64,000 nucleotides of DNA from Dyella sp. S184 (GTDB lineage Bacteria > Pseudomonadota > Gammaproteobacteria > Xanthomonadales > Rhodanobacteraceae). The stretch spans positions 1,099,247 to 1,163,246 of the forward strand of contig NZ_LMUE01000002.1 of NCBI RefSeq assembly GCF_009766065.1. The letters run 5' to 3'. The notes beneath the pieces are model-generated. The model saw nothing but the letters and a program-made list of their open reading frames with translations, was not told the DNA's origin and did not search any database. Below, piece after piece: positions 1-64,000 of the stretch. The position numbers and the translations under genes were made by a program. Position 1 is the first letter of the stretch, and every line of letters begins with the position of its first letter.

Positions 1-2055
1 TTTCTGATGGAAATCGGGGTCGATACCGAGTTGATCGACGCGCGCACGCACAACCGACAACGCCGCCTGGATCGACTCCTTCATCACATCACCAAGCTGA
101 CCGGTATTCACCAGTCGGCCCTTGCCGGGCACCACCGAGGCTTCGATGCTGAGCAATTCGCCACCGACCTGAGTCCAGGCCAGCCCTGTCACGAGGCCCA
201 CTTCGTTCTGCAGTTCCTTGCGGCCGAAATCGAAGCGACGGACACCCAGGTAATGATCCAGGTTGGCCGAGTCCACCTTCACCCGCCCTACTCCCGGCTT
301 GGCCTTGGCTTTGCCCGTCTTTGCGGACGAGGTTTTTGCCTTGGCCTTTTTCACTTCGCCCAGGGTCAGCTCCTTGACCACCTTACGGCAGATCTTGGAA
401 ATTTCACGCTCAAGACTACGCACGCCCGACTCACGCGTGTAGTAGCGCACGATGTCACGCAACGCCTCTTCGTCCACGCTGAGTTCTTCGGGCTTCAGAC
501 CATTCGCCTTAAGCTGCTTCGACAGCAGATATTTCTGCGCGATGCCGAGCTTTTCATCCTCGGTGTAACCGGGAATGCGGATGACTTCCATGCGATCGAG
601 CAGCGGACCGGGAATGTTCAGCGAATTCGCCGTGGCGATCCACATTACCTCGGACAGGTCGAGATCGACCTCGAGGTAATGGTCGTTGAATGCGTGGTTC
701 TGTTCCGGATCGAGCACTTCCAGCAAGGCCGACGACGGATCGCCACGGAAGTCCATCGACATCTTGTCGATCTCGTCCAGCACGAACAGCGGGTTCTTGG
801 CGCCCACCTTGTTGATGTTCTGCACGATGCGGCCGGGCATCGAACCGATATAAGTGCGCCGGTGACCGCGGATCTCGGCTTCGTCACGCACGCCACCGAG
901 GCTCATGCGCACGAATTTCCGATTGGTAGCCTTGGCAATTGACTGCCCCAGCGAGGTCTTGCCCACGCCGGGCGGGCCGACCAGGCACAGGATCGGGCCT
1001 TTCATCACCGAAACGCGTTGCTGCACGGCGAGATATTCAAGAATGCGATCCTTGACCTTCTCCAGCCCGAAGTGATCGGCATCAAGCACTTCCTGCGCCA
1101 TCTGCAGATCCTTGCGTACCTTGCTGCGCTTCTTCCACGGCACGCCGACCAGCCAGTCGAGATAGTTGCGCACCACGGTCGCCTCGGCGGACATCGGCGA
1201 CATCTGCTTGAGCTTGCTGAATTCCTGACGTGCCTTGGTCAGCACGGCCTTGGGCATGCCGGAGGTCTCGATCTTCTTCTGCAGTTCCTCGATCTCGTTC
1301 GGACCCTCCTCGCTATCACCGAGTTCCTTCTGGATCGCCTTCATCTGCTCGTTGAGGTAATACTCGCGCTGGCTCTTCTCCATCTGCGACTTGACCCGGC
1401 CGCGGATGCGCTTCTCGACCTGCTGCAAGTCCATCTCGCCATCGACCAGGCCGATCAGCAACTCCAGCCGCTGGCCTACGTCGGCCGTTTCCAGCACCTT
1501 CTGCTTGTCGGCCATGCGTACGGAAAGGTGCCCGGCGATGGAGTCGGCAACGCGCGACGGATCGTCGATGCCAGACAGGCTGGCCAACACTTCAGGCGGC
1601 AGCTTGCGGCTCTGCTTGACCAGCTGCTCGAACAGCGAGATCAACGTGCGCGAGACCACGTCAAGTTCACGTTCCTTGGCGTTGTAGACCGGTTCGATCA
1701 GGCGTGAGCGGGCCATCAGCATGCCGCCCTCTTCCTTGAAATCCTCGACCGACACCCGCGACTGGCCTTCGACCAGCACCTTGACGGTGCCGTCAGGCAA
1801 CTTCAGCAACTGCAGTACGCCGGCCAGCGTGCCGATCTGGTGCAGGTCGGCAATCTCCGGATCATCGATGTCCGGGCTCTTCTGCGCCACCAGCAGGATT
1901 TGCCGCTCACCCTCCATCGCGCGCTCAAGTGCGCGCATGGACTTGTCGCGACCGACAAACAAGGGGATGACCATATGTGGGTAAACCACCACATCACGTA
2001 GCGGCAATACCGGAAGAGCGTCCAACGCAGCTGGAAGGGGGGCGTTCTTGGCCAT
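1..2055 (-). CDS. lon: ATP-dependent protease Lon (LonA type), 3' end outside window
   Basis: Cytoplasmic AAA+ serine protease that degrades damaged and regulatory proteins. The window holds the first 685 codons, starting MAKNAPLP at 2055 and reading open to base 1. Seen: N-terminal substrate domain (about 1-300), Walker A GPPGVGKT at 360-367, Walker B with DEID near 425, and the start of the protease domain (GLAWTQVGGELLSIE, GDVMKESIQAAL). The catalytic Ser/Lys dyad, expected about 35-80 residues further on, lies outside. Compared with E. coli Lon there is an extra Lys/Ala-rich stretch at about 569-587 between the AAA+ and protease domains. It lies downstream of clpX in the classic tig-clpP-clpX-lon order but has its own 170-nt upstream gap and a terminator before it. 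I see no convincing sigma32 promoter. Confidence 0.97.
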   Translation of the reverse strand, partial: MAKNAPLPAALDALPVLPLRDVVVYPHMVIPLFVGRDKSMRALERAMEGERQILLVAQKSPDIDDPEIADLHQIGTLAGVLQLLKLPDGTVKVLVEGQSRVSVEDFKEEGGMLMARSRLIEPVYNAKERELDVVSRTLISLFEQLVKQSRKLPPEVLASLSGIDDPSRVADSIAGHLSVRMADKQKVLETADVGQRLELLIGLVDGEMDLQQVEKRIRGRVKSQMEKSQREYYLNEQMKAIQKELGDSEEGPNEIEELQKKIETSGMPKAVLTKARQEFSKLKQMSPMSAEATVVRNYLDWLVGVPWKKRSKVRKDLQMAQEVLDADHFGLEKVKDRILEYLAVQQRVSVMKGPILCLVGPPGVGKTSLGQSIAKATNRKFVRMSLGGVRDEAEIRGHRRTYIGSMPGRIVQNINKVGAKNPLFVLDEIDKMSMDFRGDPSSALLEVLDPEQNHAFNDHYLEVDLDLSEVMWIATANSLNIPGPLLDRMEVIRIPGYTEDEKLGIAQKYLLSKQLKANGLKPEELSVDEEALRDIVRYYTRESGVRSLEREISKICRKVVKELTLGEVKKAKAKTSSAKTGKAKAKPGVGRVKVDSANLDHYLGVRRFDFGRKELQNEVGLVTGLAWTQVGGELLSIEASVVPGKGRLVNTGQLGDVMKESIQAALSVVRARVDQLGIDPDFHQK

Positions 2056-2166
2056 GGGAAGAAGGGTTCCTCGGAATTCGAATCAAGTTTCGTCCCGACA
2101 CTGCGCCGGGCACATCATCAGGTCAAGTGGTGACAACCGGACGCTCACTCAAGGTGCGCCGGCGCT

Positions 2167-2204
2167 TAAAACAGAACGGCCCCGGCGAAATCACCGGAGC
2201 CGTT
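2167..2204 (-). terminator. Intrinsic terminator after clpX
   Basis: On the minus strand a stem AACGGC-CCGG pairs across an 8-nt loop (hairpin 2175-2204) and is followed by CTGTTTT. It lies 25 nt after the clpX stop and before the lon start, so lon is probably transcribed mainly from its own promoter. Confidence 0.75.
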
Positions 2205-2228
2205 GCCATGACAAGCCTGCGAAGGGAA

Positions 2229-3524
2229 TCAGGCGGCGTCGCCACCACCCTCACCAGCCACGCGCTGCTGCAGGTTGCCACGATAGATCAGGTAAGGCTC
2301 GGCCTGGCCATCGATCACGGCGTCATCCACTACCACCTTGCTGACGTGCTCCAGCGAGGGCAGCTCGTACATCGTGTCGAGCAGTACCTGTTCGAGGATG
2401 GTGCGCAGGCCACGGGCACCGGTCTTGCGCTTGAGCGCCTTCTTGGCGATCGCCTGCAGCGCCTCGGGGCGGAACTCCAGCTCGACCTCTTCCATCTCGA
2501 ACAGCTTCTTGAACTGCTTGGTGACCGCATTCTTCGGCTCGGTGAGAATCTTCACCAGCGCCGGCTCGTCCAGCTCGTCCAGCGTAGCCACCACCGGCAA
2601 ACGCCCCACGAACTCAGGAATCAGGCCGAAACGCACCAGATCCGCCGGCTCCACATCCGCCAGCACCTTGCCCAGATTCTCGGTGCGCTCCTTGCTGCGG
2701 ACCTCGGCGGAGAAGCCGATGCCGGTGTTCTCCGAACGCTGCTGGATGACTTTTTCCAGCCCGGCAAAAGCACCGCCGCAGATAAACAGGATGTTCTTGG
2801 TGTCGACCTGCAGGAATTCCTGCTGCGGATGCTTGCGGCCACCCTGCGGCGGCACCGAGGCCAGCGTGCCCTCGATCAGCTTCAACAGCGCCTGCTGCAC
2901 GCCTTCGCCCGACACATCGCGGGTGATCGACGGGTTTTCGCTCTTGCGCGAGATCTTGTCGATCTCGTCGATGTAGACGATGCCCGACTGCGCCTTCTCG
3001 ACGTCGTAGTCGCACTTCTGCAGCAACTTCTGGATGATGTTCTCGACATCCTCACCCACGTAACCAGCTTCAGTCAGGGTGGTGGCGTCGGCGATCGTGA
3101 ACGGCACGTTGAGCAGGCGCGCCAGTGTCTCGGCCAGCAGCGTCTTGCCCGAACCGGTCGGTCCGATCAGCAGGATGTTGGACTTGCCCAGCTCGATATC
3201 GTCGCTCTTCTGGCGCGACTCGATCCGCTTGTAGTGGTTGTACACCGCCACTGCCAGTGCTTTCTTGGCGCGGGTCTGGCCTACCACGTACTGATCCAGC
3301 GACTCGCGGATCTCACGCGGCTTCGGCAGCTGGGTACGGCCGGAGGCAGCCTTTTCCTCCAGCTCCTCGCGGATGATGTCGTTGCACAGTTCCACGCACT
3401 CGTCGCAGATGAACACGGACGGACCCGCGATCAGTTTGCGTACTTCGTGCTGGCTCTTGCCACAGAAGGAGCAATAGAGAATCTTGCCGCTGTCGCTGGA
3501 ACGCCCCTGCCGGTCGTCGCTCAT
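2229..3524 (-). CDS. clpX: ATP-dependent Clp protease ATP-binding subunit ClpX
   Basis: AAA+ unfoldase that feeds tagged substrates to ClpP. The 431 aa match the usual length of about 424. Seen: N-terminal C4 zinc-binding domain (Cys18, 21, 40, 43), Walker A GPTGSGKT at 121-128, pore loop GYVG at 154-157, Walker B IDEID at 185-189, and an IGF loop in [10 protein letters not shown] that docks on ClpP. All family-defining motifs are intact. It follows clpP by 109 nt with a stem-loop between them, so part of its expression may be independent of clpP. Identification is secure. Confidence 0.98.
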
Positions 3525-3571
3525 ACTTTCGATCCCGCTGGTAAATCTGGATGCGCCGCGAGAATAACACA

Positions 3572-3603
3572 GGGCTCCGCGTCTGCATCCAGACGCAGAG
3601 CCC
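3572..3603 (-). terminator. Stem-loop between clpP and clpX
   Basis: GGGCTC and GCGTCTG pair with CAGACGC and GAGCCC across a 4-nt loop (one mismatch in the stem). On the minus strand it is followed by TGTGTTATTCT, only weakly U-rich. It is probably a leaky terminator or an mRNA-stabilising 3' end for clpP that also tunes read-through into clpX. Confidence 0.55.
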
Positions 3604-3633
3604 GCTTCACGGCTCGTGGGTAGAACGTGGAAA

Positions 3634-4263
<630 letters not shown>

Positions 4264-4298
4264 TGCAGCTCTCCGGTTGATGTGCCTGACAGTATGGC

Positions 4299-4327
4299 AT
4301 CGGGCCTGAAATCGAATCAGGCCCGAT
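4299..4327 (-). terminator. Stem-loop between tig and clpP
   Basis: A perfect 11-bp stem (ATCGGGCCTGA/TCAGGCCCGAT) with a 7-nt loop. TGACA/TGTCA flanks could extend it with a bulge. There is no U tract on the minus strand, so it is more likely an attenuating or RNA-processing hairpin than a strong terminator. Confidence 0.5.
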
Positions 4328-4347
4328 TGTCACGGTGTCTGAATCAA

Positions 4348-5640
4348 TCAGGCACCGGCTGGGCGCATCACGTCATCGAAGCTCAGATCCAGGTTGGTGG
4401 TCTTGGCATGTTCCGCCACCCACTCGGCTACCTGATCTTCCATCACGCGATTCTGCAACCCAGACATCAATTGGGGGTCGCCGTTATAGAGTTCAATGAC
4501 CTTCTCCGGCTCCTCATAGGTCGAGGCGATCGCGGCGAGCTGCTCGGCAATACGCTTGCGGTCGATCTTGATCTCCTGCTTGCGGGCAATCTCGCCCATC
4601 AGCAGGCCGGCGATCACCCGCTTGCGCGCGATCGGCATAGCTGCATCGATCAACTGCGGCGGCGGCTGCTGACCCTGCGGCACGCTGGCGACGGCCATGT
4701 TGCGCGCCTCGGACTGCACCATCAGTTTCGGTACGTCCAGTCCAGCGTGCGCATCGGCCAGCTTTTCGGCCACTTCGGACTTCAGGCGTCCCATCAACGC
4801 AGCCTTCAGTTCACGCTCGAGATTCGAGCGAACTTCCTTGCGGAAGGTCTCCAGATCCCCATCCTCGATACCAAACAGCTTGGCGAATTCAGCATCAATC
4901 TCGGGCAGCTTCGGCTCCTGCACCTTGATGATCTTGAAGTTGACCTTGGCCGTCTTGCCGGCGAGTTGGTCGTTGCGGAAATCTTCCGGAAACGCGATCT
5001 CGGTATCGAAGCTCTCGTCCGCCTTGCGACCGACAAGTGCCTCGTCCAGCGCCTTGAACAAGGTGCCCGAACCGATCACGCTGCCTGCGCGTTCCAGGCC
5101 CTCGCTCGGAAAGCGGTAGTCACCTGCCTCGGCGGCATATTCGAACATCACGAAATCGCCTTCAGCCGAAGCGCGATCGACCGCATCGAAACTGCGGCGC
5201 TGCTGGCGCAAGGTCTCAAGCATCTTGTCGATATCGGCATCGGCCACCACTGCGACCGGGCGGCCGATCTCAAGCGCAGCCACGTCGACGGCGGGAAACT
5301 CCGGCATGATCTCGAAAGTGGCGGTGTAGGCGATCTCGCCATTCTCCGGCTGGCCAGTGGTATTGATTGCCGGGTTCGCGATCGGCTGCAGCTTTTCCTG
5401 CTCCACCGCCTCGCGCAGGGTGCTGCCGATCAGGTCGGACAACACTTCGCCACGCACCTGCGAACCGAAGCGCTGCTTGATCACCGTCGTCGGCACCTTG
5501 CCCGGACGGAAACCCTTCAGGCGCATCGTGCGGCCCATTTCCGTAATGCGCGCGCTCACCTGCGTCTCGAACCGCTCCGCGGGGAATTTCACCGTGAGCT
5601 TGCGCTCGAGCGTGCCAATGTTCTCAACCGAAACCTGCAT
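4348..5640 (-). CDS. tig: Trigger factor (ribosome-associated chaperone, FKBP-type PPIase)
   Basis: Ribosome-bound chaperone and peptidyl-prolyl isomerase acting on nascent chains. The start at 5640 (MQVSVENIGTLERKL) follows an AGGAG at a good distance and gives 430 aa, matching the 432 of E. coli; the frame is open further upstream but that part runs through the tRNA gene. Seen: N-terminal ribosome-binding domain with the signature GFRPGKVP near residue 43, a central FKBP-like domain (about 155-245) and a helical C-terminal chaperone domain. First gene of tig-clpP-clpX-lon, 91 nt after tRNA-Leu, with which it may share a transcript. Confidence 0.97.
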   Translation of the reverse strand: MQVSVENIGTLERKLTVKFPAERFETQVSARITEMGRTMRLKGFRPGKVPTTVIKQRFGSQVRGEVLSDLIGSTLREAVEQEKLQPIANPAINTTGQPENGEIAYTATFEIMPEFPAVDVAALEIGRPVAVVADADIDKMLETLRQQRRSFDAVDRASAEGDFVMFEYAAEAGDYRFPSEGLERAGSVIGSGTLFKALDEALVGRKADESFDTEIAFPEDFRNDQLAGKTAKVNFKIIKVQEPKLPEIDAEFAKLFGIEDGDLETFRKEVRSNLERELKAALMGRLKSEVAEKLADAHAGLDVPKLMVQSEARNMAVASVPQGQQPPPQLIDAAMPIARKRVIAGLLMGEIARKQEIKIDRKRIAEQLAAIASTYEEPEKVIELYNGDPQLMSGLQNRVMEDQVAEWVAEHAKTTNLDLSFDDVMRPAGA

Positions 5641-5731
5641 GACGTCTCCTGGTACTACCGAATGTTGTGGGCCTGGCACAGGCGCCATGGCGACAACTGC
5701 CGCCGAAAAATCCAAGGAACCCAACGGGGCA

Positions 5732-5816
5732 TGGTGCGAAAGGGGGGACTCGAACCCCCACGGGGTTAACCGCCAGAACCTAAATCTGGTGCGTCTACCA
5801 ATTCCGCCACTCTCGC
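5732..5816 (-). tRNA. tRNA-Leu (anticodon UAG)
   Basis: An 85-nt gene including an encoded CCA. The acceptor stem GCGAGAG pairs with CTTTCGC (one G-U) followed by ACCA. The anticodon stem CCAGA/TCTGG encloses the loop TTTAGGT, giving anticodon TAG. The T arm is GGGGG-TTCGAGT-CCCCC. The long variable arm (GCGGTTAACCCCGT) is the class II feature expected of tRNA-Leu. Decodes CUA/CUG-family leucine codons. Lies directly upstream of tig. Confidence 0.97.
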
Positions 5817-6008
5817 TTGATACCCCGAAAACTTGCGCAACCGCATGATTTGAAACCGATTCAATCCGGCCACACAAATCTGGCCACTGACTCTGGCCTG
5901 CACTCGCCGCGCCCGTCTAAGTCAATGATTCCCTTATACGAAAGCAGACCATTTTACGGGCGCAAAGCCCCACAGCACAAGCCGGTCGGCCGCATACCGC
6001 AACTAGTC

Positions 6009-6054
6009 CGGCCACCGGCACTCCCGTGCGAGTGAGCCACACCGGTGCTGGCCG
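6009..6054 (-). terminator. Possible stem-loop downstream of murJ
   Basis: On the minus strand CGGCCA...CCGG pairs with CCGG-TGGCCG around a long loop, about 20 nt after the murJ stop. There is no U tract. Weak evidence for a transcript end. The rest of 5817-6073 shows no gene. Confidence 0.35.
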
Positions 6055-6073
6055 ATGGCCATTATCCGAGCAG

Positions 6074-7669
6074 CTATCTCCTGCCCAGACGTTGTTGGAG
6101 CTTGCCCAGCAACTCCACACATTCCTTGATGTGCATCAGATAAGTCACGGCGAAATAGGCCACGCCATAAATGCCTAGCACGTAGATCGCGGTCAGTATC
6201 GGGCCGTGGCTGGGCACCGCGTACTCGGCAACGCATGCTGCCAAGGCAGCCAGACACGCCGCCGACCAGAGCTTGAACATGATCGGGATCGGGACACCGG
6301 TTGGCCCCAGCTTCCTGTTCATCTTCCGTCGCAACAGATAGAACTCGATCCAGCCAGCCACGCCAGCTGAGGCGGTAAGACCCACCGCACCCCACTGCGT
6401 CGGCAGGCCAAGCATCGAAGGCAAAAACAACGCACTGGCGAGACCCAATGCCGCAGTGACGGCCAGTCGCACCAGCGCGAAGCGCAAGGGCGTCGTTGTA
6501 TCCCGCAGCGCGTAATAGGTTGACGAATAGAGACGACCAAAGGTCGAGGCGAGCAGCCCCACGCCCGAGCCGGCAAGGATCGCCCAGACGTAATAAGAAT
6601 CCTTGCTGGTGAACTCGCCCGACTGGTATAGCGCCGCCACAATCACATTGCCCAAGGCGAAAAATGCCACGGCCGAAGGAACCACGAAGAACGCGATGCG
6701 TTCCAGTCCACTGTCCAGTCGCGCTGACAGACTCGCTGCGGTGGCCTCGTCGAACTCCTGCCCGGCCATCCGCGACAAGGTAGGCAGCTCCGCGGCCGAT
6801 ACGGCCATGCCGAACAGGCTGATCGGCAGCATGTTGATCGAGGCCGCCGTGGTCATCGCCGCCATCGCGCCTCGGCCCAGCAGGGTCGAAATCGCCTGAT
6901 CGACGAAGGCACTGATCTGCACGACACCGCGCCCAACTGCCACGGACATGAAGCTGCCGACGACTTGGCGCACATGGAGGCTGCGCATATCGAGGCGAAA
7001 CTGCATGTCGGGCACCAACTTCAGCACCGACGGCAACTGGACCAGGAACTGCAGCAGACAGCCCAGCACGGTGCCCCAAGCCAGATACACGATCAGCTTG
7101 TCGGACGGCAGGTTCCTGAAGATAAGCAGCGTCGCGATCATCGACAGGTTCCACACCACCGGCGCGACGTAGGACAGGAAGAACTTGTGGTGGCTGTTGA
7201 GGATGCCAAGGCACCACGCCGACCAGACCAGAACGCCCGTACCGGGAAACAGGATGCGCACGATCAGGATCGTCAGCTCCCGCTTCTCACCCGTATAACC
7301 GGGTGCGATCAGCCACAGCAGCGATGGCGTGGCCACGATACCGAGAGCAACGATTATCGAGATGACCAAGGCGAGGATGGCCGCTATCGCGCCAGCCAGC
7401 CGGCCAGCATCCTCATGTTTGCCCTGCCCGAGCAGCCTGGCGTAGACCGGGATGAAGGAAGCCGAGAGGACGCCTTCCCCGAACAGGTTCTGCAGAAAAT
7501 TGGGGATGCGCAGCGCCGCACTGAAGATATCCGCGGCGTCCGACAGGCCGAAGAAGTGCGAGAACACCCGCTGGCGCACCAGGCCGAAAATGCGGCTGCA
7601 GAGGATGCCCGCTCCCACCAGGACAGCGTGCTTTCGACCAGCCTCCGGCATACCCGTCCTTTCCGTCAA
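6074..7669 (-). CDS. murJ: MurJ/MviN-family lipid II flippase
   Basis: Inner-membrane MOP-superfamily protein; the family moves lipid II across the cytoplasmic membrane for peptidoglycan synthesis. The 531 aa are slightly longer than E. coli MurJ (511). Seen: N-terminal GAGILCSRIFGLVRQRVFSHFFGLSDAADIFSAALRIPNFLQNLFGEGVLS-type region with the family hallmarks (split here: RIPNFLQNLFGEG and SASFIPVYARLL), then about 14 hydrophobic segments including a long C-terminal pair. The neighbours are not cell-wall genes, and relatives often carry a second copy elsewhere, so whether this is the essential flippase or a paralogue cannot be decided here. Confidence 0.88.
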   Translation of the reverse strand: MTERTGMPEAGRKHAVLVGAGILCSRIFGLVRQRVFSHFFGLSDAADIFSAALRIPNFLQNLFGEGVLSASFIPVYARLLGQGKHEDAGRLAGAIAAILALVISIIVALGIVATPSLLWLIAPGYTGEKRELTILIVRILFPGTGVLVWSAWCLGILNSHHKFFLSYVAPVVWNLSMIATLLIFRNLPSDKLIVYLAWGTVLGCLLQFLVQLPSVLKLVPDMQFRLDMRSLHVRQVVGSFMSVAVGRGVVQISAFVDQAISTLLGRGAMAAMTTAASINMLPISLFGMAVSAAELPTLSRMAGQEFDEATAASLSARLDSGLERIAFFVVPSAVAFFALGNVIVAALYQSGEFTSKDSYYVWAILAGSGVGLLASTFGRLYSSTYYALRDTTTPLRFALVRLAVTAALGLASALFLPSMLGLPTQWGAVGLTASAGVAGWIEFYLLRRKMNRKLGPTGVPIPIMFKLWSAACLAALAACVAEYAVPSHGPILTAIYVLGIYGVAYFAVTYLMHIKECVELLGKLQQRLGRR

Positions 7670-7741
7670 AACGCGTAGCCTAGCATTGCAGCGACACGCG
7701 ACATGAATCCGGCTGTCCGCGATAACCCCATGCGCGGGCCG

Positions 7742-9586
<1,845 letters not shown>

Positions 9587-9696
9587 CAGGCGTTCCCGTC
9601 TCGCGTAGGCCGACATTGTGCTTGAAGCACACCCGTAGCGGTGTGACGATATCGCGCCATGTACCACCTCATCGACGCGAGACGGGAGAGCCGACC

Positions 9697-10182
9697 GTGA
9701 CGACCGAAGCATTGGAAGGTGCCTGCACATGCGGTGCCATAGGCTACCGACTGACCAGCGAACCGATGTTCGTGCATTGCTGCCATTGCACCTGGTGCCA
9801 GCGTGAAACCGGTGCATCATTCGCACTGAATGCGGTGATCGAAACCGATCGCGTCATGCTGCTGCAGGGCGAACCAGTACTGGTGAACACCCCGTCCCAC
9901 AGTGGCAAGGGGCAGCTGATCGCGCGTTGCCCGCAATGCCATGTCGCGTTGTGGAGTCACTATCCCGGCGGCGGCAAGGCGATGGCATTCGTGCGCGTGG
10001 GCACACTGAAGGAACCGGGCCGGCTATCGCCGGACATCCACATCTTCACCTCGACCAAGCAACCATGGGTGCAGCTGCCACCAGGCACGCCGGCCGTGGA
10101 CGAATTCTACAAACTGAGCGAGTACTGGCCTGCGGCGAGCCTTGCTCGGCGCGAGGCACTGCTTGTCTCCGGCCAGCACTGA
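9697..10182 (+). CDS. GFA family protein (CENP-V/GFA zinc-binding domain)
   Basis: Small cytoplasmic protein of the glutathione-dependent formaldehyde-activating enzyme (GFA) fold, which binds zinc; most members have unproven substrates. The 161 aa run from a GTG start with GGGAG 8 nt upstream (no ATG is suitable). Zinc ligands visible: Cys10 and Cys12 (CTCGAIGY), Cys28/29/31/34 (HCCHCTWC) and Cys78/81 (CPQC). No formaldehyde genes lie nearby, so function in formaldehyde metabolism is not supported by context. Confidence 0.85.
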   Translation: MTTEALEGACTCGAIGYRLTSEPMFVHCCHCTWCQRETGASFALNAVIETDRVMLLQGEPVLVNTPSHSGKGQLIARCPQCHVALWSHYPGGGKAMAFVRVGTLKEPGRLSPDIHIFTSTKQPWVQLPPGTPAVDEFYKLSEYWPAASLARREALLVSGQH

Positions 10183-10299
10183 AAAGCCGAACAAACCTGC
10201 CATGCGATGATTCGTTGAGCCTGAACACTGCGTCAAAGCCCGAACGCTCCGGCGGTCATTTCGATTGACCCATCGCGACAAGGCCGTGATCATCGACTG

Positions 10300-12711
10300 A
10301 TGCCTACCCTGTTCCGCTATCTCCTCATCCTGTTGTTCGCCTTGTCCAGCAGCAGCCTGTGGGCGCAAGACACCGCGAATGCCACGGCAACCGCTTCGGC
10401 GCCGATACAAACTCCCGCACAGATACTCACCCAGTTGCGCTCCCAACTGGACAGCATCAAGGCCACGGTAGATGCCAGCAAAGGCGATGTACCACTGACC
10501 GACGTGCGCGCCAACGCGCTCGCCGTGCAGCAGCAGGCGGAGCAGTTGGGCGCAACCCTGTCACCGCAATCCGCCAGCCTGCAGGCCCGGCTGGATGTAC
10601 TCGGGCCGCCGCCAGCCAAGGGGGCACCTGCCGAATCTGCCGAACTCAGTGCGCAACGCCGGCAGCTGGGCAAAGCCAAGAATGACCTGGACGGCCAGAT
10701 CAAGCAGGCCAATTCGCTCAGCACGGAAGCTGCCCAGTTGGCGGCGCACGTCGCCGAGTTGCGAGCAGACCAGTTCCAGGCCCAGCTCGCCTCGCGCACG
10801 GCCACGCCATTCAGCAGAGCCTTCTGGATCGACCCGATCAAGGCTCTTCCTGATGACACCACACGTGTCCAGCGACTGGGCAGCGACGCCGCGGCGGCTG
10901 TCAGGCAGGCCTGGCAACCACCCAATCGCACGCCGTTCGTGCTCTGCCTGATCATTGCTGCCTTGCTGCTCAGCGTGGGGCGCTGGCTGATCGAGCGTGT
11001 ACTGGTAAACGTGACCACCAACCGCATGCCCGCTGGCCGGCTGCGACGCAGTGCGCTGGCCGTCGCGGTGACGCTGGCCAATACGCTGGCGATCGGGCTG
11101 ACCGCCCATTTCGCCTACCTCGCGCTGAACTGGAACGATCTGCTCAGCGACGATCTGGATGAGCTGGCGCGGAAGCTGGTGCAACTGGTGACTTTTGCCG
11201 CCTTCATGACCGGCCTTGGCCGCGCCATGCTGTCGAACAATCGCCCGTCATGGCGACTGTCGGCCCTGTCCGATGATGCCGCGCACCGGCTGCGCGCATT
11301 TCCGTGGCTGTTGGGTGGCGGGGCCCTCTTGCTCGGGGTCATCGAACATATCAACAGCGCGATCGGGGCCAGCCTCGCGACCACGGTGACCACGCGCGGG
11401 CTGCTCGCTGTGATGACCGGGCTCCTGGTCGGCAGCGCGCTAATGCGCCTGGGCCAGTCGCGGCGCGCCGTGCTTGCTGCTGGCGAGTTGCCTGGGCAAC
11501 GCCCTTTATGGGTTGGCCTCGTGGTGGCAGCGGCCTACGTCTGCGTCGGCATCACCCTGCTCGGCGTGGCAACGGGCTACATCGCCTTCGCGTTCTTCAT
11601 CGCGCGGCAGATGCTGTGGGTCGGCGTGATCCTGACGGCGCTATACCTGCTGATGCATCTGGTCGATGACATCTTCGACACGGTGTTCGCGCCCAAGGGA
11701 CGCACCGGCAAGCGCATGCAGAGCAGCTTCGGATTGCCCACCAGTGCACTGGAACAGACCGGCACCCTGCTCTCCGGCATTACCCGCGCCGTCTTGCTGA
11801 TCCTCGCCGTGGCGATCGTGCTGGCACCGTTTGGTGCCGGGCCACAGGAGCTGGTGGGACGTGTTGGCACCCTGCTGTCGGGTGGCTCGCTGGGCTCGCT
11901 CAAGATCGTGCCTGGCAACATCTTCGATGCGGCGCTGGTGTTCGCGCTCGGCTTGATTGTGTTGCGCGTCCTCAAGCGCTGGTTGAGCGATCAGCTGCTG
12001 CCGAAGACCTCGCTCGATCTAGGCATGCAGAACTCGATGATCACCCTGCTGGGCTATGTCGGCGGTGTGCTGGTATTCGTGCTGGCACTGGCCAGCCTGA
12101 ACGTGGATTTGCAGAGCATTGCCTGGATGGCCAGCGCACTCTCGGTCGGCATCGGCTTCGGCCTGCAGGCGATCGTGCAGAACTTCATCTCCGGTCTGAT
12201 CCTGCTCGCCGAGCGCCCGGTGAAGGTGGGCGACTGGGTCAGCATCGGCGGCGTCGAGGGCGACATCCGCCGGATCAACGTGCGCGCCACCGAGATTCAG
12301 ATGAGTGATCGCTCCACCATGATCGTGCCGAACTCGCAGTTCATCACGCAGAATGTGCGCAATGTGACCCTGGCCAACGCGCAGGGCCGCGTGCAGATCA
12401 AGCTGCCGATGCCGCTGGATACCGATGCCAGCAAGGCGCGCGAGCTGATCCTGGACGTGCTGCGCATGCACCCTGGCACGCTCAGCATGCCGGCGCCGAG
12501 CGTGCAGCTGGATAACCTCGATGGCGGCTCGATGCTGTTCAGCTGCACGGCATACGTCAACAGTCCGCGCGATGTCAGCAGCGTGAAGAGTGATCTGCTG
12601 TTCGAGACACTTGAACGCCTGCGCGATGCAAAACTGCCCATGACGAGCCCGCAGAGCATGGTGGTGCGCAACCTGCCGCCGATTGCCGAAAGCAATGACG
12701 ACAAGGATTGA
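10300..12711 (+). CDS. MscS-family mechanosensitive channel, large periplasmic-domain type
   Basis: An 803-aa inner-membrane protein of the MscS superfamily, which opens under membrane tension to release solutes. Order: signal peptide about 1-22 (cleavage after SLWA), a periplasmic Ala/Gln-rich coiled-coil domain (DUF3772-like) about 35-175, many transmembrane helices about 200-590, then the conserved channel core with SALSVGIGFGLQAIVQN and LAERPVKVGDWVSIGG (about 600-655) and the cytoplasmic beta and alpha/beta domains. The layout resembles E. coli MscK/YjeP but is shorter (those are about 1,100 aa). Gene stands alone, 117 nt after the GFA gene. Confidence 0.88.
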   Translation: MPTLFRYLLILLFALSSSSLWAQDTANATATASAPIQTPAQILTQLRSQLDSIKATVDASKGDVPLTDVRANALAVQQQAEQLGATLSPQSASLQARLDVLGPPPAKGAPAESAELSAQRRQLGKAKNDLDGQIKQANSLSTEAAQLAAHVAELRADQFQAQLASRTATPFSRAFWIDPIKALPDDTTRVQRLGSDAAAAVRQAWQPPNRTPFVLCLIIAALLLSVGRWLIERVLVNVTTNRMPAGRLRRSALAVAVTLANTLAIGLTAHFAYLALNWNDLLSDDLDELARKLVQLVTFAAFMTGLGRAMLSNNRPSWRLSALSDDAAHRLRAFPWLLGGGALLLGVIEHINSAIGASLATTVTTRGLLAVMTGLLVGSALMRLGQSRRAVLAAGELPGQRPLWVGLVVAAAYVCVGITLLGVATGYIAFAFFIARQMLWVGVILTALYLLMHLVDDIFDTVFAPKGRTGKRMQSSFGLPTSALEQTGTLLSGITRAVLLILAVAIVLAPFGAGPQELVGRVGTLLSGGSLGSLKIVPGNIFDAALVFALGLIVLRVLKRWLSDQLLPKTSLDLGMQNSMITLLGYVGGVLVFVLALASLNVDLQSIAWMASALSVGIGFGLQAIVQNFISGLILLAERPVKVGDWVSIGGVEGDIRRINVRATEIQMSDRSTMIVPNSQFITQNVRNVTLANAQGRVQIKLPMPLDTDASKARELILDVLRMHPGTLSMPAPSVQLDNLDGGSMLFSCTAYVNSPRDVSSVKSDLLFETLERLRDAKLPMTSPQSMVVRNLPPIAESNDDKD

Positions 12712-12816
12712 GTGCGACCTGCATGATGATCTGGTAACTCCCAGAACAGTTTCACATGCCGGCAACCTGCCACGGCGCTAGCCTGATGTCCGGTTCCCGC
12801 CACCGGAGTCACCGTC

Positions 12817-13245
12817 ATGGCCACATCCGCAACAACTGGCAGCACGATCATCCCCGGCCTGCGCTACCGCGACGCCCATGCCGCGATCGACTGGCTGTGC
12901 AAGGCCTTCGGTTTCGAAAAGCATGCCGTCTACGAGAACGAGCAAGGTGGCGTCGAACACGCCCAACTCTCTTATGGCAACGGCATGATCATGCTTGGTG
13001 ATGTGCGCGACAATGAATTTGGTCGGCACATGGTTCAGCCCGAAGAGGTCGGTGGTCGCGAGACGCAATGCCCTTATGTCGTCGTCGCCAACTGCAAGTC
13101 GCACTATCAACAGGCCAAGGACATGGGTGCAGTGATCGTCAACGACTACGCCGAGAAGGACTACGGCGGTGCCGGCTACAGTTGTCGTGACCTGGAAGGC
13201 CATCTATGGTCTTTTGGCAGCTACGATCCGTGGCATGGGTCGTGA
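12817..13245 (+). CDS. VOC (glyoxalase/bleomycin-resistance) family protein
   Basis: A cytoplasmic protein of 142 aa with the paired beta-alpha-beta-beta-beta fold: LRYRDAHAAIDWLCKAFGFEKHAVYENEQG is the typical N-terminal module (key words RYRDA and AFGFEK), and YSCRDLEGHLWSFGSYDPW the C-terminal metal-binding module with H-x-W. This PhnB-like subgroup has members of unknown function. No pathway neighbours. A strong hairpin follows the stop. Confidence 0.85.
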   Translation: MATSATTGSTIIPGLRYRDAHAAIDWLCKAFGFEKHAVYENEQGGVEHAQLSYGNGMIMLGDVRDNEFGRHMVQPEEVGGRETQCPYVVVANCKSHYQQAKDMGAVIVNDYAEKDYGGAGYSCRDLEGHLWSFGSYDPWHGS

Positions 13246-13251
13246 GCCAAG

Positions 13252-13281
13252 ACAACGGGCCGGCATGAACCGGCCCGTTGT
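13252..13281. terminator. Perfect stem-loop between convergent genes
   Basis: A 12-bp perfect stem ACAACGGGCCGG/CCGGCCCGTTGT with a 6-nt loop, 6 nt after the VOC gene stop and 31 nt from the stop of the convergent secreted-protein gene. No U tract on either strand, so probably a bidirectional weak terminator. Confidence 0.6.
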
Positions 13282-13312
13282 GGGTACCGCTAATAGCGGT
13301 CGAAACCGCGGA

Positions 13313-13798
13313 TTACGAGCATTTCTCGCCTTTGGCTGCGTGATAACCCGCTGCCGTCGCGTCCGAGGCGCTCATGTACTTGCCCTCCTTGGTGGTGCCG
13401 TACCACTTGCTGCCCTGGCAGTGATACGCCTTGCTCTTGCTACCGGTATTGACCCACACCTGGCCCGGACCACCGCCCGCTGCTGCGGTGGCGGCAGGTG
13501 CTGACGCGCCCTTCTTCGAGGTCGCTGCCGCAGCAGCTGGGGCGGCCGCCGCGGCTGGTGCAGCTGCGGCGGCGGGGGCGGCGGCGGCGGCAGGCGCAGC
13601 TGATGTGCCGGCTGCGGCGTACCACTCCTTCACACCCTTGTGCCCCTTGCACGCACCCTTCTTGCTGGCCTGACTGGAATAGCTGCCGTCCTTGCACTGG
13701 CCGGTGGAACCAGCCGGCGCGGAGGCCTGCTGGGCATAAACAGCGGAACCGGCAAACAGACAGGCCAGTGCCACGGCAAACAAAGCTGACGATTTCAT
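13313..13798 (-). CDS. Secreted DUF3761-like protein with Ala/Pro-rich linker
   Basis: Function unknown. The 161 aa begin at 13798 (MKSSALFAVAL) with GGAGGGAG upstream. Signal peptide about 1-22 (cleavage at VYAQQA). Then a Cys-containing module (GQCKDGSYSSQASKKGACKGHKGV, key residues C-DGSYS-C-HKGV) matching the pattern I associate with DUF3761, a linker of about four APAAAA units, and a C-terminal module VWVNTGS...YHCQGSKWYGTTKEGKYMS ending in Cys, a motif frequent in small secreted proteobacterial proteins. The Ala/Pro repeats are coded by varied codons, so a slipping tract is unlikely. Convergent with the VOC gene. Confidence 0.75.
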   Translation of the reverse strand: MKSSALFAVALACLFAGSAVYAQQASAPAGSTGQCKDGSYSSQASKKGACKGHKGVKEWYAAAGTSAAPAAAAAPAAAAAPAAAAAPAAAAATSKKGASAPAATAAAGGGPGQVWVNTGSKSKAYHCQGSKWYGTTKEGKYMSASDATAAGYHAAKGEKCS

Positions 13799-14070
13799 CT
13801 TCGGACTCCCTCCAACGTGAATTCGCTCAGCGGTACAGGTAACGATCCGCTTGTAAGGAATCACCCATCCCGCTTTGTCGATCCCATGCCCGTTGCCTTC
13901 CGCATCAAGCGGTATGCGACTGCCTGTGACGACACCCAGGCACCCGCAACGGCAATGCCTGCCGCATGACTATGCCGCAAAATTGTGACGACAAGATAGA
14001 GCCGGCATCCGGCGTTCATTTGACAGACGGCGATATCGCATGAACTTGCGAAACAACCGTCCGCCAGTAC

Positions 14071-15726
14071 TCACGGAGTCGCTGCCGCCAGCGGTTTCAG
14101 CTTCGAATCCGGTCGTGCCGCCGCATACATCTCCCAGCTGATCTGCTTGAGCAGGCCCTGGCGATCCCCGCCTTGCTTGTACAGGTCGAAGTGCGTGCGA
14201 TCCGACAGGAAATGGAACTCGGACTTCGCATGCAGGCCATCCAGCACCGCCTGCAGCTTGTGCGCGGCACCATCCAGATAAAACGTATCGGCCGTGCCGA
14301 CATACAGGTGGATCTTGCCATCCAAATCGGCCTTCAGCTGTGGCCACTCCCGCTGCAGTCGCCAGGCGATGTCGTAGTGATCGCGCCAGTAGGCAACCAC
14401 CACAGGATCGACGGCACCGGTGTCGCGGTCGAACATCGGCTCGGGCTGACCGTCCTTGCCGCGTGGCGAGAACACCCAATCGAACGAGGCCAACTGGCCG
14501 CCATAGGAGCCGAGCACGCGCTCGAGCTTCGCGAACTGCTCGAACGTGCCGAGTACCTTGGCGTGATCGCGCACCAGTGGATACGCCGATCCATCGGGCC
14601 GGTGGTAGGCATTGGCGTTTGGCGCATACAGGTCGATGCCGGTGAAATCATGGAAGTCGCTGGGATCGGGCGAGGTCGACCAGGTGCCACCGAAGATCTT
14701 CGGATAACGCGTCTGCAGCCACAGCGTGGCCCACCCGCCGGAGGAATGACCGTTGAGGAAACGGCCGTTCGGACGACCATCCATCCGGTATTGCGATTCC
14801 AGCCGCGGGATCAGCTCCTCGGTGAGCGCGCGACCCCACGGGCCGTTGTTCACCGAATCGGCGAACTCATGCGTGCCGGTCGGGCTCGATTCGTCGAGAA
14901 ATACCCAGATCATCGGCGGCATCTCGCCCTTCGCCATCGCTGCATTGACGTTGGACAGCGGCCCCATCACGCGATCGTTGTTGCCGCCGAATCCCTGTGT
15001 GTAATAAACCACGGGATAGCGTTTGCTGGACTTGGCGTCATAGCCCGGCGGCGTCAATACCCAGCCGCGCATGTGAATCGGACGTCCCCAGAATGCACTC
15101 AGCGCAGGACTGGTGAAATCCACCAGCGTCGCATGCTGGCGCGCCGCTGCAACCGCCTCGCGCATGGGTGCTGGCGCCGATGCGGGTACCACCCACGGAT
15201 CGCGTGCCGGCAACGCCTTGACCAGGGTCAGCGTCGGAATGCTGGCCGTTGGCAGATGGACCTTCACCACATCGCTGACCAGATCGCCGGCGCCACGCCC
15301 GGTGTAGTTGTAGCTGTGATCGACGTCGAGCACGGCCTGCATGTAGTAATCGCCCGGCGGCAGCTGTGACCAGCCGGCTGGGAAGGCCAGCCGATCGGCG
15401 TCGACATCGATGCTCTGCCCCGGCATCCAGCGACTTACCTCGCGCGCAGCCACGCTGGTTTCGGTGGCACGGAACGGATTGGCATCCACTTCATCGACCA
15501 CGTTGCTCTTGCCGTCGGAGTCTGCCTTTGCTTCGACTTCGGCGGTCTTAGCCTCGATTGCGAATAGCAGCAGCCGACCGGAAGTTGGCTGCGCCGAAGC
15601 GGCACCAAGTTGCACATGGAAGAAACGATGAGCGGGAACGGCAGACGTGTCCTGCCGTGCGATGGCCGTGCCGGACAGCAACCCCAGACACAACAATGCA
15701 ACGACAGCATGACGGCGATAGTGCAT
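14071..15726 (-). CDS. Secreted alpha/beta-hydrolase, enterochelin-esterase (Esterase D) type
   Basis: Probable periplasmic serine esterase of 551 aa. Start at 15726 (MHYRRHAVVALL) with AGGGG upstream; signal peptide about 1-23 (GTAIARQD). An N-terminal beta-sandwich-like region (25-190) precedes the hydrolase domain with YPVVYYTQGFGG and the nucleophile motif GHSSGG (Ser328), and a candidate catalytic His in DRTHFDLY near the C-terminus. The resemblance is to the Fes/YbbA esterase family; there is no siderophore locus nearby, so the substrate is unknown. The preceding 13799-14070 gap shows no gene. Confidence 0.82.
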   Translation of the reverse strand: MHYRRHAVVALLCLGLLSGTAIARQDTSAVPAHRFFHVQLGAASAQPTSGRLLLFAIEAKTAEVEAKADSDGKSNVVDEVDANPFRATETSVAAREVSRWMPGQSIDVDADRLAFPAGWSQLPPGDYYMQAVLDVDHSYNYTGRGAGDLVSDVVKVHLPTASIPTLTLVKALPARDPWVVPASAPAPMREAVAAARQHATLVDFTSPALSAFWGRPIHMRGWVLTPPGYDAKSSKRYPVVYYTQGFGGNNDRVMGPLSNVNAAMAKGEMPPMIWVFLDESSPTGTHEFADSVNNGPWGRALTEELIPRLESQYRMDGRPNGRFLNGHSSGGWATLWLQTRYPKIFGGTWSTSPDPSDFHDFTGIDLYAPNANAYHRPDGSAYPLVRDHAKVLGTFEQFAKLERVLGSYGGQLASFDWVFSPRGKDGQPEPMFDRDTGAVDPVVVAYWRDHYDIAWRLQREWPQLKADLDGKIHLYVGTADTFYLDGAAHKLQAVLDGLHAKSEFHFLSDRTHFDLYKQGGDRQGLLKQISWEMYAAARPDSKLKPLAAATP

Positions 15727-15804
15727 CACGAATCCCCTGGTGATCGAATGTTCAAAAGCGCGCGGTCTTGCCCGAAGCAGGGCCACGCGCCACTTCAGTA
15801 CAGC

Positions 15805-16542
15805 TCAACTTGTCCGTTTCAATATCAATGCATCATGGCCATCACGCCGGCTGATCACCCCGATGACCTTGCCGCCGGCATCGCGCTGGACGATCCGGCG
15901 TAGCCGCGGCTGGCCAGGCGTGAACAACACATCCTTCAGTTCCGCCTTCAGCGCATAGGGCTTGCCGCCATTCACGGCGCCGGTGAGCTCGTCGCCATGA
16001 CGGGTAATCACGAAAGTGAAATCGGCGCCAGCCTTGTACGTGCCCGCGTATTCATCCAGCACCGTTGTCGGCAACGTGATAGCCGGCGGATCCTGTGGCA
16101 CCGCGATGGTCTGGCTGGAAATCATGCGCCAGCCGGCAGCCTCTTTCTGCCATACCTCGGTCGAACGATAGTTCGTATGCGACACCTGCCCGGCCACGGT
16201 CACCGTGGACTGGTCGGTGAATCGGGTCACCGCCACCGTGCCATAGACCTCGACGTTGAAATCGGTCTGCACGAGATGGTTGGACATACCGCTCGGAGCC
16301 GGGCCAGCGCTGGCAACGATGTCGTGTTTCGACACCACGCTGCCATCTTCGATCATGAAGGTCACCCGATCATCGAGATAGCGACTAAGTACCGCAGCGT
16401 CGCCGCTGGCCGAGGCATCGGAGAACTCCTGCGATTGACGCTTGATCAGCGCAGCGACATCTTCCGCGGCAAATGCGGGAAAACACCCCGTCAGCAGTAC
16501 GACAAGGGTGACTCTGGACAGGACACGACGACGGCACGACAT
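15805..16542 (-). CDS. Exported NTF2-like (SnoaL/DUF4440-type) protein
   Basis: A 245-aa protein with a signal peptide (about 1-26, FPAFAAED), an NTF2/SnoaL-like domain (about 30-145; KRQSQEFSDASASGDAAVL, VTFMIEDG, TEVWQKEAAGWRMIS) and a C-terminal beta-rich domain of about 85 residues resembling the DUF3471-type tail also found at the end of the adjacent serine hydrolase. ATG at 16542 has a GGGGG sequence just upstream; a GTG two codons earlier is possible. Lies 86 nt after the serine hydrolase gene and 78 nt before the esterase, same strand, likely one transcript of secreted proteins. Activity unknown. Confidence 0.72.
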   Translation of the reverse strand: MSCRRRVLSRVTLVVLLTGCFPAFAAEDVAALIKRQSQEFSDASASGDAAVLSRYLDDRVTFMIEDGSVVSKHDIVASAGPAPSGMSNHLVQTDFNVEVYGTVAVTRFTDQSTVTVAGQVSHTNYRSTEVWQKEAAGWRMISSQTIAVPQDPPAITLPTTVLDEYAGTYKAGADFTFVITRHGDELTGAVNGGKPYALKAELKDVLFTPGQPRLRRIVQRDAGGKVIGVISRRDGHDALILKRTS

Positions 16543-16628
16543 GCACACCCCCTGACACTGGTTATGAAATCACGGCATCGAACAGAGGGAATGCCCGCGC
16601 ACCTGTGCGCTGGGCGATCCCTTCATCA

Positions 16629-18302
16629 TCACTCTTCTTCAGCAGCCGGCTTGAGCGGAGCCAGCCGCAAATCCTGGAAATCGAAGCTGAAATCGGTCAA
16701 TGGCGACATAGGCTGCATGCGCACCTCCCGGACATGGCCGTCCACATCCATGCTGAAGTTGACGAATGCATCGGCGTTGAGCGCGCGATCGTCCCAGCGC
16801 ACGGTGAAAGTGTCGTGCTGCCATGGCGTCATCGTGCCGATCAATTGCGCCGTTTTCGAAAAGCGCAGGCGCAGCTTGCCATTCTCGTTGCTGATGATGA
16901 CGTCGCCGTACCACGGATCGCGATAAGTACCGGCGTATTGCGCCAGCGGCAGCGAGGGCTTGCTGTTCTTGTCGCGAGCGGCTTCATGCCTGGCCAGGCT
17001 GTCGTCAGCCTTGGCTTCGCCGAGCTTCACCGCCTTGTCGTACACCGCCACCCAATCCGTCTTCTTGTCTGGATTCAGATAGGCATCAAGCACGCGATAC
17101 GTTACTGCATTGAACGCGGCACCGGACTCCTGGTTGGTCAGCACCACCACGCCCAGATGCAGTTCCGGTACCAGCGTCACGCGCGAGACCATGCCCGGCC
17201 AGCCGCCGGTGTGCCAGACCAGCCGCTGGCCACGGTAGTCGGACAGGAACCAGCTCTCGCCGTAACCGTAGAAGTGCGGTGTCAGTGGCGCCAGCTCCGG
17301 GATCGGTGGCGTGCCGATGGTGATCGGGGTCAGCATCGACCACATCTGCTTTTGGCTGTCCGCGGAAAACAAGCGGGCCTGCTTGCCATCTGCGCCCTTG
17401 GTCGGCAGCACACCACCAGCCAGCTGCACGTTCATCCACTTGGCCAGGTCATGCACGCTGGCATAGATACCGCCAGCACCAGGATCGTTGAGCCACGCCA
17501 TCGGCGGCACCGGTTCGAGATCCTTGAAGTTGGCCTTGGCGTGGCCAATCGCCACGTCCATACCGGGTTTCAGATAGGTCTTGTCGATCAGCGATTCATC
17601 CATGCCGACCGGCTGGAAGATGTGCTCGCGCACATAGTCCGCATAGCTCTGGCCGGAGGCCTGCTCGATCACCAGGGTAGCCACCGCGAACAGGATATTG
17701 TCGTAGGCGTAGTTGCTGCGGAAGCTGTTCTTGATCGGCACATTGCGCAGGCGCTCGACCACTTCCTTCGTCGTATAGGAAGTCGGCGGCCAGTACAGCA
17801 AATCGCCAGCACCGAGCGAAAGGCCGCTGCGATGCGCCAACAGGTCGCGGATGCGCATCTCGTGCGTCACGTACGGATCTGACATGCGGAACCACGGCAG
17901 GTGATCGATCACCCGGTCGTCCATCTTCAGCTTGCCCTGTTCGGCCAGCTGCTGCAGCGAGGCGGCGGTGAACGCCTTGGTGTTGGAGGCGATCGCGAAC
18001 AGCGTGTGTGCATCGACGGGAGCCGGCTTGCCGATCTCGCGCAAGCCAAAGCCCTGCTCCATCACTACCTTGCCGTCCTTGACGATCGCCACCGCGATAC
18101 CTGGCACATCGAAGGTCTTGCGTGCGCTGTCGACGTAGGTACCGAAATCCTGCAGCTGCGCAGGCGGAGTGGACGCGCTGGATGACGCGGCAGCCGCCGG
18201 CACTGTCGTCGGGACCGCAGGTGTCTGTGCCAGCACAGCAGTGGCGAACACGAACAGTGTGCAGCATCCCGCCAGACGCGGGGAAAGGTATCGCAGGGAC
18301 AT
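16629..18302 (-). CDS. Class C beta-lactamase-related serine hydrolase, exported
   Basis: A penicillin-binding-protein-like serine hydrolase of 557 aa (esterase, peptidase or beta-lactamase-like; activity not predictable). Start at 18302 (MSLRYLSPRL). Signal peptide about 1-25 (AVLAQTP), an Ala/Ser/Pro linker to about 48, catalytic domain about 52-420 with SNTK at 106-109 (S-x-x-K), Y-D-N at 200-202, and WHTGGWPG in place of the KTG box. The C-terminal DUF3471-type beta domain (about 450-555) is usual for this subfamily. Heads the minus-strand group with the NTF2-like protein and esterase. Confidence 0.87.
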   Translation of the reverse strand: MSLRYLSPRLAGCCTLFVFATAVLAQTPAVPTTVPAAAASSSASTPPAQLQDFGTYVDSARKTFDVPGIAVAIVKDGKVVMEQGFGLREIGKPAPVDAHTLFAIASNTKAFTAASLQQLAEQGKLKMDDRVIDHLPWFRMSDPYVTHEMRIRDLLAHRSGLSLGAGDLLYWPPTSYTTKEVVERLRNVPIKNSFRSNYAYDNILFAVATLVIEQASGQSYADYVREHIFQPVGMDESLIDKTYLKPGMDVAIGHAKANFKDLEPVPPMAWLNDPGAGGIYASVHDLAKWMNVQLAGGVLPTKGADGKQARLFSADSQKQMWSMLTPITIGTPPIPELAPLTPHFYGYGESWFLSDYRGQRLVWHTGGWPGMVSRVTLVPELHLGVVVLTNQESGAAFNAVTYRVLDAYLNPDKKTDWVAVYDKAVKLGEAKADDSLARHEAARDKNSKPSLPLAQYAGTYRDPWYGDVIISNENGKLRLRFSKTAQLIGTMTPWQHDTFTVRWDDRALNADAFVNFSMDVDGHVREVRMQPMSPLTDFSFDFQDLRLAPLKPAAEEE

Positions 18303-18471
18303 CGGCGACTCCACAGGTTGGAATCGGCCCACTATCGAGGCAAACCGCCTTCGAGGCCAGCGCTGAAAGTCACGGCCATAACGCAGCCTCTCGACGCATC
18401 ACGCGCCAGCACCGATCATTGACTCTTTTCGCGATGCCACCCGGCGTACCGACTGAGGATCGAAGATCGAG

Positions 18472-19284
18472 ATGAATGCCCTGGCGGAGTGGATCGCCGC
18501 CCACGCCTTGCTGCTGTGGGTCCTGCTGCCACTGCTCGCCCTGCTGGGCAGCGACCTGGCCTGGCAGCACAACGAACGACTGCGCCTGACCGCTGTAGCC
18601 AATGGCCGCCAGCCAGATGTGATGCAGTCACGCACCATCGTCATGTTGGGCACATTGGCAACCCTGCTATTCGCCGTCATCGCTTTCGCTATCGGCACCG
18701 GCGAGCCCGGCGCACTGGTGCGCTTCGACACCGTCCTTGCAGCTGATATGCACACACAGCTGCCGCAATCAGCCATGCCCCTGCTTTCCACCGTCAGCCT
18801 GCTCGGCGACACGCCATGGGTAGTCACGATGTCCACGCTGATGCTGCTGATCCTGTTGTTGCGTCGGCAATGGAGCCTGTCGGCTTGCTGGGCCATCGTG
18901 CAGGTCGGCATCCTGCCACTTGCTTACGGCATCAAGGACAGCTTCCAGCGAAAGCGCCCACCGCATGACACCCGCTTCGTCACCGATGTCGGCTGGAGCT
19001 TTCCGAGCGGTCACGCGATCAGCTCCGCCGTGTTCTATGGCATGCTCGCCTACGTGCTGCTGCGCCTGCTGCCACCTCGCTGGCATCGCGTGGTAATCGC
19101 CGCCGCCGTGTTGCTGGCCGGTCTGATCGGCATCAGCCGCATCCTGCTGCAGGCGCATTATTTCAGCGACGTCGTCGCCGGCTATGCTTGCGGTCTGGCG
19201 TGGTTGACGCTGTGCATCGGGCTCGCAGAGCGTCTACGGCGATGCGACATGATGCGAAGTTTCGCTGGGAAACCCTGCCGATGA
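18472..19284 (+). CDS. PAP2-family membrane phosphatase
   Basis: Inner-membrane phosphatidic-acid-phosphatase-type enzyme (270 aa, about six transmembrane helices). The three phosphatase motifs are intact: KDSFQRKRPP, WSFPSGH and SRILLQAHYFSDV. Likely substrates are lipid phosphates such as undecaprenyl pyrophosphate or phosphatidylglycerol phosphate; the sequence does not discriminate. Its stop overlaps the next start (ATGA), so it is translationally coupled to the DUF72 gene. Divergent from the serine hydrolase gene. Confidence 0.88.
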   Translation: MNALAEWIAAHALLLWVLLPLLALLGSDLAWQHNERLRLTAVANGRQPDVMQSRTIVMLGTLATLLFAVIAFAIGTGEPGALVRFDTVLAADMHTQLPQSAMPLLSTVSLLGDTPWVVTMSTLMLLILLLRRQWSLSACWAIVQVGILPLAYGIKDSFQRKRPPHDTRFVTDVGWSFPSGHAISSAVFYGMLAYVLLRLLPPRWHRVVIAAAVLLAGLIGISRILLQAHYFSDVVAGYACGLAWLTLCIGLAERLRRCDMMRSFAGKPCR

Positions 19285-20126
19285 GTCAATTGAACGGCGA
19301 CCTGTTCGCCCCTTCTCCGTCCAGTGATCCACACATCCGCGTCGGCATCGGTGGCTGGAACTACACGCCGTGGCGCAACAACTTCTATCCAACTGGACTG
19401 GTACAGAAGCGCGAGCTGGAATATGCCAGCCGCCAGCTGCGCGCGATCGAGATCAACGGTACCTACTACGGAGCACAGAAAGCAGTGACCTATGCACGCT
19501 GGGCAGCGGAAACGCCAGCGGGCTTCGTGTTCTCGCTGAAGGCGCCACGCTATATCACCGAAGGTAAGCGACTGGCCGATGTCGGCAAGGGAGTCAGCAA
19601 CTTCGTGCATGGTGGCCTGGCTGAAATGGGCGATCGATTGGGACCGATCCTGTGGCAGCTACCGCCATCACGGCCGTTCGATGCCGACGACCTGGCGACG
19701 TTTCTGGATACGCTGCCACGCGAGCTGAATGGCCAGCCATTGCGGCATGTACTCGAAGTACGCCATCCCAGTTTCATGGGCGAGTGCTACGTAGCACTGG
19801 CACGCAGCCATGCGGTGCCGACGGTATTCACCGATTCGCCCGATTACCCCTCGCTGGCCGACCTCACCGGCGATTTCGCCTATGCACGGTTGATGCGAAG
19901 CGCCGACGGGATTCCCACCGGCTATACGCCCGCGGCGCTGGATTGCTGGGCCGAACACGCGCAACGCTGGGCTGCAGGCAACGACATTGTCGAGCTGCCC
20001 CATGCGGCTGCGATGCAAGCGGCAAATCGGCCACGCGACGTGTTCGTGTTCTTCATCGGCAGCGCCAAGCATCGCAACCCCGCCGCGGCGATGGCACTGC
20101 AATCACGTGTCGATGGCAGCCGTTGA
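19281..20126 (+). CDS. DUF72 family protein (TIM-barrel, YecE-like)
   Basis: A 281-aa cytoplasmic protein of the YecE/DUF72 family, a TIM-barrel fold without a proven reaction. Start at 19281 overlaps the PAP2 stop by 4 nt. Family hallmarks: RVGIGGWNYTPWRNNFYP near the N-terminus (key words GGWNY, W, FYP), EINGTYYG, FVFSLKAPRYITE, LPPSRPFD, LEVRHPSF and a C-terminal VFFIGSAKHRNPAAA. Coupling to a lipid phosphatase is noted, with no functional link known to me. Confidence 0.88.
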   Translation: MSQLNGDLFAPSPSSDPHIRVGIGGWNYTPWRNNFYPTGLVQKRELEYASRQLRAIEINGTYYGAQKAVTYARWAAETPAGFVFSLKAPRYITEGKRLADVGKGVSNFVHGGLAEMGDRLGPILWQLPPSRPFDADDLATFLDTLPRELNGQPLRHVLEVRHPSFMGECYVALARSHAVPTVFTDSPDYPSLADLTGDFAYARLMRSADGIPTGYTPAALDCWAEHAQRWAAGNDIVELPHAAAMQAANRPRDVFVFFIGSAKHRNPAAAMALQSRVDGSR

Positions 20127-20150
20127 TACCGCGCGCTGCCAGCTCCGCAG

Positions 20151-20519
20151 TCAGCCGGTGCAGAACACGTTGAGCTTGTGGCCCTCGGGATCGCGGAAAT
20201 ACCCGGCATAGAAGCCGCCGCCGCGATCGCCCGGCGCCCCTTCGTCACTACCGCCCAGCGACAGCGCCTTTGCATGCAGGCGGTCGACTTTGGCGGCGCT
20301 GTCCATCACCAGCGCTACCATGTCGCCATTGCCGATCGTGGCCGGCTCGCCATCGAACGGCTTGGTCACGCAGAGGCTCGGTTGCTGCATCGAGACGCCC
20401 CAGAAAATGTAGCGCTCAGTCTCCATCAGTCGCTTCGCGCCTGCCTCCCCCAACAAGGCGTCGTAAAACGTGGCTGCACGCGACATGTCATTGGTACCCA
20501 AGGTGACGTAGCCGATCAT
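20151..20519 (-). CDS. VOC (glyoxalase-like) family protein
   Basis: A 122-aa protein starting MIGYVTLGTNDMSRAATFYD with AGGAG 7 nt upstream (start 20519). One VOC module pair: GTNDMSRAATFYDALLG at the N-terminus and FYAGYFRDPEGHKLNVFC at the C-terminus with the metal-ligand-like H. Similar to the glyoxalase-superfamily proteins of unknown substrate. Convergent with the DUF72 gene (24 nt apart). Confidence 0.85.
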   Translation of the reverse strand: MIGYVTLGTNDMSRAATFYDALLGEAGAKRLMETERYIFWGVSMQQPSLCVTKPFDGEPATIGNGDMVALVMDSAAKVDRLHAKALSLGGSDEGAPGDRGGGFYAGYFRDPEGHKLNVFCTG

Positions 20520-20649
20520 GGCGAGCTCCTGTGGAGGATGGATGGCATCGCGCCAGCATCCTGCAATCACACCCCGCTGTCATCTGCCGGTATATCGGCA
20601 GGCATGGGCTGGATTAAGCTTAACGTATGCCCCACACCGGCTCATCCGC

Positions 20650-21045
20650 ATGCGTCGATTCAACCCGCTGATCCTGCTCGCTGCCCTGATTGTTGCCATG
20701 GTGCTGTGGCGGCAACACCCGGCCAATCAAGCCGCGACCACAACTCTCAGCGGCGGCACGACAGCAACGCTGCCCACCTTCCTGCCGCCGGAAGCGCATA
20801 CCACGTTGGACCTGATCGCCCGCGGCGGCCCGTTTCCGCACAGCCAGGACGGGGTGGTGTTCGGCAACTACGAACACCTGCTGCCGGCCCAGCCGCGTGG
20901 CTACTACCACGAATACACAGTGGAGACGCCCGGTGCCAGTACGCGCGGCACAAGGCGCATCATCACCGGCGGCACGCCACCCGACATTTACTACTACACC
21001 GACGACCACTACCGCAGTTTCCGCAGCTTCAAGGTAAGCCAATGA
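20650..21045 (+). CDS. Barnase-like guanyl-specific ribonuclease, membrane-anchored or exported
   Basis: RNase N1/T1-family endoribonuclease of 131 aa. Residues 1-20 (MRRFNPLILLAALIVAMVLW) form a signal peptide or anchor, so it acts outside the cytoplasm. The catalytic domain (about 40-128) shows the barnase layout: FGNYEHLLPAQPRGYYHEY with the general base Glu88, RR at 102-103, and YYTDDHYRSF with the general acid His120. The start at 20650 was chosen for the hydrophobic leader. Its stop overlaps the barstar start by 4 nt (ATGA), which secures coupled production of the inhibitor. Confidence 0.9.
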   Translation: MRRFNPLILLAALIVAMVLWRQHPANQAATTTLSGGTTATLPTFLPPEAHTTLDLIARGGPFPHSQDGVVFGNYEHLLPAQPRGYYHEYTVETPGASTRGTRRIITGGTPPDIYYYTDDHYRSFRSFKVSQ

Positions 21046-21485
21046 GCGCACGTGGCCTCGATCCGGACCTGACCCGGCCGACCCAGAGCGGCGTGTATTT
21101 CGTCGGCGCCCACGATCTCGATCGCCTGGCCAAAACCGCCCGGCAGCACGAGTTGCACGTCTGCCGCACGGATCTGGCAGGTTGCCACGACAAGGATGAG
21201 TTGCTGCGACGCCTGGTCGTATCGGTGCCCTTGCCTGCATCGTTCGGCTACAACTGGGATGCGCTGGCCGATTGTTTGCGCGATCTGCGCTGGGTACCGG
21301 CCTGGGGGCATGTGCTGCTGTTCGAGCATGCCGACGAACTGCGCCAAGCTGCCGAGACCGACTACAACATCCTGCTTGGCATTCTCGACGACGCGGCGAC
21401 GTTTGGCGGCGAGCACGAGGTTCCGTGGTTCGCCTTTCTCACCTTGCCCGATGACGCATTCGACAACAGCCACGCTGGCGCGTGA
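21042..21485 (+). CDS. Barstar-family ribonuclease inhibitor
   Basis: Cytoplasmic inhibitor of the preceding RNase (147 aa, longer than the 90-aa Bacillus barstar because of N- and C-terminal extensions of about 35 and 20 residues). The family core SVPLPASFGYNWDALADCLRDL is present with the conserved YNWDAL-DCL helix that plugs the RNase active site, followed by an acidic ADELRQAAETDY segment. Adjacent and overlapping with the RNase gene, the standard arrangement for this enzyme/immunity pair. Confidence 0.9.
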   Translation: MSARGLDPDLTRPTQSGVYFVGAHDLDRLAKTARQHELHVCRTDLAGCHDKDELLRRLVVSVPLPASFGYNWDALADCLRDLRWVPAWGHVLLFEHADELRQAAETDYNILLGILDDAATFGGEHEVPWFAFLTLPDDAFDNSHAGA

Positions 21486-21525
21486 AGCTGTGTCACCCTA
21501 TGCACCCCTGAAATGCCGGAACACC

Positions 21526-21756
21526 ATGCAAACCATCGAATTCGAACTGGAAGGCACCTACGTCGAGCTCAACATGCTGTTGAAGCTGACCGGCCTGTGC
21601 GACAGCGGCGGCGCCGGTAAAGCCATCGTTGCCACCGGCGCCGTCTCGGTGGACCAGCAGATCGAGCTGCGCAAGACCTGCAAGATCCACGCGGGCCAGG
21701 TAGTCACCATCGACGACATCGAGATCCACGTGCTGGCCGATTCGGGCGCTGAATAA
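21526..21756 (+). CDS. Small S4-domain RNA-binding protein (YbcJ-like)
   Basis: A 76-aa protein consisting of one S4 RNA-binding domain: FELEGTYVELNMLLKLTGLCDSGGAGKAIV and GAVSVDQQIELRKTCKIHAGQVV carry the conserved L-x-LL-K and V-NG-E-RK-RK-GD-like positions. Resembles E. coli YbcJ. Role likely in RNA binding or ribosome assembly. Starts at 21526, 40 nt after barstar, same strand; convergent with the N-acetyltransferase gene 18 nt away. Confidence 0.85.
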   Translation: MQTIEFELEGTYVELNMLLKLTGLCDSGGAGKAIVATGAVSVDQQIELRKTCKIHAGQVVTIDDIEIHVLADSGAE

Positions 21757-21774
21757 CCCCGGCAGCAGTAAGAA

Positions 21775-22590
21775 TCACCTCGGCAGCTCGTCCAGTCGCC
21801 GGTCGAGGGCAGCGTAGCCAGGCACGCGTAGCAGGAACTCGCGTTCCATGACATCACGTATCTCTGCGCTATCGCGCAACGCATGCCGCTCGGGCTCATG
21901 TCCCAGGCGGCGTATCGTGAACTCGCGGTTGAACAGGCTCAGGCGCCGATCGGCCGCGGTGCGAGCCACTATCAGGTTGCTGACAAATCGCGACGCCGGA
22001 TGCGTGGACACGTAGTGGTTGGCCACCACGTAGTCGACCGGCTGGCTGGGCTTGAGGTCGAAGCAGTACAGCGACAACCACTGCCCGCGCACCAGCGACT
22101 GCATGCGCCAGTCGCCATCTCGCAGAATCAGCCGGAACGGCTCATGGCCAGTGGCTTGCTCGATGTCGGTTTGTAGTCGTAGTGCTCCGGGAAGCACCTG
22201 CCCGCCGAAACCGACATCGACGAGCCAGCTCTCACCCGCCAGCTCGACGCGCAGCAGCATGTGGGTCTGGCCGGTGACTGCATCCTCCGGCTGGTTCCAC
22301 AGCACCCGCGCTATCAACCCCGACACCTCGAAGCCGATCGTCCGCAACACGGCCGCGAGCAGTAGATTCTGTTCGAAGCAATAACCACCGCGGCCGTCCT
22401 GCACCAGCTTGCGCTGCAGCGCGGCCAGCTCCAGATCGACCGGCAGACCCAGCAGCGGATCGAGATTCTCGAACGGAATGGTCGCCACATGGGCGATCGC
22501 CAGTGCCTGCAAGGTCGACAGCTGCGGTGCGACGGAACCCGTATGGCCAATACGCCGGAGGTACGCCTCCAGGTCGATGGATTCACTCAT
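21775..22590 (-). CDS. Arylamine N-acetyltransferase
   Basis: Cytoplasmic NAT-family enzyme (271 aa) transferring acetyl from acetyl-CoA to arylamines or hydrazines. The Cys-His-Asp triad is complete: Cys71 in GRGGYCFEQN, His110 in TGQTHMLLRV and Asp125 in LVDVGFGG. The start at 22590 (MSESIDLEAYLRRIG) matches the family N-terminus; the frame is open further upstream but that part lacks family similarity. Divergent from msrA across 234 nt. Confidence 0.93.
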   Translation of the reverse strand: MSESIDLEAYLRRIGHTGSVAPQLSTLQALAIAHVATIPFENLDPLLGLPVDLELAALQRKLVQDGRGGYCFEQNLLLAAVLRTIGFEVSGLIARVLWNQPEDAVTGQTHMLLRVELAGESWLVDVGFGGQVLPGALRLQTDIEQATGHEPFRLILRDGDWRMQSLVRGQWLSLYCFDLKPSQPVDYVVANHYVSTHPASRFVSNLIVARTAADRRLSLFNREFTIRRLGHEPERHALRDSAEIRDVMEREFLLRVPGYAALDRRLDELPR

Positions 22591-22824
22591 GCTCAATATC
22601 CACGGGCTCAATATTCGAGAAATCGGGACCACGATAGTACCCGCCCGCCGATGGTCTTCATTCAGGTAACAGGTAACCGGAGCCGTGTGACCAGCGAAGA
22701 GACAGTATCCCGCGCATGCAACGGCATTCACTCTGTCGGTCGTTGCATCTGTTGCAGGCGCTTGAACGTAACTTCATGGACCGAAGGTCGGCTCGATACA
22801 AAACCACTGTCAGCGAGGCACACC

Positions 22825-23535
22825 ATGATTCGTCGAACTGCCTTTCACGTTATCCCGCTAGTCGCCGCCTTGATGGTAGCCGGGATCAGCGCCTGCCAAC
22901 CCGCTGCGGCCAACGACGCTCAGGCCTTGCCCGCGCCCACCGTGGATACGCCAAAGGCCACCGCCGCAGGCGAGCAGACCGCGGTATTGGCCGGCGGCTG
23001 TTTCTGGGGCATCGAGGCCGTGTTCGAGCACGTCAAGGGCGTGCACAAGGTTGTGGCCGGTTTCTCCGGTGGCGCCGCCGACACGGCGCACTACGACGAA
23101 GTCAGCGACGGCGATACCGGCCATGCGGAATCGGTCAGGGTGCAGTTCGACCCCGCCAAGGTCAGCTACGGCCAGTTGCTGCAGGTGTTCTTCTCGGTCG
23201 CGCTCGATCCCACCGAACTCAACCGGCAGGGTCCGGACAGCGGTACGCAATACCGCTCGGTGATCTTCTACGGCAACGACGAGCAGAAGAAGGTCGCCAC
23301 CGACTACATCGCCCAGCTGACGGCAGCGAAGTCCTTCACGGCACCGATCGTGACCCAGGTCGTGCCGCTCAAGGCGTTCTACCCGGCCGAGGCGTACCAC
23401 CAACATTACTTCAGCGAGCATCCGGACAATCCGTATATCGTCATCAACGATGCACCGAAGGTTGCGAATCTTCAAAAACTGTTTCCGACGCTGTATCAGC
23501 CGGAGCAGCAAGTGGTGGATGTGCAACTGCACTGA
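22825..23535 (+). CDS. msrA: Peptide methionine sulfoxide reductase MsrA, predicted lipoprotein
   Basis: Reduces methionine-S-sulfoxide in oxidised proteins. The 236 aa start at 22825 with GAGG upstream. Residues 1-24 form a signal peptide ending in a lipobox-like ISAC (Cys24), followed by a linker, so it is likely anchored in the envelope. The MsrA core starts near 52 with GGCFWG (catalytic Cys59). The conserved Y-D-E and G-H-AE segments (HYDEVSDGDTGHAE) and DPTELNRQGPDSGTQYRS are present. There is no other cysteine after Cys59, so no resolving Cys of its own: it must be recycled through a partner thiol or glutathione-like route. Confidence 0.93.
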   Translation: MIRRTAFHVIPLVAALMVAGISACQPAAANDAQALPAPTVDTPKATAAGEQTAVLAGGCFWGIEAVFEHVKGVHKVVAGFSGGAADTAHYDEVSDGDTGHAESVRVQFDPAKVSYGQLLQVFFSVALDPTELNRQGPDSGTQYRSVIFYGNDEQKKVATDYIAQLTAAKSFTAPIVTQVVPLKAFYPAEAYHQHYFSEHPDNPYIVINDAPKVANLQKLFPTLYQPEQQVVDVQLH

Positions 23536-23626
23536 TACCGGATCAGGTTTGACTTGCATGAGGCGGCACGAACCCCATGTCTGGACTTCCGCGCCCCTCA
23601 CGCGCCTGCCCTGACATTCCTCTCAC

Positions 23627-25474
23627 GTGCCGCCTCACGCTCCTTCATTGCCGGCTGAATCCACCGAGCTCACCCGCAGCTTCCTGGGCGTGTTCCGCTA
23701 CAGCGGGCGGGCACTGGAACTGGTGTGGAGCACCAGCCGCCCGTTGACCATCGCGCTGGCGTTGCTGACCCTGATTGCCGGTCTGCTGCCCGCCGGCGTG
23801 GCCTATGTCGGCGCACATATCGTCGACGCGGTGGTCACCGCAAGCCATCTGTGGGCCAGCAGCGGACATGCACCGCTGGCAACCGTGTTCCAGTGGGTGG
23901 CGCTGGAAGGCCTCCTGGTGGCGGCTCTGGCCGGTGCGCAGCGCGGCCTGTCGATGTGCCAGTCGCTGCTGCGCGCGCAGCTCGGACAACGCGTCAACGT
24001 GATGATCCTGGAGAAGGCGCTGACGCTGGAGCTGGCGCACTTCGAGGATTCCGAGTTCTACGACAAGCTCACCCGCGCGCGGCGCGAGGCGTCCACGCGG
24101 CCACTATCGCTGGTCACCCGCACTTTCGGACTGGGCCAGAACGCGATCTCGCTGATCAGCTACGGCACCTTGCTGTTCCACTTCTCACCGTGGGCGGTGG
24201 CGGTCTTGCTGCTGGCTGGGCTGCCCTCGTTCCTGTCCGAAACCAAGTTTTCCGGCGACGCTTTCCGGCTATTCCGCTGGCGTTCGCCGGAAACCCGGAT
24301 GCAGCTGTATCTTGAAACCGTGCTGGCACGCGAGGACCACGCCAAGGAGGTCAAGCTCTACGGGCTCGGCCCGCTGCTGCTGGATCGCTACCGCGACATT
24401 TTCGACAAGCTCTACGGCGAGGACCGCGACCTGACCGTCCGCCGCGAAAGCTGGGGCTTCGGACTCGGCCTGCTCGGCACGATCACGCTGTACGGCGCCT
24501 ACGCGTGGATCGCCATGACCACGGTGATCGGTCGCATCACGCTCGGTCAGATGACCATGTATCTGTCGCTGTTCCGGCAGGGCCAGTCGGCGGTGTCGGC
24601 GATGCTGTCGGCGATCGGTGGCATGTACGAGGACAACCTGTATCTTTCGACCCTGTACGAATATCTGGAAACGCCGGTGCCGCCGTCGCAGGGCTCGGCC
24701 CAGCGCGGCGCGAAACCGGACGATGGCATCCGCTTCGAGCAGGTCAGCTTCACCTATCCCGGCGCCAGCGAACCGGCACTGCACGAGATCAACCTGCATA
24801 TCCGCCCCGGCGAATCGCTGGCACTGGTCGGCCAGAACGGCTCCGGCAAGACCACCCTGATCAAGTTGCTGACGCGGCTGTACTCGCCCGACAGCGGCAG
24901 CGTCCTGCTCGACGGCACCGACCTGCGAGACTGGGACGAGAGCACCTTGCTGCAACGTATCGGCGTGATCTTCCAGGATTTCGCGCGCTACCAGATGCGC
25001 GTGGGCGAGAACGTCGGCGCCGGCGACGTCAGCCATTTCGAGGACGAGGCACGCTGGCGCGAGGCCAGCGACAAGGGCATGGCCAGCGAATTCATCGACG
25101 GTCTGCCGTCCGGCTTCAACACCCAGCTCGGCAAGTGGTTTCGCGAGGGACGCGAGCTGTCCGGCGGACAGTGGCAGAAGATCGCCCTCGCCCGCGCATT
25201 CATGCGCTCGCGCGCGGACATCCTGGTGCTGGACGAACCCACCGCCGCGATGGATGCCCAGGCCGAGGCGAGTATCTTCGCGCATTTCCGCGAACTGGCC
25301 GGCAACCGCATCGCGATCCTGATCTCGCACCGCTTCTCCACCGTGCGCATGGCCGACCAGATCATCGTGATCCAGGACGGCCGCATCATCGAGCACGGCA
25401 GCCACGAACAGTTGATGGCGCAGGACGGCCACTATGCGCACTTGTTCTCGCTGCAGGCGCAAGGCTACCGCTAG
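23627..25474 (+). CDS. ABC exporter, fused permease and ATPase (divergent lantibiotic-type subfamily)
   Basis: A 615-aa half-transporter starting at GTG 23627 (a stop lies 15 nt upstream in frame, and no ATG is near). Transmembrane domain about 30-345. ATPase domain: Walker A GQNGSGKT at 402-409, signature LSGGQWQK near 511, Walker B ILVLDEPTAAMD, H-loop ILISHRFST. The pattern QDFARYQMRVGENVGAGD and LSGGQWQK is typical of ABC transporters next to lantibiotic or unknown peptide genes. No biosynthetic neighbours here, so substrate unknown. Confidence 0.88.
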   Translation: MPPHAPSLPAESTELTRSFLGVFRYSGRALELVWSTSRPLTIALALLTLIAGLLPAGVAYVGAHIVDAVVTASHLWASSGHAPLATVFQWVALEGLLVAALAGAQRGLSMCQSLLRAQLGQRVNVMILEKALTLELAHFEDSEFYDKLTRARREASTRPLSLVTRTFGLGQNAISLISYGTLLFHFSPWAVAVLLLAGLPSFLSETKFSGDAFRLFRWRSPETRMQLYLETVLAREDHAKEVKLYGLGPLLLDRYRDIFDKLYGEDRDLTVRRESWGFGLGLLGTITLYGAYAWIAMTTVIGRITLGQMTMYLSLFRQGQSAVSAMLSAIGGMYEDNLYLSTLYEYLETPVPPSQGSAQRGAKPDDGIRFEQVSFTYPGASEPALHEINLHIRPGESLALVGQNGSGKTTLIKLLTRLYSPDSGSVLLDGTDLRDWDESTLLQRIGVIFQDFARYQMRVGENVGAGDVSHFEDEARWREASDKGMASEFIDGLPSGFNTQLGKWFREGRELSGGQWQKIALARAFMRSRADILVLDEPTAAMDAQAEASIFAHFRELAGNRIAILISHRFSTVRMADQIIVIQDGRIIEHGSHEQLMAQDGHYAHLFSLQAQGYR

Positions 25475-25550
25475 ATTCGCCGTGATCGGCTTGACCCTGC
25501 CGCCCTGCGCGCCCCATGCTTCGCCGTCTTGACCTACCCGAAATACACGC

Positions 25551-27440
<1,890 letters not shown>

Positions 27441-27483
27441 ATCGCGGCAGCAATTGCAACCGGTAACAGCCCACCCCTCATAT

Positions 27484-27560
27484 CGTCATCCCGGCGAAGG
27501 CCGGGATCGCTTCTACGCAGCCGTGTTGGAAAAGCGATCCCGGCCTTCGCCGGGATGACG
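27484..27560. repeat. REP-like element: 29-bp perfect inverted repeat
   Basis: Arms at 27484-27512 and 27532-27560 are perfect reverse complements; each begins or ends with CGTCATCCCGGCGAAGG or its complement and contains its own smaller CCCGG/CCGGG palindrome. The 19-nt spacer is unique. Translated it gives the IPAFAGMT-type string seen when REP sequences are read as protein. Lies 43 nt after parE and may also end its transcript. Confidence 0.85.
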
Positions 27561-27702
27561 ACTTGGGGAGAGGATCTCTTCGCAAGGACGACGACTTAGG
27601 CAGGATCTCTGTCGCTACCATTCGTGCATCCGAATCCAGCCGGACGCCGTATCTCCACATGCTTCCAATCCGGTAAGCGGAAAAGACTTGGAGATATAGA
27701 TA

Positions 27703-28302
27703 ATGAAGATGAACCATTCCATACGAACCCTCGCCGTCGGCCTCTGCATCGCCTTGTCCACCGCTGCCGTTGTGCCGATGGCCTTCGCCCAGTCGGATGC
27801 CATGGGTTCGATGAGCATGCACAAGGATCCGATGGTCGGCGGCGCAGCGATGTATCCGTCCAAGAACATCATTCAGAACGCAGTCAACTCTAAGGATCAC
27901 ACCACCCTGGTCGCCGCGGTGAAGGCTGCAGGCCTGGTCGACACCCTTTCCGGCACAGGACCGTTCACTGTGTTCGCGCCGACCAACGAGGCGTTTGCCG
28001 CCCTGCCCGCCGGCACCGTCGATACCCTGCTGAAGCCGGAGAACAAGGCCACGCTGACCAAGATCCTTACCTACCATGTGGTTGCCGGCAAGATGACTTC
28101 GCATGATCTTGCCGAGGCAGTTAAAGCTGGTGGTGGCAAGGCGGTATTGAAGACCGTCGAAGGCGATTCGATCACGATCAGCAAGGACGGCAGTGCGTGG
28201 ACGGTCACCGATGACAAGGGCAATGTTGCCAACATCACCATTGCTGATGTGATTCAGTCCAATGGCGTGATCTTCGTCATCGACAAGGTGCTGATGCCGT
28301 AA
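27703..28302 (+). CDS. Secreted fasciclin (FAS1) domain protein, copy 1
   Basis: A 199-aa exported protein. Signal peptide about 1-29 (PMAFAQSD), a Met/Ser-rich spacer with AMGSMSMHKDPM, then one FAS1 domain (about 52-199) with the conserved H1 FTVFAPTNEAFAAL and H2 TYHVVAGKM...GDSITIS and NGVIFVIDKVLMP. FAS1 domains mediate adhesion or extracellular matrix contacts. Followed by a strong terminator and a paralogue (copy 2) about 60% alike by eye. ATG at 27709 is a possible alternative start. Confidence 0.9.
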   Translation: MKMNHSIRTLAVGLCIALSTAAVVPMAFAQSDAMGSMSMHKDPMVGGAAMYPSKNIIQNAVNSKDHTTLVAAVKAAGLVDTLSGTGPFTVFAPTNEAFAALPAGTVDTLLKPENKATLTKILTYHVVAGKMTSHDLAEAVKAGGGKAVLKTVEGDSITISKDGSAWTVTDDKGNVANITIADVIQSNGVIFVIDKVLMP

Positions 28303-28331
28303 CTGGCTGCCGCGCAACGCTTCAATCTGTC

Positions 28332-28369
28332 CGCCGCCCCGATTCCCTCGTCGGGGCGGCGTTTTTTTT
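28332..28369 (+). terminator. Strong intrinsic terminator after fasciclin copy 1
   Basis: An 11-bp GC-rich stem (CGCCGCCCCGA/TCGGGGCGGCG) with an 8-nt loop followed directly by eight T. A textbook rho-independent terminator, 30 nt after the stop. Confidence 0.93.
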
Positions 28370-28478
28370 GCGGCAACGACAACACCATGGTGCTCAATGC
28401 ACCCATATGGGCAACCGCATACCTGCTGTATCTTCATGCGCTAACGATCCGTGAAGCGAAGATATTCTGGAGAGACCT

Positions 28479-29072
28479 ATGAAGATCAATCAGCGCATGC
28501 GAGCCCTCGCCGTGGGTCTTTTACTGGCATTGGCCATGGCGCCGGTGGTGGTGGCCGGCAAGACCAGCACGCCTAAGGCCACCACCGCGTCTAAGGCCGT
28601 GCCGGACAGCGAACCCAGCATGTCGCCATCGAAGGACATTGTGCAGAACGTCGACGGTGCGAAGGACCTCGCTACCCTGGCCGCCGCGATGAAGGCCACG
28701 AAACTGGCTGACACGCTCGCGGGCGTTGGTCCCTATACCCTGTTCGCGCCGAGGGACAAGGCGTTTGCTGCCCTGCCCGCGGACACGCACGACCGCCTGC
28801 TCAAGCCCGGCAACGAGGCCGCGCTGGCACGCGATCTCGGCTACCACGTCGTGCCTGGGCGTCTGACCACGAAGGATCTGGCCAAGGCGGTCGCAGCGGG
28901 CGGTGGCAGCGCTGCGTTGAAGACCATCGAAGGCGACTCGATCACCATCAGCAGGGACGCCGACCGCTGGGCGATCATCGACGACAACGGCAATGTCGCC
29001 CACATCACCGTCGCCAACCTGAAGCAGTCCAACGGCGTGATCATGGTGATCGATCAGGTACTGACGCCGTGA
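28479..29072 (+). CDS. Secreted fasciclin (FAS1) domain protein, copy 2
   Basis: Paralogue of the preceding gene (197 aa, same leader pattern MKxNxxxRxLAVGL). Signal peptide about 1-26, spacer without the Met-rich motif (PKATTASKAVPD instead), FAS1 domain with YTLFAPRDKAFAALP, YHVVPGRLTTKDL, GDSITISRDADRW and NGVIMVIDQVLTP. Start has GGAG upstream. Tandem duplication is seen directly; the copies have separate promoter space, since a strong terminator lies between them. Confidence 0.9.
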   Translation: MKINQRMRALAVGLLLALAMAPVVVAGKTSTPKATTASKAVPDSEPSMSPSKDIVQNVDGAKDLATLAAAMKATKLADTLAGVGPYTLFAPRDKAFAALPADTHDRLLKPGNEAALARDLGYHVVPGRLTTKDLAKAVAAGGGSAALKTIEGDSITISRDADRWAIIDDNGNVAHITVANLKQSNGVIMVIDQVLTP

Positions 29073-29181
29073 CCTGCCGCAAGGCCTGAGATCATCGGCC
29101 ACGCCACCGTCCATGCTCCACCGGCTTTTTTTGCGCTGACGGGGGCGCTATGGTGTCGCCACCTTTCCGGGAATAGCCGCA

Positions 29182-29703
29182 ATGCCCCTGCTGCCGCCGC
29201 TCGATCTGCATCGCTGGATCGACGAACACCGCCACCTGCTGAAACCACCGGTGGGCAACAAGTGCATCGTCGACGGCGATTTCATCATCATGATTGTCGG
29301 CGGCCCCAACGCGCGTACCGACTACCACCACGATGAAGGCCCGGAGTTCTTCTACCAGCTTGAGGGCGAGATGGTGCTGAAAGTGCAGGACGGTGGCCAT
29401 GCGCGCGACATCCCGATCCGCGCCGGCGAAATTTTCTACCTGCCACCGCGCGTACCGCACTCGCCACAACGCATGCCCGAATCCATCGGCTTGGTGATCG
29501 AACGTCGCCGTGTCGACGGCGAAAAGGATGGTCTGCTCTGGTTCTGCGAGCACTGCAACCACAAGCTGTTCGAGGAGTACTTCGTACTCGACAGTATCGA
29601 GCGTGATTTCCCGCCAGTGTTCGATCGCTTCTATGGTTCACGCGAAGCGCGCACCTGCAGCGTATGCGGGCATCTGAATCCGGCGCCCGCAAAATATGAC
29701 TAA
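29182..29703 (+). CDS. nbaC: 3-hydroxyanthranilate 3,4-dioxygenase
   Basis: Fe(II) cupin enzyme that opens the ring of 3-hydroxyanthranilate to a quinolinate precursor. The 173 aa match the bacterial enzyme. Iron ligands by alignment to the known family: His49, Glu55 and His93 ([21 protein letters not shown]); a rubredoxin-like zinc site with Cys122, 125, 159 and 162 (WFCEHC, CSVCGH). In Xanthomonadales the kynurenine route supplies NAD de novo, which is the probable role (established for the group, inferred here). No other kynurenine genes in the window. The stop overlaps the convergent Nudix gene. Confidence 0.95.
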
Positions 29704-30260
29704 GCGCCGACGTCGTTGCGTGCTACCCACTTGTGTGCCATCCGTCGCAACGACGCATCGAACTTGCTGCCAGCAGCCACCTCGGCCACCAACCGCCACG
29801 CCAGCGCCTGCGATTCCTCGTTGACCACGAAGCGCTCGTCCTCGCCAGCACGTACGACGTAACGCACGTCGTAGTGCCAATGGTCCGGCTCATTCGCACG
29901 CGCAGGAATGCGATGCCGATCGATATCGAAAATCTCGTTTTCCACGCGCAGGCCCACCACACCGGTTTCCTCCTGCGCCTCACGCAAGGCCACCCGTGCC
30001 AGGTCCGCATCACCGTCAGCATGTCCGCCCGGCTGCAACCATAACCCCAGTTTGCGGTGATGCATCAGCAGTACCCGTGCGCCATCGGCACTGACCAACC
30101 ATGCCGAACCGGTGAAATGACCCGGCAGGAAACGACGCTCGAAAACCGCCGAATCGGATCGAAGAAACTCGCTGAAAGTCAGCACAGATGCGGCTTCGTC
30201 CGGCCAGCGTGACGCGTACACCTCCAGGTGGGCGAGCAGCTGCGAAAAATCTGAGGGCAT
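29700..30260 (-). CDS. Nudix hydrolase
   Basis: A 186-aa cytoplasmic pyrophosphohydrolase. The Nudix box is complete: [24 protein letters not shown] has the G-x5-E-like start with Asp in place of the first Glu, and [22 protein letters not shown] and [12 protein letters not shown] precede it. Start at 30260 (MPSDFSQLL). Substrate unknown. Convergent with nbaC, sharing 4 nt at the stops. Confidence 0.88.
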
Positions 30261-30420
30261 GAGCGAAGGACACGACACCACTAGGGTTGATCATGATAGC
30301 TGCGTCGCAGCTTGTCCCCCTTGTCCCGCTCCGTTATGGTTACCCGTCACGTCAGCTCGGCATGCCACGTTCAGCGTGGCGCAGATCGGGCGCCGTATTT
30401 GCTTTCAAGGGGAGTCATTC

Positions 30421-31920
30421 ATGCTTTTCAAGCGCGTCAAACCGATCGAGCAGATTCTGGCAACAGCAGAAAAAAAAGGGCTGAAACGCCAGCTCGGTGC
30501 CTTTCAACTGACCCTGCTGGGTATCGGGGCCGTCATAGGCACCGGCATTTTCGTCCTGACTGCTGAAGCGGGCCAGAAAGCCGGGCCAGGCATGATGATC
30601 GCCTTCGTCATCGCGGCCACAGTCTGTGGGTTGGCCGCACTCGCCTATGCCGAACTGGCGGCGATGGTCCCGGTGTCTGGCTCGGCCTACACCTATACCT
30701 ACGGCGTGCTCGGGGAGTTCGTCGCCTGGATCGTCGGCTGGGCCCTCGGCCTCGAGTACGGTATCGGCGCGGCGGTCGTCTGCGTTGGCTGGTCCGGTTA
30801 CATGAACGGCTTGCTGGCGCAGAGCAATTTCCTGGGTGGCGCGTTTGCGCTGCCGGAGTACCTGCGCACGGGACTCTATGCCGGTGGATCGTTTAATCTT
30901 CTGGCTTTCATAATCGCCCTTCTTGTCACCGTATTACTCGTGATTGGCACCTCCAAAAGCGCACGTGTCAATGCGGTGCTGGTCAGCATCAAGATCATCG
31001 CGTTGACGGCTTTCGTGCTGATTGCGGTGCCAGCTGCGAAGAGCGCGAACTTCCACCCGTTTTTGCCCGGCGGCTGGGGTAGCCCACTCGGCGGCGTCGG
31101 CGTGCTTGGCGCTGCGGCATCGATCTTTTTCGCTTATGTCGGTTTCGACGCCGTATCCACCGCGGCTGAAGAAACGAAGAACCCGAACCGCAACATTCCG
31201 ATAGCACTGATCGGATCATTGACGATCTGCACGATCTTCTATCTGCTCGTGGGATACGGAGCAGCCGGCTCGGTCGGCGCACAGCCGATCCTCGGGTCGA
31301 ATGGCATGCCACTCGACCCTGGTGGTCCGGAAATGGCAGCAGCATGCGCACATTCTCAAGCACTCGTCTGCAGCAAAGAGCCGCTGGCGCATGTACTGCG
31401 AGTGCTAGGCTGGTCGAGAATGGGTGACTGGATCGGGATCGCCGCCATCCTCGCTTTGCCGTCAGTCATTCTGATGATGATGTTTGGACAGACGCGTATC
31501 TTCTTCACCATGTCGCGCGACGGCCTCCTGCCAGGGGTGCTCTCGACCGTGCACAAGCGCTTTCATACGCCACACATCATTACGATCGCCACTGGCCTTG
31601 TCGTCGCAATCTGTTCGGCGCTGTTCCCGGTCGGCAAGCTCGCTGATACGTCCAATTCGGGCACGTTGCTGGCGTTTGCCATGGTGTCGTTGGGCGTGCT
31701 GATACTGCGCAAGCAACAGCCGAACCGCCCGCGCCCCTTCCGAACACCTATGGCATGGGTAGTTTGCCCGTTGGCGGTGCTTGGCTGCCTCTTGCTGTTC
31801 GTGAACCTCAGCGTGACCGCAAAGCTGGTCTTTGTTATCTGGGCGGCCATCGGCCTTGTCTTCTACTTCCTCTACGGCTACCGCAAGAGCCATCTGGCCA
31901 ACGGTACCGAGCCCAGCTGA
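30421..31920 (+). CDS. APC-superfamily amino acid permease (CAT-like), copy 1
   Basis: Inner-membrane amino acid transporter of 499 aa, about 12 helices. Start at 30421 with GGGGAG 6 nt upstream. Family motifs: helix 1 LLGIGAVIGTGIFVLTAEAGQKAGPG, helix 6 FFAYVGFDAVSTAAEETKNPNRNIP and TRIFFTMSRDGLLPG. It has a periplasmic insertion around 297-325 with two cysteines (ACAHSQALVCSKEPL). Resembles cationic amino acid transporter (YfnA-type) permeases; substrate unknown. Followed in the same direction by a related permease. Confidence 0.9.
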   Translation: MLFKRVKPIEQILATAEKKGLKRQLGAFQLTLLGIGAVIGTGIFVLTAEAGQKAGPGMMIAFVIAATVCGLAALAYAELAAMVPVSGSAYTYTYGVLGEFVAWIVGWALGLEYGIGAAVVCVGWSGYMNGLLAQSNFLGGAFALPEYLRTGLYAGGSFNLLAFIIALLVTVLLVIGTSKSARVNAVLVSIKIIALTAFVLIAVPAAKSANFHPFLPGGWGSPLGGVGVLGAAASIFFAYVGFDAVSTAAEETKNPNRNIPIALIGSLTICTIFYLLVGYGAAGSVGAQPILGSNGMPLDPGGPEMAAACAHSQALVCSKEPLAHVLRVLGWSRMGDWIGIAAILALPSVILMMMFGQTRIFFTMSRDGLLPGVLSTVHKRFHTPHIITIATGLVVAICSALFPVGKLADTSNSGTLLAFAMVSLGVLILRKQQPNRPRPFRTPMAWVVCPLAVLGCLLLFVNLSVTAKLVFVIWAAIGLVFYFLYGYRKSHLANGTEPS

Positions 31921-31948
31921 TACAAACGCAGTATTGTCTGGCCCATCA

Positions 31949-31974
31949 ACCGGCACGGTAGATCCCGTGCCGGT
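31949..31974 (+). terminator. Stem-loop between the two permease genes
   Basis: A 10-bp perfect stem ACCGGCACGG/CCGTGCCGGT with a 6-nt loop and no U tract after it, 12 nt before the second permease ATG. It could slow read-through or cover the second gene's ribosome-binding region. Confidence 0.5.
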
Positions 31975-31986
31975 GTCATATCCGGA

Positions 31987-33471
31987 ATGCCCATGCTCAA
32001 GCAGTTACTCGCGCGCAAGACCGATTTCACGAATGCCGAAGACAGTGACGGCCCAGCCCTGAAGCGAACGCTGGGTCCCTGGGGCCTTACTGCGCTCGGC
32101 ATCGGCGCGGTGATCGGCGGCGGCATCTTCGTGATCACCGGCCAGGCTGCCGCCGAGCACGCAGGCCCGGCGATCATCCTATCGTTCGTGATTGCGGCCA
32201 TCTGCTGCAGCTTCACTGCGCTGTGCTACGCCGAATTCGCGACGCTGATCCCGATGTCGGGCAGTTCGTATTCCTATGCGTACGCCACACTCGGCGAACT
32301 GGTGGCTTGGTTCATCGGCTGGAACATGGTGCTGGAATACGGTGTGTCGGCGTCGGCGGTCGCGGTCAGCTGGACCGGCTATTTCGTCAGCCTGCTCGAT
32401 GACATCTCCAGCTTGTTTGCCAAGTGGGGCATCCCGATAAAGTTGCATCTGCCCGACGTACTAACCAACGCCCCGCTCGCCTACACGAATGGTCATCTCG
32501 TGACGACCGGTGCGCTATTCAACCTGCCTGCGGTCGCGATCGTGCTGGCGCTGACCTGGCTGTGCTACGTCGGTATCCGGGAATCCAGTGGCGCGAATCT
32601 CGCGATGGTGATCCTCAAGGTCAGCCTGATCGTGATCGTGATCGTCGCTGGCTGGCATTACGTGAACACAAGTTACTGGCATCCCTTCATACCGGCTAAC
32701 CAGGGCCCGGAAAAGTACGGCTGGTCCGGCATCATGCGGGCGGCAACCCTGGTGTTCTTCGCCTACATCGGCTTCGAGGCCACTTCGACCGCCGCACAGG
32801 AAGCGAAGAATCCGCAGCGCGATCTGCCGATCGCCACGCTGGCCTCGCTGGCCATCTGTACCGTTTTGTATATCGGCATCGCCGCCGTGATCACCGGCCT
32901 GCTGCCCTTCGATCAGCTCAGCACGGCCGAACCTGTCGTGACGGCGGTCAGGGCACATCCGGAACTCGGCTGGCTCCGCTGGGTGGTCGAAGTCGGCGCC
33001 CTGATCGGATTGTCATCGGTGATCCTGGTCATGATCATCGCCCAGCCGCGCATCTTCATGATCATGAGTCGCGACGGCATGCTGCCCAAGGTGTTCTCCC
33101 GAATCCACCCGCGCTACCGCACACCGCACATCAACACCGTCATCACGGGTATCGGCATTGCCGCGCTCGCCGCGGTGTTTCCGCTCGACATACTCGGTGA
33201 CCTCGTCTCGATGGGCACCCTGATCGCCTTCGTTGCCGTCTGCGCCGGCGTGCTGATTCTTCGTCATACGCAACCCGACCTGCCGCGCACGTTCCGCGTG
33301 CCGTGGGCGCCGGTCACCTGCGTGCTCGGCGTACTCAGCTGTCTCGGCCTGCTGTACTGGGAGAACTGGTACCAGTGGCTGATGCTCGGTATCTGGACGG
33401 TAATCGGCATGGCGATCTATTTCGGCTATGGCCGCCGGCACAGTCATCTGCGGAATCAGTCACAGGCATGA
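31987..33471 (+). CDS. APC-superfamily amino acid permease (CAT-like), copy 2
   Basis: A 494-aa amino acid permease related to the preceding one (similar helix 1 LTALGIGAVIGGGIFVITGQAAAEHAGPA and helix 6 FFAYIGFEATSTAAQEAKNPQRDLP; QPRIFMIMSRDGMLPK). No cysteine-containing insertion. ATG at 31993 is an alternative start. The two genes are 66 nt apart and probably arose by duplication. Cationic or broad amino acid uptake is inferred from family only. Confidence 0.9.
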   Translation: MPMLKQLLARKTDFTNAEDSDGPALKRTLGPWGLTALGIGAVIGGGIFVITGQAAAEHAGPAIILSFVIAAICCSFTALCYAEFATLIPMSGSSYSYAYATLGELVAWFIGWNMVLEYGVSASAVAVSWTGYFVSLLDDISSLFAKWGIPIKLHLPDVLTNAPLAYTNGHLVTTGALFNLPAVAIVLALTWLCYVGIRESSGANLAMVILKVSLIVIVIVAGWHYVNTSYWHPFIPANQGPEKYGWSGIMRAATLVFFAYIGFEATSTAAQEAKNPQRDLPIATLASLAICTVLYIGIAAVITGLLPFDQLSTAEPVVTAVRAHPELGWLRWVVEVGALIGLSSVILVMIIAQPRIFMIMSRDGMLPKVFSRIHPRYRTPHINTVITGIGIAALAAVFPLDILGDLVSMGTLIAFVAVCAGVLILRHTQPDLPRTFRVPWAPVTCVLGVLSCLGLLYWENWYQWLMLGIWTVIGMAIYFGYGRRHSHLRNQSQA

Positions 33472-33537
33472 CTTGACTGATTGCGGTCAATTGATTCGAA
33501 TAGCGCCGAAAAGCTTTGAATGTCTTCGATATTCACT

Positions 33538-33570
33538 AAAAAGGCGCCAGGGTCACCCTGGCGCCTTTTT
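33538..33570. terminator. Bidirectional intrinsic terminator
   Basis: A perfect 15-bp stem AAAAAGGCGCCAGGG/CCCTGGCGCCTTTTT with a 3-nt loop, giving a U tract on both strands. It ends the permease transcript and could end a transcript entering from the right. Confidence 0.93.
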
Positions 33571-33868
33571 AAAGAAAATGATCAAGAATTCTCACTTAAC
33601 TTATTGTTTTTGAATAATTTAACGAGAATTTTTCGATAGAATTTCGGCGAGCGACCGCCCATTGTCATGCGGCGGGAGTATGATCCTCAGTCCGCGGGTT
33701 GATCACTTGGCAGTGGGCCCCGGATCGCCGCCCGGCGCGTCAGGTGAGTCAGCTCCTCAGCCTGGCGTGTCGGGCAGCACTTTCTTAGGGCCACGCGCCC
33801 CGCAACACCCTCCCCCGATTTTCCCTGCGCTCCGCCAGGTGCGATTAGCCGTTATGCGCGCGCAAAGA
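33571..33868. other. Gene-free stretch: AT-rich segment followed by a GC-rich, possibly structured segment
   Basis: No credible protein gene. 33571-33650 is markedly AT-rich for this genome and holds TAGAAT at 33637-33642 and other -10-like hexamers without a matching -35. From about 33655 the sequence becomes GC-rich and contains the stem-loop at 33730-33775. The frame open on the plus strand from 33662 is proline- and serine-rich with no domain and looks spurious. The stretch could hold a small RNA gene or be remnant sequence. Confidence 0.5.
33730..33775 (+). ncRNA. Candidate structured RNA stem-loop
   Basis: Two 15-nt arms (33730-33744 and 33761-33775) pair completely if three G-U pairs are allowed (12 Watson-Crick, 3 wobble), with TGAG/CTCA able to pair again inside the 16-nt loop. 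The wobble pairs on one strand suggest RNA rather than a DNA site. AT-rich promoter-like DNA lies upstream and a terminator-like hairpin downstream (33869-33893). I do not recognise it as 4.5S, 6S, tmRNA or RNase P RNA. The coordinates give the stem only; transcript ends are unknown. Confidence 0.3.
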
Positions 33869-33893
33869 AAAGGCCGGCGATGTGCCGGCCTTT
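33864..33893 (-). terminator. Intrinsic terminator after the HiPIP gene
   Basis: A perfect 10-bp stem AAAGGCCGGC/GCCGGCCTTT with a 5-nt loop; on the minus strand it runs into TTTTCTTTG. Lies 33 nt after the HiPIP stop. It could also act on a plus-strand transcript. Confidence 0.85.
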
Positions 33894-33926
33894 CGATGAC
33901 CTGCAGCGCGACGTGCCCGCGTGCGA

Positions 33927-34259
33927 TCAAGCCTTCTTCGGCGTGTGCGATACGCACCAGCCTTTCGCATTCACCGACTTGCCCGGAAACAGCTGGCACG
34001 GTCCACGGCCGGTAGCGCCGCCGGAATAAAACTGACAATTGGAGCACTCGTCTCCCGCCTTGTGCTTCGCATTGGTGCTCTTGCTGGCATCTTCCACGTA
34101 GCCAAGAGCACTGGCGGTCGGGTCGGTTTCGGTCACCGGCGGCAGATCGGCGGCGCGCGCAAAACGCGGCAACCCACCGATGACCATGGCCGCCACGGTC
34201 GTACCGGCCGCCACCTTGAGGAATCGGCGGCGCGATTCGATATCTTGTTCGTTCGACAT
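33927..34259 (-). CDS. High-potential iron-sulfur protein (HiPIP), Tat-exported
   Basis: Periplasmic [4Fe-4S] electron carrier of 110 aa. Start at 34259 (MSNEQDIESRRRFLK) with GGAGG 7 nt upstream. Residues 9-15 SRRRFLK are a twin-arginine export signal with a hydrophobic stretch to about 30 and a cleavage site near ARAAD. Cluster ligands Cys72, 75, 88 and 102 in the C-x2-C-x12-C-x13-C spacing of HiPIPs. In relatives this protein carries electrons to terminal oxidases or nitrogen-oxide reductases; no partner genes lie nearby. Confidence 0.93.
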   Translation of the reverse strand: MSNEQDIESRRRFLKVAAGTTVAAMVIGGLPRFARAADLPPVTETDPTASALGYVEDASKSTNAKHKAGDECSNCQFYSGGATGRGPCQLFPGKSVNAKGWCVSHTPKKA

Positions 34260-34392
34260 GGGCAAGCCTCCGTCGGTGATCTATCCGGCGCACCCGCGCT
34301 GGATTCTCTGGGAATGGTACGCCCGCCGTCGCAATCTTTCATGACTTGCGAGAATGGCTCTCATTCCAGCAAGGCGCCCGACCCGCACATGT

Positions 34393-34421
34393 TATAGTTG
34401 ACCCTCATTTGGACGTCCAAA
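34393..34421 (+). promoter_or_regulatory. mtn operon -10 element and 14-bp palindromic operator candidate
   Basis: TATAGT at 34393-34398 is a good -10. The perfect palindrome TTTGGACGTCCAAA (34408-34421) lies about at the transcription start and just before the mtnB ATG at 34425. Its core GGACGTCC is one substitution per half from the MetJ box AGACGTCT. A repressor of methionine/SAM genes is a reasonable guess. No convincing -35 hexamer, and no SAM-riboswitch fold was recognised. Confidence 0.55.
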
Positions 34422-34424
34422 CAC

Positions 34425-35075
34425 ATGAGCCAAGACCTCCCCGCCACGATTCCGGCCAGCTTGTTCGATGCCCGTGCAGACGCCATCGCGGACACTGCGC
34501 GCGAGCTGTCGGCGATGGGCTGGACACCGGCCACCAGCAGCAATTTCTCGATGCGGGTCGATGCGGAGCATGCGGCCATCACGATCTCCGGCCGGCACAA
34601 GGGACGGCTTGGTCGCAACGACATCATGCTGATCGACCTGCATGGCAGCGCCGTCGGCACCGATGCCCGGCCCAGCGCCGAAACGGCGCTGCACACGCAG
34701 ATCTATCGGCGTTGGCCGGAGATCCACGCCGTACTGCACACCCACTCGCGCACGCAAAGCGTCGCTTCCCGGCTGTTTGCGCACGACGGCGTGATCCGTC
34801 TGCAGGGCTGGGAGCTGCAGAAGGCGATTACCGGCTACAGCACACACGAAAGCGTGCTGGAGATTCCGGTGTTCCCGAACACCCAGCACATGCCCGAACT
34901 GGTCGCCCAGGTCGACGCTTGGCTGGACGCGGGCAAACCGCTGCATGCCTATCTGATCGGCGGCCACGGCATCTATACCTGGGGCCGCGACATGGCTGAA
35001 GCCGAACGCCATCTGGAAGCGCTGGAGTTCCTGCTGGGCTGCGAACTGGACCTGAAAAAACTGAGGGCATCATGA
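34425..35075 (+). CDS. mtnB: Methylthioribulose-1-phosphate dehydratase
   Basis: Class II aldolase-fold zinc enzyme of methionine salvage (216 aa), dehydrating methylthioribulose-1-P. Start at 34425 ([10 protein letters not shown]). Seen: SSNFSMRV near 42, [25 protein letters not shown] (key Glu and the His-x-His zinc ligands), and GGHGIYTWG as the C-terminal ligand. Its stop overlaps mtnD (ATGA). First of three salvage genes mtnB-mtnD-mtnC. mtnA and mtnP are not in the window. Confidence 0.95.
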
Positions 35076-35629
35076 GCCGCCTGCGCATCTTCGACGAATC
35101 CCAGCCGCAATCGCCACTGGCAGAGCACCTTGAGCACGCATCGATCGCCCGTGAACTGGGCCAGGTCGGCGTCCGCTTCGAACAATGGGAAGCCAGTCAG
35201 CCGATCGCCCCCGGCGCCAGCCAGGACGAGGTGATCGCTGCCTACCGCAGCGACATCGACCGATTGAAGGAAGAGAAGGGCTATCAGGCGGTCGACGTGA
35301 TCAGCCTCACGCCCGACCACCCTGACCGCGCCACGCTGCGCCAGAAATTCCTCAGCGAGCACACGCACAGCGAGGACGAGGTGCGCTTCTTCGTCGCCGG
35401 CTCCGGCCAGTTCACCCTGCATATTGCCGGCAAGGTCTACGACATCCTGTGCGAACAGGGTGACCTGATCGGCGTGCCGGACGGTACCCGCCACTGGTTC
35501 GACATGAGCGAGGCACCCTACTTCGTGGCGATCAGGCTGTTCACCAACAAGGAAGGCTGGGTGGCGCAATTCACCGGCGACGACATCGCCCAGCGCTTTC
35601 CACGGATGCAACCGCGCCAGATTGCGTAA
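35072..35629 (+). CDS. mtnD: Acireductone dioxygenase (ARD)
   Basis: Cupin metalloenzyme converting acireductone with O2 to the keto-acid precursor of methionine (Fe form) or an off-pathway product (Ni form). The 185 aa carry the metal ligands H-x-H-x-E in [13 protein letters not shown] and the His in GTRHWFDM. Overlaps mtnB by 4 nt. Family length and motifs are complete. Confidence 0.96.
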
Positions 35630-35730
35630 AACAACGCAAAATGGTGGATGGCATCTGGCGTTGCGGCCTGTAGACGCAGCATCACATGCCATTCGTTTAT
35701 GCTGAGAGCCCTTTCCGCACCAGCACCGCC

Positions 35731-36417
35731 ATGATCGAAACCCGCGCCATCGTCACCGACATCGAGGGCACCACCAGCTCGATCAGCTTCGTCCGCGACG
35801 TGCTGTTCCCGTATGCGCGCAAGCGGCTCCCAGCTTTCGTCGAAACCCATGGCGACCAGCCCCAAGTGCAGCACTGGCTGCATGAGGCTGCAAGTGAAGC
35901 CGGGCTGGTCGAAGCCAGCCGTCAGGACATCATCGAGCTGCTGCTGCAATGGATCGATCAGGATCGCAAGTCCACCGCGCTGAAGGCGCTGCAGGGCATG
36001 ATCTGGAAGGACGGCTACGCCGCTGGCGACTACCGCGCCCACATGTACCCGGAAGTCGCCGCACGGCTTCGCGACTGGCGTGCCGACGGACTGCGCCTGT
36101 ATGTCTATTCCTCCGGATCAGTGCCTGCGCAGCAGCTGCTTTTTCGTTACAGCGAGGCTGGCGACCTGACTCCGCTGTTTGCCGGCTATTTCGACACCGA
36201 AACCGGCCCCAAGCGCGAGGCCGAATCTTACCGGCGTATCGCCGAGGCCATCGGCGAACAGCCCGGACACATCCTGTTCCTCTCCGATATCGAGGAAGAA
36301 CTCGATGCAGCACAGGCCGCCGGACTACGCACGGCCTGGTTGCTACGCGAGCCACTGGTCTTCCCTGCCACACCACGCCATCCGGCGTTTCGCGATTTCG
36401 ACGCGATCCAACCCTGA
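35731..36417 (+). CDS. mtnC: Enolase-phosphatase E1
   Basis: HAD-superfamily bifunctional enzyme (228 aa) enolising and dephosphorylating diketo-methylthiopentyl-1-P to acireductone, the substrate of MtnD. Start at 35731 ([20 protein letters not shown]). Seen: the modified HAD motif [14 protein letters not shown], motif [16 protein letters not shown], Lys in GPKREAESY and motif [16 protein letters not shown]. Separated from mtnD by 101 nt; same transcript likely. Confidence 0.96.
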
Positions 36418-36437
36418 AGCTGCCACGCGAGCCGACC

Positions 36438-37472
36438 ATGCGTAGTGCCCTGACTGTTCTGCTCGCTTTCGCCGCCGGTGTGCTGCTGATGCTGTGGCTG
36501 CCCAGCCACACGACACTGCCTGCAGTCGCAGGCCATTCCGCGACCACCGCAACCGAAACGATCGCAGCCGACGACAACGGGCCAGCCACCCCGGCATCCA
36601 CGGATGCCGACGCGAACAACACGGACGACTGGCCCAGCTCCAGTCCGTCGCCGGAACAGGTGTTCTCTGCGCAGCCGCGGATGGTCCGCGAGGCACTGGC
36701 CAGGCTCACTCCACGTGTGGCCGGCAAGCCGAATCTCTACGTGGTGACGTTCGCCGGCGATGGTGGCGAAGACGTGTTCCGCAACGAAGCCGAATACGCC
36801 GCCCAGCTGTTTGCTGGACGCTTTGGTGCCACCGCGCATACCCTGGTGCTGGAAAACAATCCGGACACGCTGGCCACCCATCCGCTGGCCAGCTGGAGCA
36901 ATCTGGAAGATGCACTCGATGGCGTGGCCAAAGTGATGCAGCCGGACCAGGACATCCTGCTGCTCTACGTCACCAGCCACGGCGACCAGGATCACAACCT
37001 GCTGGTCGACATGGATCCGCTGCCGCTCGACCAGATCGGCGCACCGGATCTGGCCGGCATCCTGGCCAAGCGCCCATTCAAGTGGAAGGTGCTGGTGATC
37101 AACTCCTGCTACTCCGGCGGCTTCGTGCCACCGCTGCACGGCCCCGGCACCCTGGTACTCGCCGCCGCCCGCAGCGACCGCAGCTCGTTCGGCTGCGGCA
37201 GCGATTCGGACGCCACCTATTTCGGCAAGGCATGGCTGGTCGATGCACTGAACCGCACACCGGATTTCATCGAGGCGTTCAAGCAGGCCAGCGGCGAGAT
37301 CAGCCAATGGGAGAAGCAGGACAAGCTCACTGCCTCGGAACCGCAGATCGATATCGGCAGTGGCATCACCGATCAGCTCGCCTTGTGGCGCAAGGGTTTC
37401 ACGCCGGGTCCTGCGGTGACGTTCAAGCCGGCGGTGCCGGCGCCGGCCAGTACGACGGCAATAGCGCAGTAG
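36438..37472 (+). CDS. C13-family (legumain-like) cysteine peptidase, exported
   Basis: Peptidase family C13 protein of 344 aa with a caspase-type fold. Residues 1-30 are a signal peptide or anchor (MRSALTVLLAFAAGVLLMLW), then a Thr/Ala/Asp-rich linker to about 75. The catalytic pair is His181 in LLYVTSHGDQDH and Cys224 in LVINSCYSGGFV, the family arrangement. NLYVVTFAGDGGEDVFRNEAEY and VLENNPDT are further conserved blocks. 20 nt after mtnC, so it may be co-transcribed with the salvage genes without a known link. Confidence 0.85.
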   Translation: MRSALTVLLAFAAGVLLMLWLPSHTTLPAVAGHSATTATETIAADDNGPATPASTDADANNTDDWPSSSPSPEQVFSAQPRMVREALARLTPRVAGKPNLYVVTFAGDGGEDVFRNEAEYAAQLFAGRFGATAHTLVLENNPDTLATHPLASWSNLEDALDGVAKVMQPDQDILLLYVTSHGDQDHNLLVDMDPLPLDQIGAPDLAGILAKRPFKWKVLVINSCYSGGFVPPLHGPGTLVLAAARSDRSSFGCGSDSDATYFGKAWLVDALNRTPDFIEAFKQASGEISQWEKQDKLTASEPQIDIGSGITDQLALWRKGFTPGPAVTFKPAVPAPASTTAIAQ

Positions 37473-37559
37473 ACTCTCCGCACGTCTGTAGTGTGTTGCG
37501 TTCACAGGTTGAGGCTTCCACTCAAAGCGGACGTCATCGGGAAATCAAAGGATTACGAT

Positions 37560-38216
37560 ATGACGAAGCTTATCCATGCACCAGCCGTCAAGTCGATCGT
37601 CTTTACTGCACTTCTATTGAGCCAACTATCAGCATGTTCCTCGCCCCACCTGAAGAGGGAGCCTGGGAACAGTGACTATCCCGTGCTCGATTCGTTTGCG
37701 GCGCATTATCTTGTTTTGAGCGGCATGATTGCCCCCGCGATCAACATAAGCATGTCCGTTAGATGGGTGGCAAAGACTTCGGCGTGCGCGGCCAATATCA
37801 ATTGGGTGGAGGGTGTTGACGCTCCGTTTTATGCCGATATGCCGATCAATCTAGTTCGATCCGGAAAGCGCTACACGGCGCGCGTGCCATTGGATGGGGT
37901 GGTGCCTGGGCGATGCGGCTGGTCATTCGGAACGGTCATTGTGTCCGGTGTAGATAACCAAGGACGCAAGGTGGAGTTGGCGGAAAATTCTGAGGACGAG
38001 AATTCGTTGATAGCTGTAACCAGACAGCCACTTACCAAGAAGGACGTGGGAGCTGTTCGCAATTTGATCTGTGTGCCGCAGACCGGCTCTATAGATCCAG
38101 TCCGAGCATCCACATTGAGATGCGGGGAAAAGCTTGATACGCGAGGGGAGCCTTTTCTTTCAAAGCTTTGGGTGAATCCGAGCACCCAGCACGCAGAAGT
38201 CAATTTCTATTTTTGA
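37560..38216 (+). CDS. Predicted lipoprotein of unknown function, atypical composition
   Basis: I do not recognise this 218-aa protein. A signal peptide ending in the lipobox LSAC (Cys about 26) predicts a lipid anchor. The mature part has six cysteines (for example SACAANINW, GRCGWSF, NLICVPQ, TLRCGEK) that could form disulfides. Codon use and GC content (about 51%) are clearly below the neighbours (about 64%), suggesting recent transfer. No downstream partner; followed by a short gap and the convergent end of the his operon. Confidence 0.7.
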   Translation: MTKLIHAPAVKSIVFTALLLSQLSACSSPHLKREPGNSDYPVLDSFAAHYLVLSGMIAPAINISMSVRWVAKTSACAANINWVEGVDAPFYADMPINLVRSGKRYTARVPLDGVVPGRCGWSFGTVIVSGVDNQGRKVELAENSEDENSLIAVTRQPLTKKDVGAVRNLICVPQTGSIDPVRASTLRCGEKLDTRGEPFLSKLWVNPSTQHAEVNFYF

Positions 38217-38372
38217 TTTCCGAATAGCATCCGTGCCGCTTGAAGAGTAAGTAGTCCGCGTTAGGCGGATGGCGCACGTCGGCATGATGGAAAGGTCCGC
38301 TTCTGGCTGCGGATTCAACCGGTCGATGCAACAAATTGATGAAATCGTTCGGCCGGTGTTTCGAATTTTTTC

Positions 38373-39008
38373 TCAACGCCCGACGCGCACGTTATGCCGT
38401 TCCGCTAGCAACGCCGCCACATCGGTCAACGATAGTCCACGTGCCCGCAGCAACACCGTTAGATGGAAAATCAGATCGGCTGACTCGCCCAACAGTTCGG
38501 CATCGTCCTGAGCTACCGCAGCCAACGCCGTCTCGACACCTTCTTCGCCGACTTTCTGCGCCATCCGGCGAATGCCGCCTTCAAACAGACTGGTGGTGTA
38601 ACTACCTTCGAGGCGCTCGGCATGGCGCTGCGCGACCAGCGCATCGAGTTTGGCTAGGAAGCCGAGCGGTGGCTGCACCGCTTCGCCAAAGCAGCTGGAT
38701 GTACCCAAGTGGCAGGTCGGTCCATGCGGCTCGGCCTGCACCAGCAAGGTGTCGGCGTCGCAGTCGATGCGGATACCCTTCAGTACAAGGACGTGGCCGG
38801 AGCTTTCGCCCTTGGTCCACAGGCGGTGCTTGCTGCGGCTGTAGAACGTCACCTTGCCGCTGGCTTGCGTCTGCGCCAGCGCCTCGGCATTCATGTAGCC
38901 GAGCATCAATACCTCGCCACTCAGCCAGTGCTGCACGATCGCCGGCAGCAGGCCGTCGCCCTTGGCCCAGTCCAGGGAGTGCAAGTTGGTGGCTGAAGTG
39001 TTGGTCAT
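38373..39008 (-). CDS. hisIE: Bifunctional phosphoribosyl-AMP cyclohydrolase / phosphoribosyl-ATP pyrophosphatase
   Basis: Catalyses steps 2 and 3 of histidine synthesis. The 211 aa join a HisI domain (about 1-115; [50 protein letters not shown] zinc/Mg sites) to a HisE domain (about 120-205; [22 protein letters not shown]). Start at 39008 ([12 protein letters not shown]). Last gene of the his operon, 94 nt after hisF, with an unusual repeat in between. Confidence 0.96.
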
Positions 39009-39019
39009 GCGCGTGGCCG

Positions 39020-39128
39020 GAGAGAAGGAGTGAGTGGAGAGGAGTGAGAAGTGAGTAAGAGCGGCGCTAGTCGCATCAATTTTTGTGGGGTTGGCTTTTC
39101 TCTCACTTCTCACTCCTCGCTTCTTTAC
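39020..39128. repeat. GAGTGAG-type repeats forming a 17-bp perfect inverted repeat between hisF and hisIE
   Basis: Perfect arms GAGGAGTGAGAAGTGAG at 39039-39055 and its complement at 39102-39118, separated by 46 nt. Further partial copies of GGAGTGAG and GAAGTGAGTAA flank both arms on the same purine-rich strand sense. The right arm covers the last codons and stop of hisF. Confidence 0.8.
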
Positions 39129-39900
39129 TCACTTCTCGCACTGCAACGCCCTGCCCGCGCAGATAGTGCTTGAGTTCGGGTATCGCGATCGCGCCGGAGT
39201 GGAACACGCTGGCAGCCAGTGCACCGTCCACATCGGCCTCAAGGAACGCATCGCTGAAATGCTCCGGCGTACCGGCACCACCGGAGGCGATCAACGGCAC
39301 CTGACAGATCGCGCGGGCAATCGACAATTGCTCCAGATCATAGCCTTGGCGGACACCGTCGCTGCCCATGCAGTTGAGCACGATCTCGCCAGCGCCGCGT
39401 TGCTGCGCCTCGATCATCCAGTCGAGCGTCTTGCGCGGCAGCGCCTGCGTCTTGTCGGGATCGCCGGTGTACTGCCGCACGCGCCATGCGCCATCCGCAT
39501 CGCGCAGCGAGTCGATGCCGACCACCACGCACTGCACGCCGAATGCGGCGGCCAGTCCGTCGATCAGTGCTGGTCGCTCCAAGGCCGGTGAGTTGACCGA
39601 GATCTTGTCGGCGCCGGCATGCAGTACGGCGCGCGCCTCGTCGACCGAGCGGATGCCGCCGGCGACGCAGAACGGGATGTCGATCACCCGTGCCACCCGC
39701 TCGACCCAGCCACGATCCACGCTGCGCCCTTCCGGGCTGGCAGTGATGTCGTAGAACACCAGCTCGTCGGCGCCCTCGTCGCGGTAGCGCAGGGCGAGGT
39801 CGACGATCTCGCCCATCACCACGTGATCGCGGAAACGCACGCCCTTGACCACTTTGCCGTCACGCACGTCCAGGCAGGGAATGATGCGGCGACTCAACAT
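39103..39900 (-). CDS. hisF: Imidazole glycerol phosphate synthase, cyclase subunit
   Basis: TIM-barrel cyclase that, with HisH, makes imidazole-glycerol phosphate and AICAR. The 265 aa have the N-terminal [23 protein letters not shown] with catalytic Asp11 and [10 protein letters not shown] with Asp130-equivalent. The phosphate sites GGIRSV and [11 protein letters not shown] are intact. The C-terminal SKEARSEK is encoded by the purine-rich repeat and extends past the usual end (about 256-258 aa). Overlaps hisA by 7 nt. Confidence 0.97.
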
Positions 39901-40625
39901 GCCAGCGCCTCCTGCACGGTGAAGCGCCCTTCCAGCAAGGCACGCCCAAGTATCACGCCCTGCGCGCCAGCCTCGCGTGCAGCACGAATATCGTCCAGCG
40001 AACGCACGCCGCCGGAGGCCTGCACCGCCAATTGCGGCACATGGTCGGCGAGATGGCGATACAGCTCAAGATTGAAACCGGCCAGCATGCCGTCGCGGTC
40101 GATGTCGGTGCAAAGCAGATGGCGCGCGCCGCGCATCGCGTACCATGGTGCGAGTTCGTCCAGCGTGCGCGCCTCGACTTCGGTCCAGCCGGCACTGGGC
40201 AAGGCCCAGCGGCCATCGATACGGCGCGTGTCGAGCGCGATGGTCAGCCGCTCGGCGCCGTATTTGACCAGCCAGCCGGCGACCAGCTCGGGATCGCGGA
40301 TCGCGACGCTGCCCAGCACCACACGACGCACACCGGCATCGAACAGGCGATGGAGATCGGCCTCCTCCCGCACGCCACCACCGGCCTGAATCTGCATGCC
40401 GTCAGCAGCGATGGCCTGGATGACAGCCAGATTGTCGAGGCTACCGGAACGTGCACCGTCCAGATCGACCAGATGCAGCCAGCGCGCACCGGCAGCGGCA
40501 TAGCGCTGCGCCAGCTCGCGTGGGTTGGCCGCGTAGGTAGTCTGCTGCGCGTAGTCGCCCTGCTTCAGGCGCACTACCTGGCCACCACGCAGATCGATCG
40601 CGGGAATCACTTCAAAGATCGTCAT
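39894..40625 (-). CDS. hisA: Phosphoribosylformimino-5-aminoimidazole carboxamide ribotide isomerase
   Basis: TIM-barrel isomerase of 243 aa, step 4 of histidine synthesis. Start at 40625 ([20 protein letters not shown], catalytic Asp in AIDLRGG). [29 protein letters not shown] (second Asp) and ASGGVRSL are family sites. 10 nt after hisH, overlapping hisF. Confidence 0.97.
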
Positions 40626-40635
40626 CGAGATGCAG

Positions 40636-41226
40636 TCACAGCGCGAGAAAATTCTGCAGGAGCTTCGCGCCAACGGCGGCGGAACGCTCGGGGTGAAATT
40701 GCATGCCGTGGAAATTGTCGCGAGCGATGACCGCAGAGAACGCCTCGCCGTAGTCGCTGGTGGCAAGACTCCAGTCACCCACCGGCACCGCATAGCTGTG
40801 CACGAAATACGCCTGATCGTCATCACCCAGCCCGGCCAGCAACGGATGCGCTTGTTTCGTGCGCAGTTGATTCCAGCCGATATGCGGCACGCGCAGGCCG
40901 GGAGCTTCGACGAAGCGACGCACGGGCGCTGGTATCAGCCCGAGGCATGCGGTATCGCCCTCCTCCGAATGTGCGCACAGCAGCTGCATGCCCAGGCATA
41001 CGCCAAGCACCGGCTGGGTCAGCGTACGCATCAGCTCGACCAGCCCCAGCTCACGCAGCCGTGCCATGCCGGGACCAGCTGCACCGACGCCGGGCAGGAT
41101 CACCTTGTCGGCAGCACGAATTGTCGCGGCATCCGCGGTCAGTGCGGCATCCACACCCAGCCGTTGCAGCGCATAGCGCACCGAGCCGATATTGGTGCCG
41201 CCCGCATCGACGAGGACCACGCTCAT
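40636..41226 (-). CDS. hisH: Imidazole glycerol phosphate synthase, glutaminase subunit
   Basis: Class I glutamine amidotransferase of 196 aa giving ammonia to HisF. Nucleophile Cys in VLGVCLGMQLL, and His/Glu in GMQFHPERS. The N-terminal VLVDAGGTNIGSV has Thr where many HisH proteins have GxxN(L). Start codon overlaps the hisB stop by one nucleotide (TAATG). Confidence 0.97.
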   Translation of the reverse strand: MSVVLVDAGGTNIGSVRYALQRLGVDAALTADAATIRAADKVILPGVGAAGPGMARLRELGLVELMRTLTQPVLGVCLGMQLLCAHSEEGDTACLGLIPAPVRRFVEAPGLRVPHIGWNQLRTKQAHPLLAGLGDDDQAYFVHSYAVPVGDWSLATSDYGEAFSAVIARDNFHGMQFHPERSAAVGAKLLQNFLAL

Positions 41227-42290
41227 TACAGCGTGCCCTTGGTGCTGGGCAACTCACTACCCTCGCGGCGAATCGCCTGGCGCAATGCGCGCGCGACCAC
41301 CTTGAAGCAGGCTTCGACCATGTGATGCGCGTTGTCGCCCTGCACGGCCAAATGCAGGTTCGCGCCCAGCGTCTCGCATAGCGAGCGGAAGAAGTGCGGC
41401 ACCAGTTCGGTCGGTACCTCGCCTACGCGTTCGCGCGGGAAGCTGCCTTCGAACACGAAGTACGGGCGCCCGGACAGGTCCAGGGCCGCGCTGGCCTGCG
41501 ACTCGTCCATCGGCAGGGTGAAGCCGTAGCGACCGATGCCACGTTTGTCGCCCAGCGCCTGCTTCAGCGCCTGACCCAGTGCCAGCGCGCAGTCCTCGAT
41601 GGTGTGGTGCTCATCGATATGGGTGTCGCCGTCGCAATTCAGCTCCAGCGCAAAACCGCCGTGCTTGCCGATCTGTTCCAGCATGTGGTCGAAGAAACCC
41701 AGCCCGGTGTGCGCCTTCGGCTCGGCCACCTTGTCCAGATCCACGCTGACCGTGATGCGGGTTTCCTTGGTGTTGCGCACCACCGTTGCCGTGCGCGGCG
41801 CATCCAGCAGCTGGTGTGCCAGTTCATCCCAGTTCACGCCGACCGGGCCAACGCGGAGGCCACGCACGCCAATGTTCGCGGCGAACTGAAGATCCGTCTC
41901 GCGATCACCGACCATCGCCGAGGCCGCACGGCTCCAGCCGTCGTCGGCAAGGTAATGGCGCAACATTCCGATGCCCGGCTTGCGGGTGTCCTTGCCCTCA
42001 TGCGGAAAACTGCGGTCGATCAGCACTTCACGGAAACGCACACCCTGCGAGGCGAGGATGCGCATCAGCAGGTCGTGGGGTCCGGTGAAGTGCGACTCGG
42101 GGAAACTGTCGGTACCGAGGCCATCCTGATTCGTCACCATCACCAGCTCGTAGCCCGCGGCGACGAAGCGCTGCAACGCGGCGATCACACCCGGCAACAG
42201 GGCCAGCTTTTCGTAGCTGTCGATCTGCTGGTCGGCCGGTTCCTCGATCAGGCAACCGTCGCGATCGACGAAAAGAATCTTGCGGCTCAT
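41226..42290 (-). CDS. hisB: Bifunctional histidinol-phosphatase / imidazoleglycerol-phosphate dehydratase
   Basis: Two activities in one 354-aa chain, as in enterobacteria: N-terminal HAD phosphatase (about 1-165; [12 protein letters not shown] with Asp9 and Asp11, zinc loop region, [11 protein letters not shown]) and C-terminal IGP dehydratase (about 167-354; [40 protein letters not shown]). Overlaps hisC by 4 nt and hisH by 1 nt. Confidence 0.97.
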
Positions 42291-43399
42291 GCGTAGTCAC
42301 CCGATACCGGTTTGCCGACAAAACCACGGCCACCGATGGTCGCCTTTTTCAACTCGTTCAGGACACGATCGTTTTCATCGGGTGTGCCGATGGTGATGCG
42401 CAGCGCGTCACCGAGATTCGGATAGCGGCGTACATCGCGCACCACGATGCCAGCGGCGAGCAGCTGTTGATATACCGCAGCCGCATCGACGAAACGCACG
42501 GCCAGGAAATTGGCCTGCGACGGTAGCACCTCGCGCACACCGGGAAGTTGGCGCAACGCTTCCTGCATCCGCGCCCGTTGATTGCGCACGATGGCGACGT
42601 GATTGCGCGCATTCACCTGGCCCCAGCCGGACAACGCGATCAACGCAGCTTCCACGCATGGCAATGGCAACGGATACGGCGGCATGATCCGCTTGAGCAG
42701 CGCGATCACCTCGGCATTCGCCAGCAAGGTTCCTATGCGCGCGCCAGCCAAGGCCCAAGCCTTCGACAAGGTGCGCAGTACGGCAAGATTGTCGTAGCGG
42801 TCGATCAGGTCGGCCACGCTGGCGTCGCCAGCATCCGTGAACTCCACATAGGCTTCGTCCACCACCAGCAAGGCACGCGCGGCCAGCGCCTGCGCGAGCC
42901 GCTCGACACTCGCCCGCGGCACCGGTTGGCCGGTGGGATTATTCGGGGTACAGATGAAGACCAGCTTTACTGCTGGCGTCACGGCAGCGAGTATCGCGTC
43001 GACATCCAGGGTGAAATCGGCCTTCAATGCCACTTCGATCACGCCCGCATTCTGGATCCGTGCGCATACCGCGTACATGCCGAAGGTCGGCGGCTGGATC
43101 AGGATCGCGTCTTCGCCGGCGCGACAGAACGCACGCACCAGCAGGTCGATCGCCTCGTCGCTGCCACGCCCCACCAACAGCTGCTCGCGGCGCACGCCGT
43201 AGAGTGCGGCCATTGCTTCGATCAATGCGGCTGGCTGCGGTTCGGGATAGCGGTTGTAGCCGAGGCCATCGTCGCCCACCGGTGCCCACGCGGATTCATT
43301 CGCGTTGAGGAACACCTGGCCACCACTGGCCTCCATGCGCGCGGATGAATACGGCTGCATGGCGCGGATTTCCGGTCGTGCCAGATCGAGCACGCTCAT
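42287..43399 (-). CDS. hisC: Histidinol-phosphate aminotransferase
   Basis: PLP-dependent fold-type I aminotransferase of 370 aa. Start at 43399 ([21 protein letters not shown]). PLP sites: [30 protein letters not shown], and the Schiff-base Lys in [15 protein letters not shown]. Overlaps hisD and hisB by 4 nt each. Confidence 0.97.
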
Positions 43400-44703
43400 G
43401 ACCGTGCCTCCAGTGCTGCCAGGCGCAGGGTCACCGCGCGGCGGTGTGCTTCCAGTTGCTCGGCTGCTGCCAGCGTCGCCGTGCACGGACCGATATTGCG
43501 CAAGCCCTCTTCACTCACTTCCTGCACTGTGATCTGCTTCTGGTAGCTCGCCACCGATACGCCACTGTAGCTACGCGCGTAACCGTAGGTCGGCAACACG
43601 TGATTGCTGCCGCTGCAGTAGTCGCCTACTGATTCAGGTGTCCATGCACCAAGGAAAATCGAGCCTGCACTGTCGATGCCATCCAGCAAGGCGCGGGGCT
43701 CGGCCACCTGCAGGATCAGGTGCTCGGGCGCGTAGCGGTTGCTCACCGCGACCGCCTGGCTCAGCGAATCGACGGCGATCGAACGGCTCTGAGCCAGCGC
43801 CTTCTCCGCGATATCCCCACGCGGCAGTTCGGCACATTGCCGATCGACCTCGATCGCTACCTGGTCCAACAGCGCCGTGGAAGGACTCAGCAGGATCACC
43901 TGCGAATCCGGCCCATGTTCGGCCTGTGACAGCAGATCGGCGGCGACGAAGACCGGATTGGCCTCCGCATCGGCAATCACCAGCACCTCGGACGGGCCGG
44001 CTGGCATGTCGATTGCCGCGCCATCCGGATCGGTGGAAACCTGCAGCTTCGCCTCGGTGACCCAGGAGTTGCCGGGACCGAACAGCTTGTCGCAGCGGGG
44101 CACGCTCGCCGTGCCATAAGCCATCGCCGCGATCGCCTGCGCACCACCGAGCTTGAATACCTTGTGCACACCGGTGACGCGTGCGGCATACAGCACCGCT
44201 TCGTCGCAGGATCCGTCGGCACGCGCCGGCGAACACAGCACCACCTGGCGACAACCGGCGATCTGTGCCGGGATGCCGAGCATCAGCGCGGTCGACGGCA
44301 ACGGCGCCGTGCCCGCCGGCACGTACAGGCCAACCCGACTGATCGGACGCAGGATCCGTTCCACCCGCACGCCAGGAGCGGTATCCACGCCCACGGGCTG
44401 CGGCGCTGCGGCATGGTGGAACAGTTCGATGCGTGCGGCCGCTTCGTGGATCGCGGCTTTCAGGGCCGGATCGAGCGACGCTTCGGCGGCGGCGAATTCG
44501 ACCTCATCCACTTCGATCGCGTCCAGCGTGCAACGGTCGTATTTCGCACTGAGCTCCCGCAGCGCGGTATCACCTTTTTCCCGCACGGCGGCGATGATCT
44601 GCTCCACGCCACGGCGCAGCTCATCTGCGCGCGATTGTGCGGGGCGCGCCAATGCCTCGCTTCGCGCGGCCTCGTCCAATGCATTCCAGTCGATACGGTT
44701 CAT
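43396..44703 (-). CDS. hisD: Histidinol dehydrogenase
   Basis: Zinc and NAD-dependent four-electron dehydrogenase for the last two steps (435 aa). Start at 44703 ([14 protein letters not shown]). Seen: [51 protein letters not shown], and NRYAPEHL and [10 protein letters not shown] with metal and base residues. 10 nt after hisG. Confidence 0.97.
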
Positions 44704-44713
44704 GCGAGCCTGC

Positions 44714-45607
44714 TCATGCCAACATCTTCTCCACCGGCAGCACGTACATCTCGCGCGCACCGGCCTTCTTGATCTCTTCCAGCTGTCGCCAGCTCACCTC
44801 GCCGGCGCACAACGCCTGCAGCATCAGCTGATCCGGCTGACCGGCGACCGACAGCAGGGTTGGCTGTGGGCCGCCCGGCAGCAGCCGGGTAACCGCCTCA
44901 AGCGTGGCCCGTGAGGTCTGCAGCAGCAGCAGGCGTGACTCGCGCACCTGGATCACGCCATCCAGCCGCTTCAGCAGCAGCTCCAGCATGTCACCGCGCT
45001 CATCGACCGGCAGCGTCAACGGCCCCGCCAGCACCGCCTCACTTTCCAACAGCACCTCGGCCTCGCGCAGCTGGTTCGCGACCAGGGTGCCGCCGCTCTG
45101 CACCAGGTCGCAGATCGCGTCCGCAGTGCCCAGCTTCGGCGCGATCTCGACCGAGCCTGCCAGCATCACGACGCCGGCATTCACGGCATGCGTGCGCAGC
45201 CATTCACCGAGCAGACCGGGATACGAGGTGGCGATACGCCGGCCTTCCAGCTGCTGCGGCCCGTGGTAATCCAGCTCCTGCGGCACTGCGATCGACAAGC
45301 GGCAGCGCCCGAAACCGAGCGGACGCAATTCGCTGAGCGGCGCCAGCTCGCGGCCAGCGGTGAGCTGGAATTCGCTAAGCACATTGCGCCCGACGATGCC
45401 GAGGTCGCAAACACCTTGCGCGATTAGGCCGGGAATGTCGTCATCGCGCACCAGCAGCAGGTCGACTGGCTCGCCCTCACCGAAACAGAACAGCTTGTCG
45501 CGACTCTGCCGGAAGGTGAGCCCGCAACGGGTAAGCAGTTCCAGCGCCGGCTCGGTGAGCCGGCCGGATTTCTGCATCGCGATACGCAAACGGTCACGCG
45601 TCTTCAT
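44714..45607 (-). CDS. hisG: ATP phosphoribosyltransferase (long form)
   Basis: Committed first step of histidine synthesis, feedback-inhibited by histidine. The 297 aa include the C-terminal ACT-like regulatory domain (about 225-295), so this is the long HisG not needing HisZ. Start at 45607 ([17 protein letters not shown]); the PRPP loop segment [22 protein letters not shown] is clear. Start overlaps the yerC stop by 4 nt. Confidence 0.97.
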
Positions 45608-45942
45608 GCCTTCGCCTTCTTCGCCGCCAGCGATTGCCGCCGCGCTGCACGTGCTGCCGCGGCCAGATAGCCGCCGTTGCCCTGATTGAGATAACGCGCC
45701 ACCCGCCCGATGGTGGTGATGCTGACCGCGGTGCGCTCGTGGATCTCCCGGTAAGCGATGCCTTCCAGCAGATACGGTACTACTCGCCAACGGTCTACCA
45801 GCACCTCGAGTTCTGCAGGGGTGCACAAATCGCCCAGGAAGGCGCCCATCTCATCGGCATTCTTCAGCGACAGCAGAGCCTCACAAAGGCTTAGCCTGGC
45901 TGACTCGACAGGGGTTTCAGGATCAAGCGATCGACGCTTCAT
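45604..45942 (-). CDS. YerC/YecD-type TrpR-like regulator, first gene of the his operon
   Basis: A 112-aa DNA-binding protein of the Trp-repressor superfamily (YerC/YecD group): LGDLCTPAELEVLVDRWRVVPYLLEGIAYREIHERTAVSITTIGRVARYLN contains the helix-turn-helix (Y-R-E-I-x5-VS-x-TTIGRVARYL). A Lys/Ala-rich tail follows. Leading the his genes and overlapping hisG by 4 nt, it is the obvious candidate for a histidine-responsive autoregulated repressor; the effector is inferred. Its ATG sits at the edge of a palindrome and lacks a clear Shine-Dalgarno sequence. Confidence 0.9.
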   Translation of the reverse strand: MKRRSLDPETPVESARLSLCEALLSLKNADEMGAFLGDLCTPAELEVLVDRWRVVPYLLEGIAYREIHERTAVSITTIGRVARYLNQGNGGYLAAAARAARRQSLAAKKAKA

Positions 45943-45959
45943 AATGTACTAACGCATTA
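45942..45959 (-). promoter_or_regulatory. Palindromic operator candidate at the yerC start
   Basis: TAATGTACTAACGCATTA: outer TAATG/CATTA halves match exactly, the central TA is symmetric, and the remaining positions are symmetric in purine/pyrimidine. It spans the leader and touches the start codon, about 8-25 nt after the predicted transcription start, a usual repressor position. It contains GTACTA, as in TrpR operators. Confidence 0.6.
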
Positions 45960-45973
45960 ACACAATGGATCGC

Positions 45974-46002
45974 ATCATACACAGCATGCGGCAGCGCGGC
46001 AA
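45974..46002 (-). promoter_or_regulatory. Sigma70-type promoter of the his operon
   Basis: On the minus strand TTGCCG (-35, 45997-46002) and TATGAT (-10, 45974-45979) are 17 nt apart, close to consensus. Predicted start near 45967 gives a leader of about 25 nt, too short for a His-codon leader peptide and attenuator. Confidence 0.7.
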
Positions 46003-46185
46003 ACCTGTTGGTAATCCGCGTCAATCTGTATTCAGATTCTGCTGATCGGAGCGCGCGACCGATAACACGTGGCGACGCAGATCAAGACTTCAGCGGACGG
46101 ATGGTCGTGATCGGGGCGTACAGACTTGGCAGCGATCATGCGGAACGGTGTCGTAAACGACTCGGGCGATCACCGTACCCACCAA

Positions 46186-46210
46186 CAAAAACCCCCGCCG
46201 TGGCGGGGGT
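46186..46210 (-). terminator. Intrinsic terminator after the THX gene
   Basis: ACCCCCGCC/GGCGGGGGT-type stem (46191-46210) with a short loop, followed on the minus strand by TTTTTG. Separates the THX gene from the his promoter. 46003-46185 shows no gene. Confidence 0.88.
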
Positions 46211-46234
46211 CTTGTCTGCCTGGCGAGACTCAGC

Positions 46235-46396
46235 TCAGGCGGATCTCTTTTTCGGCGCAGCCTTCTTGGCGGCGGCCGGCTTGGTCACGGTCGGCTTGGC
46301 GCCAACGACGGCCGGCAGCGTGCCGTGCGCGCGGGTATTGCCGTAGCTGCCGCGGTAGGTCTTGCCGCGACGAGTCTTGCGATCGCCCTTGCCCAT
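46235..46396 (-). CDS. 30S ribosomal protein THX
   Basis: A 53-aa very basic protein beginning MGKGDRKTRRGKTYRGSYG, the signature of the THX (bTHX) family that binds near the top of the 30S head. N-terminal Thx motif, then a Lys/Ala-rich tail ending AAPKKRSA. GGAG-like sequence before ATG 46396. Monocistronic with its own terminator. Confidence 0.93.
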   Translation of the reverse strand: MGKGDRKTRRGKTYRGSYGNTRAHGTLPAVVGAKPTVTKPAAAKKAAPKKRSA

Positions 46397-46461
46397 GGGA
46401 ACTCCTTGATTCGTTAGATGAATGATCGAGCATCATAGCAGGTTGGCCCGATGCACCATAG

Positions 46462-47400
46462 TCAGAGATGACCATGCCCCGTACAATCCTGCGGCTGGTC
46501 CAGGCACTCGCCCGGGTCGATCTGCACGGTAACGTGCTGAATACCGAAATTCTCCAGCAGCATCCGCTTGATCGCCCGCAAGGCTTGCGCGCTGTCGGCA
46601 GGTTCTTGCAGCTCGGCATGCAGGGTCGCCATGCGCGAGCCTGAGGCCAGCTGCCATACGTGCAGATGATGGACGTTCCGGATCGATGGGTCGGCGCCAC
46701 GCAGCGACACTTCCACCGCCGCACTGTCCATGCCGTCAGGCACACCTTCCAGCAGGATGTGTGCAGACATCCGCAACAAGCGCCACGCGCTGTTGAGAAT
46801 CAGAAGCCCCACCAGCATCGACAGCACCGGATCGGCCCACAGCCAGCCAAACCAGCGGATTGCCAGCGCAGCGAGGACTGCCGCCACCGAGCCGAGCAGA
46901 TCACCCAGTACATGCAGGCTTGCCCCAGCCAGATTGACGTCGTCATGTGCATGCCCGTGCAGCATGCGCAACACCAGCAGGTTCACCAGCAGGCCGATGA
47001 TCGCCACCACAAACATCACGCCGGACAGGATTTCCCCGGGATGCAGCAACCGGGTGACGGCCTCGTAGATGATCCAGCCGACCAGCACGAACTGGCTCAG
47101 CGCATTGACGAAACCGATCAGCACTTCCATCCGACCATAGCCGTAACTGCGTCGCGCATCGGCTGGCCGGGTCGCCATCCATGCGCCGACAAACGCCAGC
47201 AGCAGCGCTAGTGCATCGACCATCATGTGGCCGGCATCGGCGATCAGCGCCAGCGAGCCGGACCATGCACCACCGATCACCTCGGCCACCATCATCAAGG
47301 TGGTCAGCACAAACGCGAACAGCAGCTTGCGGCTGCGGCCGCCGTTTGCCTCGGCATGTTCATGCACATGCGGTTGATCGTGGGAATGGGTATGCGGCAT
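46462..47400 (-). CDS. Cation diffusion facilitator (CDF) transporter, zinc efflux type
   Basis: Inner-membrane Zn2+/H+ antiporter-type protein of 312 aa (ZitB/CzcD-like). His-rich N-terminus (MPHTHSHDQPHVHEHAE), six helices, site A residues in LIADAGHMMVDALAL (H-x3-D) and HVLGDLLGSV (H-x3-D), a His-containing loop RMLHGHAHDD, and a cytoplasmic domain with NVHHLHVWQL, HAEL and the His-rich end. In-frame starts at 47406 and 47412 (GTG) exist. 66 nt after the MerC-like gene and downstream of the Zur box; metal specificity for zinc is inferred from this. Confidence 0.9.
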   Translation of the reverse strand: MPHTHSHDQPHVHEHAEANGGRSRKLLFAFVLTTLMMVAEVIGGAWSGSLALIADAGHMMVDALALLLAFVGAWMATRPADARRSYGYGRMEVLIGFVNALSQFVLVGWIIYEAVTRLLHPGEILSGVMFVVAIIGLLVNLLVLRMLHGHAHDDVNLAGASLHVLGDLLGSVAAVLAALAIRWFGWLWADPVLSMLVGLLILNSAWRLLRMSAHILLEGVPDGMDSAAVEVSLRGADPSIRNVHHLHVWQLASGSRMATLHAELQEPADSAQALRAIKRMLLENFGIQHVTVQIDPGECLDQPQDCTGHGHL

Positions 47401-47466
47401 GTTCATCCACACATGCTAGGAACGGCGGCAGCCGTTACACAATCACGATGCGCCTGCATACGCAGC

Positions 47467-47901
47467 TCAGTGCACGCATTGTGGGCCATGCACATGGGCA
47501 TGGCCGTGGCGCCGATCGTTGCGCAGATTGATGAAATGCGCCGAAGCCACCAGCAGGCCACCGCACGTCACCAGCACGCTGTGCAGGATGATCGAATAGT
47601 GCTCGGCATAGGTAACGCCCAGCAGCAGCAGGGCGAGCCCCGGCACGGCCAGCAGCAGCGGCAGCGAAACCTGATGACGGCGGTAGCCACGGATCATGGC
47701 AAACAGGGCCAACGTGCAGGCGAACATTACAAAGCCGCGCTCGAAACGATGATCGGCCAGAAATTCCAGGCCTACGAAGGGCAACAACGCCAGCACGAAC
47801 GGCAGCAGCGCACAGTGGATCGCGCACAGAAACGAGGCCGTCGCACCAACGCGATCGGCCACACGCCACCAGCGGGATTTGCTCGCCTGTTCGGAGTCCA
47901 T
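47467..47901 (-). CDS. MerC-domain small membrane protein, putative zinc-related
   Basis: A 144-aa membrane protein with four hydrophobic segments and the MerC-like motif ATASFLCAIHCALLPFVL (C-x3-C near the first helix), ending in a His-rich tail HGHAHVHGPQCVH. Start 47901 (MDSEQASKSRWW) has AGG at a suitable distance; 47916 and a GTG at 47949 are alternatives. Mercury-transport MerC is the named relative, but no mer genes are present. The Zur box upstream points to zinc. Confidence 0.8.
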   Translation of the reverse strand: MDSEQASKSRWWRVADRVGATASFLCAIHCALLPFVLALLPFVGLEFLADHRFERGFVMFACTLALFAMIRGYRRHQVSLPLLLAVPGLALLLLGVTYAEHYSIILHSVLVTCGGLLVASAHFINLRNDRRHGHAHVHGPQCVH

Positions 47902-47950
47902 CGACCTATTCTGCATCGCCAAACGTGGCAATTCGTTAACACCAGTCACC

Positions 47951-47973
47951 GAAATGTTATTTTATAACACTTT
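47951..47973 (-). promoter_or_regulatory. zur box: Zur operator
   Basis: The core TGTTATTTTATAACA (47955-47969) is a perfect 6-3-6 palindrome, flanked left by GAAA and right by CTTT. It agrees with the gammaproteobacterial Zur consensus GAAATGTTATA-(n)-TATAACATTTC at nearly all positions. It overlaps a TATAAA -10-like sequence upstream of the MerC-like gene, so zinc-loaded Zur should repress the MerC-CDF transcript. Confidence 0.85.
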
Positions 47974-48105
47974 GAAATGCTAGCCCGGGTCACCCGGAAC
48001 TCGTACAAGCCATCCTTACTGGGTAACAGCGGTATCCGGGCATCGATCTTGTCAAACGTTCAAACACCGCCAAACAGCAGCTGCCGTAGACGCCGGCAAA
48101 CGGAT

Positions 48106-48615
48106 TCAGGCTTTGCGGCAGTTCTTGCAGGTGCCGTGCACTTCCAGCGTCTGCGCCTGCGGCCGGAAGCCGAGCGCCCTGGCCTGTGCCTCGATCAGAT
48201 CGGCGACCCGCTCATCGCAGACTTCCTGCGCACTGGAGCAGGTGTCGCAGATCAGGAACGGCACCTGATGCGCTTCGGCTGGGTGGTGGCAGGACACGAA
48301 GGCATTGATCGACTCCAGCTTGTGGATGAAGCCGTTTTCCAGCAGAAAATCGAGCGCCCGGTACACCGTGGGCGGCGCTGCGTTGCCATGCTTCTCACGC
48401 AACAGGTCGAGCAGGTCGTACGCCTTGATCGGCTTATGTGCAGCGGCAATCAGCTCCAGCACTTCCTTGCGCAGCGGGGTAAGGCGCAAGCCGCGCTCCT
48501 CGCTGGCATGTTCCACCGCACGCACGAAACCCTTCGCATCATGATGATGCGGGTGATGTGGGCGCGTGTCGTGGGCAGCGTCGTGGCTCAAGGGGTTCAC
48601 CTCTGGATGGATCAT
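48106..48615 (-). CDS. zur: Zinc uptake regulator Zur (Fur family)
   Basis: A 169-aa Fur-family repressor. Winged helix (LTPLRKEVLELIAAAHKPIKAYDLLDLLREKHGNAAPPTVYRALDFLLENGFIHKL) and dimerisation domain with structural-zinc cysteines CDTC and CKNC and the regulatory CHHPAEAHQVPF. His-rich N-terminus (HHPHHHDAK). The presence of a Zur box 130 nt downstream and a CDF gene supports Zur over Fur or PerR. Start 48615 (MIHPEVN) chosen; a TTG at 48636 is possible. Confidence 0.88.
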   Translation of the reverse strand: MIHPEVNPLSHDAAHDTRPHHPHHHDAKGFVRAVEHASEERGLRLTPLRKEVLELIAAAHKPIKAYDLLDLLREKHGNAAPPTVYRALDFLLENGFIHKLESINAFVSCHHPAEAHQVPFLICDTCSSAQEVCDERVADLIEAQARALGFRPQAQTLEVHGTCKNCRKA

Positions 48616-48648
48616 ACACTGGCGCCTGCAGCGCAACCCTGGAGGAAC

Positions 48649-48927
48649 TCACCGCCTCAGCGGTGGCGGCCTGACAGGTGGCTTCGGCGGCGGCTTGACG
48701 AGTATCACGACCCAGCCGATTGGCCCCAGCACAAGCGCCCAGACGATGCCTTCTCCCAATCGGCCACGCCACCAGCCGAGCAGCGCACCGACGGCGACAA
48801 ACAGCACGTTCCACCAGAACATGGCGGCCCACGGCATCAAATTCAACAGGTTGACGAAGACGTGCCAGAACGCGCCCGGCGCGTCGGGATCGACGCCTTG
48901 GCTGGCCTTGGCGAGTAGTTCGTCCAT
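48649..48927 (-). CDS. Small membrane protein of unknown function
   Basis: A 92-aa protein with two hydrophobic helices (about 20-48 and 60-78), an Arg turn GWWRGRLGE and a Pro/Arg-rich cytoplasmic tail KPPPKPPVRPPPLRR. Lies between gltX and zur, 33 nt before zur. I do not recognise a family. Confidence 0.65.
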   Translation of the reverse strand: MDELLAKASQGVDPDAPGAFWHVFVNLLNLMPWAAMFWWNVLFVAVGALLGWWRGRLGEGIVWALVLGPIGWVVILVKPPPKPPVRPPPLRR

Positions 48928-48962
48928 GCCGAGCTCAGTGCGTCATCGACATGGCGGCGGGG

Positions 48963-50363
48963 TCAATCCTGCGCCAGCGCGATCGCATCGTCGATGCGCT
49001 TTAGCGCCCCGCTGCGACCTGTCAGGTAGATCGTATGCTCGATCGACGGCGACACCTGCGTGCCGGTCATGGCCACCCGCAGCGGCTGCGCGATCTTGCC
49101 CATGCCCAGCTCCAGTTTCGCGGCGACCTGCTCGATCACCTGATGGATCGGCTCGGGCTTCCATTCGCAATCAACCAGCAGTGATTTCGCCGCGTTGAGC
49201 ACGGCCACCGCGCTGTCGTTCTTCAAATGCTTGGCGACCGCCTTGTCGTCCCATTCGGCAATCGGCGCGTACCAGATCATCGCGCGCTCGACCATTTCCT
49301 TGAACGTGTGCACGCGATCGCGCAGCGCCACGATCACGTCGACCGGCGCCGGGCCGTGCGATGTATCGACACCGGCGCGGGCCAGGTGCCACTCGAATTC
49401 CGGTGCCAGCGTCTGCGGATCGTCGGTCTTCAGGTAATGCTGGTTGAGCCATGCCAGCTTTTCGGTATCGAAACGCGAGGCGGCCTTGTTGACGTCGGAA
49501 ATATCGAACAGCGCGATCATCTCGTCGCGCGAGAAAATTTCTTGGTCACCATGCGACCAACCCAGCCGCACCAGGTAGTTCAGCAGTGCGTGCGGCAGGA
49601 AGCCATCGTCGCGGTATTCCATCACGCTGACCGCGCTGGTGCGCTTGGACAGCTTCTTGCCTTCCTTGTCGAGGATCATCGGCAGGTGCGCGAACTCCGG
49701 CACCTTGGCACCGAGCGCGTGGTAGATGTTGATCTGGCGCGGCGTGTTGTTGACGTGGTCATCGCCGCGGATCACCTCGGTGATACCCATGTCGATATCG
49801 TCGACCACCACCGCGAAGTTGTAGGTCGGCCAGCCGTCGGAGCGGAAGATCACCAGGTCGTCCAGCTCGGTGTTGGCCCATTCGATCCGGCCTTTCACCT
49901 TGTCATCGAACACCACCGAACCTTCGCTCGGATTGCGGAAACGGATCACGCGATTGGGATCTTCATGGAAAGGCTCGTTGCGATCACGGTAGTAGCCGTT
50001 GTAACGCGGTTTCTCGCCCTTCGCCATCGCCGCCTCGCGCATGGCCTCGATCTCGTCCTTGCTTTCGTAGGCGTAGTACGCCTTGCCGGCGGCAACCAGT
50101 TCATCGGCCACCTGCTTGTACCGCTCCAGCCGCTGGGTCTGGTAGAACGGGCCTTCATCGTGATTCAGTCCTAACCACTGCATAGCATCGAGAATCGCCT
50201 GCACGGCAGCATCCGTCGAACGCTCACGGTCTGTATCCTCGATGCGCAGCACGAACTCGCCGCCGCGTCGACGCGACTCCAGCCAACAGTACAACGCAGT
50301 ACGCGCACCGCCGATATGCAGAAAACCGGTGGGGCTGGGGGCAAAACGGGTACGAACAGTCAT
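48963..50363 (-). CDS. gltX: Glutamyl-tRNA synthetase
   Basis: Class Ib aminoacyl-tRNA synthetase of 466 aa charging tRNA-Glu. HIGH motif in [17 protein letters not shown], the QTQRLERY segment, HLPMIL, and KLSKRTSA as KMSKS-like motif. No zinc-binding Cys cluster is evident. Length and motifs fit the non-discriminating-to-discriminating proteobacterial type; charging specificity cannot be told. Divergent from the beta-barrel-like gene. Confidence 0.97.
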
Positions 50364-50430
50364 GGGGTCTTTTCAAAAGGTGCGAAGCGAAGCGATGGAT
50401 TTTAGCCGATACAGGAGCAACAACCGATGC

Positions 50431-51219
50431 ATGGCACCGCGGATACGCCGCATTCTGCGTCTTGCACCACTTTCCATACTGGCACTTGGCTGCTTCGGTG
50501 TCGCCCTGCCCGTGTTGGCCGACAACCCGGGCTACGACCGGCCTGGCTATGGCTTCACGCCGGTCGTACTGGGTGCAGGCGACATCACCATCGAACAAGG
50601 CCTGGGGGACTGGAGCCTCGATCGGCAAGCTGGCGTCAGCAGCTCGCTGTATAGCGCGGACAGCCTGCTTCGCATCGGCATCGGCGGCCCGCTGGAACTG
50701 CAGCTTGGCAGCTCGCCGTGGAATTCGTTGCGGCAGAGCGGCGCCGGCAGTGACAACAGCAGCCAGGGGCATGGTGACACCGTGCTTGGACTGAAACTGG
50801 CTCTTCCCTCCTCGAACCAGGCCTTCAGCTGGGGCCTGCTGGGTAGCGTGGAATTCACCGATGGAGCAAAGGCTTTCCGCAGCAACTACCGCCAGTACCT
50901 GCTTGGCGCGCAATTCAACCTACAGGTAAACGAGCGCAATTCGCTGGGTCTGTATCTGCAGGATGTACGCAGTGATGGTGCGGACAGCACCACTGTGGCT
51001 GTCAGCGACAACTACACGCTGAGCAAGACGCTGACGGTATATGCCGAAGCCGCGCGGCTGCATGCACCGGATCAGGGCAACGGCACCGTCGCCGGTGGCG
51101 GCCTGGCATGGATGATCACGCCGCGCGTGCAGTTCGACGCCGGTTTCGATCGCCGACTGGGCGGGACGGCTCCCGACTGGCAGGCCAATCTCGGCATATC
51201 GGTGTACTTCGGTCACTGA
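50431..51219 (+). CDS. Exported beta-barrel-like (transporter family) protein
   Basis: A 262-aa exported protein: signal peptide about 1-31 (ALPVLADNPG) then repeating amphipathic strands ending in phenylalanine-rich LGISVYFGH, a typical outer-membrane beta-barrel C-terminus. Resembles the MetA-pathway phenol-degradation/transporter family of barrels (LLRIGIGGPLELQLG, VLGLKLALPS, YRQYLLGAQFNLQV). Start 50431 or 50395. Substrate unknown. Confidence 0.75.
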   Translation: MAPRIRRILRLAPLSILALGCFGVALPVLADNPGYDRPGYGFTPVVLGAGDITIEQGLGDWSLDRQAGVSSSLYSADSLLRIGIGGPLELQLGSSPWNSLRQSGAGSDNSSQGHGDTVLGLKLALPSSNQAFSWGLLGSVEFTDGAKAFRSNYRQYLLGAQFNLQVNERNSLGLYLQDVRSDGADSTTVAVSDNYTLSKTLTVYAEAARLHAPDQGNGTVAGGGLAWMITPRVQFDAGFDRRLGGTAPDWQANLGISVYFGH

Positions 51220-51293
51220 CTGCGGCTGACCAAGCCGAAGCCGCCAAATATTACTTGATATCTCTAGGGCCTTGCCCATCAGCACTGCGGGAG

Positions 51294-51314
51294 CATCGAT
51301 GGTCTCCATCGATG
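51294..51314. repeat. CATCGATG palindrome duplicated with 5-nt spacer
   Basis: Two identical self-complementary octamers (51294-51301 and 51307-51314) separated by GTCTC, forming both an inverted and a direct repeat. Located in the 247-nt gap upstream of the glycosyltransferase, where it might be an operator. Nothing else was seen in the gap. Confidence 0.45.
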
Positions 51315-51466
51315 AGCAGGTTCGGCCAGTGTCGGCGCTGCCTGTTTTCCTGAAACGGCCCTCCGCATCAGCCGCGCCAACGCGAGCGTCACCACAGCGT
51401 CACGTACCCGCCACACCGCAGCAACGCCGCCCGACCAAGCTAGGCCAAGCCAGCACAGGTACCGTC

Positions 51467-52627
51467 ATGCGCATTGGCATCGTCAGCGAAACCTATCCAC
51501 CGGAAATCAATGGCGTTGCACTGACCGTGCACAACCTGGCATCCGGCCTGGTCGGTCGCGGCCATAGCGTGGACCTGATCCGCCCGCGGCACCCACATCC
51601 TCATCAGGATGAACCTGGCATCGATGTGCTCAGCGTGCCTGGCGGAGCCCTGCCCCGCTATCCAGGCCTGCGCTTCGGCCTGCCCGCCGGCCGCACGATT
51701 CGGCAGCACTGGCTGCAGCAACGTCCCGATGCGGTCTATGTGGCCACCGAAGGTCCACTCGGCTGGTCGGCAGTGCGTGCTGCCGCGCGATTGGGCATAC
51801 CGGTCAGCAGTGGCTTCCATACCCGCTTCGACAGTTACGCCAACCATTACGGCATGGGCCTGCTTACACCGCTCGTGCGCGGTTATCTGCGCCGCTTCCA
51901 CCAGCGTGCTGCGGCCACCCTGGTACCGACCGACGCACTCGCCAAGGAACTACAAGCCATGGGCATCAGCAATGCTCGCCTGCTGCGTCGTGCGGTGGAT
52001 ACGCAACTGTTCCATCCGAATCGGCGTGATGACGACCTGCGCCACGCCTGGGGCGTCGATGCCGCCACCCCGGTGGTGCTGTACGTCGGGCGCATCGCGC
52101 CGGAAAAGAATCTCGAACTGGCAGTGGAAGCGTTTCGCGCGATCCAGCAGCGTGTGCCGCAAGCCCGTTATGTATGGGTGGGCGATGGCCCTGCGCGCAG
52201 CGCACTGGAAATGGCGCACCCGGATTTCATCTTTGCCGGCGTGCAGCGCGACGAGACCCTGGCGCGGCATGTGGCCAGTGCGGATTTGTTCCCATTCCCA
52301 AGCCTGAGCGAAACCTTCGGCAACGTGATTCTCGAGGCACTGTCTTCCGGCTTGCCCGTGGTGGCCTACGCCGAAGGTGCTGCACGCGAACATCTGATCG
52401 ACGGCGTCAACGGCTACTGCATCGAGTCGGGCAATGCGCAGGCATTCATCGACGCGACCACCCGACTGGCCAGCAATCCGGGCCTGATCCGGCACATGGG
52501 TCGCGCCGCCCATGTCGGCGTGGCTGGTCTTTCACCCGATGCAGTGATCCGCGACTTCGAAACCCTGCTGCGCGAAATGGCCGAGGAGAACCAGCATGAG
52601 CACATTGCCGCCGCTGCACACGCCTGA
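51467..52627 (+). CDS. GT4-family glycosyltransferase (mannosyltransferase-like)
   Basis: A 386-aa cytoplasmic GT-B glycosyltransferase: N-terminal Rossmann with MRIGIVSETYPPEINGVALTVHNLA (GxG loop), VGRIAPEKNLELAVEA in the C-domain, and the EX7E motif in LSETFGNVILEALSSG. Resembles glycolipid or GDP-mannose-dependent alpha-mannosyltransferases (MgtA/PimB type). Start 51467 chosen by homology-like N-terminus. The next gene overlaps it by 32 nt and encodes a lipid phosphatase, supporting a role in lipid or lipid-linked sugar metabolism. Confidence 0.88.
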   Translation: MRIGIVSETYPPEINGVALTVHNLASGLVGRGHSVDLIRPRHPHPHQDEPGIDVLSVPGGALPRYPGLRFGLPAGRTIRQHWLQQRPDAVYVATEGPLGWSAVRAAARLGIPVSSGFHTRFDSYANHYGMGLLTPLVRGYLRRFHQRAAATLVPTDALAKELQAMGISNARLLRRAVDTQLFHPNRRDDDLRHAWGVDAATPVVLYVGRIAPEKNLELAVEAFRAIQQRVPQARYVWVGDGPARSALEMAHPDFIFAGVQRDETLARHVASADLFPFPSLSETFGNVILEALSSGLPVVAYAEGAAREHLIDGVNGYCIESGNAQAFIDATTRLASNPGLIRHMGRAAHVGVAGLSPDAVIRDFETLLREMAEENQHEHIAAAAHA

Positions 52628-53168
52628 GCTTTCGAGTGGGCCCCGTCTGGCGCTGGATCGGCGCGTCTGCCAGGCAGCCAACCGCTGGGGTACCCGGCGT
52701 GCGGTGGGATTGTTCTTCGGCGCGATCAGCCGGCTCGGCGATGGCATCTTCTGGTACGCACTGATGGCCGTACTGGCTTTGGTTGGTGGCCAGCGAGGGT
52801 TGGCTGCTGCCGCGCAGATGGCCGCCACCGGACTCGTCGCACTGCTGCTGTATCGCCTTTTGAAGCGCTGGACACATCGACCACGTCCCTACCGCGTATG
52901 CCCCGGTGTGATCGCGCATGTGCCACCGCTGGACGAGTTCAGCTTTCCGTCGGGGCATACCTTGCAGGCAGTGAGTTTCACTATCGTCGCGCTGGCCTGG
53001 TATCCGCATCTCGCGCCGTTGCTGCTTGGCTTTACTGCGCTGGTGGCCGCCTCGCGGGTGATCCTCGGCTTGCACTATCCCAGTGACGTGTTCGCCGCGA
53101 TCCTGATCGGTAGCGGGCTGGGGGCTACGTCGCTCTGGCTGTTGTCACTGGCAACGAAACTGGCCTGA
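52596..53168 (+). CDS. PAP2-family membrane phosphatase
   Basis: A 190-aa integral membrane phosphatase with motifs KRWTHRPRP, FSFPSGHT and SRVILGLHYPSDV. Starts 32 nt inside the glycosyltransferase gene, so expression is linked. Small PAP2 proteins of this length often act on undecaprenyl or phosphatidyl-glycolipid phosphates. Followed by the gene-free repeat region. Confidence 0.9.
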   Translation: MSTLPPLHTPELSSGPRLALDRRVCQAANRWGTRRAVGLFFGAISRLGDGIFWYALMAVLALVGGQRGLAAAAQMAATGLVALLLYRLLKRWTHRPRPYRVCPGVIAHVPPLDEFSFPSGHTLQAVSFTIVALAWYPHLAPLLLGFTALVAASRVILGLHYPSDVFAAILIGSGLGATSLWLLSLATKLA

Positions 53169-53196
53169 GCCGGCGCCGTTACTGGGCAGGATTTAC

Positions 53197-53285
53197 GCAC
53201 GCCGTCACAAGCGCCTTTGCGGTCAGGCAGATAGCGTACTTGTCCACAGGCTTTACCGGACACGCTCCACAATCGCTGTGGATTA
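53197..53285 (+). repeat. Repeat element copy 1 with inverted DnaA-box-like pair
   Basis: Order: left block GCAC(g)CCGTCACAAGCGCCTT, 22 nt, TTGTCCACA-GGCTTTACCGG (9-mer at 53240), then TGTGGATTA at 53277, 37 nt away in the opposite sense. TTGTCCACA is one change from the DnaA box TTATCCACA. Confidence 0.75.
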
Positions 53286-53320
53286 CTGCGCATGGCGCAC
53301 GCGACGACTGCGCAAAATGT

Positions 53321-53411
53321 CAGCACCGCGTGCCAAGTGCCTGTAGGTAAAAGGGCTGGGCAAGGTTGTCCACAGGCTAGCACCGAAGGCGTGCACAGAT
53401 GCTGTGGAAAA
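53321..53411 (+). repeat. Repeat element copy 2 with inverted DnaA-box-like pair
   Basis: Left block CAGCACCGCGTGCCAAGTGC-CTG, exactly 22 nt, TTGTCCACA-GGCT (9-mer at 53367), then TGTGGAAAA at 53403 (36 nt away, opposite sense). Same architecture and spacing as copies 1 and 3, sequence diverged in the spacer. Confidence 0.75.
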
Positions 53412-53481
53412 CTGTATCGCCGGACACGATGGCGCCTATGCGGCATTCGTCGTTATCGAATAACACGCCTGCGCAGTTCGT

Positions 53482-53572
53482 GAGCATCGTGTAGCAAGTG
53501 CTTGATCGACAAGCAGCAGATCCGGCTTGTCCACAGGCTTTACCGGCTGGCATCCACATCGGCTGTGGAAAA
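53482..53572 (+). repeat. Repeat element copy 3 with inverted DnaA-box-like pair
   Basis: Left block GAGCATCGTGTAGCAAGTGC-TTG, exactly 22 nt, TTGTCCACA-GGCTTTACCGG (9-mer at 53527), CATCCACATCG, then TGTGGAAAA at 53564 (37 nt away). The 20-nt TTGTCCACA block is identical to that of copy 1. Confidence 0.75.
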
Positions 53573-53596
53573 CCCGCGCGCAGAAAATCCGGACCC

Positions 53597-53630
53597 GAAA
53601 ACAGCGATGCCGCCTGACGGCGGCATCGCT
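53597..53630 (-). terminator. Intrinsic terminator after accD
   Basis: A perfect 12-bp stem AGCGATGCCGCC/GGCGGCATCGCT with a 4-nt loop, then TGTTTT on the minus strand, 19 nt after the accD stop. Confidence 0.9.
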
Positions 53631-53649
53631 TCACCACAACCATGCATCA

Positions 53650-54519
53650 TCAGGCGGCGCGTGGTGCCTTCATCAGTATGCCGAGAAGATCAGCCAGCTT
53701 GTCGCGCATTTCGCGGCGGTCGACGATCAGGTCGATCGCACCATGTTCGACCAGGAACTCCGAACGCTGGAATCCTTCCGGTAACGTCTCGCGCACGGTC
53801 TGCTCGATAACGCGCGGACCGGCAAAACCGATCAGCGCCTTCGGCTCGCCGATGTTGATGTCGCCGAGCATGGCCAGGCTGGCGGATACACCACCCGTGG
53901 TCGGATTGGTCAGCACGCTGATGTAGGGCACACCGGCGTCGCGCAGACGAGCCAGCGTGGCCGAGGTCTTGGCCATCTGCATCAGCGAGAACAGCGCTTC
54001 CTGCATGCGCGCACCGCCGGTGGCGGAGAAGCACACCAGCGCGCTCTTGTCGGCCAGCGCGCGCTCAGCGGCACGGGCAAATTTCTCGCCAACCACCGAA
54101 CCCATCGAACCGCCCATGTAGGCAAACTCGAACGCCACCGCCATCAGCGGGCGCCCCTTGAGCTTGCCACTCATCGCCAGCAGCGCGTCCTTCTCGCCGA
54201 GCTTTTTCTGGGTGGCGACGATGCGGTCGCGATACTTCTTGGTGTCGCGGAATTTCAGCGGGTCGGTGGGTTCCAGGCTGGCCCACAGTTCCTGGCCAGA
54301 ACCTTCATCGAGCAACGTATCCAGCCGCATGCGCGCGCTGATGTAATGATGATGGCTGCACTTCGGGCAGACCATTAGGTTGCGCTCGAGCTCGGGCCGG
54401 TACAGCACGGTGCCGCAACCGCCGCACTTCTCCCATACGCCCTCGGGTACCGAACCCTTGCCGCCGTTCGGACTTTGCGGGCGGGTGCGCGGATTCATGA
54501 TTTTCTGCAGCCAATTCAT
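53650..54519 (-). CDS. accD: Acetyl-CoA carboxylase carboxyltransferase subunit beta
   Basis: Beta subunit of the carboxyltransferase that makes malonyl-CoA with AccA (289 aa). N-terminal C4 zinc ribbon (CGGCG...CPKC, about 32-54) and the crotonase-fold core with [21 protein letters not shown] and [13 protein letters not shown]. Last gene of the truA-trpF-trpB-trpA-accD run, 50 nt after trpA, with its own terminator. In related genomes folC usually follows; here it does not. Confidence 0.97.
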
Positions 54520-54569
54520 CGCATCACCCTACAATTCGTGAGCGCGCTGCCGTCGGGCAGCGCGTGTTC

Positions 54570-55370
54570 TCAGTGCGCATCAAGCGCGGCACGGATCGGC
54601 ACGAGAAACGCGCGTACCCGCACGGATATTTCCTCGGCATCCGTAGCTCCGGCCAAGCGCTCGACCAGCGCACTGCCGATCACCACCGCATCGGCAAAAG
54701 CGGCAATCGCCTTTGCGCTCGCCGCATCGCGGATGCCGAAGCCCACTGCCACCGGCGCCTTCGCATGGGCACGGATATCCGCCACGCGCGCGGCGATATC
54801 GCCGGTACTCAAGTGCGCCGCACCCGTGATGCCGGCAAACGACACATAGTACAGGAAACCCTCCGCCGCCTCGCACAGCCGCGCCATACGCGCGGGTGCG
54901 GTAGTTGGCGCGGCGAGCAGGATCTGTTGCAAGCCAGCATCACGCAGCGGCTGCAGGACCGACGCTTCTTCCAGCGGGCAATCAACCAGCAACACGCCAT
55001 CGACACCCGCCTGCACGGCTTCCTGCGCGAAGCGCGTATAGCCGTGGATCTCGACGGGGTTCAGGTAACCCATCAGCACGATCGGCGTATCGGCATCGCG
55101 CTGACGGAAGGCGGCGACCCAGCCCAGCACTTCGTTCAGGCCCACGCCTTGCGCAATCGCCCGTTCGCTGGCGTGCTGGATCACCGGACCATCGGCCATC
55201 GGATCGGAGAACGGCACGCCCAGCTCGATCAGATCAGCACCGGCGTCGACCAGTGCGTGCATCAGCGCCACCATGTGCAGCGGCGACGGATCGCCGGCGG
55301 TGACAAACGGAATCAGGCCCGTGCGACCGGCAGCCTTGAGCGCGGCGAAGCGACGGTCGATACGGCTCAT
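54570..55370 (-). CDS. trpA: Tryptophan synthase alpha chain
   Basis: TIM-barrel subunit (266 aa) cleaving indole-glycerol-P to indole. Start 55370 ([17 protein letters not shown]). [21 protein letters not shown] has the catalytic Glu; the second acid is in [20 protein letters not shown] and GFGIRDAAS are the phosphate loops. ATGA overlap with trpB couples the two subunits. Confidence 0.97.
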
Positions 55371-56578
55371 ACTTCCACCCCTTCGCGCGCGGCGATGGTG
55401 TGCACATCCTTGTCGCCGCGACCAGAGAGGTTGCACAGCACGATGCCGTCCTTCGGCATCTCCCGCGCAAGCTTGATTGCCTGCGCCACCGCGTGGCTGG
55501 ATTCCAGCGCAGCCAGGATGCCTTCGGTACGCGCCAGCAAATGAAACGCTTCCATCGCCTCATCGTCGGTTACCCCAACATATTCGGCACGGCCGGCATC
55601 CTTCAGGAACGCGTGCTCGGGGCCGACACCGGGGTAATCGAGTCCGGCCGAGATCGAGTGCGTCTCGGTGATCTGGCCGTTGTCGTCGCACAGCACATAG
55701 GTACGGTTGCCGTGCAGCACGCCCGGGCGCCCCGCAGCCAGCGAGGCTGCGTGATGGCCCGTCGCAATGCCCTCACCCGCCGCTTCGGCACCGACGATGC
55801 GCACATCGGCGTCGTTGAGGAACGCATGGAACAGGCCGATCGCGTTGGAGCCACCACCGACACAGGCTGTCAGCACATCCGGCAGGCGGCCGTACTGCTC
55901 CAGCATCTGCGCGCGTGCCTCGCGACCGACGATCGCGTTGAAGTCGCGCACCATCAGCGGGTACGGATGCGGACCGGCGACGGTGCCGATGATGTAGAAG
56001 GTATCGGCGACATTGGTGACCCAGTCGCGCATCGCCTCGTTCAGCGCATCCTTCAGCGTCTTCGAGCCGGAAGTCACCGGCACGACTTCCGCACCGAGCA
56101 GCTTCATGCGGTAGACGTTGATCTTCTGCCGTTCGATATCGACCGCCCCCATGTAGACCACGCACTTCAGGCCGAGCCGCGCGGCCACCGTGGCGCTGGC
56201 CACGCCGTGCTGGCCGGCACCGGTCTCGGCGATGATGCGCGGCTTGCCCATACGCTTGGCGACCAGCGCCTGGCCCACGGTGTTGTTGATCTTGTGCGCA
56301 CCGGTATGGTTCAGATCCTCGCGCTTGAACAGGATGCGCGCACCACCGACATGCTGCGACAGCCGCTCGGCGTGATAGATCGGGCTGGGCCGACCGACGT
56401 AGTGCTTCAGGTCGCGGTCGAGTTCGGCGATGAATTCAGGATCATCGCGCAGCCGCAGATACGCTTCGGTCAGTTCGGCCAGCGGCGCCATCAGGGTCTC
56501 GGCGACATAGCTGCCGCCGTAGTTGCCGAAGCGACCATGCGCATCGGGGTAGGCGTTGAAATCCACAATCTTGCTCAT
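55367..56578 (-). CDS. trpB: Tryptophan synthase beta chain
   Basis: PLP enzyme (403 aa) joining indole and serine. Lys in [11 protein letters not shown] is the Schiff base; [32 protein letters not shown] and NLSGRGDKD are conserved. Type 1 TrpB. Starts 69 nt after trpF. Confidence 0.98.
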
Positions 56579-56647
56579 TTACTCACTCGCTGGGGCAGGA
56601 GTGCGCCGTGTGCGCCACAGCAAACCTTTTCGCACACAAGCCGGATC

Positions 56648-57268
56648 CTACAGGGGCACTTGCCGCACTGCGGCAATGAAAGCGGCCATCTTAGCGGCAT
56701 CCTTGATGCCAGGCGAAGCCTCGATGCCGCTGGCCACGTCCACCGCCCACGGTCGCGCGATGCGTATGGCGTCGGCGACATTGCCCGGATTAAGGCCGCC
56801 AGCCAGGATCAGTGGCTGTGTCAGGCCCTCTGGCATCCGTGACCAGTCGAATGCGCGTCCGCTGCCACCGGCCTCGCCCAGACCATGGCCATCCAGCAGC
56901 AACCCCGCCGCATGCGGGTAATCGTGCAGACGCGACAGCGCCGCCTCGCCCTCGCCCATCGCGATCGCCTTGAGGTAGCGCCGGCCAAACTGCATGCACC
57001 ATGCATCACTTTCCTGACCGTGGAACTGCAACAACTCTGGCTGCACCATATCGATCACCGCATGCACCAGCGCTGCGTCGTCATCCATGAACAATGCCAC
57101 TGTGGCAACGAATGGCGGCAGCGCCTGACGAATCAGCTTCGCTTGCTGCAGATCGAGCCGGCGCGGGCTACGTGCGGTAAACACCAGCCCGATCGCATCC
57201 GCGCCCAGGCGCGCAGCCAGCAGCGCATCGTCGACCCGGGTCATGCCGCAACACTTGATCCGCGTCAT
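56648..57268 (-). CDS. trpF: Phosphoribosylanthranilate isomerase
   Basis: TIM-barrel isomerase (206 aa). Catalytic Cys in KCCGMTR and Asp in DVASGIE; FHGQE and LAGGLNPGN are present. Free-standing TrpF (not fused with TrpC), overlapping truA by 4 nt. Confidence 0.97.
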
Positions 57269-58062
57269 TGGCCGGCCTCATTCAGGCCGGCTTTTATCTG
57301 GCAAACTTCCGTCGGCAAACCCCAGTGCGCATCGTAACGCGGCCCGAGAAAGGTCAGCCCGGAAGCCGGTGCGGTCGGGCCGGCCATGTGGCGATCGCGA
57401 CCGGCCAGCAATTCGGCCATCCATTCGATCGGTTGTTCGCCGCGACCGATCAGCAGCAACGAACCGACGATATTGCGCACCATGTGATGCAGAAACGCGT
57501 TGGCCTCGATATCGACGAACAACTGTTCACCCTCACGCCGCACGTTCACTGCGAGCACGGTGCGGCGCGGGTGCGTGGCCTGGCATGACAGCGCGCGAAA
57601 CGCGCTGAAGTCGTGTTCGCCGAGCAGAGCCTGTGCCGCCTCATGCATGCGCGCGGCATCCAGCGGCAGGCGCTCCCAGGTGACGTAGCGCGCATCCAGC
57701 GCGGCGCGTACCGGGCGGTTGAGGATGTGATAACGGTAACGCCGGCTGCGCGCGGCATAGCGCGCATGGAAACTTTCCAGCACGGGCTGCGCCCACAGCA
57801 CTGCCACACTGCCCGGCAGGTTGGAGCAGGTGCCAAGAATCCAGCCGCGCATGTCGCGCTGCGCCTCGGTATCGAAGTGCACGACCTGGCAGCGGCCATG
57901 CACGCCAGCATCGGTACGCCCGGCGCAACTGATCTCGACCGGATGCGCGGCAACCTTAGACAGTGCCTGCTCCACCGCCCCCTGCACGCTGGCATCGGCC
58001 TTCAGGCGCTGCCAGCCGCAAAAGTCGGTGCCGTCGTATTCGATGCCAAGAGCAATACGCAT
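57265..58062 (-). CDS. truA: tRNA pseudouridine(38-40) synthase
   Basis: Modifies positions 38-40 of many tRNAs (265 aa). Catalytic Asp in [25 protein letters not shown] and [13 protein letters not shown] are family blocks. Start 58062 ([12 protein letters not shown]) or 58092 (ten residues longer); neither has a clear ribosome-binding sequence. Upstream is the fimV terminator-like hairpin. Confidence 0.96.
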
Positions 58063-58114
58063 GAAGTTGTGCAAGAGCCCGCTGAAAGACATGAAGATTA
58101 GCAGCCCATCAACG

Positions 58115-58143
58115 AAATCGGGTCGGCAAGGCCGACCCGATTT
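58115..58143 (-). terminator. Stem-loop between fimV and truA
   Basis: A perfect 13-bp stem AAATCGGGTCGGC/GCCGACCCGATTT with a 3-nt loop, 28 nt after the fimV stop. The U run is short (ATTTCGTTG), so termination may be partial. Confidence 0.7.
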
Positions 58144-58170
58144 CTTCGTGCGCAGTGCGCCTGACTCGGC

Positions 58171-60564
58171 TCAGTGCAGGGTATCAAGCAGGCGTTTGGC
58201 AACATCCTGCTGCATCTGACTGCCTTCCTTCATCACTTCGCTCAGCATGGCGCGGGCACCGTCAGCATCGCCCATGTCCACATAAGCGCGGGCCAGATCG
58301 AGCTTGGTATCGACCGGGTCGTCATTGAACTCGCCCAGATCGTTGCCGTGCTCGTCCACGTGATGCGCATTGGCCGACTCGTCGAAATGCCAGCTCGACG
58401 TCGGTTCGGCCTCATGCGTACCCGATACATGGGTATCTGTCACCACCGGTGCCACCACCGGCGTATTGTCCTGCGCAGCCGCCGGGTGCGCCGCAGAATC
58501 CGCGACAGCGGTCGGATGGGTCAGATCGAAGTTGTAGCTGTATTCACTGACCTTCTTCGGCGCCTGTGATGGCAACGGTGGCATCGACGGGACTGCCTTG
58601 GGTGCATTGCCACCGGCTGCATAGTCGTCGATATCGAATGCGCGGCGTGCCTCGGCTTCATCATGGGCCGGCAATTCGGCATGATGGTCGAACAACGGGT
58701 GACCCGGCACCAGATCCTCGCCCATGTGCACTACATCCTGCCACTCGTCCTGCTGCGGGTCGGTGATGTGGGCATGCATCGCCTCGGCCGCCGCCTCGAA
58801 ATGCTCGACGTCGCGACGCGAGTAATACAGGGTGACCAGTTCCAGATGCAGGTAAATATCGTCCGGATGCTCGGCCAGCTGGTCGAGCAGTTCCTCCTGG
58901 TCGACGTCGTCGCTGCTGACGATGCCAGGATCGCCCGATGGCGCCGTACCGAAACGGTCAGCCAACGAGGGGGCAGATTTCGCCGCCAGCGCAGCAGCTG
59001 GTTTGCGCTTGCGACCAAGCAAGGCCAGCAGGAGCAGCACCAGGATCGCGCCGGCACCAGCCGCCCACGCCCATGTCTGCATGTACCAGGGCTGCTCGAC
59101 TACCGGCGCGGGACTTGGCGGGGCAATCCGTTTGACTGCCGGCTTGACGGGCGCGGAAGCAACAGCGACTGCGGTCGACGCGCTGGCCGGTGCGCTGGAA
59201 GCGGCGATAGCCGGGGCAGCCGTCGCCGCGGCGGAACTCGCGGCAACGGGCGCTGCGCTCGCGCTGGCAGCGGTGCTGGCCGGCGCGGGCTCAGGTTTGG
59301 CCTGCGACGAAGCTGCCGCCACCGAGGCAACTGCCGCACTGGCAGCCGCAGCAGGCTTGGCTGTCGTCGTCGCGCTGGCGAGCGCCACTGCCGCAGGCAG
59401 ACCAGCCGCCTTGCGTGCGGCCGCCAGCTTGTCCTGAAGCTCGGCGATTTCGCTGTCCTTGAGTGACAGCAGGTGCTCGTTCTTGCTGTTGATGTCCGCC
59501 AGGTCCTTCAGACGGGTCTTCAGGTCGGCGCTCTGCTGCTGCAGGCTGGCCAGACCTTCCTGGGTACGCAACAGGTCCTGACGCAGGCTTGCAGCGGACT
59601 TGTCGCCCTTGCCTTCCGCGCTGCCACCACCCTCGGCGCCGGCGCCTTTGACATCCTTCGCCGGCACCAATGCCAGGCGATCACCGACACCCGTGGACGT
59701 GTTGCTGGGGGCACTAGAGGCGGATGCGCGAGTTGCCGCATCGGCCACAACGGTTGGCTTGCCCGGTGTTCCGGCACGCCAGTCGCTGTTCTGGCGACGC
59801 ACTTCAGCGGCGGCGGCAGCAATCGTCATGGCCTGCGCTTCCGCGGAGGTCGGCACACGCAGTACCGCGCCGCTCTTCAGCGCATTGATATTGTCGTGAT
59901 AGAACGCGTCCGGGTTGGCCTGCTTGAGTGCCAGCATCATCTGCTGGACATCGACGCCGCCCGTCACGGTGCTGCGCGCGATCGACGACAGCGTCTGGCC
60001 ACGCGCGACCGGGCCGTATTGACCGTTTCCAGCGACGGCAGTCGTAGCAGATGCGTTGGGTGATGCTGCATGCGAGGGTTTCGGCGCGACGCTGGCCGTT
60101 GCTGCGCGGCTGCTGTGGCTCGGCGCTACATGCGCCGGCGTTGCTGCCACGGCTGGTGCAGGCGCCTGCGAACCCGGCGGATCAAGCAGGATGGCGAACT
60201 CGCGCACGCTCTTGCCGGCGTGCCCGTTCACTTCGATCAGCAGGTCGAGATAGGGGTCGTCCACCGCCACGCTGCTGGTGATGCGGATAGAGGGATGGTC
60301 AGTACCGGCATTGGCGACACTGAAATGCAGCGGAATGGTGGTACGGCCGCCAGTAATGCCGGCGCGGGTGAAGTCGTCGCTGGAAGCCAGCTGGACCGTG
60401 AGGCCTTGCAGCTCCGCCGGATTGGCCGGATGCAGCGGGATTTCCGCCAGCAACGGCTGCCCCAGCGCCGATTTGACCTGGATCTGGCCCAAGTCCAGCG
60501 CCATCGCCTGAGTGCCGCCCAGTGCCAGCGCCATCAATATCGACAACTTCAACGAACGATTCAT
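58171..60564 (-). CDS. fimV: FimV-like pilus assembly / polar hub protein
   Basis: A 797-aa inner-membrane protein of the FimV family, linked to type IV pili, twitching and polar organisation. Signal peptide about 1-22 (ALDLG), conserved N-terminal FimV domain (GQIQVKSALGQPLLAEIPL, NPAELQGL), LysM-like region about 183-240 (QYGPVARGQTLSSIARS), a coiled coil about 330-390, a long Ala/Ser-rich segment, one transmembrane helix about 495-515 and an acidic cytoplasmic part with TPR-like repeats and the C-terminal FimV helix (TKLDLARAYVDMGDADGARAMLSEVM). Follows asd, as in related genomes. Confidence 0.92.
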   Translation of the reverse strand: MNRSLKLSILMALALGGTQAMALDLGQIQVKSALGQPLLAEIPLHPANPAELQGLTVQLASSDDFTRAGITGGRTTIPLHFSVANAGTDHPSIRITSSVAVDDPYLDLLIEVNGHAGKSVREFAILLDPPGSQAPAPAVAATPAHVAPSHSSRAATASVAPKPSHAASPNASATTAVAGNGQYGPVARGQTLSSIARSTVTGGVDVQQMMLALKQANPDAFYHDNINALKSGAVLRVPTSAEAQAMTIAAAAAEVRRQNSDWRAGTPGKPTVVADAATRASASSAPSNTSTGVGDRLALVPAKDVKGAGAEGGGSAEGKGDKSAASLRQDLLRTQEGLASLQQQSADLKTRLKDLADINSKNEHLLSLKDSEIAELQDKLAAARKAAGLPAAVALASATTTAKPAAAASAAVASVAAASSQAKPEPAPASTAASASAAPVAASSAAATAAPAIAASSAPASASTAVAVASAPVKPAVKRIAPPSPAPVVEQPWYMQTWAWAAGAGAILVLLLLALLGRKRKPAAALAAKSAPSLADRFGTAPSGDPGIVSSDDVDQEELLDQLAEHPDDIYLHLELVTLYYSRRDVEHFEAAAEAMHAHITDPQQDEWQDVVHMGEDLVPGHPLFDHHAELPAHDEAEARRAFDIDDYAAGGNAPKAVPSMPPLPSQAPKKVSEYSYNFDLTHPTAVADSAAHPAAAQDNTPVVAPVVTDTHVSGTHEAEPTSSWHFDESANAHHVDEHGNDLGEFNDDPVDTKLDLARAYVDMGDADGARAMLSEVMKEGSQMQQDVAKRLLDTLH

Positions 60565-60729
60565 TACGTGCTCCCCCGAACGATCCCTGGCGCCATTTTT
60601 GGTGTTGCCGCCGTGACGGCTGCTGCCCCAAACGAGATGCCACTTTAGTTATATGCAAGCCAATCAACAATAGGCGGGGCGAATACTTGCAATGCATTGC
60701 TGCAGTGCGTTCTCACCGCCGCGGTGCAT

Positions 60730-61035
60730 TCAGGGCTGGCTGGCCGGCGGTTTGGCACGCAACGCATCGAGTTGTTTCTGCAGCTCTGCGATCGCCTGAT
60801 CCTGCTGCTGCAGGCGCTCGCTGGCCCGCTTGCTGTCCGATTCCTGGCTGGTGACAGCCTGTTCCAGCCGCTTCACTTCGGCCTGGTGCTGCGCCAGGCG
60901 CTGCTGCGCCTGAGTCAACGACGCCGATGCGGCCACCGGTTTGGCAGCCGTATGCGACGGCGGCTTGCCGCCGTCCGCCCGCGCTGCCGGGACAGCCATT
61001 AACCCAATCAGACCAGCAAGTAACCAATAACGCAT
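60730..61035 (-). CDS. Small exported coiled-coil protein
   Basis: A 101-aa protein with a signal peptide (about 1-20, AARADGG) and a single Gln/Glu-rich coiled coil (about 40-92, QAQQRLAQHQAEVKRLEQAV and LQQQDQAIAELQKQLDAL). Starts one nucleotide after the asd stop region (61037), so co-translated with asd. Function unknown; periplasmic scaffold is possible. Confidence 0.75.
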   Translation of the reverse strand: MRYWLLAGLIGLMAVPAARADGGKPPSHTAAKPVAASASLTQAQQRLAQHQAEVKRLEQAVTSQESDSKRASERLQQQDQAIAELQKQLDALRAKPPASQP

Positions 61036-61036
61036 C

Positions 61037-62068
61037 TCAGAGATAGTCCTCGATCAACAATTCGGCAATCTGCACGGCATTCAGCGCCGCGCCCTTGCGG
61101 ATATTGTCCGAGACAATCCACAGGTCCAGCCCGCGCTCATGCGAGATGTCCTCGCGGATGCGACCCACGAACACCCCATCGTTACCGGCCGCCTCGCCCA
61201 CCGGGGTCGGGTAGCCGCCCGGCTTGCGCTCGTCCACCAGCACCACGCCCGGCGCCTGCCGCAGCAGTTCGCGGGCCTGTTCGGCGGTGATCTTCTCGCT
61301 GGTCTCGATATGCACTGCCTCGGAATGGCCATAGAACACCGGCACGCGTACCGCGGTCGGGTTCACCTGGATCGACTCGTCCTCCAGGATCTTGCGGGTT
61401 TCCCACACCAGCTTCATTTCCTCCTTGGTGTAACCGTTCGGCTGGAAGTCGTCGATCTGCGGGATCACATTGAACGCGATCTGCGCGGGGAATTTCTTGC
61501 CCGGTTCCACGCTTTGGAAGTTCAGCAGCGCCGCGGTCTGCTTGCCGAGCTCCTCCATTCCCGTACGACCGGCACCGGAGACCGACTGGTAGGTGGCGAC
61601 ATTGATCCGCTCGATCTGCACCGCACGGTGGATCGGCGCCAGTGCCACCAGCATCTGCATGGTCGAGCAGTTCGGGTTGGCAATGATGCCGCGACGGGTG
61701 TAGTCGGCGATCGCGTGCGGGTTGACCTCGCTGATCACCAGCGGGATGTCGTCCTGGTAACGGAACTCCGAGGTGTTGTCGATCACCACCGCGCCGGCCG
61801 TCGCTGCACGGGGTGCATGCACCTTGCTGACCGAGCCGCCGGCCGAGAAAAACGCGATATCGACGCCTTCGAAATCGTAGGTATCCAGCAACTGGACGGT
61901 GATCTGCTGGCCACCGAAGGTGATTTTTCCGCCAGCCGAGCGCTCGCTGGCCAATGGCACCAGTTCGCTGACCGGAAAGTCCCGCTCGGCGAGGATCGCC
62001 AACAGGGTCTCGCCCACGGCGCCGGTCGCACCGACCATTGCCACCTTGTAACTGCTCTTTTTGCTCAT
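61037..62068 (-). CDS. asd: Aspartate-semialdehyde dehydrogenase
   Basis: NADP enzyme of the aspartate family (lysine, threonine, methionine, DAP); 343 aa. Start 62068 (MSKKSSYKVAMVGATGAVGETLL). NAD(P) site VGATGAVGE, catalytic Cys in NPNCSTMQM, and R/H sites in FYGHSEAVHIE. Shorter than the 367-aa enterobacterial enzyme and resembling the Gram-positive/Pseudomonas-other subgroup. 97 nt after the reductase gene. Confidence 0.97.
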   Translation of the reverse strand: MSKKSSYKVAMVGATGAVGETLLAILAERDFPVSELVPLASERSAGGKITFGGQQITVQLLDTYDFEGVDIAFFSAGGSVSKVHAPRAATAGAVVIDNTSEFRYQDDIPLVISEVNPHAIADYTRRGIIANPNCSTMQMLVALAPIHRAVQIERINVATYQSVSGAGRTGMEELGKQTAALLNFQSVEPGKKFPAQIAFNVIPQIDDFQPNGYTKEEMKLVWETRKILEDESIQVNPTAVRVPVFYGHSEAVHIETSEKITAEQARELLRQAPGVVLVDERKPGGYPTPVGEAAGNDGVFVGRIREDISHERGLDLWIVSDNIRKGAALNAVQIAELLIEDYL

Positions 62069-62165
62069 GATCCGCTTTCGATGGAGTGGGATGACGCACA
62101 CCGGCATAGTGTGCAGTAGGGTTCGTCAAGTATACGTCTGGACGGCTAGGCGGCCAAACGTAGTG

Positions 62166-63158
62166 TCATCTGGTGAGTACTTCTGGATTGATCGGTGTCG
62201 GCGGATGCCCGGACTGCGGCCCGCGACCCAGCGCCGCGATCAGATTGTCGGCTGCCAGGGTGGCCATGGCGCGGCGGGTATCTTCGGTAGCGCTGGCAAT
62301 ATGCGGGCTCAGCACGACATTCTCGAGCGCGAGCAGATCGGCATGCACCGCCGGCTCACCTTCGAACACATCGAGCCCAGCCGCGCCGAGGCGCCCGTCG
62401 CGCAACGCAGATGCCAGCGCTGCATCATCGACGATGCCGCCACGGGCGATGTTCACCAGCACGGCGCGTGGCTTCATCAGCGCCAGTTCGGCAGCACCGA
62501 TCGCGTGGCGGTTTTCCGACGTGAACGGCAACACCAGCACGAGATGGTCGGACTCGCGCAGCAGGGTCGGCTTGTCCACATAGCGGGCGCCGCAGGACTG
62601 TTCCAGCGACTCCGGCAGGCGATGCCGGTTGTGATACAGCACCGGCATGCCGAAGCCCTGCGCACGTCGCGCGATCGCCTGACCGATCCGGCCCATCCCG
62701 AGGATACCCAGCGTCTTGCCATGCAGGTCGACACCGAGCCAGTCGTCGAACCGCATGCCATGCCACTGCCCTGCACGCAGCCAGCGCTCGGCTGAATTCA
62801 CCCGGCGCGCGGCCACCAGCAGCAAGGCCCAGGCGTAATCGGCCACACTCTCATTAAGCACTTCGGGCGTGTTGCTGGCGATGATGCCGGCGCGTGTAAT
62901 CGCAGCGATGTCGAGGTTGTTGTAGCCGACACCAAGGTTGGCGATCGCCTTCAGCCGGTTGTTGCCCTCGAGCACGGCGGCATCGACCCGATCATTCAAA
63001 CCCAGCAGGGCGCCATCGAATCCAGCCAGCGCTTTTTTCAGCTGCTCGGTGGACCGCTTCTGATCGGCAGTCTCTGCCACCACCACGAAATACTGTTCTA
63101 GTTTCGTCACTATTTCGGGAAAAAGTGGGCGTGATACCCATACACGCTGCTTGCTCAT
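62166..63158 (-). CDS. D-2-hydroxyacid dehydrogenase (glyoxylate/hydroxypyruvate reductase B-like)
   Basis: NAD(P)-dependent D-isomer 2-hydroxyacid dehydrogenase of 330 aa, closest by pattern to GhrB. Start 63158 (MSKQRVWVSRPLFPEIV). NAD loop GILGMGRIGQAIARR; catalytic Arg in NIARGGIVDDAAL, Glu in DVFEGEP and His in LSPHIASAT. Substrate (glyoxylate, hydroxypyruvate, 2-ketogluconate) undetermined. Follows aroC by 61 nt. Confidence 0.88.
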   Translation of the reverse strand: MSKQRVWVSRPLFPEIVTKLEQYFVVVAETADQKRSTEQLKKALAGFDGALLGLNDRVDAAVLEGNNRLKAIANLGVGYNNLDIAAITRAGIIASNTPEVLNESVADYAWALLLVAARRVNSAERWLRAGQWHGMRFDDWLGVDLHGKTLGILGMGRIGQAIARRAQGFGMPVLYHNRHRLPESLEQSCGARYVDKPTLLRESDHLVLVLPFTSENRHAIGAAELALMKPRAVLVNIARGGIVDDAALASALRDGRLGAAGLDVFEGEPAVHADLLALENVVLSPHIASATEDTRRAMATLAADNLIAALGRGPQSGHPPTPINPEVLTR

Positions 63159-63219
63159 GTTGCCGTCGCCTGGTCGCTGGGGATGAACCTCATTCGGCCA
63201 CTCATGGTGGCGAATAGGA

Positions 63220-64000
63220 TCAAGGGATTCTTGGCGTGATGGCCCCCACGTCGCCACATTGCGCGCGATGGCGCAGCGCGTGATCGATCAGCACCAACGC
63301 CATCATCGCCTCGGCGATCGGGGTGGCGCGGATACCGACGCAGGGATCGTGGCGACCCTTGGTCACGACTTCGGTCGGCTCGCCAGCCAGATTCACGCTG
63401 TGGCCGGGAATCAGGATGCTTGAGGTGGGCTTGAGCACGATTGAGGCGGTCACCGGCTGGCCGCTGCTGATGCCGCCCAAGATGCCGCCGGCATGGTTGG
63501 AGGCAAAGCCGTCCATGCTCATTTCATCGCGATGCTGGCTGCCATGCTGGGTGACCGCCGCGAAACCGTCGCCGATCTCCACGCCCTTTACCGCGTTGAT
63601 CGACATCAGCGCGCTGGCCAGGTCGCCGTCGAGCTTGCCGTAGATCGGCTCGCCCCAGCCCGGCGGCACGCCGTCGGCGACCACGTTGACCCGCGCACCG
63701 ACCGAGTCGCCGGACTTGCGCAGCGCGTTGATATAGGTCTCCAGCGCAGGCACCTGCGCCACATCCGGCCAGAAGAACGGGCTCTGCTCCACCGCCCCCC
63801 AGTCGAACGCATCCGGTGTGACATCGCCGATTTGCGCCAGGTAACCGCGCACGCGCACGCCATAACGTTCGGCCAGCCATTTCTTGGCGATCACCGCAGC
63901 GGCCACCCGCATGGTGGTTTCGCGCGCCGAGGAACGGCCACCGCCACGCGGGTCGCGGATGCCATACTTCTGCCAGTAGGTGTAATCGGCGTGACCGGGA
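63220..64000 (-). CDS. aroC: Chorismate synthase, 5' end outside window
   Basis: FMN-dependent last enzyme of the shikimate pathway, making chorismate for Trp, Phe, Tyr and folate. The visible 260 codons start at [29 protein letters not shown] and cover the C-terminal two thirds, with the conserved [10 protein letters not shown] motif, [20 protein letters not shown]-like VLKPTSSI and [17 protein letters not shown]. The ORF reads out to base 64000; the N-terminus is beyond. It is followed by the reductase, asd and fimV in a conserved order. Confidence 0.97.

Follow-up and report, generated by a model that had tools for sequence, protein, structure and literature searches.

The DNA analyzed here is a 64,000-nucleotide stretch of the Dyella sp. 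S184 genome, which we refer to as the window. On its minus strand, five genes follow one another in the order gltX, a gene for a small membrane protein, zur, a merC-like gene, and a CDF gene. The first of these, gltX (48963..50363), was named by eye from its sequence and is a conserved neighbor that anchors the synteny of the region. The small membrane protein gene (48649..48927), located between gltX and zur, is also conserved, and its product has no match in Pfam or NCBIfam. The zur gene (48106..48615; the start codon at 48615 is likely but not certain) encodes a Fur-family protein (Pfam PF01475, E 4.2e-13) whose best solved relatives are 7dh7 (1.5e-59), which we take to be Zur of Xanthomonas campestris, and 4mtd, a zinc uptake regulation protein (1.5e-35). 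Its best NCBIfam match is PRK11639 (Zur), at 146.8 bits, under the cut-off of 167 for that model. The Fur domain and the closest relatives identify the product as Zur, with zinc-dependent DNA binding as its predicted activity. Between zur and merC there is a weak terminator-like hairpin (48081..48099, minus strand) that is not above chance, with 1 found and 1.5 expected.

The merC-like gene (47467..47901) encodes a predicted four-helix membrane protein with a CxxHC motif and a His-rich tail. The protein matches Pfam PF03203 over the full domain (E 4.8e-26; 91.9 bits versus a gathering cut-off of 27.6) and therefore belongs to the MerC family. By contrast, it scores far under the cut-offs of the organomercurial MerC equivalog models (18.6 bits versus 170, and 17.4 versus 140). 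Further downstream lies the gene for a ZitB/ZnT-like CDF zinc exporter (46462..47406), which has His-rich ends. Its product carries the CDF domain (Pfam PF01545, 1.5e-45) together with ZT_dimer, and the HxxxD motifs of the zinc site in TM2 and TM5 are present in the sequence as HMMVD and HVLGD, as in the alignment with ZnT8. These domains and the HxxxD/HxxxD zinc site place the protein in the ZitB/ZnT branch. Its best NCBIfam match is Escherichia coli ZitB, which has the same pair of motifs, but the score of 287 bits is under the equivalog cut-off of 408.

The adjacency of merC and the CDF gene is retained in 59 of 65 loci from the same family, with a median gap of 49 nt (measured by the upstream-most ATG). 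Rfam gave no match to a known RNA family up to E 1 within 46400–48700, which speaks against a known riboswitch ahead of the CDF gene. Elsewhere in the window (45604–45942, minus strand), a small open frame that we take to be TrpR/YerC-like lies just upstream of genes that are presumably hisG- and hisD-like; it is a possible histidine operon regulator. Throughout, L and G numbers denote loci and genomes, and family (f2, f5, f8, f10) and genus labels are those of the search sample.

The Zur box and the predicted promoter of merC

Located between zur and merC, 49 nt from the merC ATG (47901), is the Zur box GAAATGTTATTTTATAACACTTT (47951..47973), the predicted operator of merC. Several lines of evidence show that the box is real. 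First, a palindromic motif, G.aATGTTAtAaTaTAACATt.C, was found de novo in the 210 bases that precede merC in 65 family loci. The motif has 28.2 bits of information, versus 6.6–7.0 bits for three shuffled controls and 20.0 bits for a control stretch of the merC coding region. Because this conserved coding control scored so high, raw information alone is no proof, and the footprint is better evidence: with 18 genera weighted equally, information rises from ~0 to ~2 bits per base across the box and then drops at once. Second, the 65-locus motif gives the box 32.2 bits, while the next best place in the 64-kb window reaches 6.2 bits and the random maximum in 5 Mb of simulated sequence is 14.1 bits. 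Each of the 65 merC loci of the family has a site that reaches 19.8 bits or more, and in 52 of them it lies 104–127 bases ahead of the MerC domain. These scores use the motif learned from these same loci, except that our own locus was also left out once; the motif from the 64 other loci gives the box 31.9 bits. Third, an exact search of the 4.23-Mb genome for GAAATGTTATNNNATAACA found the box itself (47951–47973) and nothing else. With up to 3 mismatches, GAAATGTTATNNNATAACA is also found at a place before a TonB-dependent receptor gene (2 mismatches) and at four places with 3 mismatches each; the backwards-read control of this search in the same genome had no match at up to 3 mismatches. A 17-mer, again with up to 3 mismatches across the whole genome, matched two places, i.e., the merC box and the TonB-receptor site, and its control matched none.

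The motif extends beyond the family. Among merC loci outside it, 33 of 44 score above 14.1 bits (26 of 28 in f2, 7 of 12 in f10, and 0 of 4 in f5 and f8), and in one f8 locus a zur-merC pair is preceded by a consensus-like site that agrees at 17 of 22 positions. Sites from outside the sample served as a check: four distinct Zur-repressed sites of Caulobacter, found in the available part of PMC4176598, score 10.0–27.7 bits, and the lowest of them, at 10.0 bits, is under the random maximum. The counts derive from 110 merC loci, of which the short L011 was left out of the motif scan, leaving 65 in the family and 44 outside. The 65 loci come from 65 of the family's 75 genomes with MerC, and the other 10 genomes stand outside the count; four of these (G012, G150, G227, and G275) were examined around the CDF element only (see below), and in two of them, G012 and G150, the stretch examined includes merC and a Zur box. 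Genomes G101 and G268 have two MerC genes each. Three f2 loci (L097, L103, and L105) hold MerC-family genes that are distantly related to the MerC described here and have strong Zur boxes (27.0, 28.4, and 31.6 bits). The sequence at our locus is thus a Zur box by its palindrome around TGTTATA..TATAACA, its conservation, and its score above chance. A preliminary description of this DNA had placed a near-full match to the Zur consensus next to zur (47901–48615), upstream of MerC-like and CDF genes whose products both have His-rich ends, and each of these points agrees with the motif scores, the domain matches, and the protein sequences.

The box here holds TGTTATAAA, a predicted extended −10 of merC (TG-T-TATAAA, with the −10 at 47961..47966 on the minus strand), and GTTATAA lies within the box in 54 of 65 loci of the family. 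The merC transcript is predicted to start at ~47954, although a sigma-70 consensus scan listed no merC promoter on the minus strand. In Caulobacter, the operators through which Zur represses znuK, znuL, and znuGHI overlap the −10, according to the available text of PMC4176598. Since the box here covers the −10 as those operators do, repression of merC by zinc-loaded Zur would be the natural reading. The box stays with merC when there is no CDF gene in the 1.5 kb downstream, as seen in 26 of 28 f2 loci and in the family's own L027, L053, L054, and L069, which supports the view that it serves merC. Two earlier proposals can be judged accordingly. That the box controls both genes is supported for merC, but for the CDF gene it is not supported as the main mode of control; that MerC is the true target is also supported, with zinc import by MerC as a candidate function (discussed below).

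A second conserved element, ahead of the CDF gene

Alignments of the gap between merC and the CDF gene point to a second conserved element, one that the preliminary description had missed. At our locus the element is GTGATTGTGTAAC (47434..47446, minus strand), which lies over a predicted −35 (TTGTGT) and resembles a degenerate Zur site. The predicted −10 (TAGCAT; 47413..47418, minus strand) has its first base 12 nt before the CDF ATG (47406), such that the predicted mRNA is leaderless. The full element is therefore GTGATTGTGTAAC-N15-TAGCAT (47413–47446). Its core, TTGTGTA(A/G)C, is found in the gap in all 61 loci of the family that have a CDF gene close by, and in none of the 4 that lack such a neighbor. 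Of the 61, 55 have GTGATTGTGTAAC exactly, 57 have TAG located 18 nt from TTGTGT, and 42 have the full TAGCAT.

The CDF element is independent of merC. In L061 and L064, where another gene separates merC from the CDF gene, the element goes with the CDF gene. It also lies between zur and the CDF gene in G236, which has no merC, and in G227, which has no merC between those two genes. Two genomes (loci L162 and L166) keep the CDF gene beside zur with no merC between them. A search of 299 genomes for GATTGTGTAAC-N12..17-TAG found the pattern in 71, i.e., 62 of 76 from the family and 9 others, once per genome except for G046 (two), while the backwards-read control gave 7 matches in 6 genomes. The pattern is unique in the genome studied here. 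In G275 (L163, ~1490–1680), the CDF gene and its element are divergent from a TonB receptor gene with two tandem Zur-like sites (15.2 and 13.5 bits), and the receptor is 68% identical over 460 residues to the Zur-boxed one of this genome; this intergenic region would hold another import/export pair.

The position of the element suggests a promoter. The first base of the −10 lies 12 or 13 nt before the CDF start codon in 51 of 58 loci (for our own locus this count used a GTG located 6 nt away, whereas the ATG at 47406 is 12 nt away), such that transcription would begin at the start codon itself. CDF starts show less Shine-Dalgarno pairing than random sites do (median energy +0.6 versus −2.9), while merC starts are like random ones. 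It thus appears that the CDF gene is transcribed from a promoter of its own into a leaderless mRNA. TTGTGT/TAGCAT fits the sigma-70 consensus at 7 of 12 positions, and since the consensus scan lists no promoter ahead of the CDF gene on the minus strand, conservation and spacing are the basis for assigning it a promoter role. Such a weak match would be in keeping with a promoter dependent on an activator. The gap between the two genes showed no terminator-like site, so in low zinc transcription from merC may run on into the exporter gene; translation from such read-through would presumably be limited by the poor ribosome-binding context of the CDF start. Of the suggestion that the CDF gene has its own zinc-induced control, the separate control is supported by the 61 loci with the core and the 4 without; induction by zinc would be probable.

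Does Zur act on this element? With the 65-locus Zur motif, the CDF element scores 1.6 bits here and a median of −5.7 bits across loci. The motif fits CDF elements best in the exactly centred register, and none of 2,000 column-permuted Zur motifs reached the observed fit; when only the core columns were permuted, 2 of 4,000 did. The same element precedes a small gene in five f2 loci (L157–L161). The small gene of L160, the only one tested, has a weak, sub-threshold match to DUF2946. The next gene is an OEP gene (outer-membrane efflux, CzcC-like) in L159 and L160, as tested with Pfam, with L157 and L161 alike and L158 read less far. We rejected "best Zur-like position in the locus" as additional evidence for L157–L161, because a core copy in L167 that is likely due to chance does the same.

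These f2 loci are reminiscent of Caulobacter crescentus, in which canonical Zur sites lie over uptake promoters and the DUF2946-czrCBA-zntA operon is activated by Zur with zinc through a degenerate GTAA-N5-TAAC site, GCCGTAATTAAGTAACAGA (PMC4176598, as far as the available text goes). Changing GTAA to ACCG abolished induction, and no Zur binding to the site was seen in vitro (same partial source). The Caulobacter czr core as printed there agrees with the CDF element at 10 of 13 positions, and the core of the mutagenesis primer at 8 of 13. The czr promoter sequence had no match within 3 mismatches in the Caulobacter strain that was searched. Caulobacter differs in that its repressed uptake genes and its activated operon have distant gene numbers, and no CDF gene is among the Zur targets tabulated in the available part of PMC4176598. 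ZrpW, a small membrane protein that Zur represses in Caulobacter, has six TM segments according to the same text; we considered ZrpW as a MerC protein and rejected it, as it has no Pfam match at all.

Two further systems combine repressed uptake with activated export. X. campestris Zur represses uptake genes and activates the CDF gene XC2976 via a GC-rich site that extends over −35 to −10 (PMC9827704 and PMC6103462, citing Huang 2008, in the parts available). The dual logic is the same as that considered here, and 7dh7 is the nearest solved relative of our Zur. However, the uptake genes listed in those parts are znuABC and TonB receptors, with MerC unnamed, whereas at our locus the importer candidate adjoins the exporter, and the CDF element is short and resembles a degenerate Zur site. 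In Streptomyces coelicolor, Zur represses uptake and activates a ZitB-type CDF gene with zinc (PMC5472717, in part); unlike the element here, its Zur box is upstream of the −35 (PMC9827704 and PMC6103462, in part) and multimers load at high zinc.

Because the CDF element is Zur-like and resembles the Caulobacter site for Zur-activated export, activation of the CDF gene by Zur is a plausible, though unproven, mode of control, and the evidence favors reading the element as a weak Zur site without proving it. The earlier suggestion that this Zur might activate export is therefore plausible for the CDF gene, at a low absolute score. Most f2 CDF genes among those listed (L130–L152) are preceded by another conserved element, GTGTAATAGTCTCC or a near variant, so the link between element and exporter is not uniform. 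One could instead suppose that the CDF promoter is the gene's own but that the regulator at GTGATTGTGTAAC is not Zur; it would be another metal-responsive activator, or there would be none and the promoter would simply be unusually conserved, with Zur repressing merC only. The very low score of the element relative to true Zur boxes is in keeping with this, as are the GTGTAATAGTCTCC-type element of the f2 genes and the overlap with the predicted −35, from which part of the conservation would be expected for any promoter. Against it stand the specificity of the fit for the Zur column order in the permutation controls, the position of the CDF gene beside zur in L162 and L166, and the record of Zur-activated exporters in the available texts on Xanthomonas, Caulobacter, and Streptomyces. 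We regard a regulator other than Zur as rather unlikely; Zur is the more plausible activator.

MerC as a candidate zinc importer

The gene at 47467..47901 encodes the sole MerC found in this genome, in which neither ZnuA nor ZIP gave a match. Across a sample of 299 genomes drawn evenly from a larger group of the order, 253 have MerC. Presence of ZnuA or ZIP was taken as E ≤ 0.001, and 93 of the 108 genomes with ZIP also pass the curated cut-off. At that threshold, 61 of the 75 genomes of the family with MerC have neither ZnuA nor ZIP, and the family's single genome without MerC, G236, has ZIP. For the order sample, neither is found in 144 of 253 genomes with MerC, while one or both are found in 34 of 46 without (p 1.7e-4, uncorrected for kinship). 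The remaining 12 of the 46 genomes without MerC have neither ZnuA nor ZIP, which means that other importers exist.

Several residues of the protein are highly conserved. Among 109 MerC proteins, Asp16, Cys26, Cys30, His122, and Asn125 never vary; within the family the same is true of His29, which is 84% conserved elsewhere, and His76 is 100% conserved in the family and 93% elsewhere. A tail that ends near HVH..C.H is typical of the family. The structural model has four helices (pLDDT 80.6, pTM 0.67), with the CxxHC motif in helix 1, and no solved relative was found by sequence or fold at E ≤ 0.001. The relationship to mercury resistance is one of family: MerC of mer operons, a system of membrane metal transport, contributes to the transport of mercuric ion into the cytoplasm (review PMC12193353, in part), and shares PF03203 over the full domain. 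The MerC described here differs in being Zur-boxed, beside zur rather than in a mer operon, and far under the equivalog cut-off (the 18.6 bits given above).

A second Zur-like palindrome in the genome, around GTAATGTTATAACATTAC, is on another contig, outside the window (G000:C11:116015-116034; L009 7016–7035). It scores 18.7 bits and lies directly before a gene for a TonB-dependent receptor (tested with Pfam), which is likely the outer-membrane step of zinc uptake. Because merC has a Zur box, because a TonB receptor is also Zur-boxed, and because ZnuA and ZIP were not found, the putatively Zur-repressed MerC is the best candidate for the inner-membrane zinc importer, a role proposed from regulation and from the absence of ZnuA and ZIP.

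Alternatively, MerC could be Zur-repressed without being a zinc importer, e.g., as a membrane protein for metal relay or sensing, and zinc would enter via another transporter family. The near-complete genomes G007, G018, and G166 (f8) have no match to MerC, ZnuA, or ZIP, so another importer exists in the order, and the importer families searched were ZnuA and ZIP. This alternative is nonetheless unlikely given that merC is nearly universal in the family while ZnuA and ZIP are mostly absent, that Cys26, His29, Cys30, His76, and His122 are invariant or nearly so, and that MerC of mer operons helps to bring mercuric ion into the cytoplasm (PMC12193353, in part).

A search of the open-license literature, which was not exhaustive, found no paper that joins MerC and Zur. 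The available part of PMC12193353 has both but treats them apart, and the word MerC is absent from PMC2770081. In a Xanthomonas oryzae response-regulator mutant, a gene with a MerC domain is among the changed genes, along with a DUF2946 gene and a TonB receptor gene (table of PMC7698356, in part).

A proposed switch between zinc import and export

Had merC and the CDF gene formed one Zur-repressed operon, the exporter might act in low zinc as a safety valve for zinc that overshoots, or for cadmium or cobalt entering through MerC; this reading lost its place as the main one once the gap alignments showed the CDF element, and we consider it very unlikely, since the short gap, the widespread adjacency, the lack of a terminator-like site, and the silence of the consensus scan ahead of the CDF gene are set against a separate promoter-like element that moves with the CDF gene, a start with less Shine-Dalgarno pairing than random and hence poor expected translation from a long transcript, and f2 merC genes that are boxed with no CDF gene in the 1.5 kb downstream.

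We propose instead, with moderate confidence, that the locus is a zinc import/export switch that pairs a Zur-repressed merC importer with a CDF exporter under its own, probably Zur-activated promoter. When zinc is sufficient, zinc-loaded Zur would sit on the box over the merC −10 and turn merC off; when zinc is short, Zur would leave the box and MerC would be made. MerC would then carry zinc over the inner membrane by way of the CxxHC motif in helix 1, His76, His122, and the His/Cys-rich tail, presumably fed by the TonB receptor under the other Zur box of the genome. The CDF exporter would be read from its own promoter via GTGATTGTGTAAC-N15-TAGCAT, probably as a leaderless mRNA, and would probably be raised by high zinc, most likely by Zur on the degenerate site. 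The two neighbors could thus be switched in opposite directions. The preliminary description had found a zinc exporter repressed by zinc-loaded Zur counter-intuitive, and this paradox largely dissolves given the second conserved element, which belongs to the CDF gene.

What is new here is the proposal that MerC imports zinc under Zur control, together with the presence of two neighboring Zur-type sites of different strength. More tentatively, the chromosomal MerC branch may be the standard Zur-controlled zinc importer of the inner membrane in much of the order, replacing ZnuABC and ZIP, and in one family it may stand beside a CDF exporter that is activated by the same Zur via a weak site; a single sensor would then govern both import and export from adjacent promoters. 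For zinc import in bacteria without ZnuABC and ZIP, a Zur-boxed gene of the MerC family, nearly universal in the bacterial family studied here, is hereby named as the candidate. The neighboring CDF promoter offers a compact test of whether one regulator can repress by a strong site and activate by a weak one. If MerC is indeed the importer, a family known from mercury resistance would gain a housekeeping role in zinc supply, and the uptake of mercury by MerC relatives would be easy to explain.
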